Shown here in pieces: positions 1-56,675 of a stretch of DNA of 56,675 bases. Source of the stretch: Tabrizicola caldifontis (GTDB lineage: Bacteria; Pseudomonadota; Alphaproteobacteria; Rhodobacterales; Rhodobacteraceae). The stretch lies in NCBI RefSeq assembly GCF_004762095.1, contig NZ_SIJH01000018.1, positions 1-56,675 of the forward strand, written 5' to 3'. Each line of letters starts with the position of its first letter. Position 1 is the first letter of the stretch. The notes under the pieces are model-generated. The model saw only the letters and a list, made by a program, of their open reading frames with translations, was not told the origin of the DNA and did not search any database. Both the position numbers and the translations under genes were made by a program.

Positions 1-62
1 TTGGGAAAGAAGGGCTTCAGCCGCGCCATCTGCGCGTCGGTCAGCCAGAAAAGGTTGCTCAT
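1..62 (-). CDS. IS5-family transposase, N-terminal fragment
   Basis: Only the first 20 or so codons are in the window. The translation starts MSNLFWLTDAQMARLKPFFP, the usual opening of IS5/IS427-type DDE transposases (hydrophobic start followed by L-T-D-x-Q-x-x-x-L-x-P). The catalytic DDE region is off the left edge, so intactness cannot be judged. A purine-rich AAAGGAGACT precedes the start on the minus strand. Confidence 0.75.
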   Translation of the reverse strand, partial: MSNLFWLTDAQMARLKPFFP

Positions 63-126
63 GCTCCAGTCTCCTTTCGGAGATTGAATCAGGCCAAGTC
101 TACAAAATCAATGGGTCCTGACCCTA
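1..126 (-). mobile_element. IS5-family element, partial (left window edge)
   Basis: The first 62 bases encode, on the minus strand, the start of a transposase typical of IS5-family elements. Between that start codon and about base 126 lies a short non-coding tail ending in GGGTCCTGACCCTAG (about 113-127), which reads like an IS5-type terminal sequence. The other end lies outside the window. The exact boundary and target duplication cannot be fixed from one end; the element stops about 25 bases short of the tRNA-Phe gene. Confidence 0.75.
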
Positions 127-150
127 GTTCATTAATTTTGTTGGATTAAA

Positions 151-226
151 TGGTGCCCAGAGCCGGAATCGAACCAGCGACACGCGGATTTTCAATCCGC
201 TGCTCTACCAACTGAGCTATCTGGGC
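151..226 (-). tRNA. tRNA-Phe (GAA anticodon)
   Basis: The minus strand folds as a full cloverleaf: acceptor arm starting GCCCAGA, D arm with AGCTCAGTTGGTAGAGC, anticodon loop TTGAAAA giving anticodon GAA, T arm GGTTCGATTCC, and an encoded CCA end at 151-153. The length is 76 bases. It sits beside the IS5 end on its 3' side and may be the last transcript of the infA-maf-rng-yacG strand. Confidence 0.95.
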
Positions 227-286
227 ACCGTTTGGTGGGCGGGTGATACCCAAGGCGCGGGGGGCTGTCCAGAGGGAAAACGCCCT

Positions 287-463
287 TCAATGCGGCTTCT
301 GCTCCGGGCGATCTCCGGGCAGGTCTTCCGCCTGGTCCGCAGTCTCGGCCGGGATGCGGTAACCCTCGGTCAGCCAGCGTCCGAGGTCCACGTCGGCGCA
401 GCGGCGCGAGCAGAAGGGGCGGTAGGCGGGGGCGGTAGGCTTGCCGCAGATTGGGCAGGTCAT
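287..463 (-). CDS. yacG: DNA gyrase inhibitor YacG, zinc-binding
   Basis: This 58-residue protein is too short for most gene callers. It has four cysteines in the YacG pattern, C-P-x-C near residues 3-6 and F-C-S-x-R-C near 22-26, which bind one zinc ion. The next residues, DLGRWLTEGYRIP, are the family signature. In E. coli YacG binds GyrB and inhibits gyrase. The tail is acidic and proline-rich. Its ATG overlaps the rng stop codon by four bases, so it should be translationally coupled as the last gene of infA-maf-rng-yacG, an arrangement common in alphaproteobacteria. Confidence 0.88.
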   Translation of the reverse strand: MTCPICGKPTAPAYRPFCSRRCADVDLGRWLTEGYRIPAETADQAEDLPGDRPEQKPH

Positions 464-1497
464 GGCAGCACCTCGGCCAGCGGCAGACGGTCGCGCTTGC
501 GGGTAAGCTCGTAAAGGCCCAGCGTGGTCCAGCCGGCAAGGTTGGTCTCGCCCTCGGCCCTGAACGACGCCTTCAGCACCTGGTCAAGCACCTGCCGGTC
601 GCGCTTCGGCATCGGGGCGAAATCCACCACCACCTGTCCGCCCAGCCCTCGCAGGCGCAACTGGCGCGGCAGGTCGCGGGCAGCTGCGATATTGGCCTTA
701 AGCGCCGCGGCCGGCGACGTGTCCGGCCCGGTGTTCACATCCACGGCGACCAGGGCGCGTGTCGGCTCGATCATCATGTGCCCGCCCGCATCCAACGCCA
801 CACGCGGGCTGCGCAGTGCCTCCAGCGCCTCGGTGACACCTTGCCGCTGGAAGCTGCCAGGGGCGGTGTCGGCCTCGTCCACCGCGGGGTCGAGCCAGTC
901 GCGGAACGCCAGCTCGTGGGCCGAAGGGCCATCGACCAGAAGCTCCGGACCGCCGGACAGATCGGCCAGCACCGCCTCGGCCAGACCGCGCATCGCGGCG
1001 ATGTCCTCGGCGATGGCCTCATCCTGGGCTTCGGCGCAGCCCGAGCGCAGGATCAGGCCAAGACGCGGGTCGGCCCCTTCCATCCCGGTCTCGGCCAGCG
1101 CCTGAAGATCGGCCCGCAGACCCTCGTCCCGGATCCGGCGGCTGATGTTCAGGCCAGGCGCGTCCGGCGTGATGATGGCAAAACGCGACTTGAACAGCAG
1201 CCGCGTGGTGACAGGGGCAGCCTTGCCGGGTTCAGCCGGGCCGGTGACCTGCACAAGAAGCCGCTGCCCCGGCGCCACGCCGGAAATCTGCCGCAGAAAG
1301 CCCGAGCCTTGGGGCAGCTTCACGAAGATGCCGCCCTGCCCTTTCACCGGTCGGTCGGCAACCGCACGGTAGATCGCGCCGGGCAGGATCACGTCGCCTT
1401 CCGGGTCGATGGCCAGTTCCTCCAGCCGTCCGTCCACCATCAGCGCAGCAGCCTGACGGCCCGCGATCTCGTCCAGAACCAGAACCCGACCCTTCAT
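460..1497 (-). CDS. rng: Ribonuclease E/G family protein
   Basis: A 345-residue member of the RNase E/G family of endoribonucleases, which cut single-stranded A/U-rich RNA in rRNA and mRNA processing. The two metal-binding aspartates are visible at residue 253 (VAVDVNTG) and residue 292 (VVVDFAPM). It is shorter than E. coli RNase G (about 490 residues) and lacks the Zn-link CPxC motif and the long RNase E scaffold, as in the compact alphaproteobacterial paralogue. The start chosen, [10 protein letters not shown], overlaps the maf stop codon by ATGA; further extension upstream would run through maf. Confidence 0.88.
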
Positions 1498-2069
1498 GAC
1501 TGCCTCCAGACCGGATAGCCCACCGCCGTCAGAAGCGCAGCCGTCTCTGCCACGGGCAGGCCCATGATCCCCGTGTAGCTGCCGGAAATCCATGGAATCA
1601 GCGCCCCGGCCAAACCCTGGATACCGTAGCCTCCGGCCTTGCCCTGCCATTCGTTGCTGGCGAGATAGGCATTCAACTCGGCATCCGACAGCCGCTTCAT
1701 CTTGACGACGCTCATGCTTTCCCGCGTCAGTACGCGCTCGCCCCGGCGTACGGCAACGGCGGTAATCACCTGGTGCCGCCGCCCGCCCAGTGCGGTCAGG
1801 AAGGCCGCCGCCTGGCCGGCATCTTCGGGCTTGCCCAGGATGCGACGGCCCAACGCCACGGTGGTATCGGCGCACAGGACCACATCCTCGGGCCCCGCCG
1901 GCACGGCCTGCGCCTTTTCCCGCGCCAGACGCAGACAATAGGGCCGCGGCAGTTCGCCCTTCCGCGGGTCTTCGTCGATGTCGGGGGGCAGGATCAGGTC
2001 GGGCACAATCCCCATCTGCGCCAGCAATTCCTTGCGGCGCGGGCTGCCCGATCCAAGGATAAGGCGCAA
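1494..2069 (-). CDS. maf: Maf-type nucleotide pyrophosphatase
   Basis: A 191-residue Maf/Ham1-fold pyrophosphatase that hydrolyses non-canonical or TTP/UTP-type nucleoside triphosphates to monophosphates. The N-terminal substrate loop GSGSPRR (residues 6-12) is intact. The aspartate of VLCADTTV and the later GxxGxxAGxxI-like loop ([13 protein letters not shown]) are also present. It lies two bases downstream of infA and overlaps rng by four bases. Maf proteins are variously assigned as septum inhibitors or house-cleaning enzymes; which nucleotide is preferred cannot be read from this sequence. Confidence 0.9.
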
Positions 2070-2070
2070 T

Positions 2071-2289
2071 TTACTTGAAGCGATAGTTGATGCGGCCCTT
2101 TGACAGGTCGTAGGGCGTCATCTCGACCTGCACCTTGTCGCCGGCCAGAACACGGATGCGGTTCTTGCGCATCTTTCCCGCCATGGTCGCGATCAGTTCA
2201 TGGCCGTTCTCGAGTTCGACCCTGAACGTCGCATTGGGCAGGAGTTCCTTCACGACACCGGGGAATTCGAGAATGTCTTCCTTGGCCAT
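2071..2289 (-). CDS. infA: Translation initiation factor IF-1
   Basis: A 72-residue single OB-fold protein of exactly the usual length for IF-1. It begins [20 protein letters not shown] and ends with the conserved [10 protein letters not shown]-1 binds the A site of the 30S subunit during initiation. It is the first gene of the infA-maf-rng-yacG operon and overlaps none of its neighbours. The upstream ATG is preceded on the minus strand by GGAGAG, a good ribosome-binding site. Confidence 0.97.
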
Positions 2290-2333
2290 GGTCTCTCCAA
2301 TGTGGCGCGGCCCGCGGTGGACCGCAGGTTCAG

Positions 2334-2362
2334 ACCGGCCATATGCCCACGAAAGGGCCGGT
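2334..2362. terminator. Hairpin downstream of the P-type ATPase gene
   Basis: Seven-base arms ACCGGCC (2334-2340) and GGCCGGT (2356-2362) flank a 15-base loop, directly after the stop codon of the minus-strand ATPase gene and before infA. A T run follows only in the plus direction, so its use as a minus-strand terminator is uncertain. Confidence 0.35.
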
Positions 2363-2364
2363 TT

Positions 2365-4995
2365 TCAAGCGGATTCTTTGGTCACCCCACCTGGCCCCGC
2401 ACGCAGGCCAAGGCGAATCTGCTTCTCGATCTCGACCAGTGCGAAGAAGACCGCCCCGACCGCAACGATCAGGATGCCATCCCAGAAGGGCACGGCTTCG
2501 GTGCCCAGGATTACCTGCAGCGCCGGAACGTAGGTGATGGCGAACTGTGCGGCGGTGACGGCGATCACCACGATCCAGACCACCTTCGTGCCCTTCACCG
2601 CGCCCCAGGTCAGCGAGGTTCCGTGGATGTTCCGGATGAAGAACAGATGGAAGGTCTTGAGCACGACCAGCGTGTTCATTGCGATGGTCTGCGACAGGGC
2701 CAGCGAATAGCCCCGGTCCTGCGCGTAGTTGAACATGGCAAGGATCCCGGCAATGAACAGCCCCGCCACCAGCACCACGTGCCAGACCAGTTCACCCGAA
2801 AGGATCGGCGCAGTGCGCGCGCGGGGCGGGCGCTGCATCGTGCCGGCCTCGGTCGGCTCGAAGGCCAGCGCCAGGCCCAAAGTGATAGCTGTGATCATGT
2901 TGACCCACAGGATCATCACCGGGCTGAGCGGCAGCAGAAGCCCCGCAAGGATCGCAAAGACAATGACGATGGATTCGCCGGCATTCGTCGGCAGGGTCCA
3001 GCTTATCACCTTCTTGAGGTTGTCATAGACCGTCCGCCCCTCGCGCACCGCCGCGGCGATCGAGGCAAAGTTGTCGTCGGCCAGCACGAGGTCCGCCGCC
3101 TCCTTTGCGGCTTCAGATCCCTTCAGGCCCATGGCGATGCCTGCATCCGCGCGCTTCAGCGCCGGGGCGTCGTTCACCCCGTCGCCGGTCATCGCGACCG
3201 ACAGTCCGTTCGCCTGCAGCGCCGTCACCAGCCGCAGCTTGTGTTCGGGGCTGGTACGGGCGAACACATCGACATCCATGACCTCCATCGCCAGTTCGGC
3301 GTCGTCCAGCTTGTCCAGGTCCGCCCCTGTCAGAACACGATCTGGCCGGGCAAGCCCGATCTGCGCGGCGATGGCGGCCGCCGTGCCGGCATGGTCGCCC
3401 GTGATCATCTTCACCCGGATCCCGGCCGAACGGCATTCGGCCACCGCCGCGATCGCCTCGGGGCGGGGGGGATCGATCAGGCCGAGAAGCCCCAGGAAGG
3501 TCAGCCCCCCGTCCAGGGTTCCCGCGTCGATTTCGTCACTGCCCTCGACCCGCTCGGCGAAGGCAAGCACGCGCAACCCCTGACGGGCCATTGCCTCGGC
3601 CCGGTCATGCCAACAGCCGTAGTCGATGTCGCGGCACATGCGCAGCACCCGTTCCGGGGCGCCCTTTACCCGGGTCACACCGTCGGCGCTGAGCACGGCC
3701 ATATAGCGATGGCGGCTGTCGAACGGCACGACATCCAGGCGTTCTTCGGGGCCGGCGGCCCCGGCCTTGGCGGCAAAGGCCAGAAGTGCGCCCTCCATCG
3801 GGTCGCCCTCGACAAACCAGTGGCCGTTCCGGCGGTGGAGATGCGCGTCGTTGCACAGCGCGGCCGCCCGGCCCAGGCGGCCAAGGTCTCCGGGCGGGGT
3901 GATCTCGCCCTCGGGCGCATAACCGTCGCCGGTCACGGCAAAGGCACCCTCTGGCGTCTCGCCGGCCACGACGACCATCTCGTTCCGGGTCAGGGTGCCT
4001 GTCTTGTCGGTGCAGATGACAGAAACCGAGCCGATCGCCTCGATCGCGGGCAGGCGGCGGACAATGGCATTCCTGCGCGCCATGGCCTGAACACCGATCG
4101 CAAGGGTGATCGTCATAACGGCTGGCAATCCCTCGGGAATTGCCGCTACGGCCACGCCGATCACCGCCATGAACAGTTCGCCAAAGTCGTGGTGTCCGAC
4201 GAAATAGCCGTAAATCAGAAGAAGTGCCGCGATCAGCAGGATCAGGAACGAAAGCCAGCGCGCAAAATGATCCATCTGCGCGACCAGGGGTGTGGTCAGC
4301 TGCTCCACCCCGGCCAGAAGCCCACCGATCCGGCCGATCTCGGTCTGCGCGCCGGTCGCCACGACCAGCCCCTTGGCCGTGCCTTGCGTGACAAGCGTCC
4401 CCGACCACAGCATCGAACGGCGGTCGCCAAGCGGAGCATCCGCCGCCACGGGGTTGGGATCCTTGTCAACCGGCACGGACTCGCCGGTCAGGATCGCCTC
4501 CTGCGCTGCAAGCCCTCGGGCTTCGATCACCCGCAGGTCGGCCGGCACCTTGTCGCCGGCCTCCAGCAACACGATGTCACCGGGCACCAGGTCCGCCCCC
4601 TGCACCGTCACCCGCACCCCGTCGCGCAGCACCGCCGCCTTCGGCGCCAGAAGCGAACGAATGCCGGCCATGGCAGCTTCGGCCTTGCCCTCCTGGATGA
4701 AACCGATCACCGCATTTGCAAGGACGACCGCAAGGATCACACCGGTATCGACCCAGTGCGCCATCAGCGCCGTCACGGTGGCAGCGCCCAGAAGCACATA
4801 GATCAGCACATTGTTGAACTGGGTCAGGAACCTTGCAACCGGTCCGCGCGGTTTCACCTCGGGCAGACGGTTGGGGCCGTATTCGGCCAGCCGTCGCGCG
4901 GCCTCGGCCGCCGTCAGGCCCTGCGGCCGCGACCCCAGACGTTCAAGCGCCGCCTTTCCCGTTTCGGCATGGAACGGGAGCTGTTCTGCTGCCAT
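2365..4995 (-). CDS. P-type cation-transporting ATPase (P2A-like)
   Basis: An 876-residue P-type ATPase of the calcium/PacL-like P2 class, moving a cation across the inner membrane at the cost of ATP. Visible landmarks in order are the cation-ATPase N-terminal domain (about 8-50), actuator TGES (170-173), the ion-site helix IPEGLP (286-291), the phosphorylation motif DKTGTLT with Asp330, nucleotide-domain KGAPE (444-448), MITGDH (530-535) and the hinge TGDGVNDAP (603-611). A C-terminal cation-ATPase domain carries the last helices. No Cys-Pro-Cys or N-terminal metal domain is present, so heavy-metal export is unlikely. The ion (Ca2+, Mg2+ or other) cannot be fixed. It is transcribed alone, with a start preceded by AAGGATCAAGG. 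Confidence 0.9.
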   Translation of the reverse strand: MAAEQLPFHAETGKAALERLGSRPQGLTAAEAARRLAEYGPNRLPEVKPRGPVARFLTQFNNVLIYVLLGAATVTALMAHWVDTGVILAVVLANAVIGFIQEGKAEAAMAGIRSLLAPKAAVLRDGVRVTVQGADLVPGDIVLLEAGDKVPADLRVIEARGLAAQEAILTGESVPVDKDPNPVAADAPLGDRRSMLWSGTLVTQGTAKGLVVATGAQTEIGRIGGLLAGVEQLTTPLVAQMDHFARWLSFLILLIAALLLIYGYFVGHHDFGELFMAVIGVAVAAIPEGLPAVMTITLAIGVQAMARRNAIVRRLPAIEAIGSVSVICTDKTGTLTRNEMVVVAGETPEGAFAVTGDGYAPEGEITPPGDLGRLGRAAALCNDAHLHRRNGHWFVEGDPMEGALLAFAAKAGAAGPEERLDVVPFDSRHRYMAVLSADGVTRVKGAPERVLRMCRDIDYGCWHDRAEAMARQGLRVLAFAERVEGSDEIDAGTLDGGLTFLGLLGLIDPPRPEAIAAVAECRSAGIRVKMITGDHAGTAAAIAAQIGLARPDRVLTGADLDKLDDAELAMEVMDVDVFARTSPEHKLRLVTALQANGLSVAMTGDGVNDAPALKRADAGIAMGLKGSEAAKEAADLVLADDNFASIAAAVREGRTVYDNLKKVISWTLPTNAGESIVIVFAILAGLLLPLSPVMILWVNMITAITLGLALAFEPTEAGTMQRPPRARTAPILSGELVWHVVLVAGLFIAGILAMFNYAQDRGYSLALSQTIAMNTLVVLKTFHLFFIRNIHGTSLTWGAVKGTKVVWIVVIAVTAAQFAITYVPALQVILGTEAVPFWDGILIVAVGAVFFALVEIEKQIRLGLRAGPGGVTKESA

Positions 4996-5012
4996 CGCCT
5001 TGATCCTTTTTC

Positions 5013-5612
5013 CTAATCAAGGGACCGCATCCAGAATTGCAAGGGTTTCTCGGTTTCTTCCGTGTCGCCCAGATCCTTCCAGCTGAACCGCGCGACCACG
5101 CCGGGCAGCTGCTCATACCCCCTGCCCCGCCAGAAGGCGTCGTTGCTGCGATAGACGGCCGGCCGGGCCGGGTGATCATCGGGCCGGATCACCGAACAGA
5201 AGGCGACATGCGTGCGGCCCAGCGCGCGGGCATGGGCCTCGCGCAGGTCAATGAAGCGATGGCCAAGGCCGATCCCGCGGTAGGGGCGAAGCAGCACCGA
5301 TTCCGCCCCATAAAGGATCTTGTCGGTGGGAATGCCCATCTCGCGGAACGGAGCCGAGAATTCCGGGGCGTGGTCCTCCATCGGGGTGGAGGTCGAGGCG
5401 CCCACCAGCCGGCCCTCGTGAAAGGCACCGACCAGCAAGGCGCCAGGATTGTCGCGATAGGTCGCAAGATACTGCCGTTCGTAGTCGAGAGTGCCATCAT
5501 AAAGATAGGGCCAGTCGCGGAACACGGTGATCCGCAGTTCGGCCACCGCGTCCAGTGCGGCCTCTAGCTCGGCCCCGCGCAGCGCGCGGACATCGATTTC
5601 GTCGATGTTCAT
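5013..5612 (-). CDS. GNAT family N-acetyltransferase
   Basis: A 199-residue acetyltransferase-fold protein. The acetyl-CoA loop region can be seen as RPYRGIGLGHRFIDLREAHA in the middle (a variant of R/Q-x-x-G-x-G/A), preceded by the strand carrying AESVLLRPY. The substrate is unknown. Its start overlaps the stop of the upstream NTF2-like gene by four bases (ATGA), so the two are translationally coupled. The C-terminus ends 17 bases before the ATPase start codon, so it may be read through into that gene. Confidence 0.75.
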   Translation of the reverse strand: MNIDEIDVRALRGAELEAALDAVAELRITVFRDWPYLYDGTLDYERQYLATYRDNPGALLVGAFHEGRLVGASTSTPMEDHAPEFSAPFREMGIPTDKILYGAESVLLRPYRGIGLGHRFIDLREAHARALGRTHVAFCSVIRPDDHPARPAVYRSNDAFWRGRGYEQLPGVVARFSWKDLGDTEETEKPLQFWMRSLD

Positions 5613-6019
5613 TTCGAAACCTGCGCGATCCAGTCGTTCAGGTTGTAGAAGGTGGTGATGCGTGAAATCCGGTCGTCGCGGATGTCGAAGAAACCGCCGG
5701 CCGGCAGCACATAGGTCTGGCCCTTCGCCTCGGGCAGGCCGGGATCGGTCTTCAGATATGTGCCATGCACGACGAATTCCGCCGCTGCGCGGGTGCCCTC
5801 GTCATTGGCGAAGATCACCATGTCCTTCAGCTGCTCGCGATAGCTGTCACCCATGTGGGCGCAGAACTCGCGGAACTTCTCTTTCCCAATCCTGTGCGCG
5901 CCCTCGTTCACCCGATGCTCGATGTCATCGGTCAGGCAGGCAAGCATGCCTTCCGCGTTCCCGGCGTTGAAGGCATCGTAATAGCGGCGGATCAGGGCGA
6001 TGGCGTCGGTGCGGGTCAT
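5609..6019 (-). CDS. NTF2/SnoaL-like ketosteroid isomerase-related protein
   Basis: A 136-residue single-domain protein of the NTF2-like superfamily. It opens with a helix containing YYDAFNAGN and then LTDDIEHRVNEG, the typical SnoaL-type pattern, and closes on strands ending RISRITTFYNLNDWI. Such proteins are small cone-shaped dimers that act as isomerases or dehydratases or simply bind ligand; no substrate can be named. It is the first gene of a two-gene operon with the GNAT protein. GGAGAG lies about eight bases upstream of the ATG. Confidence 0.75.
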   Translation of the reverse strand: MTRTDAIALIRRYYDAFNAGNAEGMLACLTDDIEHRVNEGAHRIGKEKFREFCAHMGDSYREQLKDMVIFANDEGTRAAAEFVVHGTYLKTDPGLPEAKGQTYVLPAGGFFDIRDDRISRITTFYNLNDWIAQVSK

Positions 6020-6261
6020 GGGCTTCTCTCCTGTTTTGCCGGAAGACTAGCCGGGCACCCGGGTCATTCCAAGCCGAAGCCGGACGGCTTGCGGCCCGAA
6101 AACGACGCAGCGCCTTCAGCGCCCCCACCCCTGCCCCGCGCCGCCCTTGCCCTGCCGAACCCGACCCCGCCAGGGCAAGCGCATGATCCTGCACGGAACG
6201 GGCGCAGGAAATTCCGCAACCACCATTGACTTCCCGAAGGCTTCCCTGTCGCCTGTCGGTG

Positions 6262-7122
6262 ATGCGACCGCATGACAATCGCGCCTGGCTTCTGCTTCTG
6301 CCTGCCCTGCTGCTGCTGGGCGTGGTCGGTGCGGTTCCGCTGCTTGCCGTCTTCAACTACGGTTTCCACGACATTTTCACCCTGACCGACGTGCATTGGG
6401 TGGGGGTGGAATGGTTTGCCGACATCCTTGCATCCGACCGGTTCCTCGCCTCGCTTGGCCGAAGCCTGCTGTTTTCGGCGATGGTGCTGGCCATACAGGT
6501 GCCGCTTGGCGTCGGGGTCGCGCTCATGTTCGTCGGCCTGGGCACGCGGGCGGTCTGGGGGTTGATGCTGGTAGCCATGCCGCTGGTCGTGCCGTGGAAC
6601 ATGATCCCGATGCTATGGATGGGGCTGGTCCAGCCTCAGAACGGGCTCATGGGGCCGGGGCTTCTGGCCCTGGGCTTCGACTGGAAGTCTACCGCCTGGC
6701 ATGCCTGGGCGCTGCTGCTTGTCATGGATACCTGGCACTGGCTGGGGCTTGTGGTGGTGCTGGCCTATGCCGGGCTGTCCGCCATTCCGCCAGCCTATCG
6801 CCAGGCCGCACGCATCGACGGCGCGACCCGCTGGGCCATCTTCCGCTACATCGAACTGCCGAAGATCGCGGGTGCGCTGGCAATCATCTTCCTGCTGCGC
6901 TTCGTGGACAGCTTCATGATCTACACCGAGGCATTCACCCTGACTGCTGGGGGTCCGGGCGACAGCACCCGCTTCCTGTCCATCGAACTGGGCGAGGAAA
7001 TCAGGGGCTTTTCCTACGGCCAGGCTGCCGCACGGGCGAGCCTTTACTTCCTCATCGTCCTTGCCGTGGTCTGGGCCTTCGTCCTGGCAACGCGGGGGCA
7101 ACAGGGGGCTCGGTCGGCATGA
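6262..7122 (+). CDS. ABC transporter permease, GlpP-like (glycerol type)
   Basis: A 286-residue inner-membrane permease with about six hydrophobic segments and the EAA loop seen as YRQAARIDGATRWAIFRYIE. The order of motifs (NRAWLLLLPALLLL start, PLVVPWNMI, VMDTWHWL, FVDSFMIYTEAFTLTAGGPG) matches the GlpP permease of the GlpSTPQV glycerol importer more closely than MalF. The start at MRPHDNRAW was chosen because it matches the family; there is no clear ribosome-binding site. It overlaps the next permease by ATGA. Neither an ATPase nor a binding protein is found alongside, which is unusual for this family. Confidence 0.82.
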   Translation: MRPHDNRAWLLLLPALLLLGVVGAVPLLAVFNYGFHDIFTLTDVHWVGVEWFADILASDRFLASLGRSLLFSAMVLAIQVPLGVGVALMFVGLGTRAVWGLMLVAMPLVVPWNMIPMLWMGLVQPQNGLMGPGLLALGFDWKSTAWHAWALLLVMDTWHWLGLVVVLAYAGLSAIPPAYRQAARIDGATRWAIFRYIELPKIAGALAIIFLLRFVDSFMIYTEAFTLTAGGPGDSTRFLSIELGEEIRGFSYGQAAARASLYFLIVLAVVWAFVLATRGQQGARSA

Positions 7123-7898
7123 TCCGCGCGCTTGCCCTTCTGGCGCTGGCCTGTTTCATCCTTTTGCCGCTGGTCCAGGCGGTGATCCTGAGCTTTACCG
7201 CCACCCTTCCCCGCCCGAATGTGGCCGAGGGAGCAATCGGCCTGATGAACTACCGCGCGGTGCTGGCCGCGCCGGAACTTCGCGCGGCGATGGTCAATTC
7301 GGCTGTCTATGTGCTTCTGAACGTCGCGCTCTGCATCGCCGTGGCGCTGCCTGCGGCCTATGCGCTGGCGCGCTTCCGCTTCACCGGAGACCGGCATTTC
7401 CTGCTGGCCATCCTGGTCTTCCGGGTGACACCGCCGGTGGTGCTGTCGCTGCCGATCTTCATCCTCTTTGCCCGGATCGGCCTGGTGAATTCGCCCGTCG
7501 GCATCGCGCTGGTGCATTGCCTGTTCAACCTGCCGGTGGCGATCTGGATCCTGGAAAGCTTCATCCGCGCCGTGCCGCCCGAATTCGACGAGACCGCCTT
7601 TCTGGATGGCCATTCGGCCCCCGGCTTCTTCCTGCGCCACCTGATCCCCCAGATCGCGCCCGGGATCGGTGTGGCGGCCTTCTTCTGCTTCATCTTCTCC
7701 TGGGTCGAGGTGGTGTTCGCCCGCATCCTGACCGTGACCGGGGGCAAGCCGATCACCATGGCGATCCAGGCCATGTTCGGCTTTCAGACCGACATCGGCA
7801 TGGTCATGGCAATGACCTGCCTTTCGCTTCTGCCGGGCATGGCGATGATCTGGTTCGTGCGGCATCATCTGGCCCGCGGCTTCTCGCTGCGCGCCTGA
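7119..7898 (+). CDS. ABC transporter permease, GlpQ-like (glycerol type)
   Basis: A 259-residue permease, the second half of a heterodimeric channel with the preceding gene. The EAA loop is visible as PPEFDETAFLDGHSAPGFFLRH, and the C-terminal stretch FSWVEVVFARILT and GGKPITMAIQ resembles GlpQ-type permeases. The N-terminus starts directly with a transmembrane helix and is slightly short. The ATG lies inside the stop codon of the partner. The gene after it is on the opposite strand, so the operon as seen consists only of two permeases; the ATPases and binding protein would have to come from elsewhere. Confidence 0.82.
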   Translation: MIRALALLALACFILLPLVQAVILSFTATLPRPNVAEGAIGLMNYRAVLAAPELRAAMVNSAVYVLLNVALCIAVALPAAYALARFRFTGDRHFLLAILVFRVTPPVVLSLPIFILFARIGLVNSPVGIALVHCLFNLPVAIWILESFIRAVPPEFDETAFLDGHSAPGFFLRHLIPQIAPGIGVAAFFCFIFSWVEVVFARILTVTGGKPITMAIQAMFGFQTDIGMVMAMTCLSLLPGMAMIWFVRHHLARGFSLRA

Positions 7899-7921
7899 GC
7901 GGGGACCGTGCCGCCCGCCAG

Positions 7922-8452
7922 CTATTGGGCGGCCTCAGCGGCCGTCTTGGGCACGCCAGCGCCCAGCAGATCCTCGACGAAGAACGCTGCGAACTGGGCA
8001 CGGCCCGAGACGCCGGCCTTGGCATAGATCCGCGTCAGCTGTGCGCGCACCGTGCCCTGCGCCGCGCCGCGCAGACCCGCAATCTCGGCCACATCCAGCC
8101 CCTTCAGCGCCAGCAGACCCACGTCGCGTTCCGCCGGCGTTAGGGCCCAGGCCTCGAACTGGCGGTCGATCACTTCGGCCAGCGCACCCCGCGCCACGTC
8201 CAGCGCCTGCTCCTGCGCGCGCAGCAGCTCGATCGTGCGGCGCAGCGCAAAGGCCCCGAACAGGATACCCAGCACAAGGGCCGAGGTCACCAAGGCCTCG
8301 AAGATGAAATGGAAAGAGGTCGGCTCCGCCCTCAGATCGCCGATCACGTCCCCGACAAAGAACACCGTGCCCAGTGTCTGGACCAGCAGGAAGATTGACA
8401 GGGCGACAGCCTGGCGCCGCCCTGCGCTGCGTAGACCAGGTTCAGCGCTCAT
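7922..8452 (-). CDS. Membrane-tethered LuxR-type transcription regulator
   Basis: A 176-residue protein with two predicted transmembrane helices in the first 70 residues, a short coiled segment (about 75-100), then a LuxR/GerE helix-turn-helix beginning LTPAERDVGLLALKGL with the recognition region AQGTVRAQLTRIYAKAGV. There is no receiver domain, so this is a one-component regulator held at the inner membrane. Its start overlaps the stop of the cytochrome b gene by four bases, so both are made together. This context suggests that it senses the redox or membrane state of that cytochrome; that is inference. Confidence 0.8.
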   Translation of the reverse strand: MSAEPGLRSAGRRQAVALSIFLLVQTLGTVFFVGDVIGDLRAEPTSFHFIFEALVTSALVLGILFGAFALRRTIELLRAQEQALDVARGALAEVIDRQFEAWALTPAERDVGLLALKGLDVAEIAGLRGAAQGTVRAQLTRIYAKAGVSGRAQFAAFFVEDLLGAGVPKTAAEAAQ

Positions 8453-9102
8453 TTCTTTCTTTCGCCCAGCACCATCGGCGCAACCAGGTTACGCCGCATG
8501 GCGCGGCTTTCCACGAAGACCCCCGCCACATGCAGGGCGGCCAGGATCAGCAGCAGGTTCGCGGCCACTTCATGTACCTCCTTGGCAGCGTCGGAGAGTT
8601 CCGACTCGTCCTCCTCGCCACCTTCACGGATCAAAGCAGACCAGTCGCCGGATGCAACCGCCGCCTTGTCATTGGCCACCTGCATCGGTGTCGCACCGCC
8701 GGTCATCACCAGACCGGTGGCCGTCACCACCAGCAGCGTGGCCCAGAAGGCATAGGCCATCAGCGCCCCGGCGGGGTTGTGCGAGGGATAGTCGCGAACC
8801 CGCCCCGTCACCAGTTCACGCAGATGTGCCAGCGCCGCCAGGGGGTTCGGCGGGAAAGCCGAGAACCGCGCCTCGTCGGGCCCCACCAGCCCCCAGAGCA
8901 ACCTCAGCACCAGCAAGGCCATGACGATCCAGCCCAGCGTGACATGAGTCACGCTGCCGCCTCGATTCAGAAGGGCATTCGACAGGACCGACACCGCTAT
9001 CCCCCAATGCGTGATGCGCACGACCGGGTCCCAAAGACTGGGCGGTGCATCGCGCCGCCCAGCCGGGATCGCCCCGGGATACGAGCTCCGGGGGGCAGCC
9101 AT
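8449..9102 (-). CDS. Cytochrome b561/Ni-Fe-hydrogenase-type cytochrome b
   Basis: A 217-residue di-heme membrane cytochrome with four transmembrane helices. Candidate heme histidines lie in RITHW (about residue 32), SVTHVTLGW (about 52), KEVHEVAAN and AALHVAGV, matching the b561/HyaC-like family. An acidic loop (GEEDESELSD) precedes helix three/four and is probably periplasmic. These proteins pass electrons between quinones and a periplasmic partner. It is flanked tightly by a PepSY protein gene (stop codon two bases upstream of this start) and by the LuxR-type gene, so the three form one operon. Confidence 0.85.
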   Translation of the reverse strand: MAAPRSSYPGAIPAGRRDAPPSLWDPVVRITHWGIAVSVLSNALLNRGGSVTHVTLGWIVMALLVLRLLWGLVGPDEARFSAFPPNPLAALAHLRELVTGRVRDYPSHNPAGALMAYAFWATLLVVTATGLVMTGGATPMQVANDKAAVASGDWSALIREGGEEDESELSDAAKEVHEVAANLLLILAALHVAGVFVESRAMRRNLVAPMVLGERKK

Positions 9103-9103
9103 C

Positions 9104-9367
9104 TTACTCCTCGCCCGAGATCTTGACGACCTTGCCCGTGGCGGGGTCCAGATAGACCTCCATCATCTTGCCGGTGGCCGTGTCCTTGCACTTGGCCTCG
9201 ATCTTGCCGCCCTCGGCCTCGAACTCGCCCACCATGCAGCCGACCTTCTCCAGCGCGGCCTTTGCGGTTTCGGGATCAGTGCCGATCAGGTCGCCCACGG
9301 CGGGCATCGCCAGCGCCGCCATCGGGGTCAGGACGACCAGAGAGAGGGGGAGGATCAGTTTCTGCAT
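9104..9367 (-). CDS. Secreted PepSY-domain protein
   Basis: An 87-residue exported protein. A signal peptide covers about residues 1-20 (ending AALAM). The rest is a PepSY-like domain: conserved DPETAKAALEKVGC, two cysteines, then YLDPATGKVVKISGEE. The pattern with a helix, three strands and a terminal GKVVKI is characteristic. PepSY proteins are periplasmic or extracellular and often accompany cytochrome b561. The start at MQKLILPLSL gives a proper signal peptide; further upstream residues are rich in Arg and unlikely. First gene of the PepSY-cytochrome b-LuxR operon. Confidence 0.8.
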   Translation of the reverse strand: MQKLILPLSLVVLTPMAALAMPAVGDLIGTDPETAKAALEKVGCMVGEFEAEGGKIEAKCKDTATGKMMEVYLDPATGKVVKISGEE

Positions 9368-9567
9368 CGCGTCTGCCTTTCGGTCTGCCGGGACACCGCG
9401 CCCCGGACGACGCCCACCTGCCCGCCGCCGCCGCCCCAGTCCATCGGCCCGGGGCTTAGGCACCCGTGACTAAGCGGGTGCTGACAGCGAATTTCCGCCG
9501 GAAACCCGGCCCTTGCGCAGCTCTCCGCCAAGGGCGATATCTGTGGCGCAGCCGAAAGGATCCCCAC

Positions 9568-10692
9568 ATGGCATTGCCCGCCAAAGACCAGATCCGTTAC
9601 TGGGGCATCGCCGCGGCGGTCTTCCTGCTGCTGCTGTGGTTCCTGGGTGACGTGCTGCTGCCCTTCATCGTGGGCGGCGCGATCGCCTATTTTCTTGACC
9701 CCATCGCCGACCGGCTGGAGCGTCTGGGCCTGGGGCGTGCAGCCGCGACCACGCTGATCTCGCTGATTGCGCTGCTCCTCGTGATCCTGCTGGTGCTGGC
9801 CGTCATACCCACATTGGTCAACCAGCTGACCGCGTTGGTGAACGCCGCCCCCGACATCGCCCGACGCCTGCAGGGCTTCCTGCTGGAACGGTTCCCCGAT
9901 CTGGCCGACTCGACCTCGGCCATCCGGCAGACCCTGGCCGAGATCGGCATGGCGATCCAGTCGCGCGGTGGTCAACTGGTGCAAGGCGTAGTGAGCGGCG
10001 CGCTCGGCTTCATCTCGGTCGTGGTCTTCATCGTGGTTGTGCCGGTCGTGGCCTTCTATCTGCTGCTGGACTGGGACCGGATGGTGGCCCGGATCGATTC
10101 GATGCTGCCACTTGACCACGCACCCACGATCCGCCGCCTGGCCAGCGAGATCGACACGGTGCTTGCGGGGTTCGTGCGGGGGCAGGTCTCGGTCTGCCTT
10201 GCGCTTGGCACGTTCTATGCCGTGGCGCTGATGCTGGCCGGTCTGCAGTTCGGCCTTGTCGTAGGCGCCATAGCCGGGGCGATCACCTTCATTCCCTATG
10301 TCGGCTCGATCGTCGGCGGGGTTCTGGCCGTGGGGCTGGCACTGTTCCAGTTCTGGGGGGACTGGGTGCAGATCGCTATCATCGCGGCGATCTTCGCCGC
10401 CGGACAGTTCATCGAGGGCAACATCCTGACGCCCAAGCTGGTGGGCAAGTCGGTCGGATTGCACCCGGTCTGGCTTCTTTTCGCGCTGTCGGCCTTCGGC
10501 TCGGTCTTCGGCTTCGTCGGCATGCTGGTGGCCGTGCCGGTCGCCGCAGCCATCGGCGTACTGACCCGCTTCGGAATCGAGCAATACCGTGCAAGTCTGC
10601 TGTACCGCGGCGCCTCGGCCCTTGCCGACAGTACGCCGCCGGCTCCGCGCGCAAGACGCAGCCGAAAGGCTTCGGGTGGGGACGCCACTTGA
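9568..10692 (+). CDS. AI-2E/PerM family membrane protein
   Basis: A 374-residue polytopic membrane protein of the AI-2E transporter (PerM/TqsA) family. It has hydrophobic segments near both ends with a soluble helical region between about 80 and 140, and the family pattern PVVAFYLLLDWDRM in the middle followed by IPYVGSIVGGV and IEGNILTPKLVGK. Function in this family ranges from export of signals to ion antiport; no substrate is inferred. The ATG at 9568 is preceded by AAAGGA eight bases upstream. It overlaps the following hda gene by TTGA, so the two are coupled. Confidence 0.85.
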   Translation: MALPAKDQIRYWGIAAAVFLLLLWFLGDVLLPFIVGGAIAYFLDPIADRLERLGLGRAAATTLISLIALLLVILLVLAVIPTLVNQLTALVNAAPDIARRLQGFLLERFPDLADSTSAIRQTLAEIGMAIQSRGGQLVQGVVSGALGFISVVVFIVVVPVVAFYLLLDWDRMVARIDSMLPLDHAPTIRRLASEIDTVLAGFVRGQVSVCLALGTFYAVALMLAGLQFGLVVGAIAGAITFIPYVGSIVGGVLAVGLALFQFWGDWVQIAIIAAIFAAGQFIEGNILTPKLVGKSVGLHPVWLLFALSAFGSVFGFVGMLVAVPVAAAIGVLTRFGIEQYRASLLYRGASALADSTPPAPRARRSRKASGGDAT

Positions 10693-11372
10693 TCCGCCAG
10701 CTGGCCTTTGACCTGCCCGGGCGCGAGGCGATGACCCGGGCCGATTTCCTCGTCGCGCCGTCGAACGCGCTGGCCTTGCACAGCATCGACAGCTGGCGCG
10801 ACTGGCCCGGGCGCAAGCTGATGCTCGTCGGGCCCGAGGGTGCGGGCAAGACGCATCTTGTCACGATCTGGGCGGCGATGACCGGCGGGCTGATCCTGCC
10901 GGCGGCCGAGCTTGCCGGTGCCGACCTTTCCGCCTTCGCAGGGCGCTGCGTGGCGGTCGAGGATGCCGACCGCCCCGGCCTTGCCGAAACCGCGTTGTTC
11001 CATCTGCACAACATCGTCACGACCGGCGGCGCACTTCTGGTGACGGCGCGCACTCCGCCACGCGACTGGGGGCTTGAGCTGCCCGATCTGCTCAGCCGGA
11101 TGCAGGCCGCCGCAGTGGCGCATATCGAAGGTCCGGACGACGCTCTTCTGTCGGCGGTTCTGGTCAAGCTTTTCTCCGACCGGCAGGTTTCGGTGCCTGC
11201 GAACCTCATCCCCTATCTGGTGGCGCGCATGCCCCGGTCGATCGGCGCGGCACGGGCGCTGGTCGCGGCCCTGGACGCAGCCGCGCTGTCCCGCGGGCGC
11301 CCGATCACCCGCGCGCTGGCTGCCGAACTGCTTGGCGGCGAAGGCCCCGACGATCTGCCGGACATGTCCTGA
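10689..11372 (+). CDS. hdaA: DnaA-related regulatory protein HdaA
   Basis: A 227-residue DnaA-like protein lacking the DNA-binding domain IV. The order is an N-terminal DUF-like segment (RQLAFDLP is a clamp-binding type motif), an AAA+ P-loop GPEGAGKTH (48-56), a weak Walker B (CVAVEDADRP), and a C-terminal lid. Hda-type proteins bind the sliding clamp and hydrolyse DnaA-ATP to DnaA-ADP, limiting re-initiation of replication. The start codon is TTG, inside the stop of the upstream perM-like gene (TTGA). This adjacency is common in alphaproteobacteria. The clamp-binding motif near residues 3-9 supports this start. Confidence 0.83.
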   Translation: MIRQLAFDLPGREAMTRADFLVAPSNALALHSIDSWRDWPGRKLMLVGPEGAGKTHLVTIWAAMTGGLILPAAELAGADLSAFAGRCVAVEDADRPGLAETALFHLHNIVTTGGALLVTARTPPRDWGLELPDLLSRMQAAAVAHIEGPDDALLSAVLVKLFSDRQVSVPANLIPYLVARMPRSIGAARALVAALDAAALSRGRPITRALAAELLGGEGPDDLPDMS

Positions 11373-11676
11373 TCCGGGCGCGACCGCAGGTCCGGGGCTC
11401 AGGATCAACGCCCGCTGGAAGCGACGGAAGGAAGGCGGATGGAACGTCCGGTACAGGCCGGAAATTCCGGCGATTGACACAGCGTTCCCGATCGCTTCGG
11501 GTGCGCCCCTCCTTACCGAAGCTTCGCACGCCGCTGCTGGTTTCGTCTTTCCCTTATCCGACTGCCTGTTCCTCGTGCCATGGGCCCGGTCGCCCGCCGC
11601 TGCCCCGCTGGACAGGCGAAGGCGCCGATGAAAGACTGTCATCGTTCCGTCACCAACCGCGCGGCATAAGCCAGCC
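11373..11676. other. Intergenic region between hdaA and ppk1
   Basis: About 300 bases without a recognised gene. Both strands have short open frames but none with family features or a good start. Its one clear signal is a Pho-box-like repeat at the very end, listed separately. The first part is GC-rich and weakly repetitive; I see no terminator with a T run after hdaA. Confidence 0.5.
11636..11653 (+). promoter_or_regulatory. Pho-box-like site upstream of ppk1
   Basis: CTGTCATCGTTCCGTCAC has two 7-base direct repeats (CTGTCAT and CCGTCAC) separated by four bases, the classical PhoB-box arrangement. It lies 23 bases upstream of the ppk1 start. If PhoB replaces the -35 contact as usual, a CATAAG-like -10 near 11664 would give a start site close to the ATG and a very short or absent leader. 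Confidence 0.6.
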
Positions 11677-13881
11677 ATGACCCAGGCCGATTTCCTAACG
11701 TCCCCCTTTCCCGCACCGGTCGAGCTTCCCTTTGCGGAAACCGCCGGGCCGGGGCGGTTCTTCAATCGCGAACTCAGCTGGCTCGCCTTCAACTGGCGGG
11801 TGCTGGAAGAGGCCGCGAACCCCGCCGTGCCGCTTCTGGAACAGCTGCGCTTCCTGTCGATCTCGGCCACCAACCTGGACGAATTCTACACCGTGCGCGT
11901 CGCCGGCCTGCGGGCACTGGTCAGGAACGGCAACGCCACGCTTTCGGAAGACGGCCGCAGCCCGGCTGAACAGCTGCAGCTGATCAACGCCGACGCCCGC
12001 CGCCTGATGCAGGCCCAGCAAAGCACCTTCAACCGCCTGCGCAAGGCAATGGAGGCGGAAGGCATCAGTATCCTCAGCCGTTCGAAACTGACAGCGCGCG
12101 ACCTGAAGCATCTGGAAAATCATTTTCTGCACAATGTCTTCCCGGTTCTGTCGCCACTTGCGATCGACCCGGCACACCCCTTCCCCTTCATCCCCAACAC
12201 CGGCTTTTCGCTGGCGCTGGAGCTTGAACGCGTCACCGATCGCCGTCCGCTGAAGGCGCTTCTGCCGATTCCGCAGCAGATCGCGCGCTTCGTTCCCCTG
12301 CCGGGCAAGGAGGGCGAGCATCGCTTCCTTCCGCTGGAGGAACTGCTGCTTCTGCACCTCAACATGCTTTTCCCCGGCTATACCGACCGCGGGCACTGCA
12401 CCTTCCGTGTCCTGCGCGACAGCGATCTGGAAGTGGAGGACGAGGCCGAGGATCTGGTCCGCGAATTCGAGACCGCGCTGAAACGTCGCCGCCGGGGCGA
12501 GGTGATCCGGCTGAAACTGTCCGCGGGCGCACCCGAGGAATTGCGCGCGCTGATCATGGAGGAACTGGGCGTCACCGAGGACGAGGTGGTCGAGGTCAAG
12601 GGTCTGCTGGGCGTGGCCGACCTGAAGGAGTTGATCCTTCCCAGCCGGAAGGATCTGATGTGGCCCCCCTTCTCCCCCCGAGTGCCCGAACGGGTGCAGG
12701 ACCACGACGGCGACATGTTCGCCGCCATCCGGCAGAAGGACATGCTGCTGCATCACCCCTACGAGACGTTCGACATGGTGATCCGCTTCCTGGAACAGGC
12801 GGCGCGGGATCCGAACGTGCTGGCCATCAAGCAGACGCTTTATCGCACCTCATGGGACAGCCCGATCGTCTCGGCGCTGTGCGAGGCGGCCGAGAACGGC
12901 AAGTCGGTCACAGCGCTGGTCGAACTGAAGGCGCGGTTCGACGAGGCCGCGAACATCCGCCAGTCGCGACGGCTGGAACGCGCGGGCGCCCATGTCGTTT
13001 ATGGCTTCGTCAACTACAAGACCCATGCCAAGATCAGCACGGTCGTGCGGCGCGAAGGTGACCAACTGGTGACCTACACGCATTACGGCACCGGCAATTA
13101 CCATCCGATCACCGCGCGCATCTACACCGATCTGTCTTTCTTCACCTGCGACCCGGCGCTGGGGCGCGATGCGACCAAGGTCTTCAACTATCTGTCGGGC
13201 TATGTGCAACCCGAGGGCCTTGAAAACCTTGCGATTTCGCCGATCACCCTGAAGCCGCGCCTGTTGGAGCTGATCGCGGCCGAGGCCGAGCACGCGCGCG
13301 CCGGACGACCGGCGGAAATCTGGGCCAAGATGAATGCCCTGATCGAGCCCGACGTGATCGACGCCCTCTATTCGGCCAGTCAGGCTGGCGTGAGGATCAG
13401 CCTCGTCATTCGCGGCATCTGCGGGCTGCGTCCCGGCGTGAAGGGGCTTTCGGAAAACATCCGGGTAAAGTCCATCGTCGGACGGTTTCTTGAACATTCG
13501 CGCATCGTCTGCTTTGGAAACGGCTACGGTCTGCCGGCCAGGAAGGCGCGAGTGTTCTTCTCGTCGGCCGACTGGATGGGCCGCAACCTGCTGCGCCGGG
13601 TGGAAACCCTGGTCGAGGCGCTGAACCCGACGGTGAAGAACCAGATCCTGACCCAGATCATGGCCGCGAACCTACGCGACGAGGCGCAAAGCTGGGTTCT
13701 GGCGCCTGACGGAAGCTATTCACGCGATCTCAACCCCGCAGACGGACAGTTGTTCAGCTGCCACCAGTTCTTCATGGAAAATCCTTCGCTGTCCGGCCGC
13801 GGCACTGCCGGGGCCAAGGATGCGCCTCGGCTGATCTCGATCAAGGACGACGAAGCCGGTGGGGCGGCCGCGGCGCACTGA
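11677..13881 (+). CDS. ppk1: Polyphosphate kinase 1
   Basis: A 734-residue PPK1, the usual length, which polymerises the terminal phosphate of ATP into inorganic polyphosphate and can run in reverse. The N-terminal domain contains [19 protein letters not shown], the family signature. The autophosphorylated histidine is His450 in KTHAKIS, and the second conserved histidine is His607 in LEHSRI, matching the E. coli His435/His592 pair. It is followed after 160 bases by ppx on the same strand, so synthesis and degradation of polyphosphate are encoded together. A Pho-box-like sequence precedes it. Confidence 0.96.
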
Positions 13882-14041
13882 TCGCGAAGTCAAGGTTTGT
13901 CGGGTGACATCGCCACTTCTCGTGGCGACCTCCGAAGCAAGGGCGCAGTCGGGTGACCATGGGCTGCGCTTGGGGGAGCACGGTTGACCCCACCGGACGT
14001 GGCCGGCACCATGGCCACACGAAGACCCGGGGGATTCTGTG

Positions 14042-15592
14042 ATGGCTGACGGCACCGCGCCCTTGAACGAGGACGAAGACGAAGGCCCGTTCGGCAAGCC
14101 CCTTTTCGATGACCCATCGGCCCGCGCCCTGTCGCGGGTGGGCGTCATCGACGTCGGTTCGAACTCGGTCCGCATGGTGGTGTTCGACGGCGCGGCGCGT
14201 TCGCCTGCCTATTTCTACAACGAAAAGATCATGTGCGGCCTGGGCAAGGGCCTGGCGGAAACAGGCCGGCTGAACCCGCAGGGCCGTGTCCGGGCCTTGG
14301 CTGCGCTGAAGCGATTTGCGCTGCTGGCCGAAGGCATGCAGATCGAACCTTTGACCGTGGTCGCCACCGCAGCCACGCGCGAGGCCGAGGATGGCCCCGA
14401 ATTCCAGGCCGAGGTCACCCGCCAAACCGGCCTGAAGCTGCATGTCATCGACGGCGACGAAGAGGCGCGACTTTCGGCGCAGGGCGTGCTGTTGGGCTGG
14501 CCGGACGCCAAGGGGATCGTCTGCGATATCGGCGGCAACTCGATGGAACTGGCCCGGATCGGCGATGGCCGAGTGGGCAAGCGCATCTCGACGCCGCTTG
14601 GCCCATTTCGTCTGCAACAGGTGTCTCAGGACACGAAGAAGCGTCGCGCCCATATTGCCAAGGTTCTGAAAGAGGCGCAGTCGGTGATGAAGTCGGCCGG
14701 AGAACGCATCTATCTGGTCGGCGGCAGCTGGCGGGTCATCGCGCGCCTTGACATGGAGAGGCGGAATTATCCCCTGACCGTCCTGCACGAATACCGGATG
14801 ACGCCCAAGGGGTTGACCGACACGCTCGACTGGCTTTCGGTTGCCGACCTGGCGGTTCTGCGCGGCCGCACGGGAACCAGCGCCGAACGGATGGAACTTG
14901 TGCCCCTCGCCTGCGAGGTGCTGCGCGAAATCATCAGACAGTTCCACCCGGCCGAGATCGACGTTTCGGCCTATGGCATCCGTGAGGGGCTGCTTTACGA
15001 ACACATGCCCGAGAAACTGCGTGCACGCGACCCCTTGATCGAGGCCGCGCGCATGGCCGAGATGGTTCAGGCCCGGATCCCCGGCTTCGGCAAGAAGCTG
15101 TATGAATTCCTGCTGCCGCTTTTCCCCGACGCGCCGAAGGAAAGGCTGCGCCTGGTCAAGGCCGCCTGCCTGCTGCATGACACCACCTGGCGCGCACACC
15201 CTGATTTTCGGGCCGAGGCCTGCTTCGACAACGCCACCCGTGCGAACCTTGGCGGGCTCGACCATCCGGGCCGGGTCTTCCTGGGCCTTGCGCTTCTGCA
15301 CCGCTACAAGAACAGCCGCTCTGGCTCGCGGCTGGAACCGATGTTCCGGCTTTTGTCCGAGGACGAGATTCAGGCGGCAGAGGTTCTGGGAAAGGCGATG
15401 CGCTTCGGCGCCATGTTCTCGGTCGGCGATCCGGCAAAGGCGGGGCGGCTCAGCTGGCAACCGAAGAAGCGGGTGCTGGGCCTCGAACTGACCCCAGCGG
15501 GCGAGGGACTGTTCGGCGAGGTCGCTCAGGCGCGCTTCCAGTCGCTAGCCCTGGCACTGAAGGCAGAAACCCGCGTAACAAGGGCAGCCTGA
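14042..15592 (+). CDS. ppx: Exopolyphosphatase / Ppx-GppA phosphatase
   Basis: A 516-residue Ppx/GppA enzyme with the ASKHA ATPase fold. Strand-loop VIDVGSNSVRMVVFD (about 36-50) binds phosphate, CDIGGNSMEL (about 161-170) is the second phosphate motif, and an HD-like helical C-terminal half follows, with HD visible in CLLHDTTW. It removes terminal phosphates from polyphosphate or converts pppGpp to ppGpp. The ATG at 14042 was preferred over the GTG one codon earlier. Its stop codon overlaps the ATG of the next gene, so it heads or continues a plus-strand operon after ppk1. Confidence 0.93.
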   Translation: MADGTAPLNEDEDEGPFGKPLFDDPSARALSRVGVIDVGSNSVRMVVFDGAARSPAYFYNEKIMCGLGKGLAETGRLNPQGRVRALAALKRFALLAEGMQIEPLTVVATAATREAEDGPEFQAEVTRQTGLKLHVIDGDEEARLSAQGVLLGWPDAKGIVCDIGGNSMELARIGDGRVGKRISTPLGPFRLQQVSQDTKKRRAHIAKVLKEAQSVMKSAGERIYLVGGSWRVIARLDMERRNYPLTVLHEYRMTPKGLTDTLDWLSVADLAVLRGRTGTSAERMELVPLACEVLREIIRQFHPAEIDVSAYGIREGLLYEHMPEKLRARDPLIEAARMAEMVQARIPGFGKKLYEFLLPLFPDAPKERLRLVKAACLLHDTTWRAHPDFRAEACFDNATRANLGGLDHPGRVFLGLALLHRYKNSRSGSRLEPMFRLLSEDEIQAAEVLGKAMRFGAMFSVGDPAKAGRLSWQPKKRVLGLELTPAGEGLFGEVAQARFQSLALALKAETRVTRAA

Positions 15593-16200
15593 TGCTGCGT
15601 CTGGACCATGTCGCAGTCTCTGCCGAACGGCTGGAGGATGGGGCGGCCGCGGTGCAGGCAGCACTTGGCGTGCCCATGACAGGCGGCGGCACGCACCCGG
15701 CGATGGGCACGCACAACCGGCTGCTGTCGCTGGGCGACCTGTATCTGGAAGTCATCGCCATCGATCCCGAGGCCCCAGCCCCGGACCGACCGCGATGGTT
15801 CGACCTTGACCGCTTTTCCGGCCCGCCCCGTCTGACGAACTGGATCGTGGCCTGCGATGACATGGAGGCTGCGTTGCGCCATGGGCCACCCGGCTGGGGG
15901 TTGCCCATGCAACTGGCGCGGGGCGACTACCGCTGGCAGATGGCCGTGCCGGAAAGCGGACGGCTTCCCTTTGACAACTTTTTCCCGGCTCTGATCCGTT
16001 GGCAGGGCATGCTGCACCCCGCCCCTGCCCTGCCCGACCACGGTCTGCGGCTGGCACGGCTGGAGGTCAGCCATCCCGATGCCCGGGCCCTGCGCGCAGC
16101 TCTCCCGACGCTGACCGATCCGCGGGTTGCAATCGGCGTCGGGCCGCCCGCCCTGCGCGCGGTCATTGATACGCCGAACGGCCCGCGGACCCTGACATGA
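15592..16200 (+). CDS. VOC-family (glyoxalase-like) protein
   Basis: A 202-residue protein of the glyoxalase-like (VOC) superfamily. It opens with LRLDHVAVSAERLEDG, a typical beta-alpha start with the first metal-ligand histidine, and then GGGTHPAMGTHNRLLSLGDLYLEVIAIDP, the second. The C-terminal half contains a weaker copy of the motif. No substrate can be named. It overlaps ppx by one base (TGATG) and overlaps the following acetyltransferase by four, so all are in one transcript. Confidence 0.8.
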   Translation: MLRLDHVAVSAERLEDGAAAVQAALGVPMTGGGTHPAMGTHNRLLSLGDLYLEVIAIDPEAPAPDRPRWFDLDRFSGPPRLTNWIVACDDMEAALRHGPPGWGLPMQLARGDYRWQMAVPESGRLPFDNFFPALIRWQGMLHPAPALPDHGLRLARLEVSHPDARALRAALPTLTDPRVAIGVGPPALRAVIDTPNGPRTLT

Positions 16201-16679
16201 TACGCCGCGCCACCTCTAGCGATGCCAGCGCGATCGCCGCGCTCTGGAACCCGTATATCCGCGGCACACTCGTCACCTTCAATTCGGCAGAGAAGTCCGC
16301 CGACGAGGTTGCAAGGATGATCGCCGATCGGGATGCCGCGGGCCATGCGACCTTTGTTGCTGCGGACAGCGAAATCCTGGGCTTTGCCTCCTACGCCCAG
16401 TTCCGGGGCGGGATCGGCTATGCCACCTGCATGGAACACACCGTGCTTCTGGCACCGCAAGCCCGGGGCCGGGGCCTGGGCTCTGCCCTTCTGACAACGG
16501 TCTGTGACCATGCACGCGCGGCCGGCGCGCACCAGATGATCGCCGGCGTCTCGGCCGAGAACCCCGATGGCTTTGCTTTCCACGCCCGTCTTGGCTTTGC
16601 CGAGATCGCCCGGGTGCGCGAGGCGGGCCGCAAGTTCGGCCGTTTCATCGACCTTGTGCTGATGCAGAAATTCCTCTGA
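16197..16679 (+). CDS. GNAT N-acetyltransferase, phosphinothricin-acetyltransferase-like
   Basis: A 160-residue acetyltransferase of the Pat/MddA type. It begins MIRRATSSDASAIAALWNPY, then has the acetyl-CoA pyrophosphate loop LAPQARGRGLGSALLTTV (about 85-105; Q-A-R-G-R-G-L-G), and ends with the NPDGFAFHARLGFAEIARVREAGRK region usual for this group. Relatives acetylate phosphinothricin, methionine derivatives or other amines; this one is unassigned. It is coupled to the VOC gene upstream by an ATGA overlap. Confidence 0.82.
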   Translation: MIRRATSSDASAIAALWNPYIRGTLVTFNSAEKSADEVARMIADRDAAGHATFVAADSEILGFASYAQFRGGIGYATCMEHTVLLAPQARGRGLGSALLTTVCDHARAAGAHQMIAGVSAENPDGFAFHARLGFAEIARVREAGRKFGRFIDLVLMQKFL

Positions 16680-16710
16680 CAAGCCACGCGCACAGGGATA
16701 GACTGTCCCC

Positions 16711-17424
16711 ATGTCGATCTGGACCCGAATTGCTGAAGCCCTGTCCGCCCTTGCCGGGGGCGAGCCCCTGTCGGTGGTCTTCGACCGGCTGCGCGGTGCA
16801 TCCGCGCCCGAGCAGTCGGTCGGTTTCACCATCGCCGTCCTGGCCCTGGGTGCCAAGATGGCCAAGGCAGACGGCACCGTGACACGCGACGAAGTCACCG
16901 CCTTCCGCCGCATCTTCACCTTCCCGGAAGGCGAAGAAGCCCACGCCGCGCGCGTCTTCAACCTGGCGCGGCAGGACGTTGCGGGCTTCGACGCCTATGC
17001 CCGCAAGATCGCCCGCCTTTTCAACCCCGAAGGCCGCCGGATCTGCGCCGATGACCACCATGTGCTTGTGGACATTCTCGAGGCGCTCTTTCAGATCGCC
17101 ATAGCCGACGGCTCCTATCACCCCGGCGAGGACGCCTTCCTGCGCCATGTGGCCGAGGAATTCGGCCTTGACGAAGCCTGCTTCCGCATCGTCCGTTCGC
17201 GCCTGGTGGATGGTGCCCCGCGCGACCCCTATGATGTGCTTGGACTGCCGCACGGCGCCTCGAAGGCCGAGGCGCGCCGCGCCTGGAAGCAGCTGGTCCG
17301 CGATACCCACCCCGATGTGATGAACGCACGCGGCGTTCCGCCCGAGGCCCTCAAGCTTGCTGAACGCCGTCTGCAACTGATCAATGAGGCCTGGCGCCAG
17401 ATTTCGGCGCGCGAGGCGGCATGA
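16711..17424 (+). CDS. DjlA-like chaperone: TerB-type domain plus DnaJ domain
   Basis: A 237-residue co-chaperone with a TerB-like all-helical domain (about 30-140; GAKMAKADGTVTRDEV and QIAIADGSYHPGEDAF are the two repeated acidic motifs) and a C-terminal J domain (about 170-235; DPYDVLGLPHGASKAEARRA) with the catalytic HPD triplet at His200. J domains activate the ATPase of DnaK. Unlike E. coli DjlA there is no obvious N-terminal membrane anchor. It overlaps the next gene by four bases. Confidence 0.88.
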   Translation: MSIWTRIAEALSALAGGEPLSVVFDRLRGASAPEQSVGFTIAVLALGAKMAKADGTVTRDEVTAFRRIFTFPEGEEAHAARVFNLARQDVAGFDAYARKIARLFNPEGRRICADDHHVLVDILEALFQIAIADGSYHPGEDAFLRHVAEEFGLDEACFRIVRSRLVDGAPRDPYDVLGLPHGASKAEARRAWKQLVRDTHPDVMNARGVPPEALKLAERRLQLINEAWRQISAREAA

Positions 17425-18476
17425 CGACCGCCCGCCCCCTGCGGCTGGCCACCTACAACGTCGAGTGGTTCAATGCCCTGTTCGATAACAACGGCCGCTT
17501 GCTTGAGGATGACAAGCCCTCTGCCCGCTATCAGGTCAGCCGCGGCGAACAGCTCGGGGCACTGGGCATCGTCTTTACAGCGCTAGATGCCGACGGCATC
17601 GTGGTGATCGAGGCACCGGACACCAACGGCAAACGGTCCACCGTCAAGGCGCTGGAAAACTTCGCGCGCAAGTATGACCTCCGGGCGCGCAGGGCCCTGA
17701 TCGGCTTTCCCAGCGAGACCGAGCAGGAAATCGCCTTTCTGTACGACCCCGATCGGCTGACGGCCCGGCACGACCCGAAGGGTCCGACCTCGACAACCCA
17801 GGACGTGCCGGGCGCACCACGGTTCGACACCACGTTCCGCTACGACCTCGACGCCGACAACGTGTTCGAGAACATCCGCTTTTCCAAGCCGCCGCTGGAA
17901 CTTGCCGTGACCACGGCGGGCGGACGTTCCCTGCGCCTGATCGGGGTGCATGCCAAGTCGAAGAACCCCTACGGTGCCATCGGGCACGAGGCGCAGATCC
18001 GCCTGTCGATCGAGAACCGCCGCAAGCAGCTGGCGCAATGCCTCTGGATCCGGCAGCGCGTCGAGGAACATCTTGCCGCAGGCGACAGCCTGATCGTGCT
18101 GGGCGATTTCAACGACGGTCCGGGAATCGACGAATTCGAAAAGCTCTTCGGCCATTCCGGGGTGGAAATCGTTCTGGGCACCGACCCGGACCCTGCGCGC
18201 CAGCTGATCGATCCGCATGCCGCAATGGCGCTGCAAAGCCGGGTCAGCATTGCACCGGCCAGCGCCCGCTTCTACCTTGCGCCGCAGAAACGCTATTTCG
18301 AGGCATTGCTGGATTTCATCATGGTCTCACCCGACCTTGCGGCAAGAGCGCCCGAATGGCGGATCTGGCACCCGTTCGACGATCCACAGGTGGCCGAGAT
18401 CCCGGAACTGCGCGAGGCACTTCTGCAGGCTTCCGACCATTTCCCGGTGACAATCGACCTGCCAGATGTGATTTGA
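17421..18476 (+). CDS. Endonuclease/exonuclease/phosphatase family protein
   Basis: A 351-residue metal-dependent phosphoesterase of the EEP superfamily. The order of motifs is right: NVEWFNAL (metal and substrate Asn/Glu near residue 13-15), GVHAKSK, LGDFNDGPG (catalytic Asp/Asn) and SDHFPVTIDL (catalytic His) at the end. There is no signal peptide, so it is cytoplasmic as written. Substrate could be nucleic acid, lipid or a small phosphate ester. It overlaps the DjlA-like gene by ATGA and ends 31 bases before the next small gene. Confidence 0.83.
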   Translation: MTTARPLRLATYNVEWFNALFDNNGRLLEDDKPSARYQVSRGEQLGALGIVFTALDADGIVVIEAPDTNGKRSTVKALENFARKYDLRARRALIGFPSETEQEIAFLYDPDRLTARHDPKGPTSTTQDVPGAPRFDTTFRYDLDADNVFENIRFSKPPLELAVTTAGGRSLRLIGVHAKSKNPYGAIGHEAQIRLSIENRRKQLAQCLWIRQRVEEHLAAGDSLIVLGDFNDGPGIDEFEKLFGHSGVEIVLGTDPDPARQLIDPHAAMALQSRVSIAPASARFYLAPQKRYFEALLDFIMVSPDLAARAPEWRIWHPFDDPQVAEIPELREALLQASDHFPVTIDLPDVI

Positions 18477-18507
18477 AATGCCGTGGTCGCTTCAGCATAA
18501 TGAAATC

Positions 18508-18888
18508 ATGCGACTGCTGCCCGCCCTGTTCCTGGCCGCCTTGCCTGCCGTCGCGCAGGAAACTCCGCCTGATGTGCCCGAGGCCGAGAAAGACGGCTTC
18601 AGCCTGATGGAAGAGGGCGCGAAGCTCGTCCTGCGGGGCCTGATGTCGGAAATGCAGCCGGCCCTGGACGAGATGGAAAAGGCGCTCACCGGAATCGGCC
18701 CCAGACTGGAGACCTTCGGTGACGAGATCGCACCGAGGCTGCACGAACTGATCCGGCTGATCGACGATTTCAAGAACTACGATGCTCCGGTGATGTTGCC
18801 GAACGGGGACATCCTGATCCGCCGCAAGGCGCCGCTGCTGCCGCCGCTGCCGGATCAGCCCGGCCCTAACGGGGAAACCGAGCTGTAA
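18508..18888 (+). CDS. Small secreted Rhodobacterales protein (hypothetical)
   Basis: A 126-residue protein with an N-terminal signal peptide (MRLLPALFLAALPAVAQ) and no P-loop. It contains a conserved-looking stretch SLMEEGAKLVLRGLMSEMQP followed by helical, acidic segments and a C-terminal part with LPNGDILIRRK and a proline-rich tail ending TEL. I recall similar Rhodobacteraceae proteins being labelled AAA+ ATPase, which this sequence does not support. Function unknown; probably periplasmic. The start at 18508 was chosen because it opens the signal peptide. Confidence 0.72.
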   Translation: MRLLPALFLAALPAVAQETPPDVPEAEKDGFSLMEEGAKLVLRGLMSEMQPALDEMEKALTGIGPRLETFGDEIAPRLHELIRLIDDFKNYDAPVMLPNGDILIRRKAPLLPPLPDQPGPNGETEL

Positions 18889-18975
18889 CCCCATTGCGCG
18901 GCTTGCGCCGCAAGGCCTTCCTCTCGTCGTCGGCCTTCGCCATCTCCTCGTCCATTGGGGGCATCCTGCCCCACC

Positions 18976-19052
18976 CCCCGGGCGTATTTGGCAAGAAGCA
19001 AACGGATTTGCTCCTTCCCGAATACTCCGGGGTTCGGGGGTGAAACCCCCGG
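18976..19052. terminator. Paired hairpins between convergent genes
   Basis: Two structures lie between two convergent genes. A long imperfect hairpin pairs CCCCGGGCGTATTT (18976-18989) with its near reverse complement ending at 19032, with internal GGCAAG/AAGCAAA matched by TTTGCTCCTTCC. A second, short perfect hairpin pairs CGGGGGT (19035-19041) with ACCCCCG (19045-19051). Together they could stop transcription from both sides. The first is made of two inverted copies of a GTATTTGG/CAAAGAAGCAAA-type repeat. Confidence 0.6.
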
Positions 19053-19130
19053 CGCCCGAGCCGGTTGGCCGGAACGGCCAGAGGCGAGACAACAGGCCGG
19101 CGCGAAACGCGCTCCTGTGGAAAGCTGCGG

Positions 19131-21260
<2,130 letters not shown>

Positions 21261-21292
21261 GTCACACCCCGGAGAAGTCGTTCATCATTGCT

Positions 21293-21320
21293 TTGGAATT
21301 CTGCGCGCGTCGCCTATATC
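21293..21320 (+). promoter_or_regulatory. Candidate sigma-70-type promoter for the DUF4174 gene
   Basis: TTGGAA (21293-21298) and TATATC (21315-21320) are separated by 16 bases and lie about 20 bases upstream of an AGAGG ribosome-binding site. This is a weak match seen by eye; the -35 differs from consensus in three positions. Confidence 0.3.
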
Positions 21321-21339
21321 GAAGACAAAGAGAGGCCCC

Positions 21340-21789
21340 ATGAAACCCCTGCACGCGCTTGTTTTCGTTGCCCTTCTGCCCCTGATCGCAGTCGCCGAGG
21401 CGACGGAAGAGGGGCCTGCGCCCTTCGGCCCCCTTCCTGCGACAGAGGTCGCCTTCGACGAACAGCTTTACGTCAGGCGGCCCCTTGTCGTGTTCGCAGA
21501 CAGCCCCAATGATCCAAATTTCGTGCGACAGATGGACCTTCTGTCGCGCTCTTACGCCGATCTGGAAGAGCGCGACGTGATTCTGGTCATCGACACCGAC
21601 CCCGCGGCGCGCAGCGAATGGCGCCAGAAACTGCGCCCGCGCGGCTTTTCGCTGGTGATCATGGACAAGGATCTGCGCCCGGTGATCCGCAAGCCCCTGC
21701 CTTGGGATCTGCGCGAAATCACGCACGCCATAGACAGGCTTCCCCTGCGTCGGCAGGAAATTCTTGAACGGAACCCGGCCGGGCGCTGA
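21340..21789 (+). CDS. DUF4174-type secreted thioredoxin-like protein
   Basis: A 149-residue exported protein: signal peptide about 1-19 (ending AVAEA), then a thioredoxin-like fold with RPLVVFADSPNDPNFVRQMD and DVILVIDTDP, matching DUF4174 proteins. It has no CxxC, so it is unlikely to be a disulfide reductase. The C-terminus FSLVIMDKDLRPVIRKPLPW is the last conserved block. It lies between scpA and pccA but on the opposite strand; its stop is two bases from the pccA stop (convergent). Confidence 0.75.
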   Translation: MKPLHALVFVALLPLIAVAEATEEGPAPFGPLPATEVAFDEQLYVRRPLVVFADSPNDPNFVRQMDLLSRSYADLEERDVILVIDTDPAARSEWRQKLRPRGFSLVIMDKDLRPVIRKPLPWDLREITHAIDRLPLRRQEILERNPAGR

Positions 21790-21791
21790 CA

Positions 21792-23795
21792 TCATTCGAA
21801 CTCGAGGATCACGTCATCGACCTTGAGGCTTGCGCCTGGTGCGGCCCTGACGGCCTTGACCACACCCTTGCGTTCGGCCTTGAGAATGTTTTCCATCTTC
21901 ATCGCCTCGACGGTGGCCAGCGCCTGGCCCTCCTGAACCTCGTCGCCCACGGCCACGTCGATCTTCACCACCAGGCCCGGCATCGGGCAAAGCAGGTATT
22001 TCGACGTGTCCGGCGGGGCCTTCTCCAGCATCAGGGCAGCCAGCGCCTTCTGGCGCGGGGTCTGGACATGGACCTTCAGGTCGGCCCCGCGCAGACGCAT
22101 GCGGAAGCCCATCGGAATCTTGCCCACCTTGATCGCCAGCACCGTGCCTTCGACCCAGAGCCGGGCCAGCGGCTGGCCCGGTGTCCAGTCGCTTTCGACG
22201 CGCAGGCTTTCGCCATCGGCGAAGGTCACGGTGGACCCGTTCGGATCTGCCGCGATCCTGACCGAATGGCTCTGGCCTTGCAGGGTCACGATCCAGTCAT
22301 CTCCCACGCGGCGGGTGTGGTTGTCCATCGTGCCGGAAATCCGCGTCCGGCGGATTTCGGCCACCCGGTTCATCGCCGCCGCCGCCGCTGCTACCCGGCG
22401 CAGGGTCGCTTCCTCCAGCACCGCGCCCTGAAAGCCATCGGGGTATTCCTCGGCGATGAAGGCCGTGGTGATGTTGCCCGAAACAAAGCGCGGATGGTCC
22501 ATCACCGCGCCGACGAAGGGCAGGTTGTGGCCAATTCCCTCGACCTCGAACGTGTCCAGCGCAAGGCGCATCTCCTCGATCGCCGCGGCGCGGGTCGGGG
22601 CCCAGGTGCAAAGCTTGGCGATCATCGGGTCGTAGAACATGCTGATCTCGCCGCCCTCGTAGACGCCGGTATCATTGCGCACGATCCCGCCGCGTTCTGT
22701 CGGGCCTTCCACAGGCGGCCGGTAGCGGGTGAGACGGCCGATCGAGGGCAGGAAGTTGCGATAGGGATCTTCGGCATAGAGCCGGCTTTCGATCGCCCAG
22801 CCGTTGATCTTCAGATCCTCCTGCCGGAAGGGCAGCGGTTCGCCGGCGGCGACGCGGATCATCTGTTCCACTAGGTCGATGCCGGTGATCAGTTCCGTGA
22901 CCGGATGTTCGACCTGCAAACGGGTATTCATTTCAAGGAAATAGAAATTGCGGCTGCCATCGACGATGAACTCGACCGTCCCGGCGCTGGTATAACCCAC
23001 GGCGCGGGCCAGCGCGCAGGCCTGTTCCCCCATGGCCTTGCGGGTTGCCTCGTCCAGGAAGGGCGAAGGTGCCTCTTCGATGACCTTCTGGTTCCGGCGC
23101 TGGATGCTGCACTCACGCTCATGCAGATAGACGCAGTTGCCGTGCTTGTCGGCCAGGACCTGGATCTCGATATGCCTTGGCTGGGTCACGAACTTCTCGA
23201 TGAAGATGCGATCGTCGCCGAAGCTGGCCGCCGCCTCGTTCTTCGACGACTGGAAGCCCTCGGCCGCTTCCTGGTCGTTCCATGCGATCCGCATCCCCTT
23301 GCCGCCGCCGCCCGCGCTGGCCTTGATCATCACCGGATAGCCGATCTCGTGGCTGATCTTCACCGCCTCGGCAGCGTCCGAAATCAGGCCCATGTAGCCG
23401 GGAACCGTGGAAACACCAGCCTCCATCGCCAGCTTCTTCGAGGTGATCTTGTCGCCCATCGCCTCGATGGCGGGGCTAGGCGGGCCGATGAAGGTGACGC
23501 CCTCCTTCTCCAGCGCGGCGGCGAAATTCATGTTCTCGCTGAGAAAGCCATAGCCCGGATGCACGGCCTGCGCACCCGTCCTGCGGATCGCATCCAGGAT
23601 GCGCTCGATCACGATATAGGACTGTGCGGCGGGGGGCGGCCCGATATGCACCGCTTCGTCCGCCATCTGCACATGCAGCGCGTTGCGGTCGGCATCGGAA
23701 TAGACCGCCACGGTCTTGATCCCCATCCTGCGCGCGGTCTTGATCACGCGACATGCGATCTCGCCCCGGTTGGCGATCAGGATCTTGTCAAACAT
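21792..23795 (-). CDS. pccA: Propionyl-CoA carboxylase alpha (biotin) subunit
   Basis: A 667-residue biotin-dependent carboxylase subunit, with the biotin carboxylase domain first (ILIANRGEIACRVIKTARR at the start, ATP-grasp GGGGKGMRI, HPVTELITG) and a biotinyl domain at the end with EAMKMEN, biotin carried by Lys633. It carboxylates biotin with bicarbonate and ATP, and PccB transfers the carboxyl group to propionyl-CoA to give (S)-methylmalonyl-CoA. Start chosen at MFDKILIANR with GGGGGAG eight bases upstream, which removes 12 spurious residues. It lies in the scpA/pccA/pccB cluster, separated from pccB by four small genes. Confidence 0.95.
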   Translation of the reverse strand: MFDKILIANRGEIACRVIKTARRMGIKTVAVYSDADRNALHVQMADEAVHIGPPPAAQSYIVIERILDAIRRTGAQAVHPGYGFLSENMNFAAALEKEGVTFIGPPSPAIEAMGDKITSKKLAMEAGVSTVPGYMGLISDAAEAVKISHEIGYPVMIKASAGGGGKGMRIAWNDQEAAEGFQSSKNEAAASFGDDRIFIEKFVTQPRHIEIQVLADKHGNCVYLHERECSIQRRNQKVIEEAPSPFLDEATRKAMGEQACALARAVGYTSAGTVEFIVDGSRNFYFLEMNTRLQVEHPVTELITGIDLVEQMIRVAAGEPLPFRQEDLKINGWAIESRLYAEDPYRNFLPSIGRLTRYRPPVEGPTERGGIVRNDTGVYEGGEISMFYDPMIAKLCTWAPTRAAAIEEMRLALDTFEVEGIGHNLPFVGAVMDHPRFVSGNITTAFIAEEYPDGFQGAVLEEATLRRVAAAAAAMNRVAEIRRTRISGTMDNHTRRVGDDWIVTLQGQSHSVRIAADPNGSTVTFADGESLRVESDWTPGQPLARLWVEGTVLAIKVGKIPMGFRMRLRGADLKVHVQTPRQKALAALMLEKAPPDTSKYLLCPMPGLVVKIDVAVGDEVQEGQALATVEAMKMENILKAERKGVVKAVRAAPGASLKVDDVILEFE

Positions 23796-23822
23796 CGGCT
23801 CCCCCTTGCGGCACGAATGGCA

Positions 23823-23857
23823 AAGGGCCACCCCGGCGCTCAGCCCGGATGGCCCTT
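23823..23857 (-). terminator. Hairpin terminator after the glycine-zipper lipoprotein gene
   Basis: Eight-base arms AAGGGCCA (23823-23830) and TGGCCCTT (23850-23857) surround a GC-rich loop. On the minus strand the stem is followed by a short T run (TTTG), directly downstream of the stop codon at 23891. It separates this gene from pccA. Confidence 0.55.
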
Positions 23858-23890
23858 GTAAAGGTTTGGACCCGCCTGAAGGCGGTCAGA

Positions 23891-24109
23891 TCAGTAAGAC
23901 GGGCGGCAGGGCGGCAGGCCCAGTTCGATGCCGCAAGTAGCAGCACCGGCAAGGCCGCCCAGCGCGGCACCGGCGATGATGTTTTCGTCCAGCGCATCGG
24001 CGACCAGCGCGCCTGCGGCGGCACCAGCCAGCCCGCGCGACGTGGGATCCTGCATGCAGCCGGAAAGCGGCATGGACAGAACAGCGAAAAGGATGAGCGA
24101 CTTGCGCAT
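23891..24109 (-). CDS. Glycine-zipper lipoprotein
   Basis: A 72-residue lipoprotein precursor. The signal sequence ends in the lipobox LSGC (Cys18), followed by a glycine/alanine-rich glycine zipper (GLAGAAAGALVADALDENIIAGAALGGLAGAA in alternation of G and A). Such small Rcs/OsmB-like lipoproteins sit in the outer membrane, often under stress control. A similar but distinct protein is at 42303-42563. GAGG lies upstream of the ATG. Transcribed with pccA and pccB on the minus strand, but separated from pccA by a hairpin. Confidence 0.7.
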   Translation of the reverse strand: MRKSLILFAVLSMPLSGCMQDPTSRGLAGAAAGALVADALDENIIAGAALGGLAGAATCGIELGLPPCRPSY

Positions 24110-24416
24110 GAAGAACTGCCTCGTTCAGTTGTCGTTATTGCTGCGGATTTTACTGCAACGGCACTGGATTCAAAGCAGTTTCTCGGCCGGGTTGCGCAAT
24201 CGGCAGAGGACTGCCCGCCAAGGGTAGGCCCGGCCTGGGATGGGCCGGGCCGAAGGGAAGGGGAAGGGTAACAACTGTGTCTGCGCACACCACGGGCAAA
24301 CTGCCAATGATCCGCAAGGCAATCGTGCCGCGCAACGGTGCCCGGTGCAATGGCATCGCCACCACGTGCGCAGCCTTGCGCAAAAGCTTGCCGAGACGGG
24401 TGCAGCATCGGCGCCT
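24110..24416. other. Intergenic region with perfect hairpin (24227-24251)
   Basis: About 300 bases with no recognised gene. The one clear structure is a perfect hairpin, GGCCCGGCC (24227-24235) and GGCCGGGCC (24243-24251) with a 7-base loop, which could end the transcript of the minus-strand gene that stops at 24417. The rest is ordinary GC-rich sequence with no open frame worth calling. Confidence 0.5.
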
Positions 24417-24815
24417 TCATGCCTGCTCGTCCTCGTCATCCCAGTCGTCGGACGCTGCGGGTGCATCCGGGGCGAACACTTCGGGAAAGGACGCCTCGGC
24501 GCGCTTCACGTCGATGCGCAAAAGCGCCTCGTAGGAACAGGGATCAAACGGATCCTCGGCGGGCACAACCTCGCGGCCGAACAGCCAGGACAGCCGCCCT
24601 GCATCCAGGTTGCCGCGCTGGAATGGTTCTTCGCCGAAATACTGCCAGAGTGCGGCCATGAAGGCCGCATCCGCAGCCCGGTCCAGCTTCTTGCGGTCCT
24701 TGAACCGCTCGCGCCGGATGAGTTTTGTCGCGCCTTCCTTCACGTTGGCGCGGCGGATCGTGAACTGGAAATCGGTTCCCGGCATCCGTCCGGGAAAGCC
24801 GCGGTGCTTCAGCAT
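24417..24815 (-). CDS. Conserved hypothetical protein, acidic tail
   Basis: A 132-residue protein I do not recognise. It has a basic first half (KEGATKLIRRERFKDRKKLD) and a strongly acidic C-terminus (DDWDDEDEQA). No signal peptide or membrane segment is visible, so it is probably cytoplasmic. The start at MLKHRGFPG was chosen because AGGGAG lies about nine bases upstream; a longer frame (to 24878) has an implausible N-terminus. It lies in the run of minus-strand small genes between pccA and pccB. The alternation of charge suggests a protein or nucleic-acid binding role, without further proof. Confidence 0.6.
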   Translation of the reverse strand: MLKHRGFPGRMPGTDFQFTIRRANVKEGATKLIRRERFKDRKKLDRAADAAFMAALWQYFGEEPFQRGNLDAGRLSWLFGREVVPAEDPFDPCSYEALLRIDVKRAEASFPEVFAPDAPAASDDWDDEDEQA

Positions 24816-24959
24816 CTGACCAGGCTCCCTTTTGTGGCAGTGGCCGGACGCATAAGCAAAATCGACCGGGTGGCCCATAGGCTCCGACCGAAAGGGGTAG
24901 GATGTCTGGGGGGAAAATCCGGCCCGAGGGCTACACCGAACCCGTCAGGGCAGAGGTGA

Positions 24960-24998
24960 GGGACGGGCCTTTCCGCCCAAGGCAGCCAGGCCCGTCCC
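24960..24998 (-). terminator. Hairpin terminator after the small lipoprotein gene
   Basis: Eleven-base perfect arms GGGACGGGCCT (24960-24970) and AGGCCCGTCCC (24988-24998) with a 17-base loop, immediately downstream of the stop codon of the minus-strand lipoprotein gene at 25005. No U run follows, so efficiency is uncertain. Confidence 0.5.
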
Positions 24999-25004
24999 GA
25001 AAGA

Positions 25005-25133
25005 TCACTTGTACTTGCCGGTGTAGGTCGGCTCGACGGTGACCGGCTCGACGGGGGTCGGCTCTTCCTTCTTGGCGCAAGCAGCCAGGGTTGCAACCAT
25101 AGCCATGACCAGAACGATTCCGCTCTTCGACAT
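25005..25133 (-). CDS. Very small lipoprotein (42 residues)
   Basis: A 42-residue precursor: the first 18 residues form a lipoprotein signal with lipobox LAAC (Cys19), followed by AKKEEPTPVEPVTVEPTYTG and KYK at the end. The mature part is only 24 residues, rich in Pro, Glu and Val. The ATG has GGAG eight bases upstream (GGATGGAGTAGG), so it is a real gene although too short for many callers. Function unknown; it is probably an outer-membrane lipopeptide. Confidence 0.65.
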   Translation of the reverse strand: MSKSGIVLVMAMVATLAACAKKEEPTPVEPVTVEPTYTGKYK

Positions 25134-25344
25134 CCTCTACTCCATCCTTTTTGCGGCCCGGACATGCCATCACCGGCAGTACGTTCCGATTTGTTGCATT
25201 CGGCCGATTTGGGCCGGCCTGCCAATACCATACCCGAACGGGTAACGGAAGAACACGACAGCCGAACCAAGTTTGCGACCTGTTGCGTTCCTACATCAGC
25301 CTCTTGGGTCGCGCCAGCCGGAAATACAAGATTTTGTTCATGCA

Positions 25345-25752
25345 TCAGAACTGTTCCCACATGCAGGCCCCGTCCTGAAGACTGTAGGCTTCGAAGAACT
25401 GCACGACCCCAGGCGCAGCCTGGCCAAAGGGAACCTTTTCTGCGGAAAGCGATATGATGATCTGGCGCGGTGCAGGAACCATGCCCGAAGTCCGGGGCAG
25501 AGCATATTCATCGCACAGCACCTGCATGTCGTCCTGTGCCGCAGCAGCTTCCTCGGGTTTCAGGCCCGGGGCAAGGAACCGGAAGCGCGCGGTCGCCCCT
25601 TCTGGCCCGGGCACATTCGTCACGACCTCGATCAGCGACAGCGCCCGCCCCGATGGCACCGAAATCGCATCGGGTGCAGGCGCCTCGTCCTGACAGGCGG
25701 AAAGACCTGACAGGATCAGAATAGCCGGGATCAGGCGGCGTAAATCCATCAT
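25345..25752 (-). CDS. DUF6497-like lipoprotein, coupled to pccB
   Basis: A 135-residue lipoprotein precursor with lipobox LSAC (Cys20). The body resembles the DUF6497 family of Rhodobacteraceae, with conserved VPSGRALSLIEV, RFRFLAPGL, and a closing EAYSLQDGACMWEQF with one Cys. Two ATG codons are adjacent (25752, 25749); the stop of pccB is two bases upstream, so this gene is read from the pccB transcript and probably translated by termination-reinitiation. The link to propionyl-CoA carboxylase is unexplained; the mature protein faces the periplasm. Confidence 0.72.
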   Translation of the reverse strand: MMDLRRLIPAILILSGLSACQDEAPAPDAISVPSGRALSLIEVVTNVPGPEGATARFRFLAPGLKPEEAAAAQDDMQVLCDEYALPRTSGMVPAPRQIIISLSAEKVPFGQAAPGVVQFFEAYSLQDGACMWEQF

Positions 25753-25754
25753 CG

Positions 25755-27287
25755 TCACAGCGGAATGTTGTCGTGTTTCTTCCAGGGCATCGCCGCCTTC
25801 TTGCCCCGCAGGGCCGCAAAAGCCCGCGCCACCCGGCGGCGCGTCGAATGCGGCATGATCACCTCGTCGATGAACCCCTTTTCCGCCGCCACGAAGGGAT
25901 TGGCGAAACGATCCTCGTAATCCTTCACCCGCGCAGCGATCTTCTCCGGCTCGCCCAGCTCGCTGCGATACAGGATCTCGACCGCCCCCTTCGCCCCCAT
26001 CACCGCCACCTCGGCCGTGGGCCAGGCATAGTTGAAATCGGCCTTCAGGTGCTTCGACGCCATGACAACATAAGCCCCGCCATAGGTCTTGCGGGTCAGC
26101 ACCGTGACCTTGGGCACCGTCGCCTCGCCGTAAGCGAAGAGAAGCTTCGCCCCGTGCTTGATGACGCCCCCGTATTCCTGCCCCGTCCCCGGCAGGAAAC
26201 CCGGCACGTCGACGAAGGTCAGGATCGGGATTTCGAAGGCATCGCAAAAGCGCACGAACCGCGCGGCCTTGCGGCTGGCGTCGATGTCGAGACAGCCGGC
26301 CAGCACCATGGGCTGATTGGCCACCACCCCCACCGTCTGGCCCTCCAGCCGGATGAAGCCGATGATGATGTTGGCGGCAAAGTCCTTCTGGATCTCGAAG
26401 AAATCGCCCTCGTCCGCGACCTTCAGGATCAGCTCCTTCATGTCATAGGGCTGGTTCGGATTGTCCGGCACCAGAGTGTCAAGGCTGGGTTCGATCCGGG
26501 CGGGGTCGTCGAAGAAGGGCCGCACTGGCGGCTTCTGGCGGTTGTTCAGGGGCAGGAAGTCGAACAGGCGGCGAATCTCGGCCAGGGCCTCGACGTCATT
26601 CTCGAAGGCCCCGTCCGCGACCGAGGACTTGCGGGTGTGCGTCGAGGCACCACCCAGTTCCTCGGCCGTGACCATCTCGTTCGTCACCGTCTTCACCACG
26701 TCGGGACCGGTGACGAACATGTAGGAACTGTCCTTCACCATGTAGATGAAGTCGGTCATTGCAGGGGAATAGACTGCGCCGCCTGCGCAGGGGCCCATGA
26801 TGAGGGAGATCTGAGGGATCACGCCCGAAGCTTCGATGTTGCGCTGGAACACTTCGCCATAGGCGGCAAGGCTGGCTACGCCTTCCTGGATGCGCGCCCC
26901 ACCCGAATCGTTGATGCCGATGACCGGAGCGCCGTTCTGCATTGCCATGTCCATGATCTTGCAGATCTTCGCGCCGTGGGTTTCGCTGACCGACCCTCCC
27001 ATGACCGTGAAGTCCTGACTGAAGACATAGACCTGCCGTCCGTTGATCGTGCCCCAGCCGGTCACTACGCCATCGCCCGGCGGGCGGTCTTTCTCCATCC
27101 CGAAGTCGGTGCAGCGGTGGGTGACGAACATGTCGAATTCCTCGAAGCTGCCCTCGTCGAGCAGAAGCTCGATCCTTTCGCGCGCGGTCAGTTTGCCCTT
27201 GGAATGTTGCGCCGCCACGCGGCGCTCTCCCCCGCCGGCCCGGGCAACCTCGCGACGGGCTTCCAGTTCGTTCAGGATGTCTTTCAT
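25755..27287 (-). CDS. pccB: Propionyl-CoA carboxylase beta (carboxyltransferase) subunit
   Basis: A 510-residue carboxyltransferase subunit which moves the carboxyl from biotin on PccA to propionyl-CoA. It starts [20 protein letters not shown], with the crotonase-fold N-terminal half ([48 protein letters not shown]) and C-terminal half ([35 protein letters not shown]). GGGGGAAG lies seven bases upstream of the ATG, which defines the start over a longer open frame. Upstream is a cluster of TTTGCAAA-type sites recognised by PccR. It is followed by the DUF6497-like gene. Confidence 0.96.
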
Positions 27288-27359
27288 GGCTTCCCCCCTG
27301 CCTGACGGCCACGCCAATCTAGGGGAATGGTCCGCAGGCGAGAAGCAAGAAACAGAAAA

Positions 27360-27399
27360 TTTGCAAATTTGTTTGAATGCCTGCCGTTCAAATTGCAAA
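27360..27399. promoter_or_regulatory. PccR operator region in front of pccB
   Basis: Two TTTGCAAA-type palindromes are present: TTTGCAAA (27360-27367) and ATTGCAAA (27392-27399), centre-to-centre 32 bases. Directly after the first (with a 4-base gap) comes a weak third copy, TTTGAATG (27372-27379). TTTGCAAA pairs are the reported recognition sequence of PccR in Rhodobacter sphaeroides (TTTGCAAA-X4-TTTGCAAA). They lie about 75-110 bases upstream of pccB, and the same interval carries the promoter of the opposite gene at 27467. Confidence 0.6.
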
Positions 27400-27466
27400 T
27401 CCGCGAATATCTGGAGAGCCGCCACGCGCAGGCGTATGGAAGCCACGACAATCAAGCGAGGACATC

Positions 27467-27820
27467 ATGCCCAGCCTTCCCGTTCCCGTCCTGACCATTG
27501 GCCTGCTGCTTGCGTCGAACATCTTCATGACCTTTGCCTGGTACGGACACCTGAAGTTCAAGTCAGCCCCGCTTCTGACCGTCATCCTGGTCAGCTGGGG
27601 GATCGCCTTTTTCGAATATCTCTTGCAGGTGCCTGCCAACCGGATCGGGCATAGCCATTTCTCGGCGGCCGAGCTGAAGACGATCCAGGAGGTCATCACG
27701 CTTTCGGTCTTCGCTGTCTTTTCCGTGCTGTATCTGAAAGAGCCCCTTGCCTGGAACCATGCGCTCGGCTTTGCCTTCATTGCGGTTGGCGCCTTCTTCA
27801 TCTTCCACAAATGGGGCTAG
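27467..27820 (+). CDS. DMT-superfamily protein, DUF486
   Basis: A 117-residue membrane protein with four transmembrane helices, of the DUF486 (small DMT-like) family. Its signature blocks are IFMTFAWYGHLKF, YLLQVPANRIGHSHFSAAELKTIQEV and GFAFIAVGAFFIF. The function is unknown; resemblance to small multidrug transporters is only of fold. It is transcribed divergently from pccB, starting 180 bases from it, and could share the PccR sites. The ATG at 27467 has GCGAGGA upstream. Confidence 0.82.
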   Translation: MPSLPVPVLTIGLLLASNIFMTFAWYGHLKFKSAPLLTVILVSWGIAFFEYLLQVPANRIGHSHFSAAELKTIQEVITLSVFAVFSVLYLKEPLAWNHALGFAFIAVGAFFIFHKWG

Positions 27821-27891
27821 GGGCGGCCCGGCGTCTCTGGCCGCGCAGTCCGACGGTGGACAATGCCCTGCGCCGGGCGTAGCCGTTGCGC

Positions 27892-29097
27892 ATGCAATCA
27901 TCCCGCTTCCTTGATCGAACGACCCCGCCCAGGATCGTCACCCTTATCCTGCTGGCCGGATTGTCGGCATTGACCATGAACATCTTCCTGCCTTCGCTTC
28001 CGGGGATGGCGGTCTGGTTCGGGGTGCCCTACGGCGTGATGCAGCAATCGGTCGCGCTGTACCTCGCCCTGTCTGCTGCTCTGCAGGTCGTCATCGGGCC
28101 GATCTCGGACCGCTACGGGCGCCGCAAGGTGCTGATCTGGTCGCTGCTGCTGTTCCTGATGGCAACGGTCGGAACGCTGCTGGCACCCAATGCCACAGTA
28201 TTCCTGATCTTCCGTATGGCGCAGGCCGTCATCGCCGCAGGCATGGTGCTGTCACGCGCCGTCGTCCGCGACATGGTGGATGATGCGCAAGCCGCCAGCA
28301 TGATCGGCTATGTCACCATGGGGATGAGCCTGGTGCCGATGATCGGCCCGGTGATCGGCGGCGTGCTGGACGACCTTTACGGCTGGCAGGCGAACTTTGC
28401 CCTGCTGCTGGTGCTGGGCGCCGGGGTGCTTTGGCTGGTCTGGGCCGATCTGGGCGAGACGGCGACCCTGCGCCTGGTGACCTTGCGCCAACAGGCGCGG
28501 ACCTATCCCGCACTTTTCGCCTCGCGCAGGTTCTGGGGCTATACACTGGCGGCGGCATTTGCCTCGGGCTGCTTCTTCGCCTTTCTGGGCGGCGCGCCCT
28601 ATGTGGGCGACAAGGTCTTTGGCCTGTCATCTTCGGCAGTTGGCGGGCTATTTGCCCTTACTGCCGTAGGCTATGCAGGCGGAAATTTCGTTGCGGGGCG
28701 ATATTCGGTGCGAATTGGCATGAACCGGATGATCCTGATCGGCACGCTGGTGACCACCCTGGGACTTGCCCTGCTGGCAGTTCTGACGCTGGCTGGACTG
28801 TCGGGGCCGATCACCTTCTTCGGCCTCACCCTGTTCATGGGCCTGGGGAATGGTATCTGCCTGCCGAATGCCAATGCCGGAATGCTTTCGGTGCGGCCCG
28901 AACTTGCCGGCACCGCCTCGGGTCTTGGCGGGGCGATCACGATAGGCGGCGGCGCGGGACTTGCAGCGTTCGCAGGCGTGCTGCTGGGTCCGGGGGCTAC
29001 GGAATTGCCGCTGGTGCTGCTGATGCTGGCCTCGTCCCTGGCCTCGGTACTTGCGATTCTGTCGGTGATGCGCCGGGCCCGGCAACTGGGCGCTTGA
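27892..29097 (+). CDS. MFS transporter, Bcr/CflA multidrug efflux type
   Basis: A 401-residue membrane protein with twelve predicted helices. The first helix (IVTLILLAGLSALTMNIFLPSLPGMA) and the loop 2-3 motif GPISDRYGRRKVLIW, then LSRAVVRDM and MSLVPMIGPVIGGVLDDLYGWQ, place it in the Bcr/CflA (DHA1) drug:H+ antiporter group. Substrate not predictable. It lies 71 bases after the DUF486 gene on the same strand and 49 bases before pccR. The ATG at 27892 is preferred over a TTG two codons earlier. Confidence 0.85.
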   Translation: MQSSRFLDRTTPPRIVTLILLAGLSALTMNIFLPSLPGMAVWFGVPYGVMQQSVALYLALSAALQVVIGPISDRYGRRKVLIWSLLLFLMATVGTLLAPNATVFLIFRMAQAVIAAGMVLSRAVVRDMVDDAQAASMIGYVTMGMSLVPMIGPVIGGVLDDLYGWQANFALLLVLGAGVLWLVWADLGETATLRLVTLRQQARTYPALFASRRFWGYTLAAAFASGCFFAFLGGAPYVGDKVFGLSSSAVGGLFALTAVGYAGGNFVAGRYSVRIGMNRMILIGTLVTTLGLALLAVLTLAGLSGPITFFGLTLFMGLGNGICLPNANAGMLSVRPELAGTASGLGGAITIGGGAGLAAFAGVLLGPGATELPLVLLMLASSLASVLAILSVMRRARQLGA

Positions 29098-29106
29098 CCA
29101 TGGCGC

Positions 29107-29134
29107 TTTGCAAAGCGAAGCTCGGCTTTGCAAA
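29107..29134 (+). promoter_or_regulatory. Two perfect TTTGCAAA operators in front of pccR
   Basis: Two perfect 8-base palindromes, TTTGCAAA at 29107-29114 and 29127-29134, separated by 12 bases (centre distance 20). They end only 12 bases before the pccR start codon and cover its likely promoter/leader, so PccR should repress its own gene here. Each palindrome is extended by G/C to CTTTGCAAAG. Confidence 0.65.
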
Positions 29135-29146
29135 GCTGGAGGTCCG

Positions 29147-30541
29147 ATGCCCACCCAGAAGCTCTATGCCGGAGTCAAGCTGCGCGAGATAAGGGGCCGG
29201 CTTGGCCTGACGCAAAAGGCCTTTGCCGACAAGCTGTCGGTGTCCCTGCCCTATCTGAACCAGATGGAAAACAACCACCGACCCGTCAGCGCGGCGGTTG
29301 TCCTGGCCCTGGCGCAGGAATTCGGCCTGGATGTGACCGAACTGACCGTTGGCGAGAGCGAGCGCCTGGTCACCGACATGCGCGAGGCCCTGGCGGATCC
29401 GGTCTTCACCTCTGCCAGCCCACCGCTTGCGGACCTGCGGCTTGCTGCCTCAAACGCCCCCGCCCTGGCACGAGCCTTTCTGGACCTGCATCGCGCCTAC
29501 CGCCAGACGCACGAACGCCTGGCTTCGCTGGACGAGGCACTGGGGCGCGAGGATGCCGCCCTGCGCCCTTCCCCTTGGGAAGAGGTGCGCGATTTCTTTC
29601 ACTATTGCGACAATTACCTTGATGCGATCGACCGCGCAGCCGAACATTTTGCAACGTCTGCAAATAACGGCAAAACAATTGAAAACCTGGCCCAAGAAGT
29701 GCTTAGACGCGCGGGAATCAGCTTGCACTATTCGAACACCGCGCCCCTTCGTCACTATGATCCGTCAGCGCGACGGCTGGACATTTCCGCCCGCGCTTCC
29801 GGCCCCTCTCGGCGCTTCCAGCTTCTGCATCAGATCGCTTTGCTGACACAGAACGATCTCTTGGAAGCCACGCTGGACCTAGCCCGATTTTCTACACCCG
29901 AGGCCCGCGACATCGCCAAGATCGGCCTTGCAAACTATTTCGCCGGCGCCGCGCTGCTTCCCTACCGCGCCTTCCTGACCACCGCGCAGGAGGTCCGGCA
30001 TGATCTGGAACGTCTGGCCGACATTTTCGGCGCCTCGATCGAGCAGGTCGGCCACCGCCTTTCAACCTTGCAACGCCCCGGCGCGAAGGGAATTCCCTTC
30101 TTCTTCGTCCGCGTGGATCAGGCCGGCACGATCACCAAACGCCACTCTTCCACACGCCTGCAATTCGCACGCTTCGGCGGCGCCTGCCCGCTGTGGAATG
30201 TCCATCAGGCCTTTGAAACCCCCGGACAATTCCTGAGACAACTAGCCGAGACGCCGGACGGTGTCCGCTATCTCTGCCTGGCCCGCGACGTGTCGAAACC
30301 CGGCGGGGCCTTCCTCGCCCCGGTCCGCCGTTATGCCATCGGACTTGGCTGCGAGGTTCAGCATGCGCCGCAGCTTGTCTATTCCGACGGGCTGGACCTG
30401 AAGGGCCGGTTCGAACCCATCGGCATTTCCTGCCGGATCTGCGAACGCACCAACTGCCACCAGCGGTCGGTCCCGCCACTGGAAGGGCGACTGACGATCA
30501 ACCCCAACGCCCGCGACATCCTGCCCTACGGGATCGGCTGA
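29147..30541 (+). CDS. pccR: Short-chain fatty acyl-CoA regulator PccR (ScfR family)
   Basis: A 464-residue regulator. It has an N-terminal XRE-type helix-turn-helix (residues about 9-60, LGLTQKAFADKLSVSLPYLNQME), a central IrrE-like domain (about 150-310), and a C-terminal domain with the cysteine motif GISCRICERTNCHQR of the ScfR/RamB family. PccR of Rhodobacter sphaeroides senses propionyl-CoA metabolism and activates propionyl-CoA carboxylase genes. The adjacent pccB operator and its own operator fit that role. The start is just behind the operator, with GGAGG 5 bases upstream. Confidence 0.92.
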   Translation: MPTQKLYAGVKLREIRGRLGLTQKAFADKLSVSLPYLNQMENNHRPVSAAVVLALAQEFGLDVTELTVGESERLVTDMREALADPVFTSASPPLADLRLAASNAPALARAFLDLHRAYRQTHERLASLDEALGREDAALRPSPWEEVRDFFHYCDNYLDAIDRAAEHFATSANNGKTIENLAQEVLRRAGISLHYSNTAPLRHYDPSARRLDISARASGPSRRFQLLHQIALLTQNDLLEATLDLARFSTPEARDIAKIGLANYFAGAALLPYRAFLTTAQEVRHDLERLADIFGASIEQVGHRLSTLQRPGAKGIPFFFVRVDQAGTITKRHSSTRLQFARFGGACPLWNVHQAFETPGQFLRQLAETPDGVRYLCLARDVSKPGGAFLAPVRRYAIGLGCEVQHAPQLVYSDGLDLKGRFEPIGISCRICERTNCHQRSVPPLEGRLTINPNARDILPYGIG

Positions 30542-30560
30542 ACCTCGTCATTCGCTTTGC

Positions 30561-30589
30561 GCCCTCCCCGGAAGCTCTGCGAGGAGGGC
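30561..30589. terminator. Hairpin between pccR and the YdcH gene
   Basis: Seven-base arms GCCCTCC (30561-30567) and GGAGGGC (30583-30589) surround a 15-base loop between two convergent genes, so it may stop transcription from both. There is no T run. It is one of the few clear hairpins near pccR. Confidence 0.45.
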
Positions 30590-30612
30590 ACCATGTCTTC
30601 CACCAGCTGCTG

Positions 30613-30849
30613 CTATTTCCGCAGCGCCGCAGCGATCTGGTCCTTCAGGCGCGAACGTGTCTTGCGCAGCACCTCTTCCTCGGCTTCGGTCAGAAGGTCC
30701 AGCCGGGTTTCGGCGCGATGAACCTTGTCGTTGACCGCATCGTATTCCTCCAGCAGCCGGGCAAAATGCGCATCCGAAACCTTCAGTGCGCTGATCTTTG
30801 CCGCCATCCCAGGGAATTCCTCCTGGAGGGTATGCGGGGTGTTCGACAT
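30613..30849 (-). CDS. YdcH-family protein (DUF465)
   Basis: A 78-residue helical protein of the DUF465/YdcH family. It is recognised by the run HTLQEEFPGMAAKISALK, then DAHFARLLEEYDAVNDKVHRAET and the conserved RKTRSRLKDQIAAALRK close. It is almost entirely coiled coil. The function is unknown. The start at MSNTPHT is fixed by AAAGGAG about seven bases upstream (30849 rather than 30879). Confidence 0.82.
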   Translation of the reverse strand: MSNTPHTLQEEFPGMAAKISALKVSDAHFARLLEEYDAVNDKVHRAETRLDLLTEAEEEVLRKTRSRLKDQIAAALRK

Positions 30850-30920
30850 TCCGGTCTCCTTTCGATTGTCTTTGTGCATCTAGACCCGGATCGAATACCC
30901 GGGCCTTGACCGGGATCAAG

Positions 30921-32570
30921 TCAGCGCTGCGATACCCGCCAGTTCGGGTTGATCCAGGGTTGCAGGTTCGAGGCCGGCAGCGGTGTCCGCCCCAGGATGT
31001 GATCGGCGGCTTTCTCGCCGGTCATGATAGAGGGACCGTTCAGGTTGCCGTTCGTGACCTGCGGGAAGATGGAGGAATCGGCAACCCGCAGTCCCTGCAC
31101 CCCGATCACCCGGCATTCCGGGTCCACGACCGCCATCGGATCGCTGGCGCGCCCCATGCGGGCAGTCCCGCAAGGGTGATAAGCGCTTTCGACGTGTTCG
31201 CGCAGGTAGTCGTCCATTTCCACGTCGCTCTGGACCGTCGGACCGGGGGCGAGTTCTGCCTTGACGAAGGGCTTGAAGGCCTCCTGGGCGAAGATCTCGC
31301 GCGTCAGGCGGATGCAGGCGCGAAAATCCTCCCAGTCTTCGGGGTGGGACATGTAGTTGAAACGGATGACCGGCGCATCCGCCGGATTTGCCGACCGCAA
31401 GGTGACCGAACCACGCGACTTGGACCGCATCGGCCCGACATGGGCCTGAAAGCCGTGGCCTTCGGCCACTGCCTTGCCGTCATAGCGAACGGCGATGGGC
31501 AGGAAATGATACTGGATATCGGGGTATTCCACCCCGGCGCGGGACCGGATGAAGGCACAGGCTTCGAACTGGTTCGACGCGCCAGGTCCGCCGCCAGTCA
31601 GAAGCCACTGTGCCCCGACCCACGCCTTTCCGATGAGATTCCAGTACTTATAAAGCGTTATCGGCTGCAGGGCCGAAAACTGCATGTAGATTTCAAGATG
31701 GTCCTGAAGGTTTGCACCCACGCCCTTGCGGTCGGCCACGACCTCGATTCCATGCGCGCGCAGATGCTCGGCCGGACCGATGCCCGACAGCATCAGGAGC
31801 TTCGGCGTGTTGATCGACGAGGCCGCAAGGATGACCTCGCGCGCCGCGCGGATGACCTGCATCCGACCGCCACGCTCGATTTCCACGCCGACGGCGCGGG
31901 TGCCTTCCATCACCACCTTGCGGGCGAAGCCACGCACGATGGTCACGTTCCCGGTCTTCAGCGCGGGCTTCAGGTAGGCGTTGGCCGCAGACCAGCGGCG
32001 CCCCTTCCAGATCGTCGCCTCCATCGGGCCGAAGCCTTCCTGCTGCTGGCCGTTGTAATCGGCGGTCACCGGGTATCCAGCCTGCTCGCCCGCCTTGATG
32101 AAGGCATCGAAAAGCGGGTTCGATCGTGAGCCGCGCGTCACATGCAGCGGGCCGTCCGTGCCCCGGAACTCGGGCCCGGAACCGCCGTGCGAATGTTCCA
32201 TCCGCTTGAAATACGGAAGGACATCGGCATAGGACCAGCCGTCCGCCCCCATCTCGGCCCATGTGTCGAAGTCGCGCGCATGGCCACGCACATAGACCAT
32301 CCCGTTGATGGACGAGGATCCACCCAGCACCTTTCCGCGCGGCGTCGCAAGAACGCGTCCCCCGAGATGCGGCTCGGGTTCCGTGGTGAAGCCCCAGTCG
32401 TAGATGCCCATGTTCATCGGGTAGGACAGCGCGCCGGGCATCTGGATGAAAGGTCCGGCATCAGAACCGCCGTGTTCGATCACGGTGACCTTGCGGCCAG
32501 CCTCGGCCAGACGGTAGGCCATGGCGCAGCCTGCCGAGCCGGCACCGACGATCACATATTCTGCCGTCAT
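30921..32570 (-). CDS. betA: Choline dehydrogenase (GMC oxidoreductase)
   Basis: A 549-residue FAD-dependent GMC oxidoreductase of normal length, oxidising choline to betaine aldehyde (and on to betaine) with electrons to the respiratory chain at the inner membrane. The FAD-binding GxGxxG is VGAGSAGC (8-15), the GMC signature is [19 protein letters not shown] (about 79-98), and the catalytic His465 is in HPCGTARMG. It overlaps betI by four bases and is read in the order betI-betA. The absence of betB nearby means the next step may rely on this enzyme or on a distant gene. Confidence 0.93.
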
Positions 32571-33154
32571 TCCCCACCACCCTGCTCGAGTTCTGCCTCC
32601 AGATGACGCAGCGCCATGGCCACGGCCGCCGCACCGTCAGGGGGACCGGATTTAAGAACCTCACGCAGATAGAGGCCGTCGATCATGGCCCCCAGCGATT
32701 CGGCGATTTCGAGGGCCCGCCGCCCCGCAAGGGGGCGCAGCGCCGCGACAAGATTCGACTGCAGCCGCCGCTGATAGATCGCCAGAAGCCGCTTTGCCTG
32801 TGGCACGGATTGCGCCAGAACCCAGAAGTTCAGCCAGGCGCTGACCGCCTCGCGCCGGAAATTGCCCGGGCTGAAGCTGGCAACCAGGATCGCCCTGATG
32901 CGCCCTTCCGGCCCCTCTGCCGCGGCCAGCGCCCCCCGCACCTCGGCCCCGTAAAGCGTCAGAATGTGACGCATGGCGGCGAGGAACATCTCCTCCTTCG
33001 ACCCGAAGTAGTGATGCGCCAGCGCAGGCGACATTCCGGCCCGCTTCGCGATCTGACCGACCGTCACATCCAGCGAACCCACCCTGCCGATCTCGACAAT
33101 GGTGGCTTTTACCAGGGCTTCCTTGCGGATAGGCTCCATCCCAAGCTTCGGCAT
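32567..33154 (-). CDS. betI: Transcriptional repressor BetI (TetR family)
   Basis: A 195-residue TetR-family repressor. Its HTH (about 31-57) carries [27 protein letters not shown], and the length and C-terminal helices fit the BetI group. BetI represses betaine synthesis genes and is released by choline. Here it is transcribed with betA and sits divergent to choX, so one operator between the two can control both. A palindrome matching the BetI operator type is present between them. Confidence 0.9.
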
Positions 33155-33198
33155 CGGCGCGGCCTCACAAAGTGCTTGCCAAACCGTATCAGCACGAA

Positions 33199-33218
33199 GT
33201 TTATTGACTCGTCAATCA
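33199..33218. promoter_or_regulatory. BetI-like operator between betI and choX
   Basis: A perfect inverted repeat ATTGAC-TC-GTCAAT (33202-33215) lies inside TTTATTGACTCGTCAATCAA, which resembles the E. coli BetI operator (ATTGA/TCAAT arms). It is 27-44 bases upstream of choX and about 45-63 bases upstream of the betI start, so a bound repressor would cover both promoters. Confidence 0.65.
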
Positions 33219-33242
33219 ACAAAAACGCCACAGGGAGTAGCC

Positions 33243-34172
33243 ATGCCCATCCGTTCCACCCTTCTGACCACAGCGGTCACTTTTGCCATGGCCGGCAGCG
33301 CCTTTGCCGCAAGCTGCGACCGGATCGTCTTCTCCGATGTCGGCTGGACCGACATCACCGCCACCACGGCCGCCACGACCGTCGTTCTGGAAGCCCTGGG
33401 TTATGAGACCGAGACCAAGGTCCTGTCCCTGCCCGTCACATTCACCGGACTGGCCGAGGGGGATATCGACGTCTTCCTTGGCAACTGGATGCCCACGATG
33501 GAGGCCGACATCGCCCCCTACCGCGAAGCCGGAACGGTAGAGACAGTGCGCACCAACCTTGAGGGCGCAAAGTACACGCTGGCAACCAACGCCGCAGGTG
33601 CGGCTTTGGGAATCAAGGACTTCGCCGACATCGCCACCCACCGGGATGCGCTGGACGGAAAAATTTACGGGATCGAGCCCGGAAATGACGGCAACCGCCT
33701 GATTCTCGACATGATCGCGGCCGATGCCTTCGGGCTGTCCGGCTTCGAGGTGGTGGAAAGCTCGGAACAGGGGATGCTGGCCCAGGTCGCCCGTGCCGAT
33801 CAGCGTGGCGAACCCATAGTCTTCCTGGGTTGGGAACCGCATCCGATGAACTCCAGCTTCCAGCTGACCTATCTTTCCGGCGGCGATGACTGGTTCGGAC
33901 CCGATTTCGGTGGTGCGATCGTGGCGACCAATACCCGCAAGGGCTATGTCCAGGAATGCCCGAACACGGGAAAGTTCCTGCAAAATCTTGTGTTCTCGCT
34001 TCAGATGGAAAACGAGATCATGGGGGCCATCCTGAATGACGGGGCCGATCCCCAAGAGGCGGCAAAGGCCTGGCTTGCGGCCAATCCCGCAACCTGGGAG
34101 CCGTGGCTGGAAGGTGTCACGACCAGGGATGGCGGCGATGCCAAGGCGGCCGTCGCTGCGGCGCTGAACTGA
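33243..34172 (+). CDS. choX: Choline ABC transporter substrate-binding protein
   Basis: A 309-residue periplasmic binding protein with a signal peptide of about 22 residues (ending SAFA). The mature part begins ASCDRIVFSDVGWTD and has the Trp/Asp-containing stretches DVFLGNWMPTMEADI and FLGWEPHPMN, typical of the choline/betaine/proline group (ChoX/ProX), in which aromatic residues form a cage around the quaternary amine. It is the first gene of choXWV. GGGAG is found before the ATG. An intercistronic hairpin follows. Confidence 0.92.
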   Translation: MPIRSTLLTTAVTFAMAGSAFAASCDRIVFSDVGWTDITATTAATTVVLEALGYETETKVLSLPVTFTGLAEGDIDVFLGNWMPTMEADIAPYREAGTVETVRTNLEGAKYTLATNAAGAALGIKDFADIATHRDALDGKIYGIEPGNDGNRLILDMIAADAFGLSGFEVVESSEQGMLAQVARADQRGEPIVFLGWEPHPMNSSFQLTYLSGGDDWFGPDFGGAIVATNTRKGYVQECPNTGKFLQNLVFSLQMENEIMGAILNDGADPQEAAKAWLAANPATWEPWLEGVTTRDGGDAKAAVAAALN

Positions 34173-34189
34173 GTGCAATCAATCACGGC

Positions 34190-34218
34190 CCGCGGCAGTG
34201 GCTGGTATGCTGCCGCGG
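34190..34218 (+). other. Intercistronic hairpin between choX and choW
   Basis: Nine-base perfect arms CCGCGGCAG (34190-34198) and CTGCCGCGG (34210-34218) with an 11-base loop, placed between the binding-protein gene and the permease gene. It may slow RNA decay or partly stop transcription after choX, giving more binding protein than membrane complex. No T run follows. Confidence 0.55.
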
Positions 34219-34250
34219 CCTCGTTTCCTAGCTAGCGAAAGGGACTCTGC

Positions 34251-35090
34251 GTGCTGGACTTGCTGACCAGTTACAAGATTCCGGTGGGGCGAACGGCGCA
34301 GACGATCTTTGACTGGCTGAAGGTCAACGCCGCGCCGATCTTCGACGCCATCGCTTCGGCGCTTGAGGCGATGGTGCGGTCCTTCCTGTGGCTTCTGCAG
34401 ACGCCGCACCCGCTGGTTGTCATCGCGATCTTTGTCGGGCTGACGTGGATCCTGCAGCGGTCGTGGAAGACCAGTCTGCTGGTTCTTCTGGGTTTTCTTT
34501 TCATCCTCAACCAGGGCTACTGGAAACCCACGACGGAAAGCCTGACGCTGGTCCTCGCCTCCTGTGTCGTCTGCATGGGGATCGGCGTGCCCATCGGCAT
34601 CGCCGCTGCTCACCGGCCGCGACTTTACCGCGCAATGGTGCCGGTACTCGACCTCATGCAGACGCTACCGACCTTTGTCTACCTGATCCCGGCGATCGTC
34701 TTCTTCGGCCTCGGCATGGTACCTGGCCTGATCGCCACGGTGATCTTCGTCCTGCCCGCGCCGATCAGGCTGACCCAGCTGGGCATCGCCTCGACCCCCA
34801 CGGCACTGCTTGAGGCCGCGACCGCCTTTGGCGCCACGCCACGTCAGCGCCTTTGGAAAGTCGAACTGCCTTCTGCGATGCCGCAGATCATGGTGGGGCT
34901 GAATCAGACAATCATGCTGTCTCTGTCGATGGTGGTCATTGCCGCACTTGTGGGGGCCGATGGCCTTGGCAAGCCGGTCATGCAGGCGCTAAGCCGCGTG
35001 AACACCGCGCTTGGATTCGAGAGCGGCTTCATCATCGTCGTGGTGGCCATCATCCTTGACCGCATGCTGCGCGTGGGGGCGAAGAAATGA
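34251..35090 (+). CDS. choW: Choline ABC transporter permease
   Basis: A 279-residue permease of the ProW/ChoW family, which forms the membrane channel of the choline importer. A hydrophilic N-terminus (YKIPVGRTAQTIFDWLKVN, which is typical of ProW-like proteins) is followed by six helices, with the EAA loop at ALLEAATAFGATPRQRLWKVELP. The start codon is GTG with GAAAGGG eleven bases upstream. Its stop overlaps the choV ATG by four bases, so permease and ATPase are coupled. Confidence 0.92.
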   Translation: MLDLLTSYKIPVGRTAQTIFDWLKVNAAPIFDAIASALEAMVRSFLWLLQTPHPLVVIAIFVGLTWILQRSWKTSLLVLLGFLFILNQGYWKPTTESLTLVLASCVVCMGIGVPIGIAAAHRPRLYRAMVPVLDLMQTLPTFVYLIPAIVFFGLGMVPGLIATVIFVLPAPIRLTQLGIASTPTALLEAATAFGATPRQRLWKVELPSAMPQIMVGLNQTIMLSLSMVVIAALVGADGLGKPVMQALSRVNTALGFESGFIIVVVAIILDRMLRVGAKK

Positions 35091-36142
35091 CTGTGACCGG
35101 CGATCCCAACGCCACCTCCAGGCTTGCCGTGCGATTCGAGAACGTCTCGATCGTCTTCGGCGACCACCCCGACCGGGCCCTGCCGCTGATGGACCAAGGG
35201 CAAAGCCGGGGCGAGATCCAGCAGGCCACTGGACAGGTGCTGGGAGTGCACAATTGCTCGCTCGATGTGGCAGAGGGCGAGATTCTGGTGCTGATGGGCC
35301 TTTCAGGCAGCGGAAAATCCACCCTGCTGCGCGCAGTGAATGGCCTGAACCCCGTCTGTCGTGGCGCAGTCCATGTCTGTGATGGCAATGTGCTGGTCGA
35401 TGTCACCCACGCCGACCCGGCAACCCTTCGGCGCATCCGTCTGCATCGCGTCGCAATGGTCTTTCAGCAGTTCGGCCTTTTGCCATGGCGTACGGTACGC
35501 GAGAACGTGGGGCTCGGGCTGGAGCTTGGCGGCATGTCCGCGGCCGAACGGCGCAGCCGGGTGGATGCGCAACTGGCGCTGGTGAACCTGACGCAATGGG
35601 CCGACCGGAAGGTGGGCGAGCTGTCGGGTGGCATGCAGCAGCGCGTTGGCCTGGCCCGTGCCTTTGCAACCGAGGCACCGATCCTTCTGATGGACGAGCC
35701 GTTCTCGGCACTGGACCCGCTGATTCGCGCGAAGTTGCAGGACGAGCTGCTGGAGCTGCAACGGACCCTGAAGCGCACGATCATCTTCGTCAGCCACGAC
35801 CTGGACGAGGCCTTCAAGCTGGGCAACCGCATCGCGCTGATGGAAGGTGGCCGGATCGTGCAATGCGGCACCGCGCGCGAGATCATTGCCAACCCGATCA
35901 GCGACTATGTCGCCGATTTCGTGGCCCACATGAACCCGCTGGGCGTGCTGACGGCGCGCGACGTGATGGCACCGGGTAACGCATCGGGCCCCGAGGTGGC
36001 ACCCGAGACCCCGGTCAAGACCGTGATGGAGGCGCTGAAGGCAGGTGCAGAGGCGCTGGTCGTAGCCGAGCACGGGCGCAGGCTTGGCGTGATCCGGGCC
36101 ACCGACGTGCTGGGCCGCCTGCTCGACCCGCGCCACGGCTGA
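35087..36142 (+). CDS. choV: Choline ABC transporter ATP-binding protein
   Basis: A 351-residue ATPase subunit which powers ChoW. The Walker A is GLSGSGKST (71-79), the signature is LSGGMQQRV in the middle, the Walker B is ILLMDEPFSALDP and the H-loop is FVSHDLDEA. A C-terminal regulatory domain with CBS-like features (VKTVMEALKAGAEALVVAEHGRRLGVIRATDVL) follows, as in ProV/OpuA-type ATPases that respond to osmotic strength. The N-terminus has the extra insert common to quaternary-amine ATPases. Last gene of choXWV. Confidence 0.93.
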   Translation: MTVTGDPNATSRLAVRFENVSIVFGDHPDRALPLMDQGQSRGEIQQATGQVLGVHNCSLDVAEGEILVLMGLSGSGKSTLLRAVNGLNPVCRGAVHVCDGNVLVDVTHADPATLRRIRLHRVAMVFQQFGLLPWRTVRENVGLGLELGGMSAAERRSRVDAQLALVNLTQWADRKVGELSGGMQQRVGLARAFATEAPILLMDEPFSALDPLIRAKLQDELLELQRTLKRTIIFVSHDLDEAFKLGNRIALMEGGRIVQCGTAREIIANPISDYVADFVAHMNPLGVLTARDVMAPGNASGPEVAPETPVKTVMEALKAGAEALVVAEHGRRLGVIRATDVLGRLLDPRHG

Positions 36143-36265
36143 CGCTCATCACCAGGGCCGGTTCCAAGGCGAGGCGCTGTTCAGCCGCCGCGGAACAACT
36201 GCGGACAGACATGAAGTTTCACCTGCGTGGCGGCCGATCATTGACACGAGAGATTGCCGGGCAGG

Positions 36266-38842
36266 CTAAGTCTGGGCGCCCTTTCCGGCAGACGCCTTCT
36301 TAACCGGCGCCTTCCTGCCTGCCGACTTTGCAGTCGATTTCTTCGTGGCAGCCTTCTTTCCTTTGCCGTTCTTGCCAGCCTTTTCGGCGACCAGAGCAAG
36401 CGCCTCTTCCAGTGTCACGGCCTCGGGCTCAATGCCTTTCGGCAAAGTGGCATTGATCTTGCCCCATTTCACATAGGGGCCGTAGCGGCCTGGCATGACC
36501 TGCACCTCGCCGCCATCCGGATGCTCGCCCAGCACCTTCAGCGGCGCCGTCGCGACCGACGGCCCGCGGCCACGGCTCGCCTTCTGCGCCAGAACCTCGA
36601 CTGCACGATTCATGCCGATCGTGAACACTTCTTCCACGTCCGCGATGTTGGCATAGACCGATCCGTGCTTCACATAAGGCCCGAACCGACCGATCCCGGC
36701 CTCGACCGGCAGACCATCGTCGGGGTGCTTGCCCACCTCACGCGGCAGGGACAGAAGGGCCAGCGCCCGCTCGAGCGTCATGCTGTCAGGAGACCATCCC
36801 TTCGGCAGGCTGGCGCGGTCCGGCTTGGGATTGGCCTCACTGGCATCGCCGCGCTGAACATAGGGGCCAAAGCGGCCCGCACGCAGGCTGATCTCGTTGC
36901 CCTGGTCATCCTTTCCAAGGATTCGGCCATCCGAGGCGACGCTTTCCGAATCCCCCGCAAGCGGTCGAGTATAACGGCATTCGGGGTAATTGCCGCATCC
37001 GATGAAGGCCCCGCCCGAGCGCGCCGTCTTCAGATGCAGGCGTCCCGTGCCACAGGACGGACAGGCGCGCGGATCGCCGCCATCGGCGCGCGGCGGATAG
37101 AGGTGCGGGGCGAGGAACTCGTCAATCTTCTCCAGAACCTCGCCGATCCGCAGGTCGGCCGTCTCGGCCACCGCTGCCGAGAAGTCGCGCCAGAAACGCG
37201 CCAGGACATCCTTGTAGTCGCGCGCCCCGGCTGACACATCGTCAAGTTCCTCTTCCAGGTCAGCGGTGAAATCATATTCCACGTAGCGGCGGAAGAAATT
37301 CGTCAGGAAGGCCGTCACCAGACGCCCCTTGTCTTCCGGGATCAGCCGGTTCTTTTCCTTGCGGACATATTCACGGTCAACGATCGTGGTCAGGATCGAG
37401 GCATAGGTGGAAGGGCGACCGATCCCCAGCTCTTCCATCCGCTTGACCAGTGTCGCCTCAGTATAGCGCGGGGGGGGCTGCGTGAAATGCTGTTCGGGTG
37501 TGATCGCACCCTTGTCCAGCGCCTCGCCCTGCATCACCTGCGGCAGGCGGCCTTCGTCCTCATCCTCGCCCTCCTGCCGGTCGTCGCGGCCCTGGTCATA
37601 GACCTTGAGGTAACCGTCGAAAAGCACCACCTGACCAGTCGCGCGGAACACCACCTCGCCATCGGGGCTGGTGATGTCCACCGCCGTCCGCTCCAGCCGG
37701 GCCGCTGCCATCTGGCTGGCTATGGTGCGTTTCCAGATCAGTTCGTAAAGCTTGCGCTGGTCCTCCTCGACGCGGATCTTCTCGGGATCTAGCGCCATGT
37801 CGGTGGGCCGGATGCATTCATGCGCTTCCTGGGCGTTCTTGGCCTTGTTCTTGTACATGCGCGGACTTTCGGGGACGTAGGCCGCCCCAAATCGTCGCCC
37901 GATCTCCTCGCGCGCGGCCATCACCGCCTCGGGCGCCATGTCGATGCCGTCAGTGCGCATGTAGGTGATGTAGCCCGCTTCATACAGGCGCTGTGCCGCA
38001 TTCATGCACTGTTTCGCCCCCATGCCGTACTTGCGGCTGGCCTCCTGCTGGAGGGTCGAGGTCATGAACGGCGGCCAGGGATTGCGCGTCGCAGGCCTGG
38101 ATTCGACCGCAGACACCGAGAATGTTCGAGAAGTGCAAGCCTGAACGGCAAGTTCAGCCGCTGTCGCCGTAGGAATGTCGAATTTCTGCAATTTCTTGCC
38201 GCCAAGCGCGACCAACCCGGCCTCGAACTCCTGCCCGCGAGGAGTGCGGAAGACGGCCTTGATGGTCCAGTATTCCTGCGCCTTGAAGGCCTCGATCTCC
38301 ATCTCGCGCTCGACGATCAGGCGCAGGCAGACCGATTGCACCCGGCCTGCCGACCGGGCCCCCGGCAGCTTGCGCCAGAGGACCGGCGACAGGGTGAAGC
38401 CTACAAGGTAATCCAGCGCCCGGCGGGCGAGGTAGGCATCTACCAGCGCTTGGTCGACATCGCGCGGTTCCTTCATCGCCCGGCTGACGGCATCCCGGGT
38501 TATGGCATTGAAGGTGACCCGTGCGACCTTCTTTCCCTTTTTCAGGCTTGAGGCCAGCGCCTCCTTGAGGTGCCAGCTGATGGCCTCTCCCTCGCGATCA
38601 GGGTCGGTGGCCAGGATCAGCGTGTCGTCGGATTTCAACGCCTCGGCAATGGCGCGCACATGTTTCTTCGACTCGGGGGCGACCTCCCACTGCATCGCGA
38701 ATCCATGCTCGGGATCGACCGAACCATCCTTGGCCGGCAGGTCCCGGACATGGCCGTAGGAGGCAAGAACCGTGAAGTCCGGGCCGAGATACTTGTTGAT
38801 TGTCTTTGCCTTGGCTGGGGATTCAACGACGACGACTGGCAT
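36266..38842 (-). CDS. topA: DNA topoisomerase I
   Basis: An 858-residue type IA topoisomerase, which relaxes negative supercoils through a covalent phosphotyrosine. It starts MPVVVVESPAKAKTINKYLG (TOPRIM domain), with the catalytic Tyr294 in YITYMRTDG. A single four-cysteine zinc finger (CPSCG...GCGNYPEC) follows in the C-terminal part, and there are repeats of FGPYV (four or more), the topoisomerase C-terminal beads. The end is a Lys/Ala-rich tail of about 40 residues, likely a DNA-binding extension. The start was set at MPVVVV; the upstream 42 residues of the frame are not conserved. Confidence 0.95.
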   Translation of the reverse strand: MPVVVVESPAKAKTINKYLGPDFTVLASYGHVRDLPAKDGSVDPEHGFAMQWEVAPESKKHVRAIAEALKSDDTLILATDPDREGEAISWHLKEALASSLKKGKKVARVTFNAITRDAVSRAMKEPRDVDQALVDAYLARRALDYLVGFTLSPVLWRKLPGARSAGRVQSVCLRLIVEREMEIEAFKAQEYWTIKAVFRTPRGQEFEAGLVALGGKKLQKFDIPTATAAELAVQACTSRTFSVSAVESRPATRNPWPPFMTSTLQQEASRKYGMGAKQCMNAAQRLYEAGYITYMRTDGIDMAPEAVMAAREEIGRRFGAAYVPESPRMYKNKAKNAQEAHECIRPTDMALDPEKIRVEEDQRKLYELIWKRTIASQMAAARLERTAVDITSPDGEVVFRATGQVVLFDGYLKVYDQGRDDRQEGEDEDEGRLPQVMQGEALDKGAITPEQHFTQPPPRYTEATLVKRMEELGIGRPSTYASILTTIVDREYVRKEKNRLIPEDKGRLVTAFLTNFFRRYVEYDFTADLEEELDDVSAGARDYKDVLARFWRDFSAAVAETADLRIGEVLEKIDEFLAPHLYPPRADGGDPRACPSCGTGRLHLKTARSGGAFIGCGNYPECRYTRPLAGDSESVASDGRILGKDDQGNEISLRAGRFGPYVQRGDASEANPKPDRASLPKGWSPDSMTLERALALLSLPREVGKHPDDGLPVEAGIGRFGPYVKHGSVYANIADVEEVFTIGMNRAVEVLAQKASRGRGPSVATAPLKVLGEHPDGGEVQVMPGRYGPYVKWGKINATLPKGIEPEAVTLEEALALVAEKAGKNGKGKKAATKKSTAKSAGRKAPVKKASAGKGAQT

Positions 38843-39000
38843 GTGTTCCCGATACTCCAAGGGCCCGGCGAATGGCGCGGCACCATGTGGGACAAGAGGC
38901 GGGCTTGTCAACCAGAGCCCCCGTGCGCCGGGCGATCCATGGCGAACACCTCTCGCCAGGCGCCGCAACAGCGACTACAGCCGAAAGGGTGGATGGGCCT

Positions 39001-40143
39001 TCAGTCCACCCGCGCGAGCAGGCCGCCCGGCTGGCGGACAATGCGGCCCTCCAGCTCCAGCGACAGAAGTTCGGGCGCCAGTTGCGCCGGACTGAGATTC
39101 AGGTCGCGGACCAGCTGATCCTCGGCAATCGGGCTGGGCCCGAGGCGGGACAGGATCATCGAATGCAGCAGCGCCACCTCTTTCAGCGGTGGCTGCGGTA
39201 CCTCCGGCCCCGGAAGGGAGGGCTCGCGAACCTCGGTTCCGGGATGCGCGGACGCGACCAGCGCCTCCAGCACATCTTGCGGGCCACGAACCAGAACTGC
39301 TCCATCCCGCAGCAGCATGTTGCAGCCCGATGCGCGGGCATCGAACGGGTGGCCTGGCACGGCCATCACCTCCCGCCCATAGTCGAGCCCTGCTTTCGCT
39401 GTGATCAGGCTACCCGATTTCGCGGCAGCCTCGACCACGACCACCGCCCGCGACAGGCCAGCGACGATCCGGTTTCGCAAGGGGAAATGCCGTGCCTGTG
39501 GCTCCAGTCCCGGAGGGTGTTCGCTGATCAGGCACCCCTTGTCGGCAATTTCCCGTGCCAGCGCATCGTTTTCAGGTGGGTAGACGACATCGATCCCACC
39601 CGCCAGAACGGCAATCGTCGCCCCGCCGGCTTCCACCACGGCAGCATGTGCGGCTGCGTCGATCCCGCGGGCCATGCCCGAGATGACCGCGAGGCCTGCA
39701 CCTGCAAGCCCCTGTGCCAGACGGCGCGCCATCCGCACGCCAAGCGACGAGGCATTCCGCGCCCCGACCAGTGCCACGCCCGGCCGGTTCAGAAGCGAAA
39801 CATCGCCCAAAACCCAAAGCACCGGGGGCGCATCGGGCAGATCAAGCAGGGCACGGGGATAATCGGCCTCACCATGCACAAGCAACCGCGCGCCCAGGGA
39901 ATTGCCGCGTTTCATCTCTGCCTGGACCACGCCTTCGGGACAGGGCTCATACCCCTCCACGCCTGCGGCCGCAGCGATCGCCGGCAGCGCGGCCAGGGCT
40001 GCCCGCGCATCACCGTGTTCGCCGATCAGCCTGTGCCAGGTTGTCGCCCCGACCCGGCGCGAACGGGCCAGGCGCAGGCAATCAAGCCGCATGGCGCGGT
40101 TCATTGACTGCATCGAGTGCGCAATCTGTCCGTCTGCCATCAT
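39001..40143 (-). CDS. dprA: DNA-processing protein DprA (Smf)
   Basis: A 380-residue DprA with the Rossmann fold in the middle (ALVGARNASSLGVRMARRLAQ; SGMARGIDAAAHAAVVEAGG; LAGGIDVVYPPEN), which loads RecA onto incoming single-stranded DNA in transformation. The C-terminal winged helix (DQLVRDLNLSPAQLAPELLSLELEG) is present, as in the longer proteins of this group. Transcribed in the same direction as topA, with topA 158 bases downstream. Presence of dprA alone does not prove natural competence; it is common in Rhodobacteraceae. Confidence 0.92.
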   Translation of the reverse strand: MMADGQIAHSMQSMNRAMRLDCLRLARSRRVGATTWHRLIGEHGDARAALAALPAIAAAAGVEGYEPCPEGVVQAEMKRGNSLGARLLVHGEADYPRALLDLPDAPPVLWVLGDVSLLNRPGVALVGARNASSLGVRMARRLAQGLAGAGLAVISGMARGIDAAAHAAVVEAGGATIAVLAGGIDVVYPPENDALAREIADKGCLISEHPPGLEPQARHFPLRNRIVAGLSRAVVVVEAAAKSGSLITAKAGLDYGREVMAVPGHPFDARASGCNMLLRDGAVLVRGPQDVLEALVASAHPGTEVREPSLPGPEVPQPPLKEVALLHSMILSRLGPSPIAEDQLVRDLNLSPAQLAPELLSLELEGRIVRQPGGLLARVD

Positions 40144-40234
40144 ACCCCCCGGTCAAGGTCACGACTCGCAACCTGCCTTCGGAAGGGTTAACGAAGGCTG
40201 AATGGCCACAAGACGGATTGAACCCGCCTGAGTT

Positions 40235-40246
40235 ATTTGATCAAAT
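40235..40246. promoter_or_regulatory. Palindrome ATTTGATCAAAT upstream of gabT
   Basis: A perfect 12-base palindrome, ATTTGATCAAAT, lies 53 bases upstream of gabT. It is AT-rich in a GC-rich surrounding, which is the usual look of an operator. No regulator gene is adjacent, so the binding protein is unknown. Confidence 0.3.
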
Positions 40247-40298
40247 GGCGCAAAGACCTCGAGGGCTCGGGGTCTGCATCGATCTGGGGAGCAAGACA

Positions 40299-41576
40299 AT
40301 GCTGAACGCCGAAGTAGCTAAGCGCCGCGACGAGGCCATCTCGCGCGGGGTGGGGATGATGACGCAGATCTACGCGGACAAGGCGTTGAATGCGGAAGTC
40401 TGGGACATCGAGGGCAACCGTTACATCGACTTTGCCGCCGGGATCGCGGTGGTCAACACCGGGCATTGCCACCCCAAGGTCATGGCCGCGGTGGCGAACC
40501 AGATGCAGAAGTTCACCCACACCTGCCACCAGGTGATGCCCTATGAGAATTACATCCGCCTGGCCGAACGCCTGAACGAGAAGGTGCCGGGCAACTTCAA
40601 GAAGAAGACGATCTTCGTCACCACCGGGGCCGAGGCCTGCGAGAACGCGATCAAGATCGCCCGCATCGCCACCGGCCGCAATGCCGTCATCGCCTTCGGC
40701 GGCGGCTTCCACGGCCGGACCTTCATGGGCATGTCGCTGACCGGCAAGGTGGAGCCCTACAAGAAGGGCTTCGGCGCGATGATGCCCGATGTCTTCCACG
40801 TCCCCTTCCCGATGGAGCCGCACGGGATTTCCACCAAGGACGCCATGTCCGGCATCGAAAAGCTCTTCAAGGCCGACCTCGACCCCGCCCGCGTCGCCGC
40901 GATCATCTTCGAGCCCGTGCAGGGCGAAGGCGGCTTCTACCCCGCGCCGACCGAGCTCGTGAAGGCGATCCGGGCGCTCTGCGACCAGCACGGCATCGTG
41001 ATGATCGCCGACGAGGTGCAGACTGGCTTTGCCCGCACCGGCCATCTCTTCGCGATGGAAATGCACGGCGTGGCCGCCGACCTGACCACCATGGCCAAGG
41101 GCCTGGCGGGCGGGCTGCCGCTTGCCGCCGTCACCGGCCGGGCCGAGCTGATGGATGCCGCCAACCCCGGCGGCCTCGGCGGCACCTATGCCGGCAACCC
41201 GTTGGGCATCGCCGCGGCCAACGCCGTTCTGGACGTGATCGAGGAAGAAGACCTCTGCGCCCGCGCCAACGAACTTGGCAGCCGGCTGAAACAGCGGCTC
41301 GAGGCGATGCGCGCCACCACGCCGGAAATCATGGATATCCGCGGTCCCGGCTTCATGGTCGCTGTCGAATTCGGCAAGCCGGGAACGAAAGAGCCCGACG
41401 CGGGCTTCACCAGCCGGGTGCGGATGGAGGCCCAGAAGCGCGGCCTGATCCTTCTCACCTGCGGCGTCTATGGCAACGTGATCCGCTTCCTGGCCCCTAT
41501 CACCATCCCCGACGCCCATTTTGCCGAGGCGATGGAGATCCTGGAAGCCTCGGTCGCCGCCGCCCGTCAGGGCTGA
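40299..41576 (+). CDS. gabT: 4-aminobutyrate aminotransferase
   Basis: A 425-residue class-III PLP aminotransferase that converts 4-aminobutyrate and 2-oxoglutarate to succinate semialdehyde and glutamate. The PLP-lysine is Lys267 in TMAKGLAGG; IADEVQTGFARTG (236-248) carries Asp238 and Gln241, which contact the cofactor; TGAEACENAIKIAR (109-122) binds the PLP phosphate. Length and start (MLNAEVAKRRDEAISRG) are normal for GabT. No gabD follows. The ATG has GGGGAGC about six bases upstream. Substrate specificity over related omega-amino acids is by family resemblance only. Confidence 0.92.
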   Translation: MLNAEVAKRRDEAISRGVGMMTQIYADKALNAEVWDIEGNRYIDFAAGIAVVNTGHCHPKVMAAVANQMQKFTHTCHQVMPYENYIRLAERLNEKVPGNFKKKTIFVTTGAEACENAIKIARIATGRNAVIAFGGGFHGRTFMGMSLTGKVEPYKKGFGAMMPDVFHVPFPMEPHGISTKDAMSGIEKLFKADLDPARVAAIIFEPVQGEGGFYPAPTELVKAIRALCDQHGIVMIADEVQTGFARTGHLFAMEMHGVAADLTTMAKGLAGGLPLAAVTGRAELMDAANPGGLGGTYAGNPLGIAAANAVLDVIEEEDLCARANELGSRLKQRLEAMRATTPEIMDIRGPGFMVAVEFGKPGTKEPDAGFTSRVRMEAQKRGLILLTCGVYGNVIRFLAPITIPDAHFAEAMEILEASVAAARQG

Positions 41577-42302
41577 AATCTGGCCGCGGTCCGGTGGGTG
41601 ACAACGCATGCGGTCGAATGATCGCATGCGACTTCACCAGTCCGGTCTTGCCGTGCTGTGCCCATCGCAGGCGATCCTTCGGCAACGGATCGCAGTCACC
41701 CGGCAACCATGCTTGCCATCAGGGGATCGCGGTGCCTGAACGCGATTGTCCAGAATCGTTCATGAGACGATCCTGTTACCCTCGGCATGTATTTTGCGCG
41801 CACCACAGATCCGGGTGATTCGCCTGCCTTGCTTGCAGTCGTTGCGTCAGCATGGATGGTCCATGCATCGAGCGGGCCGTTGACGTAACGCGCAGCTGGA
41901 TCACCCGCCCTACCCTCGGCTCACACCCTTCTCTCGATCTGGGGCATTCCATGCCGCGGCGGCCTGTGCTGTGCGGACTTGGCCTGCCTCGCAGACGTGC
42001 CACGGCAAAGGTCAGTCGGGCAAGGCTTGATCCGACCCCGTCCACGGCCCGACCCATTCCTGACCGATGAAAGCCTATCTCTGGACAAGGCGAACCCCAA
42101 TCCGGTTTGCATCGGGATGAAGTCGGCGCGGCCACCTGCGTCGGGCCCGCAAGGACACCCCGGAACTTGCAGGCTGGGACCACGGCGGCATCGGCGGTTT
42201 CTGACCGACCAGACGCCGGAAATCCGTCATGCCGAAGCTTTGAGTGGAACTTGCCCTGCAACTTGAGATTACATGGTGACGTTTCAACCAGGAGAGTCTC
42301 TC
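41577..42302. other. Long intergenic region without a recognised gene
   Basis: A 726-base stretch, by far the longest gene-free part of this window. It holds open frames on both strands (for example 41776-42261 on the minus) but they lack family features and use residues in a way that suggests they are not translated. Just after gabT, CGCATGCG occurs twice (41605-41612 and 41623-41630), which can pair as a hairpin and may end the gabT transcript. The rest is ordinary mixed sequence that might hold a promoter, a small RNA or decayed genes. Confidence 0.45.
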
Positions 42303-42563
42303 ATGACCCGTTCGCTTCTTCTTATCGTCGGCCTGTCGCTGGCCATCTCGGCCTGCACACCAGCCGAACAGCGCACTGCAATCGGCGCGGTCGGCGGGGC
42401 TGCCGTTGGCGCTGCCGTGTCGTCGGACAAGGACCGTGAAAAGGGCGCGATTGTCGGTGCCATTGTCGGCGCCACAGCCGCCCAGCTCATCGGCCCTGCG
42501 CCAGGCGGTAAGTGCTACTATCGCGACCAGTACGGCAACCAGTACGTCGCCGCCTGCCGCTGA
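42303..42563 (+). CDS. Glycine-zipper lipoprotein
   Basis: An 86-residue lipoprotein precursor. Residues 1-18 form a signal with lipobox ISAC (Cys18); then two glycine-zipper segments (AIGAVGGAAVGAAVSS and GAIVGAIVGATAAQLIG) with a charged turn between. The C-terminus carries KCYYRDQYGNQYVAACR with two cysteines, which probably form a disulfide. The ATG has a purine-rich CAGGAGAGT upstream. It is the nearest relative in the window of the protein at 23891-24109, but the two are not copies. Function unknown; outer-membrane location likely. Confidence 0.75.
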   Translation: MTRSLLLIVGLSLAISACTPAEQRTAIGAVGGAAVGAAVSSDKDREKGAIVGAIVGATAAQLIGPAPGGKCYYRDQYGNQYVAACR

Positions 42564-42648
42564 CGCCTTGCGGGCGCGGCCGGCCTGAACGGCTTGCGGC
42601 GCCCGCCCCGCGACCCTAGAAGGGCGGCGGATCATCAAGGACCGCCCC

Positions 42649-43380
42649 ATGTCCGATACCAGTTCCGGCATCCGCCTTGCGGCCGCCAGCGTCAGCCTTG
42701 GCGGGCGCAAGGTGCTTGATGACCTTACTCTCGACATCACCGAAAGGCGCGTCGGCATCCTGGGCCGCAACGGATCGGGCAAGACCACGCTTCTGCGGCT
42801 GATCGCGGGTCTGATCGCGCCGGCCCGGGGCAGCGTGCGTGTCGAAGGCGCAGATCCCTTCAGCGACCGCAAGGCGGCCCTGTCGGCCATCGGCATCCTG
42901 TTCCAGAACCCGGATCACCAGATCCTTTTCCCCACGGTCGAGGAGGAACTGGCCTTCGGTCTTGCCCAGCAAGGCCAGCCGCAGGCCGAGGCAATGCGCA
43001 AGGCACATGCCCTGCTGGCGGCCGAAGGTCGCGCACATTGGGCCAAGGCGCCGGTATCGACGCTGAGCCAGGGGCAGCGGCATTATCTCTGCCTTCTGTC
43101 GGTTCTTCTGATGCAGCCCCGCACGATCCTGCTGGACGAGCCCCTTGCGGGCCTGGACCTGCCGACCCAGGCGCGCCTTGCCCGCCGCTTTGCCACCCTT
43201 CCACAGCGGCTGATCACGATCACGCACGATCCGGCAACGCTGCACGCGGCCGACCGGGTAATCTGGCTGGAAGCCGGTCGGATTGTCGCCGATGGGCAGC
43301 CGGACAAGGTCATTCCGGCCTTCACCGCCGAAATGGAACGGATCGGAGAGCACGATGCTGACGCTCACCTCGCCGGTTGA
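42649..43380 (+). CDS. bioM: Biotin ECF transporter ATPase BioM
   Basis: A 243-residue ATPase of the CbiO/EcfA type. The Walker A is GRNGSGKT (39-46), the Q-loop LFQNPDHQILFPTVEEELAFGL is the usual ECF pattern, and the signature is LSQGQR instead of LSGGQ. The Walker B is ILLDEPLAGLD. In bioMNY it powers biotin import with BioN and BioY. It overlaps bioN by 26 bases, so translation is coupled. The first bases of the operon contain no BioR-type palindrome visible to me. Confidence 0.88.
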   Translation: MSDTSSGIRLAAASVSLGGRKVLDDLTLDITERRVGILGRNGSGKTTLLRLIAGLIAPARGSVRVEGADPFSDRKAALSAIGILFQNPDHQILFPTVEEELAFGLAQQGQPQAEAMRKAHALLAAEGRAHWAKAPVSTLSQGQRHYLCLLSVLLMQPRTILLDEPLAGLDLPTQARLARRFATLPQRLITITHDPATLHAADRVIWLEAGRIVADGQPDKVIPAFTAEMERIGEHDADAHLAG

Positions 43381-43954
43381 AATCTGGGCGCACCGCCTGC
43401 CCGCCGGGGTAAAGCTTGCTGCGATGGCGCTGGCGACGACCGGGCTGTTTCTCATGGGATCGCCCCTTGGCCTTGGCCTGTCTGCACTGGCAACGGCCAC
43501 GCTATACCTTGCCGGGGGCGGCGGCTTCGCCATGACCGGACTGCGCCTCTTGCGCCCTCTCTGGCCCTTCGTGCTGGTCGTGGCTGCGTGGCATCTATGG
43601 ACAGGGGACTTCGCAGGTGGGGCGGCGGTCACTCTGCGCATGTTGACCGCAGTAGCCTTGGCGAACTTTGTCACCATGACCACGCGCCTGTCCGACATGA
43701 TTGCCATATTCCAGGGACTTGCCCGCCCTCTGGCACCTTTCGGTCTGGCGCCTCGTCGCCTGGCGCTGGCGATGGCACTGGTGATCCGGTTCATCCCCGT
43801 GATGCTTGATCGTCTGGCCCAGATCACCGACGCATGGTCTGCCCGCTCTGCCCGCCGCCCGCGCTGGCGGGTGCTGGTGCCCGCCACGCTTGCCGCCCTT
43901 GACGACGCCGACCGGGCGGCCGAGGCCTTGCGAGCCCGAGGCGGCACCGGATAG
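43355..43954 (+). CDS. bioN: Biotin ECF transporter transmembrane protein BioN
   Basis: A 199-residue membrane protein, the EcfT subunit which joins BioM to BioY. It has four to five hydrophobic segments and the two short signature motifs of EcfT proteins, seen as AWSARSARRP and EALRARGGTG in the C-terminal third; these bind the ATPase. It starts inside bioM (ATG at 43355) and ends 24 bases before bioY. BioN is shorter than the general EcfT (about 250), as usual for the BioMNY type. Confidence 0.88.
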   Translation: MLTLTSPVEIWAHRLPAGVKLAAMALATTGLFLMGSPLGLGLSALATATLYLAGGGGFAMTGLRLLRPLWPFVLVVAAWHLWTGDFAGGAAVTLRMLTAVALANFVTMTTRLSDMIAIFQGLARPLAPFGLAPRRLALAMALVIRFIPVMLDRLAQITDAWSARSARRPRWRVLVPATLAALDDADRAAEALRARGGTG

Positions 43955-43978
43955 AAGCGCGACAAAACGGAGGAATAC

Positions 43979-44521
43979 ATGGAACGAAGCCTGACCCATA
44001 TCGCCCTGTTTGCCGCCCTGATCGCGGTGCTTGGCCTGATTCCGAAGATCGATCTCGCTGCCGGCGTTCCGATCACGGCGCAATCGCTGGGGATCATGCT
44101 GTGCGGCACGGTGCTTGGGGCGCGGCGGGGCGCGCTGGCCGTTCTGCTGTTCCTTGCCCTGGTTGCCGCAGGCTTGCCGCTGCTCTCTGGTGGGCGCGGG
44201 GGGCTGGGCGTGTTTGCCGGGCCGTCTGTCGGGTACCTGATCGGCTTTCCGGTCGCTGCATTTGTGACCGGCTGGCTGATGGAACGCACCACCCTGCCGA
44301 CTGGCCTTGCTGCAGGCGCTGCTTCGGTCATCGGCGGGATCGGCGTGCTTTATGTCTTCGGCATCAGCGGCATGGCGATCATGCTGGACAAGAGCCTGAC
44401 CGAGGCCGCCTTCCTGGGCATGGCCTTCCTGCCGGGCGACATCCTGAAGGCGGTCATTGCCGGGCTTGTGACGCAAAGCCTTGCACGGATGCGCCCCGCC
44501 TCGCTGTTGTCACGCGCCTGA
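43979..44521 (+). CDS. bioY: Biotin transporter substrate-binding subunit BioY
   Basis: A 180-residue S-component with six hydrophobic segments, which binds biotin in the membrane. Conserved blocks include VPITAQSLGIMLCGTVLGARRG, LPLLSGGRGGLGVFAGPSVGYLIGFPVAAF and LAFLPGDILKA-like sequence near the end. It follows bioM and bioN. A ribosome-binding GGAGG lies nine bases before the ATG. Its stop codon is inside the 3' end of the convergent thiolase gene (12-base overlap), so antisense transcription across both ends is possible. Confidence 0.93.
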   Translation: MERSLTHIALFAALIAVLGLIPKIDLAAGVPITAQSLGIMLCGTVLGARRGALAVLLFLALVAAGLPLLSGGRGGLGVFAGPSVGYLIGFPVAAFVTGWLMERTTLPTGLAAGAASVIGGIGVLYVFGISGMAIMLDKSLTEAAFLGMAFLPGDILKAVIAGLVTQSLARMRPASLLSRA

Positions 44522-45580
44522 GGCTTCGACCAGAAGGGCCGAGCCGATTCCACCCGCAGCGGCGATGGCGGCAAGCCCCCTGCCCCGCCGCAAGTCGTGG
44601 AACAGCCGCACCGCCAGAATCGCGCCCGAGGCACCTACGGGGTGGCCTCGGGCAAGCCCGCCGCCGCCCGGATTGACGATGGCCGGGTCCAGCCCCGCCC
44701 CGTCAACCACCGCAAGCGCCTGCACCGCGTAGGCCTCCATCACCTCGGCCATCGCAAGCGGCTCGTCCGCCCAGACAGCCCGGATCGCCGCAAGCGGGGC
44801 CAGGCCGGGCTCCATAGGGTCAGCCCCGACCGTGGCGCCGGCCAGAATCGCCAGCCCGCGCCCCTCGGCTATCCCTTCGCTGACCACCAGACAAACCGCC
44901 GCAGCATCCGCCGCCACTGCCGCCGTGGCCGCCGTGATGCTGCCGCGAACCACCGGTGCCCGAGCCAGCAGCCGAGGCGTAAGCGCACGCGGAAACGCGT
45001 CGCGGGCCACACCGCCGACAGGCACGATCTCGGCAGACCGGTCGGATCCAAGCGCCTTGGCGTGGCTGTCTGCGGCCCAGGCCTCTTGCCTTGCACGATT
45101 GATCCCCAGCCGCAGCGCCAGCGCCTCTGCCGCCTCGGCCATTCCGGGGTTTCGGTCCGGCCAGGGGGTGAAGGGGGCCTCGTCATAGGGAAGCGGCGGT
45201 CCTCCATCAGGATCGGTGGCAAACCGAAGCGGCCGGCGGGAATAGCTTTCGACCCCTCCAGCCAGAACCACCTGCGCGGCGCCACTGTCCACCAGCGCAC
45301 GCGCCAGCAGGATCGCATCCAGCCCGCCCGCACATTGACGGTCGATGCTGAGACCCGCCACTTGATCCAGCCCCGAAGCCAGTGCCACCCGCCGCGCGGG
45401 ATTGCCGCCCGCACCCAGGGCGTTGGACAGGACAAGCTCATCCACCTGCGCTGCGGCGATGCCGGCATCGGCCAGAACCGCCTGCACCACGGGGGTTGCC
45501 AGGGCCTCGATCCCGAGGCGGGCGAAGGCTCCGCCCCGGGGAACCACCGCCGTCCGCCGTGCGGCGATCAGGCGGGCCAA
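44510..45580 (-). CDS. Thiolase-family protein, YhfS-like, altered active site
   Basis: A 356-residue thiolase-fold protein. The nucleophilic cysteine is kept as Cys83 in RQCAGGLDAI and the histidine as His313 in GHPVGASGA. The second catalytic cysteine, normally in a C-x-G-G-G loop near the C-terminus, is replaced: the loop reads GLAAIAAAGGIGSALL, with Ala340 at that place. The protein may be a synthase or binding protein rather than a regular acetyl-CoA acetyltransferase. The start chosen is a TTG at 45580, overlapping the ligase stop by 13 bases; a later GTG is possible. The pair with the ligase beside bioY recalls YhfS/YhfT of the Bacillus biotin regulon. Confidence 0.78.
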   Translation of the reverse strand: MARLIAARRTAVVPRGGAFARLGIEALATPVVQAVLADAGIAAAQVDELVLSNALGAGGNPARRVALASGLDQVAGLSIDRQCAGGLDAILLARALVDSGAAQVVLAGGVESYSRRPLRFATDPDGGPPLPYDEAPFTPWPDRNPGMAEAAEALALRLGINRARQEAWAADSHAKALGSDRSAEIVPVGGVARDAFPRALTPRLLARAPVVRGSITAATAAVAADAAAVCLVVSEGIAEGRGLAILAGATVGADPMEPGLAPLAAIRAVWADEPLAMAEVMEAYAVQALAVVDGAGLDPAIVNPGGGGLARGHPVGASGAILAVRLFHDLRRGRGLAAIAAAGGIGSALLVEASGA

Positions 45581-46722
45581 GGCAAAAGCGCCTCCAGCGC
45601 GCGAAGATCCGTCTTGCCGGAAGGCAAGGCGGGCCAATCCTGGATCCAGACCAGCTTTTTGGGCGCCCTTGTTGCCCCAAGCTGCCCGCGCAGACTGGCC
45701 AGGACCGCTGGCTCGGTCGATGAGTCGCCCTGCACGAAGGCGACAAGCGAATGCCCGCGCCGGGTGTCGGCCATCGGCAGCACGGCAGCACGGCGGATGC
45801 CTGGCATGGCTTCGATCAGTGCCTCGATCTCTTCGGGAAAGACATTCTGATCGGCCACGGTAACCATCCGCCCGGCCCGGCCATGCAGATAGAGGAAGCC
45901 GTCTTCCATCCGCGCGATCTCGCCCACCGACAGCCAACCGTCACGCCAGCGCGCACCGCCGGGGCTGCCAGCGTAATCCATGAACAGGTAGGGGCTTTTC
46001 ACCCATAGCTCACCCGCCGCATCCAAGGTCAGCGCCACGCCCGGATAGGGTCGGCCGACCGAACCCGCTGGCGTCGCCGAATCGGACAAGGTGATGAAGC
46101 TGGTTTCCGCCGCGCCATAGAATTCGCAGATCGCTGCTGCCGGCGCCAAGGCCTGAAACCGCCCGCGCAAGGCCGGGTCAAGCTTCGATCCCCCGACAAG
46201 AACCCGTTGCAGATCAGGCAATGTTTCCTGCCCCTCGGACAACATGCGCAGTTGCGCCGGCGTGGCGTAAAGATGAGAAATCCTTTGCTGTTTCAAATAC
46301 CTGCCTTGCCGATCCGGGCGCAGCGTGTCCAGCAGGTGAACTGCAGCTCCCAGGTGCAGCCCTTCGATCGCGCCATAAAGCGACAGCGAATGCACCAGGC
46401 GGCCCAAGACCGCCACCCGCGCGCCCGGGCCGATGCCCAAGCCCGCGTTGACCTTGAAACTTGCGATCCACGATCCTTGCGTCCGCCGGATGCGCCGGGG
46501 CGTCCCGGTCGAACCCGAGGTGAGCGTCTCGAAGGTGGGAACCCGGCCCTCCTCTGGCGGCGGCTGATCCGGTGCTCCGACCCGGAAGGCTGGCAATCCG
46601 ATGACTTGCGCCAGGCCCTCTGCAGTGGCATCAGCTACCGGACCCTGCGGTACTGCCCGGCCGACCTCTTGCCCGGCAGCAGACAGCCGCGCCTTCGGAT
46701 GCCATTGGAACCGGTCAGTCAT
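45568..46722 (-). CDS. AMP-forming acyl-CoA ligase, short YhfT-like
   Basis: A 384-residue adenylate-forming enzyme. The ATP-binding A3 loop is TSGSTGTP (68-75), A5 is FYGAAETSF, the later hinge is [27 protein letters not shown], and the catalytic lysine Lys370 is in [10 protein letters not shown]. Only about 65 residues precede A3, compared with about 150 in full ligases, so most of the N-terminal subdomain is missing. The acyl substrate is unknown. Its ATG overlaps the aroQ stop (ATGA), and its end overlaps the thiolase start, so the order aroQ-ligase-thiolase forms one operon, convergent with bioMNY. Confidence 0.8.
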
Positions 46723-47159
46723 CCGGCCAGAAGCGACGCCATCCGGCGGACAGCCAACAGGTAGCCCTCTGTGCCGAAGCCTGCGATCACCCCGTCGGCG
46801 CGCAGACTGACATAGGAATGGTGTCGGAATGGCTCGCGCTTGTGAATGTTCGAAATGTGCACTTCCAGCACCGGCCCCTCGAAGGCGTTCAGCGCGTCCA
46901 GAATGGCAATCGACGTATGCGAATAAGCCCCTGGATTCAGAATGATGCCCGCCGATGTGCCGCGGCATCCCTGGATCCAGTCAACCAGCTGCCCCTCGTG
47001 GTTCGATTGCAGGGCACGCAGGGAAAGTCCAAGTTCCTCGGCCAGATCGGCTGCCTTGGAGGCGACATCATCCAGTGTCTCGCGCCCGTATATCTCGGGC
47101 TGGCGCAGGCCCAGAAGATTCAGGTTCGGGCCGTTCAGAAGGGTCACAAGCTTGGGCAT
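46719..47159 (-). CDS. aroQ: 3-Dehydroquinate dehydratase, type II
   Basis: A 146-residue type II dehydroquinase, which dehydrates 3-dehydroquinate to 3-dehydroshikimate in the shikimate pathway. It starts [17 protein letters not shown], has the catalytic tyrosine in [11 protein letters not shown] and the base histidine in [33 protein letters not shown] is the other signature. A second possible ATG (at 47168) gives three more residues. It is the first gene of a three-gene minus-strand operon with the ligase and the thiolase. Confidence 0.93.
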
Positions 47160-47220
47160 GGGGCGCATCCACGACAGGGTTGGGCGACATTAGCCGATCG
47201 GGACCAAGGGGCAAGCCGGG

Positions 47221-47270
47221 AAAAATGGCGGCTTTCCGGGCACCTGCTGGGGTCAGGTCGGAAAGCCGCC
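47221..47270 (-). terminator. Strong intrinsic terminator after metF
   Basis: Twelve-base perfect arms GGCGGCTTTCCG (47227-47238) and CGGAAAGCCGCC (47259-47270) surround a 20-base loop, and on the minus strand the stem is followed by ATTTTTCCC, a clear T run. A smaller perfect hairpin (GGCCCC-GCA-GGGGCC, 47287-47301) lies between it and the metF stop codon. Confidence 0.85.
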
Positions 47271-47306
47271 CAGGGAGACGACGGTTGGCCCCGCAGGGGC
47301 CGGAAG

Positions 47307-48173
47307 TCAGGCCACCTTCTCCAGCACCACCTCGGGCTTGATGCCCAGGGCGTGGACGACCTCGCGGGTCAGGTGCGGGCGGTTCAGCGTGTAGAAATGC
47401 AGATCCTCCACCCCGCCCTCGATCAGCTTGTCGCAAAGCTGCGTGCACTGGGTCAGCGCCAGCAGCTCCTCGCGCCCGTCGCGGGCGGCGGTGGCAAAGG
47501 CCTCGTCCAGCCTGTGCGGGATCGAGGTGCCGCAGCGCCGGGCAAATTTCTTCGCACCCTCCCACGAGGTGATCGGCAGGATGCCGGGGATGATCGGGGC
47601 CTCGATCCCCGCCTTCACGCATTGATCGCGGAAGCGGAAGAAGGTGTCGGCATCGAAGAAGAACTGGGTGATGGCGCTCGATGCACCCGCGTCGATCTTG
47701 CGCTTCAGCCAGGTCACGTCCGACGTGGCATCGGCGGCATCTGGATGCGGCTCGGGGTAGGCGCCGACGCGGATCTTGAACTTGCCGGTGCGCGCCAGCT
47801 TCTCGACCAGCTCCACCGAATTGGCAAAGCCCAGGGGATGCGGCACGAAGCGCTGCGCCCCCTTCGGCGCATCACCGCGCAGCGCGACGATCTCGGTCAC
47901 GCCCGCCGCCGCATAGGCCTCGGCGATGGCCAGCGTCTCGGTCCGGGTGGCATCGACGCAGGTCAGATGCGCCGCGACCGGCAGGCCATAGTTGCGATGG
48001 ATGGTCGAGACCGCCTCATGCGTCAGCGTCCGCGTCGTGCCGCCCGCGCCATATGTCACCGAGACAAACGAGGGCTGCAATGGCGCCAGCGCCTGCACCG
48101 TTTCCCACAGCCGGAAGGAAGCGTCCAGGGATTGCGGCGGGAAGAATTCGAAGCTGATACGCGGGGTGGGCAT
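47307..48173 (-). CDS. metF: Methylenetetrahydrofolate reductase
   Basis: A 288-residue TIM-barrel flavoprotein which reduces 5,10-methylene-THF to 5-methyl-THF, the methyl donor for methionine synthesis. It starts MPTPRISFEFFPPQ, and has the conserved blocks SVTYGAGG, HLTCV (about 86-90), LRGDAPKG and ITQFFFDADTF. AAGGAG lies upstream of the ATG. A strong terminator follows, so it is monocistronic. Divergent metR starts 86 bases away; a candidate MetR site lies between. Confidence 0.94.
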   Translation of the reverse strand: MPTPRISFEFFPPQSLDASFRLWETVQALAPLQPSFVSVTYGAGGTTRTLTHEAVSTIHRNYGLPVAAHLTCVDATRTETLAIAEAYAAAGVTEIVALRGDAPKGAQRFVPHPLGFANSVELVEKLARTGKFKIRVGAYPEPHPDAADATSDVTWLKRKIDAGASSAITQFFFDADTFFRFRDQCVKAGIEAPIIPGILPITSWEGAKKFARRCGTSIPHRLDEAFATAARDGREELLALTQCTQLCDKLIEGGVEDLHFYTLNRPHLTREVVHALGIKPEVVLEKVA

Positions 48174-48215
48174 GACGGTCTCCTTCGATGCCCCCTTGTC
48201 GCAGATCGACAAGCC

Positions 48216-48228
48216 TGAGACAAATTCA
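48216..48228. promoter_or_regulatory. MetR-box-like site between metF and metR
   Basis: TGAGACAAATTCA matches the MetR box TGAA-N5-TTCA with one mismatch (TGAG). It sits in the 85-base interval between metF and metR, 43 bases from the metF start and 31 from the metR start. A further partial TGAGGTTCA follows nearby. Confidence 0.45.
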
Positions 48229-48258
48229 TAGTTCTCACGATCTTCATGAGGTTCATTC

Positions 48259-49167
48259 ATGTATATCGAGCTGCGCCACCTGCGCACGATCCGGGCGATC
48301 CAGCAGGCCGGGGGCCTCGCACGGGCCGCCGACATGCTGAACATGACGCAGTCGGCGCTGTCGCATCAGGTCAAGGGGCTGGAGGACCAGGCGGGGATGG
48401 AGCTCTTCGTGCGCCGCTCGAAACCCATGCGGCTGTCGGCGGCGGGCCTGCGGATGCTGCGGGCGGCCGAACGCATCCTGCCCGAGATCGACGCGCTGGA
48501 AGAGGAATTCCGCGCGCTCCGCGCCGGGCGAACGGGCCGCCTGCACATCTCCATCGAATGCCACGCCTGTTTCGACTGGCTGTTCCCGGTCCTCGAACTC
48601 TTCCGCCACGCCTGGCCCGAGATCGACGTGGACATCCGTGCCGGCCTCGCCTTCGAGGCCCTGCCCGCGCTGCACCGCGAGGATGTGGACCTCGTCATCT
48701 CCTCCGACCGCGAACCGCCGCCGGGAATCGTGTTCAACCCCCTGTTCGACTACCACCCGACCTTCGTCGCCTCGTCGCAGAATCCGCTGGCGCAAAAGGC
48801 CTTCATCACGGCAGAGGACTTCCGCGACCAGGTGCTGATCACCTACCCGGTCAGCCGCGACAAGCTGGATGTCTTTACGGAATTGCTGACGCCCGCAAAG
48901 GTGGAGCCGCGGGCACAGCGAACCGCCGAACTGACGGCCGTGATCCTGATGCTGGTGGGATCAAACCGTGGGGTGGCGGTGCTGCCCGACTGGGTGATGC
49001 GCGAGGTCAGGACCAATGCCGACTACATCACCCGCCCCCTCGGGCCCGACCCGGTGACCAAACGCATGTATGCCGCCACGCGCGAGGAGGACGCCGGCAA
49101 ACCCTACATCGCGCATTTCCTGCGGCTGGCACGGTCGGAGCCGGTGAAATTGCAAAGAAGCACCTAG
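48259..49167 (+). CDS. metR: LysR-family regulator MetR
   Basis: A 302-residue LysR-type regulator. The N-terminal winged HTH (about 1-60) includes RTIRAIQQAGGLARAADMLNMTQSALSHQVKGLE and a substrate-binding domain follows, with SIECHACFDWLFPVLELFR near residue 100 (a MetR-like block). MetR uses homocysteine to regulate methionine genes. Its divergent position to metF fits that role, but the substrate is inferred. The ATG overlaps no other gene, and a gene-free region follows. Confidence 0.88.
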   Translation: MYIELRHLRTIRAIQQAGGLARAADMLNMTQSALSHQVKGLEDQAGMELFVRRSKPMRLSAAGLRMLRAAERILPEIDALEEEFRALRAGRTGRLHISIECHACFDWLFPVLELFRHAWPEIDVDIRAGLAFEALPALHREDVDLVISSDREPPPGIVFNPLFDYHPTFVASSQNPLAQKAFITAEDFRDQVLITYPVSRDKLDVFTELLTPAKVEPRAQRTAELTAVILMLVGSNRGVAVLPDWVMREVRTNADYITRPLGPDPVTKRMYAATREEDAGKPYIAHFLRLARSEPVKLQRST

Positions 49168-49660
49168 CCTCCGCGCCTTGCCAGAGCGATCAGAGTCGGT
49201 ACTGCACGCTTCACATCACATCGGGCCGCAGGACCATCGGCCTGCGAACCATGCGCGTCAATCGGCCAGTAGCCCGTTCCGCAGTGGCAGGCCGAGAAGC
49301 GCACTGCCTATCTGTGCGCCAGCTGGCGCTCGCGGTGTCATCCGGCAGGACAGAAGAACAACGAGGTGCGTTCGCGGGTGACGGAAAGGCCCTTGCGGGT
49401 CCTGCGGTGGCCAAGTTTGCAGGTGACGGCAAGCGGCGGGCTATGGTCACCATTACCCGGACCGGCCTTGGCGCGGCAGCCCCGGCCGCTGCCGGCCGCT
49501 TGTCCTCCTTCTGCGGTTGTTTGCCCATTGGGCGCGGCGACCGCTTGCCGGGCGGAAAGACCGCAGCACGCAAGTTGATCGCCGGACCTCAGGTTTTCCT
49601 TTGACTTGTCAAAGTCAGCTGGAATCCTTGAGCCGTTGTTCGAGTCATTCGGAGGTCGTC
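49168..49660. other. Long intergenic region between metR and the L,D-transpeptidase gene
   Basis: About 490 bases without a recognised gene. The open frames present on either strand have no family features. Only one ordered element is visible, the palindrome at 49599-49614, listed separately. There is no clear terminator after metR. Possible contents include a small RNA or a long leader of the downstream gene. Confidence 0.45.
49599..49614. promoter_or_regulatory. Perfect palindrome upstream of the L,D-transpeptidase gene
   Basis: CTTTGACTTGTCAAAG has 7-base perfect arms with a two-base centre. It is 47 bases upstream of the start codon and contains TTGACT, a possible -35 hexamer. It may be the operator of an unknown regulator. 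Confidence 0.35.
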
Positions 49661-50083
49661 ATGGTGCGCTTTTTTGTTGCGCTTCTGCTTGCCCTGACCC
49701 TGTTGCCCGGCGTGGCCCTTGCAGACAGAATTTTGGCACGGGTCTCGATTTCAACCCAGACGATGAAGGTATACCACGAAGGCAGGCACATCTACACTTG
49801 GCCGGTCTCGACCGCACGGCCGGGGAAGGTTACCCCAACCGGGGTCTATGCGCCGGAATTCCTGTCGCGCAACCACAGATCAAGCCGCTACAACAATGCG
49901 CCGATGCCTTTTGCAATCTTCTACGACGGCCATTACGCGATTCACGGTACCGATCAGATCAGGCGTCTGGGCCGCCCCGCTTCGGCCGGCTGCGTGCGGT
50001 TGCATCCCGGCAATGCGAAGATCCTGTTCGACATGGTGAAGTGGGAAGGCCTTGAGAACATGAAGGTCATGATTGCGCAGTAG
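49661..50083 (+). CDS. L,D-transpeptidase (YkuD family), secreted
   Basis: A 140-residue minimal YkuD enzyme with a signal peptide (cleavage after VALA, about residue 21). The catalytic motif is HGTDQIRRLGRPASAGCVRL with His95 and nucleophile Cys111. Such enzymes make 3-3 cross-links in peptidoglycan or attach lipoproteins to it. There is no LysM or other domain, so it is the bare catalytic unit. Start fixed by GGAGG six bases upstream of ATG. Confidence 0.9.
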   Translation: MVRFFVALLLALTLLPGVALADRILARVSISTQTMKVYHEGRHIYTWPVSTARPGKVTPTGVYAPEFLSRNHRSSRYNNAPMPFAIFYDGHYAIHGTDQIRRLGRPASAGCVRLHPGNAKILFDMVKWEGLENMKVMIAQ

Positions 50084-50165
50084 TTCGGCCCTTGCTGTCC
50101 AGCCCTCTTCCGTTCAGACCGCCGACCGTCTATAGGGCCGGGTCTGACAGCTGCGGGAGCGATGG

Positions 50166-50951
50166 ATGCAGGGCTCGGCCAACCTAAACCTGATGATCAA
50201 GGCCGCGCGGAAGGCGGGACGGAGCCTCGTGAAGGATTTCCGCGAGGTGGAGAATCTGCAGGTCTCGACCAAGGGGCCGGGCGATTTCGTCAGCCGGGCG
50301 GACCGCGAGGCCGAGCGACTGATCAAGGAAGAACTGCTGGGCGCGCGCCCGACCTATGGCTGGCTGGGCGAAGAAACCGGGGCCGCCGCAGGGGCCGACC
50401 CAACGCGGCGCTGGATCGTTGACCCGTTGGACGGGACGACGAACTTCCTGCACGGGATGCCGCACTGGGCCGTGTCGATCGCACTGGAACACAAGGGCGA
50501 GATCGTTTCCGCCGTCGTCTACGACCCGGCGAAGGACGAGATGTTCTGGGCTGAAAAGGGTGCAGGCTGCTGGCTGAACGACAATCGCCGTCTGCGTGTC
50601 TCGGGGCGGCGGGCGATGCATGAGGCGGTCTTTGCGACCGGCGTGCCATTTGGCGCAAAATCCACCCTGCCTGCAATGCTGAGGGATCTCGGGCGGCTGA
50701 TGCCCGCCTGCGCCGGTGTGCGGCGCTGGGGGGCAGCGTCGCTGGACATGGCCTATGTGGCTGCGGGCCGCTTCGACGGCTACTGGGAGCGCGAACTGTC
50801 CGCCTGGGACGTTGCGGCAGGCATCCTTCTGGTCAAGGAAGCCGGTGGCATGGTGCAGGGCCTGCGCGAAGGTACCGATCCTCTGGACGGTGCGCTGATT
50901 GCGGCGAATGACGGGCTGTTCGACACCTTTGCCGCAACCCTGCGGGGCTGA
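50166..50951 (+). CDS. suhB: Inositol monophosphatase family protein (SuhB-like)
   Basis: A 261-residue metal-dependent phosphatase. The motifs are the metal-site GEE (68-70), DPLDGTTNF (86-94) and, later, SAWDVAAGILLVKEAGG. Substrate could be inositol-1-phosphate, a sugar phosphate or 3'-phosphoadenosine; SuhB also acts as an rRNA transcription factor in E. coli. A purine-rich GCGGGAGCG lies before the ATG. It converges on the DUF2948 gene with a gap of three bases. Confidence 0.85.
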   Translation: MQGSANLNLMIKAARKAGRSLVKDFREVENLQVSTKGPGDFVSRADREAERLIKEELLGARPTYGWLGEETGAAAGADPTRRWIVDPLDGTTNFLHGMPHWAVSIALEHKGEIVSAVVYDPAKDEMFWAEKGAGCWLNDNRRLRVSGRRAMHEAVFATGVPFGAKSTLPAMLRDLGRLMPACAGVRRWGAASLDMAYVAAGRFDGYWERELSAWDVAAGILLVKEAGGMVQGLREGTDPLDGALIAANDGLFDTFAATLRG

Positions 50952-50954
50952 CCG

Positions 50955-51434
50955 TCACCCCCTGTCGTGCGAGGGCGCCTTTCCCGAAGGCGCACGATAG
51001 GGGCGGGTCACATCGTCCAGCCGTACTTCCAGCGCCTCGACATCCAGGGCTATGGCGCCATCCCCGGCAAGCGTCAGTGTCACCCGACCCGAACCATCTT
51101 CGGCCGGAGTGAACTCCATGGACAAAAGCGACAGTACAAGATCCTTATCGCTGCGATCAAAGCCAAGGCTTTGCACTTTTCGGACATCCTCGATCACAAG
51201 GAGCGAGCGCACCCGTTCATAGGCGCGGCCCACGCGTTCAGCCTGGTCACGGTCTTCCCAGCGGAAACGGTTCACCAGCAGCGCGAAGCGGTGGCGCTTT
51301 GCGTCATATTTCAGTTCCGTCACCGGCAGAACCGCGTCCTGGATCAGGGCCGAGATCACCTTCAGATCCTCGGCATCCTGTGCCACCAGCCGCAGCGGCG
51401 CTTCGCCGCCATCCTCGAACTTCGCGTCGGTCAT
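50955..51434 (-). CDS. DUF2948 family protein
   Basis: A 159-residue protein of the DUF2948 family, recognised by [31 protein letters not shown] and the later [25 protein letters not shown]. Function unknown; soluble. Its start overlaps the murA stop by four bases, so it is translated with murA. The repeated association of DUF2948 with murA in alphaproteobacteria, if it holds, suggests a cell-wall link, but the sequence gives no catalytic hint. Confidence 0.8.
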
Positions 51435-52699
51435 GCCTGGATACGTTCGATATGCGCGCCACAGGCGCGGAGTTTCTCTTCCACCCGTTCGTAACCGCGA
51501 TCCAGGTGATAGACACGGCTGACCACGGTTTCGCCCTCGGCCGCAAGTCCCGCAAGAATCAGTGACACGCTGGCGCGCAGATCAGTCGCCATGACCGGGG
51601 CGCCGCGCAGCCTTTCGACGCCGGTCACGGTGGCAGTACCGCCGTGAACATCGATCCGCGCGCCCATCCGCATCAGTTCAGGCGCATGCATGAAGCGGTT
51701 CTCGAAGATCCTCTCCTCCAGAACCGACACGCCCTCGGCAGTGCAGAGAAGCGCCATCATCTGCGCCTGCAAGTCGGTCGGGAAGCCGGGGAAGGGCTCG
51801 GTCGTCACGTTTACAGCCCGGACACGGCCGTTCTTGCGAGCAACTTTCAGGCCCCGGTTGGTCTGAGTGACCGAAACGCCCGCCGCCTCCAGCCGTTCGG
51901 CGAAGGCTTCCACCAGATCGAGCGTACCGCCGATGCATTCTACCTCGCCACCACAGATCGCCGGCACCAGCATGTAGGTACCCAGTTCGATACGGTCGGT
52001 CACCACCTGGTGCGTTGCCCCGCCAAGACGGTCGGCGCCCTCGATCGTGATGGTCGAGGTACCCTCGCCGTCGATCTTCGCCCCCATCTTCTTCAGGCAG
52101 CGGGCAAGGTCAACGATCTCGGGCTCGCGCGCTGCGTTCTTCAGGACGGTCGTCCCTCTGGCGAGGGTCGCCGCCATCAGCGCGTTTTCCGTGGCGCCGA
52201 CCGAGACGAAGGGGAACTCCACCACCGCGCCCTTGAGCCGCCCGCCGGGGGCCTTGGCATGGACATAGCCGTCGCGCAGGTCGAGCTCTGCCCCCATCGC
52301 CTCAAGCGCCTTGAGATGCAGATCGACCGGCCGCGCGCCGATGGCGCACCCGCCGGGCAGCGACACGACCGCGTGGCCATAGCGCGCCAGCATCGGCCCC
52401 AGCACCAGGATCGAGGCCCGCATCTTGCGCACGATGTCGTAGTCGGCCTTGTGGCTGGTGATCGAATGGCTGGACAAGGCCAGCACCAGCCCATCCTGAA
52501 GGCTGGCGACCTCGGCCCCCAGCGATTGCAGCAGCTGGGTCATCGTGCGGATATCCGAAAGCCGCGGGGCGTTGGTCAGCGTCAGCGGCTCATCCGACAG
52601 AAGCGTGGCAGGCATCAACGTGAGGCAGGCATTTTTCGCCCCCGCGATCGGGATCGCCCCCGAAAGGGCCCCGTTGCCGCGCACCAGAATCGAATCCAT
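51431..52699 (-). CDS. murA: UDP-N-acetylglucosamine 1-carboxyvinyltransferase
   Basis: A 422-residue enolpyruvyl transferase, the first committed step of peptidoglycan synthesis. It starts [24 protein letters not shown]; the N-terminal Lys22-Asn23 pair (AKNACL) binds substrate. The fosfomycin-target cysteine is Cys118 in [11 protein letters not shown], so the protein should be sensitive. Length is standard. It is followed by DUF2948 and preceded by a small hypothetical gene, both in the same direction. Confidence 0.96.
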
Positions 52700-52704
52700 C
52701 CGCC

Positions 52705-52875
52705 CTATTCCCCTTCGCTTTTGCCCGGCCGTTCCTCGGCGTTGCGGGCCTTTGCCTGTGCCTTCCGGCGCGCCATGTTGGCCTTCAGCGCCGCCTTGAG
52801 CCGATCGTCGCGGCTTTCAGGGCGTCTGGGCTTCCGGGACTTTTCCCCAGGCGAGGTGTCCAAAGGGCTGCGCAT
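52705..52875 (-). CDS. Small basic hypothetical protein upstream of murA
   Basis: A 56-residue protein with a basic, charged composition: [37 protein letters not shown]. It appears helical and may bind nucleic acid or protein. The start at [12 protein letters not shown] avoids overlap with the tRNA-Thr gene, into which a longer frame would run. It ends five bases before the murA start, so the two should be co-transcribed. Not recognised beyond that; similar small proteins occur in this position in Rhodobacteraceae. Confidence 0.6.
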
Positions 52876-52986
52876 GGCCAAGGCTTCTACCCCAAGGGCG
52901 CGGATGGGTCCAGAGAGGGTAGGAATTCCCGTGCATACCCCCTTGCACCTCAGTGCGAATGCGTCTATTCCGCCGCCACCAACGGC

Positions 52987-53061
<75 letters not shown>

Positions 53062-53303
53062 TTCATCTCCCCACTTGCAAGTATGGCCCTATGGCCCTGG
53101 CTAGTAAGCGGCTTTCGTGATTGACCTCGAGGGACATCGGATCGAGGCAGTTTCCGAAGGTGCCTGACTACAGGAAACCCTGCGTTTCTAGCCACCATGC
53201 TTGGGGGCGCTTCACTCGCCTTCACCCTCGACCTTGGTGCCCCAACCCGTTGCGACCCTGCCGCAGTCCGGGCCGATCCGCGATCCCGGGAACTGCGGTG
53301 TGG

Positions 53304-54329
53304 TCAGGCGGTGGCTCCGGCAAAGATCTCGAAGCCGGTGTCGATGGTGGTCTTGGTCGCGGGGCGTTCGGGGGCCTGAAGGATGGCCTCGATGGATTTC
53401 TGGCCGATGAGGAAGCGGTTCGAGCGGATCGTGGACAGGGGTCTTGGCAATTCACGCCCGATTTCCAGGCCGTTGAAGCCGAAGATCGCGAACTGATCCG
53501 GGACCGAGATGCCTGCTTCGATGCAATGAAATATCCCGCCCACAGCCATGTCGTCGTTCGAATAGACCGCTACGTCCACGTCGGCCATGTGGCGCAGCTG
53601 CGCTGTCTGCTCCTTGCCGGCGCCAATCGAGCTGGAGCCGTCGGCGATGGCATGGGCGATAACGGACAACCCTGCCTCGGACAAGGCCTCGGAAAGACCG
53701 TCATACCGCTGGCGCGCGCGGCGATCCGAAGTCCAGTCGTGCCCGACATAGCCAAAGCGCCGGTAGCCGCGCTCGATCAGGTGCCTGCCGGCTGCATAAC
53801 CGGCCTTGCGATGCGACATGCCGACCGCAATGTCGATGGGGGCGCTGTCGATCTCCATCATCTCGACCACCCGCACCCCGCTTTGATCCAGCATGCGCCG
53901 CGTCGCAAGCGTGTGCTCGAAGCCCGTGATGAGGATCGCCTTGGGCTGCCATGACAGGATGCCGCGAACCAGCGTTTCCTCGTGATCCATCTCGTAGTCG
54001 CTTACGCTGATCACCGCCTGATACGGGGTGCCGCGCAGACCGGCATTGATCCCCTGAAGCACCTCGGGAAAGACGATGTTGGAGAGCGAGGGAACCACGA
54101 CGCCCACAAGATGCGTGTCGAGCGAGGCGAGCGATCCGGCGATGCGGTTCGGCACATAGCCAAGCGCGCGGACGCTTTCCATGACCCTCTGTCGGGTCGC
54201 CTCGGCCACCAGACCTTCGTTGCGCATGATGCGCGAGACGGTGGATTCGCTGACATCGGCGTGCAGCGCCACATCCCGCAGGGTAACCTTGACCTTCCGG
54301 TCGGGCAGCCGCAGCTTGGTCTTCGTCAC
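53304..54329 (-). CDS. LacI-family transcriptional regulator
   Basis: A 341-residue LacI/GalR regulator. The HTH (about 15-40) reads VTLRDVALHADVSESTVSRIM and the hinge helix VPNRIAGSLASLDTHLVG is intact. The effector domain is of the periplasmic-binding-protein type. Its place behind a sugar ABC ATPase and an NAD-dependent epimerase/dehydratase suggests that it controls a local sugar operon; the sugar is unknown. A hairpin lies between it and the epimerase gene, so it may be expressed at another level. Confidence 0.88.
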   Translation of the reverse strand: MTKTKLRLPDRKVKVTLRDVALHADVSESTVSRIMRNEGLVAEATRQRVMESVRALGYVPNRIAGSLASLDTHLVGVVVPSLSNIVFPEVLQGINAGLRGTPYQAVISVSDYEMDHEETLVRGILSWQPKAILITGFEHTLATRRMLDQSGVRVVEMMEIDSAPIDIAVGMSHRKAGYAAGRHLIERGYRRFGYVGHDWTSDRRARQRYDGLSEALSEAGLSVIAHAIADGSSSIGAGKEQTAQLRHMADVDVAVYSNDDMAVGGIFHCIEAGISVPDQFAIFGFNGLEIGRELPRPLSTIRSNRFLIGQKSIEAILQAPERPATKTTIDTGFEIFAGATA

Positions 54330-54349
54330 TCCACGCTCCCCTTGCGCAA

Positions 54350-54372
54350 GGCGCGGCCTTTCCGGCCGCGCC
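54350..54372 (-). terminator. Hairpin between epimerase gene and LacI gene
   Basis: Nine-base perfect arms GGCGCGGCC (54350-54358) and GGCCGCGCC (54364-54372) with a five-base loop, in the 60-base gap between two genes in the same direction. No long T run follows (TTGCGC), so it may be a partial terminator or an mRNA stabiliser. Confidence 0.5.
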
Positions 54373-54389
54373 CCGGTTCTGCACTGATC

Positions 54390-55283
54390 CTAGCGCTTTA
54401 CATAGTTGCGCCAGTCATGCGCTTCCTTGAAGCCCAGAACCTCGCGGATCTTGCGGTTTGACAGCGGTGCCTCACGCGGGCCCATCGGGCGGGTGATCGG
54501 CGTGTTGGGCGCGTATTTCTTCAGGAATTCTTCGGTAGGCAGGTCGGCCGTGATGGTGTCGTTCACCGCGTTGAACACCTGAAAACCCAGGCCGTCCTTC
54601 TGGATGCAGAGATGCACGATCTCGCCGAGGTCGCGGGCGTCGATGTAGCTCCAGGCGTTGCGCTTGCGTGACATCGGATTGTCCAGGTAGCCCGGGAAGT
54701 TGGAATATTCGTGCGGCTCGATCACGTTGCCGATGCGCAGGGCATAGATGTCAGCCCCGTAGCGCATGGCGAAGGCGCGGGCAGTCTTTTCGTTCACCAG
54801 CTTGGACAGGCCGTAGCTGTCCATCGGGTCGATGTCGTAATCCTCTTCCAGGGGAAAGGCGTGATAGTCCTTGTCGCCTTCCGCGAAACAGACGCCATAG
54901 GTCGTCTCCGAGCTTGCGACGATCACCTTGCGCACACCCAACTTCATCGCCGCTTCGATGACGTTGTAGGTGCCCACGGTATTGGCGGCGAAGGTAACGT
55001 TGTCGGGCTGGATCATCACCCGGGGCACAGCGGCGAAATGCACCACGGCGTCGGGCGCCTTGGGCGGCGCACCCTCGTCATAGCCACTGAAGCCGAAATG
55101 GGTGGTCAGCGCGTTGAACACCTGGCCACTGTCGGTGATGTCGGTGATCAGCGTGTTGATGCCCGGATGGTCGAAGGGCTTCAGGTCAAGGTTCAGGATC
55201 GAATAGCCCTTGTTCAGCAGATAGGGCAGCATGTGCCGCCCCGCTTTTCCGGTCCCGCCGGTGAAGATGATGCGTTTGGCCAT
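54390..55283 (-). CDS. NAD-dependent epimerase/dehydratase (extended SDR)
   Basis: A 297-residue extended short-chain dehydrogenase. The cofactor loop is TGGTGKAGR (8-16; G-x-x-G-x-x-G), and the catalytic pair is Tyr157/Lys161 (YGLSK) with Ser125/126 (IVASSETTYG). Similar proteins act on uronates, UDP-sugars or sugar acids; this one could be a uronate dehydrogenase or lactone-forming enzyme. Start fixed at MAKRIIFTGG. It lies between the ABC ATPase and the LacI gene. Confidence 0.82.
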   Translation of the reverse strand: MAKRIIFTGGTGKAGRHMLPYLLNKGYSILNLDLKPFDHPGINTLITDITDSGQVFNALTTHFGFSGYDEGAPPKAPDAVVHFAAVPRVMIQPDNVTFAANTVGTYNVIEAAMKLGVRKVIVASSETTYGVCFAEGDKDYHAFPLEEDYDIDPMDSYGLSKLVNEKTARAFAMRYGADIYALRIGNVIEPHEYSNFPGYLDNPMSRKRNAWSYIDARDLGEIVHLCIQKDGLGFQVFNAVNDTITADLPTEEFLKKYAPNTPITRPMGPREAPLSNRKIREVLGFKEAHDWRNYVKR

Positions 55284-55311
55284 TGTATGTCTCCATGTCT
55301 TCTTTCTCTTC

Positions 55312-56551
55312 TCAGCCCGTCGCCGCCAGCATCACCCGTTCCTGCGTCGCATCATGGCGGCCAAGGATGCCGCTTATCCGGCCCTCCTTCAAGACGACCA
55401 CCCGGTCGCTGATCGCAAGAATCTCGGGCAGATCCGAAGACACGACGATGATCGACATGCCATCAGAGGCGAGGCGGTTCAGCAGGGCATGGACCTCGGC
55501 CTTGGCGCCGATGTCGATGCCGCGGGTGGGTTCATCCACGATCAGGATGCGCGGGCGTCGTGCCACCCATTTCGCGATCACCACCTTCTGCTGATTCCCG
55601 CCCGACAGGTTCAGCACTTTCTGTTCGGTCGAAGGCGTCTTGATCCCTAGGCTGCGCACGAAGCCGCGGCAGGCTTCGGTCTCGCGCCGGCGGTTCACCA
55701 CATCCAGGCGGCAATAGTTCGCGAGATGTGTCAGGCTGAAATTCTCGCACACGGACATGCCCAGCACCAGGCCCTGTTCCTTGCGGTCCTCGGTCACGAA
55801 TCCGATGCCCTGCGCAATGGCGTCCGAGGGACTTTCGATCCGCACCTCGCGCCCGTCGATGGCGATCTGGCCGACATGGGCGCGGCTGCCGAAGATCATC
55901 TCCATCACTTCGGTCCGCCCGGCGCCGACCAGGCCGAAGAAGCCCAGGATCTCGCCCTTGTGCAGATCGAACGACACATCGCTGACCCGCGCCCCCTGCG
56001 CTGTCGGGCGCTTCAGCCCCAGTCCACGCACAGACATCAGCACCTGGCCGGTGGCATGCGACAGATGCTCGCCAAAAAGCTGCGACAGCTCGCGGTCCAC
56101 CATCTTGCGCACCAGAAGGTCACGCGTCATCTCGCTGGCCGGGCGGCTGTCCACAGTCTCGCCATCGCGCAGCACGGTGATCCGGTCGGCGATCTCGAAG
56201 ATCTCGTCCATCCGGTGCGAGATGTAGACGATGCCGATCCCCTGGCCCGCCAGCCGTCTGACCATCCGCGTCAGCACCGTGGCCTCGTGGTGGCTAAGCG
56301 AGGCGGTGGGTTCGTCCATGATGATCAGCCGCGAACTGTAGGAGATCGCGCGCGCGATCTCGACCATCTGCTTCTGGCCGATGCTGAGACCGCCGACCTT
56401 GGTGTCGGGGTCGATCGAAATGTCTAGCTCTGCCAGAACGGCGCGAGCCTCGGCGTTCATCCGGCGCCGGTCGATCAGGCCGGCCGCGGTAAGCGGCTCG
56501 CGGGCAAGGTAGATGTTCTCGGCCACGGTCATGTTGTTCACGACCGCAAGC
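55312..56551 (-). pseudogene. Sugar ABC transporter ATPase, cut at the N-terminus by IS21
   Basis: An ABC ATPase of the two-domain sugar type (RbsA/XylG-like). The window holds the second part of NBD1 from ELAVVNNMTVAENIY onward (signature LSIGQKQMVEIARA, Walker B RLIIMDEPTASLS), and all of NBD2 (degenerate Walker A GLVGAGRTE, signature LSGGNQQKVVIAKW, Walker B ILIVDEPTRGIDIG). The first ~90 residues with the first Walker A are missing: the reading frame meets the IS21 terminus at 56552. An internal GTG (56541) could start a fragment, but that cannot bind ATP at site 1, so the transporter is probably dead. Confidence 0.85.
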
Positions 56552-56675
56552 TGTTGATTTCCACCCAGAACTGAGCCGGGTTTTCCATCGAGAAGTGAGC
56601 CACCTCTGATTATGGATTTCGGCTCAGGCTGGGGTCAAGGCATGGCTGTCTTCCTTCTTTTTGCGGGTCGCTGCG
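56552..56675. mobile_element. IS21-family element, terminal part
   Basis: The sequence starts TGTTGATTTCCACCC, the terminal motif of IS21-family elements. Inside there are two imperfect 19-base direct repeats, TTCCACCCAGAACTGAGCC (56559-56577) and TTCCATCGAGAAGTGAGCC (56583-56601), the multiple transposase-binding repeats of IS21 ends. It interrupts the sugar ABC ATPase gene in frame. The remainder of the element, and any target duplication, lies beyond the window edge. Confidence 0.85.
56624..56675 (-). CDS. Possible C-terminus of IS21 helper ATPase (IstB)
   Basis: A minus-strand open frame comes in from the right edge and ends at TGA (56624-56626), ending ATRKKKEDSHALTPA. The place, just inside the terminal repeats of the element, and the basic end fit the last residues of IstB, but only 16 residues are visible and there is no diagnostic motif. 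This may be chance. Confidence 0.3.
   Translation of the reverse strand, partial: AATRKKKEDSHALTPA

Follow-up and report, generated by a model that had tools for sequence, protein, structure and literature searches.

What are an AMP-forming ligase and a thiolase-fold protein doing beside a dedicated biotin importer? The question is raised by a locus of Tabrizicola caldifontis (Rhodobacteraceae), in a 56,675-nucleotide stretch of contig NZ_SIJH01000018.1 that was analysed as a whole and is called the window below. Genes for an ABC ATPase, a CbiQ protein and BioY stand consecutively here and together constitute, by Pfam, the BioMNY gene set: bioM (42649-43380, plus strand; ABC_tran), the ATPase of the ECF biotin importer, named from its place beside the CbiQ and BioY genes, with the NCBIfam ECF ATPase models below cut-off; bioN (43355-43954, plus strand; CbiQ, 2.8e-14), the transmembrane (EcfT/CbiQ) subunit; and bioY (43979-44521, plus strand; BioY, 4.4e-36), the biotin-binding S component, placed in the ECF-module (GGRGG) group by tree and motif. 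This gene order is that of alphaproteobacterial bioMNY importers. Convergent with bioMNY (42649-44521), on the minus strand, lie the genes for the thiolase-fold protein (44510-45580) and the ligase (45568-46722), the latter behind aroQ, encoding a type II dehydroquinase (46719-47168, minus strand; Pfam DHquinase_II, TIGR01088 over cut-off). With the thiolase gene start set by us at a TTG at 45580, open frames are present for all genes of the locus; bioY and the thiolase gene share 12 bases at their 3' ends, and the overlap is 13 bases between the thiolase and ligase genes and 4 between the ligase gene and aroQ. The convergent layout and the position of aroQ, both described in the initial annotation, are thus borne out, and aroQ is likely an incidental local feature, since it is found at the locus in only 6 of the 25 genomes of the family that carry this thiolase type.

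To our knowledge, yhfT and yhfS are biotin-controlled genes whose function is unknown. Our results confirm the earlier proposal that the window ligase and thiolase are their kin. The best NCBIfam model for the ligase is NF005797/PRK07638 (197 bits, the next model reaching 116), and the thiolase, which also matches Pfam Thiolase_N/C, scores 176 bits with NF005212/PRK06690, above which only a general thiolase model ranks (209 bits). Both scores are below the equivalog cut-offs (518 and 498, respectively), and the NF005797 cut-off is exceeded in none of the 149 family genomes surveyed. Same-clade relatives of the window proteins, however, pass both cut-offs: among Bacillota loci, L128 and L143 score 594 and 593 with NF005797 and 534 and 563 with NF005212, with L127, L131 and L139 remaining below (453-466 and 401-417). 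In a ligase tree, which was built on selected rows and holds no sequence named YhfT, the window ligase groups with the YhfT-type ligases, 60 in all, that a 100* branch splits from 15 other family ligases.

The same three protein families are encoded by yhfU-yhfT-yhfS in Bacillus subtilis and by bioY and yhfS-yhfT in Staphylococcus aureus, and seven Bacillota loci (L127, L128, L131, L133, L139, L140 and L143) carry bioY, ligase and thiolase genes in a row. The window differs from these sets in its dedicated bioMN, its convergent layout, a ligase without the first subdomain, and a thiolase with Met in place of the active-site Asn and Ala in place of the catalytic base.

Is the linkage to biotin uptake more than a local accident? 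A YhfS-type thiolase is present in 25 of the 149 family genomes, and BioY is encoded within 6 kb in 22 of the 25; a wider scan found bioY linked at 65 of the 79 best-scoring loci, and the set of BioY, ligase and thiolase recurs in Bacillota, Actinomycetota, Cyanobacteria and other Proteobacteria. Adjacency of the pair to bioY therefore exceeds chance, and the association across phyla suggested at the outset stands, with at least four phyla represented. Residues D154 and K157 are retained in all 90 linked BioYs. Some loci, for example in Rhizobium, Erwinia and Nocardiopsis coralli, hold the pair with no bioY nearby. It could be argued that an ordinary acyl-CoA ligase and thiolase came to lie near bioMNY simply through shared plasmid transfer, with no functional tie, and indeed bioMNY and the pair are found on plasmids in several records and some copies are broken (ligase L035, thiolase L091). 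We consider this very improbable, as the linkage persists through changes of gene order and strand (of the 22 BioY-linked family loci, 17 are convergent, 4 co-directional and 1 divergent) and in the several phyla, the ligase group is set apart by its 100* branch, and the loss of the thiolase base (see below) is common to the protein family. Given the YhfT/YhfS kinship of the window pair and an association with BioY that recurs in several phyla, the function of the pair is likely biotin-linked.

The type of importer is a strong correlate of the thiolase type and the presence of BioY a weak one. The thiolase is found in 25 of the 36 family genomes with an ECF-module-type BioY (11 lack it) and in none of the 113 others; the attached ligase and thiolase genes are what distinguishes the system from a plain bioMNY importer. 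When any BioY is counted, 25/25 carriers compare with 102/124 other genomes (p 0.03); these comparisons were made without correction for relatedness. Seven genomes keep the ligase with bioMNY in the absence of a YhfS-type thiolase, which suggests that the ligase is the core of the module.

This pattern bears on the idea that the pair serves a biotin-sparing lipid response: when biotin is low, acetyl-CoA carboxylase fails, and the pair would feed lipid metabolism with external fatty acids or other acyl groups, with the link to bioY reflecting a common demand rather than a shared substrate. The family annotation, fatty acyl-CoA ligase and thiolase, fits such a role, as does BirA control in S. 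aureus, where published accounts describe repression of bioY and yhfS-yhfT by BirA (PMC6391492) and a like control (PMC7235819). BirA boxes sought with a first pattern (15-base gap) were found in none of eight Bacillota loci; after the pattern was widened (gaps of 13-17, up to 4 mismatches), similar sites, which suit the lipid role too, preceded bioY in 4 of 7 Bacillota loci, against a background of 0.8-2.35 matches per shuffled locus. A general low-biotin response would not, on the other hand, predict that the pair follows one BioY group and never the other across the 149 genomes. In the window, moreover, bioMNY and the pair lie on opposite strands without a BioR-like site, and co-regulation therefore does not explain their linkage there. 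We regard the lipid response as rather unlikely. Control by BioR was rejected: the window holds four BioR-like matches (up to 2 mismatches) against 5.6 expected, none of them at the locus, and elsewhere only four one-mismatch sites were found upstream of bioM, bioY or the ligase gene, three of them in Bacillota. The window bioMNY in this respect resembles P. denitrificans bioMNY2, for which PMC4554459 reports no BioR site.

Besides salvage, the initial annotation had raised the making of a precursor of biotin, perhaps a pimelate-like acyl-CoA, as a role for the pair, and our results do not support the latter. The biotin linkage itself, a ligase gene that in Pelosinus follows a full bioB-W-F-D-A set, and the presence of bioB in 23 of 40 named genomes with the set (missing in 17) would all suit the synthesis of pimeloyl-CoA or another early intermediate. 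However, in the window genome, which is 99.98% complete, a search covering bioB, bioA and bioF (bioD was not included) gave none over cut-off (best bioB E 6.9e-6; bioA 309 of 405 bits; bioF 371 of 426 bits), and precursor synthesis was rejected for this host. In the family, bioB is missing from 23 of the 25 carriers, although its absence is no commoner there than elsewhere (bioB in 2/25 carriers versus 18/124 others; p 0.53, likewise uncorrected for relatedness). Pelosinus already has bioW, biotin being the common factor at that locus, and R. phaseoli CIAT652, a known auxotroph according to PMC8914248, carries the pair. The BioW and BioZ routes to the pimelate moiety share with the window pair a biotin context and acyl activation or a thiolase-superfamily fold; their families are different, and the window host has none of the later bio genes searched for over cut-off. 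De novo precursor synthesis thus has hardly any probability left, and for this host it is contradicted unless some other route stands in for bioB. As the host seems unable to make biotin, the pair more likely processes imported or damaged biotin than builds a precursor.

What chemistry might the two proteins then perform? The ligase is a short form: Pfam AMP-binding matches from profile position 151, NF005797 over positions 144-474, and the structural model is confident from about residue 60; the N-terminal first subdomain is missing, a loss that is a feature of the ligase of this clade. Its nearest solved structures are those of the amide bond synthetase McbA (6sq8, 6h1b; 4.5e-23 by sequence, and also best by fold), but the identity is about 23%, and the short-chain and aryl acid AMP ligases, McbA included, differ from the window ligase in the first subdomain and in context. 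The nearest named enzymes, by sequence and by fold, act on acids other than biotin.

Thiolases need the CxG base for Claisen chemistry. The window thiolase (model pLDDT 92) resembles the biosynthetic thiolase of the Zoogloea ramigera type in fold (TM 0.92) and, by alignment, retains the nucleophilic Cys83 and the GHP His313, but Ala340 replaces the CxG base and Met281 the NEAF Asn, and the protein is about 34 residues shorter. The nucleophile and the GHP His are retained and the CxG base is absent in 98/98 readable family thiolases, the Bacillota loci included, whereas the base is present in all five other thiolases compared; the Asn is lost as well throughout the clade of the window protein, and Cys, Asn and His are all kept in 74 of the 98. 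The shared loss of the base is a new finding and predicts unusual chemistry: the YhfS-type partner is probably no ordinary Claisen thiolase, the label of acyltransferase resting on the missing residues, and the window protein, having lost the Asn too, may be degenerate.

We can therefore offer a tentative proposal, to which we give a probability of about 0.4: the pair would be a module tied to uptake, serving salvage or retention and not synthesis, in which biotin from outside, or a form of it with an altered side chain, is converted to its CoA thioester and then undergoes acyl transfer. BioMNY would import biotin or a close analogue of it; the YhfT-type ligase would adenylate the carboxylate of the imported acid and form its CoA thioester; and the YhfS-type partner would take the acyl group on Cys83 and hand it to another nucleophile. 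In other lineages the set also includes a thioesterase of the hotdog fold and an MDR protein that resembles enoyl reductases. We count in its favour the family and wider linkage to BioY, the split by BioY type, occurrence without bioB, the loss of the base with the nucleophile kept, the Pelosinus ligase, the seven thiolase-free genomes, the BirA-box-like sites of the Bacillota and BirA repression in S. aureus (PMC6391492). Counted against it are the acids used by the nearest named enzymes, the 11 thiolase-free genomes with ECF-type BioY, the loci with the pair but no bioY nearby, the possible degeneracy of the window thiolase, and the fact that a low-biotin fatty-acid role would produce much of the same linkage. 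In addition, bioMNY by itself suffices for biotin uptake.

A bolder variant starts from bisnorbiotin, the beta-oxidation product of biotin. Bisnorbiotin, brought in by BioMNY or ECF-type relatives of it, would be activated by the ligase; the thiolase-fold enzyme would then add two carbons, an MDR enoyl reductase would help in the reduction, and a thioesterase would free biotin. A two-carbon elongation indeed takes a ligase, a condensing-type enzyme, an enoyl reductase and a thioesterase; an MDR protein, with mitochondrial 2-enoyl thioester reductases among its matches (about 1e-25), occurs at 40 of 110 loci and a 4HBT_2 thioesterase at 36, and the Cys, Asn and His kept in most readable thiolases are the trio used by decarboxylating condensing enzymes. 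Yet the base for Claisen chemistry is absent throughout and the window type lacks the Asn, neither MDR protein nor thioesterase was found at the window locus or at the loci of 24 of the 25 family carriers, and the MDR protein finds its best match in a putative quinone reductase (2.5e-35). The 110 loci show neither a dedicated dehydratase nor a constant ketoreductase, and the ligase occurs with bioMNY but without the thiolase in seven genomes. Such repair is a possibility that we hold to be doubtful. Among the publications listed on bisnorbiotin, biotinyl-CoA, biotin catabolism and biotin vitamers, none dealt with these genes. A ketoreductase was also considered as a part of the module and rejected, SDR proteins being encoded at 8 of the 110 loci with scores of mostly 76-87 bits.

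In summary, the survey ties yhfT and yhfS to one type of biotin importer, genome by genome in one family and in several phyla, and where the host has no biotin genes over cut-off among those searched it disposes of the simplest idea, that of precursor synthesis. Should the repair of bisnorbiotin prove true, it would amount to a vitamin-repair pathway spread across several phyla, in which a base-less thiolase-fold enzyme rebuilds the side chain. For the many marine and symbiotic bacteria that depend on scavenged biotin, being able to preserve or mend the vitamin would be of ecological importance.

The gene description and coordinates of the initial annotation proved correct: bioM, bioN and bioY (42649-44521, forward strand) stand tail to tail with a reverse-strand thiolase-fold gene (44510-45580), which is preceded by the AMP-ligase gene (45568-46722) and aroQ (46719-47168), both also on the reverse strand, and, beyond aroQ, by metF (47307-48251). 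The thiolase and ligase genes overlap by 13 bases and ligase and aroQ by 4, which suggests a single aroQ-ligase-thiolase transcript facing bioMNY. The window spans one entire contig (C10); the genome measures 3.48 Mb and is 99.98% complete.

All four profile searches used one set of 149 Rhodobacteraceae genomes, one per genus (G numbers). With a thiolase profile (A1) that includes the window's own protein, 25 genomes scored 368-564 bits, followed by a gap down to the next genome at 317. BioY is present in all 25 carriers and lies within 6 kb of the pair in 22; G026, G059 and G125 have the ligase and the thiolase at one locus and BioY on a different contig. The linked loci are mostly convergent like the window (17/22), with four co-directional (G126, G100, G109, G017) and one divergent (G086), and aroQ is found at the locus in six of the 25 carriers.

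A contig scan with five long-type ligases, which have the first subdomain, gave 373 relatives, the best 80 of which, representing 79 loci (L numbers), were used. Locus counts are not independent, as the scan list leans towards the genus of the query, L154 duplicates the G126 contig, and a single species accounts for both L035 and L136. Among the best-scoring 79, thiolase occurs within the fetched stretch in 69 and bioY in 65. Seven of them are Bacillota loci that carry bioY, each arranged as bioY-ligase-thiolase, an association already known in that phylum; others come from Actinomycetota, Cyanobacteria, Rhizobiaceae, Azospirillum and Erwinia. In Erwinia and the Rhizobium species the pair has no bioY at the locus. 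Plasmid records of Paracoccus aminovorans and Azospirillum ramasamyi carry bioMNY-ligase-thiolase, that of Alloyangia pacifica the convergent form, and an unannotated Streptantibioticus record, by homology search, thioesterase-bioMNY-ligase-thiolase. The Sinorhizobium meliloti plasmid has bioMNY-ligase-thiolase-thioesterase-MDR with no annotated gene for the ligase, and that of Rhizobium etli CIAT 652 has thioesterase-ligase-thiolase, with bioMNY not nearby. In S. meliloti Ak57 pSymB (L035:5600-7090) the unannotated ligase is matched in two pieces, unlike the one longer match in strain 4H41 (L136).

The linked importer is of one type. A tree (FastTree) was built from the 91 BioY genes at ligase loci and, for comparison, 118 whose stretches lie apart from the pair; one branch (support 100) contains all 91 plus 14 others. 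The Arg of a GGRGG motif is present in the window's BioY and in 89 of the 90 other linked ones, and the motif in 14 of the 118 unlinked ones, the very 14 on the linked branch. Because bioN adjoins all 14 and none of the other 104 (stretches of about 0.9-4 kb), the BioY group linked to the ligase is the ECF-module type. Of the 149 genomes, 36 have ECF-type BioY, and 25 of these carry the thiolase; none of the 113 without this BioY type does (Fisher p 4e-20, relatedness ignored); the broken BioY of G109 was typed by its neighbours bioM and bioN. D154 and K157, which we take to contact biotin, are kept in 90/90 linked BioYs.

The initial annotation had proposed that the pair makes or salvages a biotin precursor such as a pimelate-like acyl-CoA. 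Precursor synthesis is not borne out: bioB, bioA and bioF are all below cut-off in the window's genome (bioB has only a weak match, 6.9e-6), and bioB is over cut-off in two of the 25 carriers (G086, G130) and 20 of the 149 genomes. Since bioB absence is no commoner in carriers than in the other family genomes, the module is compatible with auxotrophy but is no marker of it. In a set of 40 named genomes bioB occurs in 23. R. phaseoli CIAT652, described as a biotin auxotroph (PMC8914248), is, judging by strain number, identical with R. etli CIAT 652, which has the pair on a plasmid. In Pelosinus the ligase follows bioB-bioW-bioF-bioD-bioA, and therefore pimelate activation there is already supplied; in P. 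fermentans (L124:4405-9137) the genes behind this operon encode the YhfT-type ligase, an alpha/beta hydrolase and a methyltransferase.

The ligase also occurs without its partner. Seven alphaproteobacterial MAGs (L113, L115-L118, L120, L121) carry bioMNY-ligase but lack this kind of thiolase, their best matches (305-314 bits) being at the level of other thiolases; MAGs may be incomplete, yet all seven concur. Tistrella, whose ligase is not near bioMNY, likewise lacks this thiolase (310 bits); the L111 genome has it (479 bits), and Pelosinus gives an intermediate match (374 bits).

In the Zoogloea ramigera thiolase, Cys89 is described as the nucleophile, Asn316 and His348 as the oxyanion hole and Cys378 as the base (PMC3406046). 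The window's thiolase model is confident (92) and matches that enzyme with TM 0.92. We recovered the family thiolase from 100 of 110 loci (the window, 24 family, 79 best scan and six plasmid loci): the nucleophilic Cys is kept in all 100 and His in 99 (one gap), and the base position holds G in 70, A in 24, P in three and S in one, the remaining two being a Cys from an out-of-frame reading (L091) and a copy cut off (L149). All four catalytic residues are present in five other thiolases that rank next in the profile search. Lack of the base speaks against ordinary thiolase chemistry for this partner. The Asn position, readable in 98, is N in 74 and M in 24; in the M-type proteins, all of them from the window's family or plasmid relatives of it, the base is replaced by A in 21 and by P in three. 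Having lost both this Asn and the first subdomain of the ligase, the window's clade stands out as a derived form.

The window's ligase is a short form without that subdomain; its model (mean 79.9, pTM 0.67) has low confidence through most of residues 1-58 and improves beyond them. Its nearest solved relative is McbA, an amide bond synthetase of Marinactinospora thermotolerans, which also has a bioMNY-ligase-thiolase set (L129). We take the models NF005797/PRK07638 and NF005212/PRK06690 to represent YhfT and YhfS of B. subtilis. The ligase aligns with the first over profile positions 144-474 only and scores 197 bits, short of the 518 cut-off, with 116 for its next model; the thiolase scores 176 bits with the second and 209 with the general TIGR01930. 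Kin with full-length ligases reach 216-331 (four ligases) and 338-384 (six thiolases, TIGR01930 scoring higher in four). Two of five Bacillota pairs exceed both cut-offs, L128 Metabacillus (594 and 534) and L143 Bacillus sp. (593 and 563), and L127, L131 and L139 fall below both (ligases 453-466, thiolases 401-417); one of 14 control genomes passes the NF005797 cut-off. In a 75-row ligase tree of selected rows, a branch with support of 100 parts 60 kin, including the window, from 15 control ligases, all from the window's own family, and the window falls in a 25-row clade (99) of nearly all short forms.

In Staphylococcus aureus, BirA is reported to repress bioY and yhfS-yhfT (PMC6391492, PMC7235819). 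After a 15-base-gap pattern had found none, a second search placed palindromes resembling BirA boxes, with 3-4 mismatches and a 13-base gap, 86-104 bases ahead of the bioY match in L128, L131, L133 and L143, four of the seven Bacillota loci. A pattern search found no BioR-like site at the window's locus, which resembles in this the P. denitrificans bioMNY2 as reported (PMC4554459).

The simplest substrate for the ligase would be BioY's cargo, biotin or a near analogue, with acyl transfer as the conservative reading of the partner's role. Across the 110 loci, MDR genes occur at 40, 4HBT_2 thioesterase genes at 36 and nitroreductase genes at 10. A bolder reading, that the pair rebuilds the side chain of a shortened biotin, is favoured by the reductase and thioesterase in other lineages (the L136 MDR protein best matches a putative quinone reductase, 2.5e-35, then mitochondrial 2-enoyl thioester reductases, ~1e-25), but these are not in the window's lineage, G126 being the only one of the 25 carriers with them. 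L072 and L154 (G126) have two YhfT-type ligase genes and a thioesterase gene between bioMNY and the thiolase gene. The nitroreductase-family gene (L032:8230-8910 and nine other loci) often sits directly behind bioY in bioMNY operons of the window's family; at L230 it adjoins bioY, with the ligase pair on a separate contig. Alternatively, the pair may belong to a lipid response to low biotin.

A full-text search, with earlier regulon surveys outside its coverage, returned no paper combining bioY, thiolase, acyl-CoA synthetase and biotin. BioY is over cut-off in 127 of the 149 genomes and bioB in 20, so biotin auxotrophy is predicted to be common in the window's family. Our data fit a pair that assists ECF-type biotin uptake, does not depend on de novo synthesis and has the ligase as its core.
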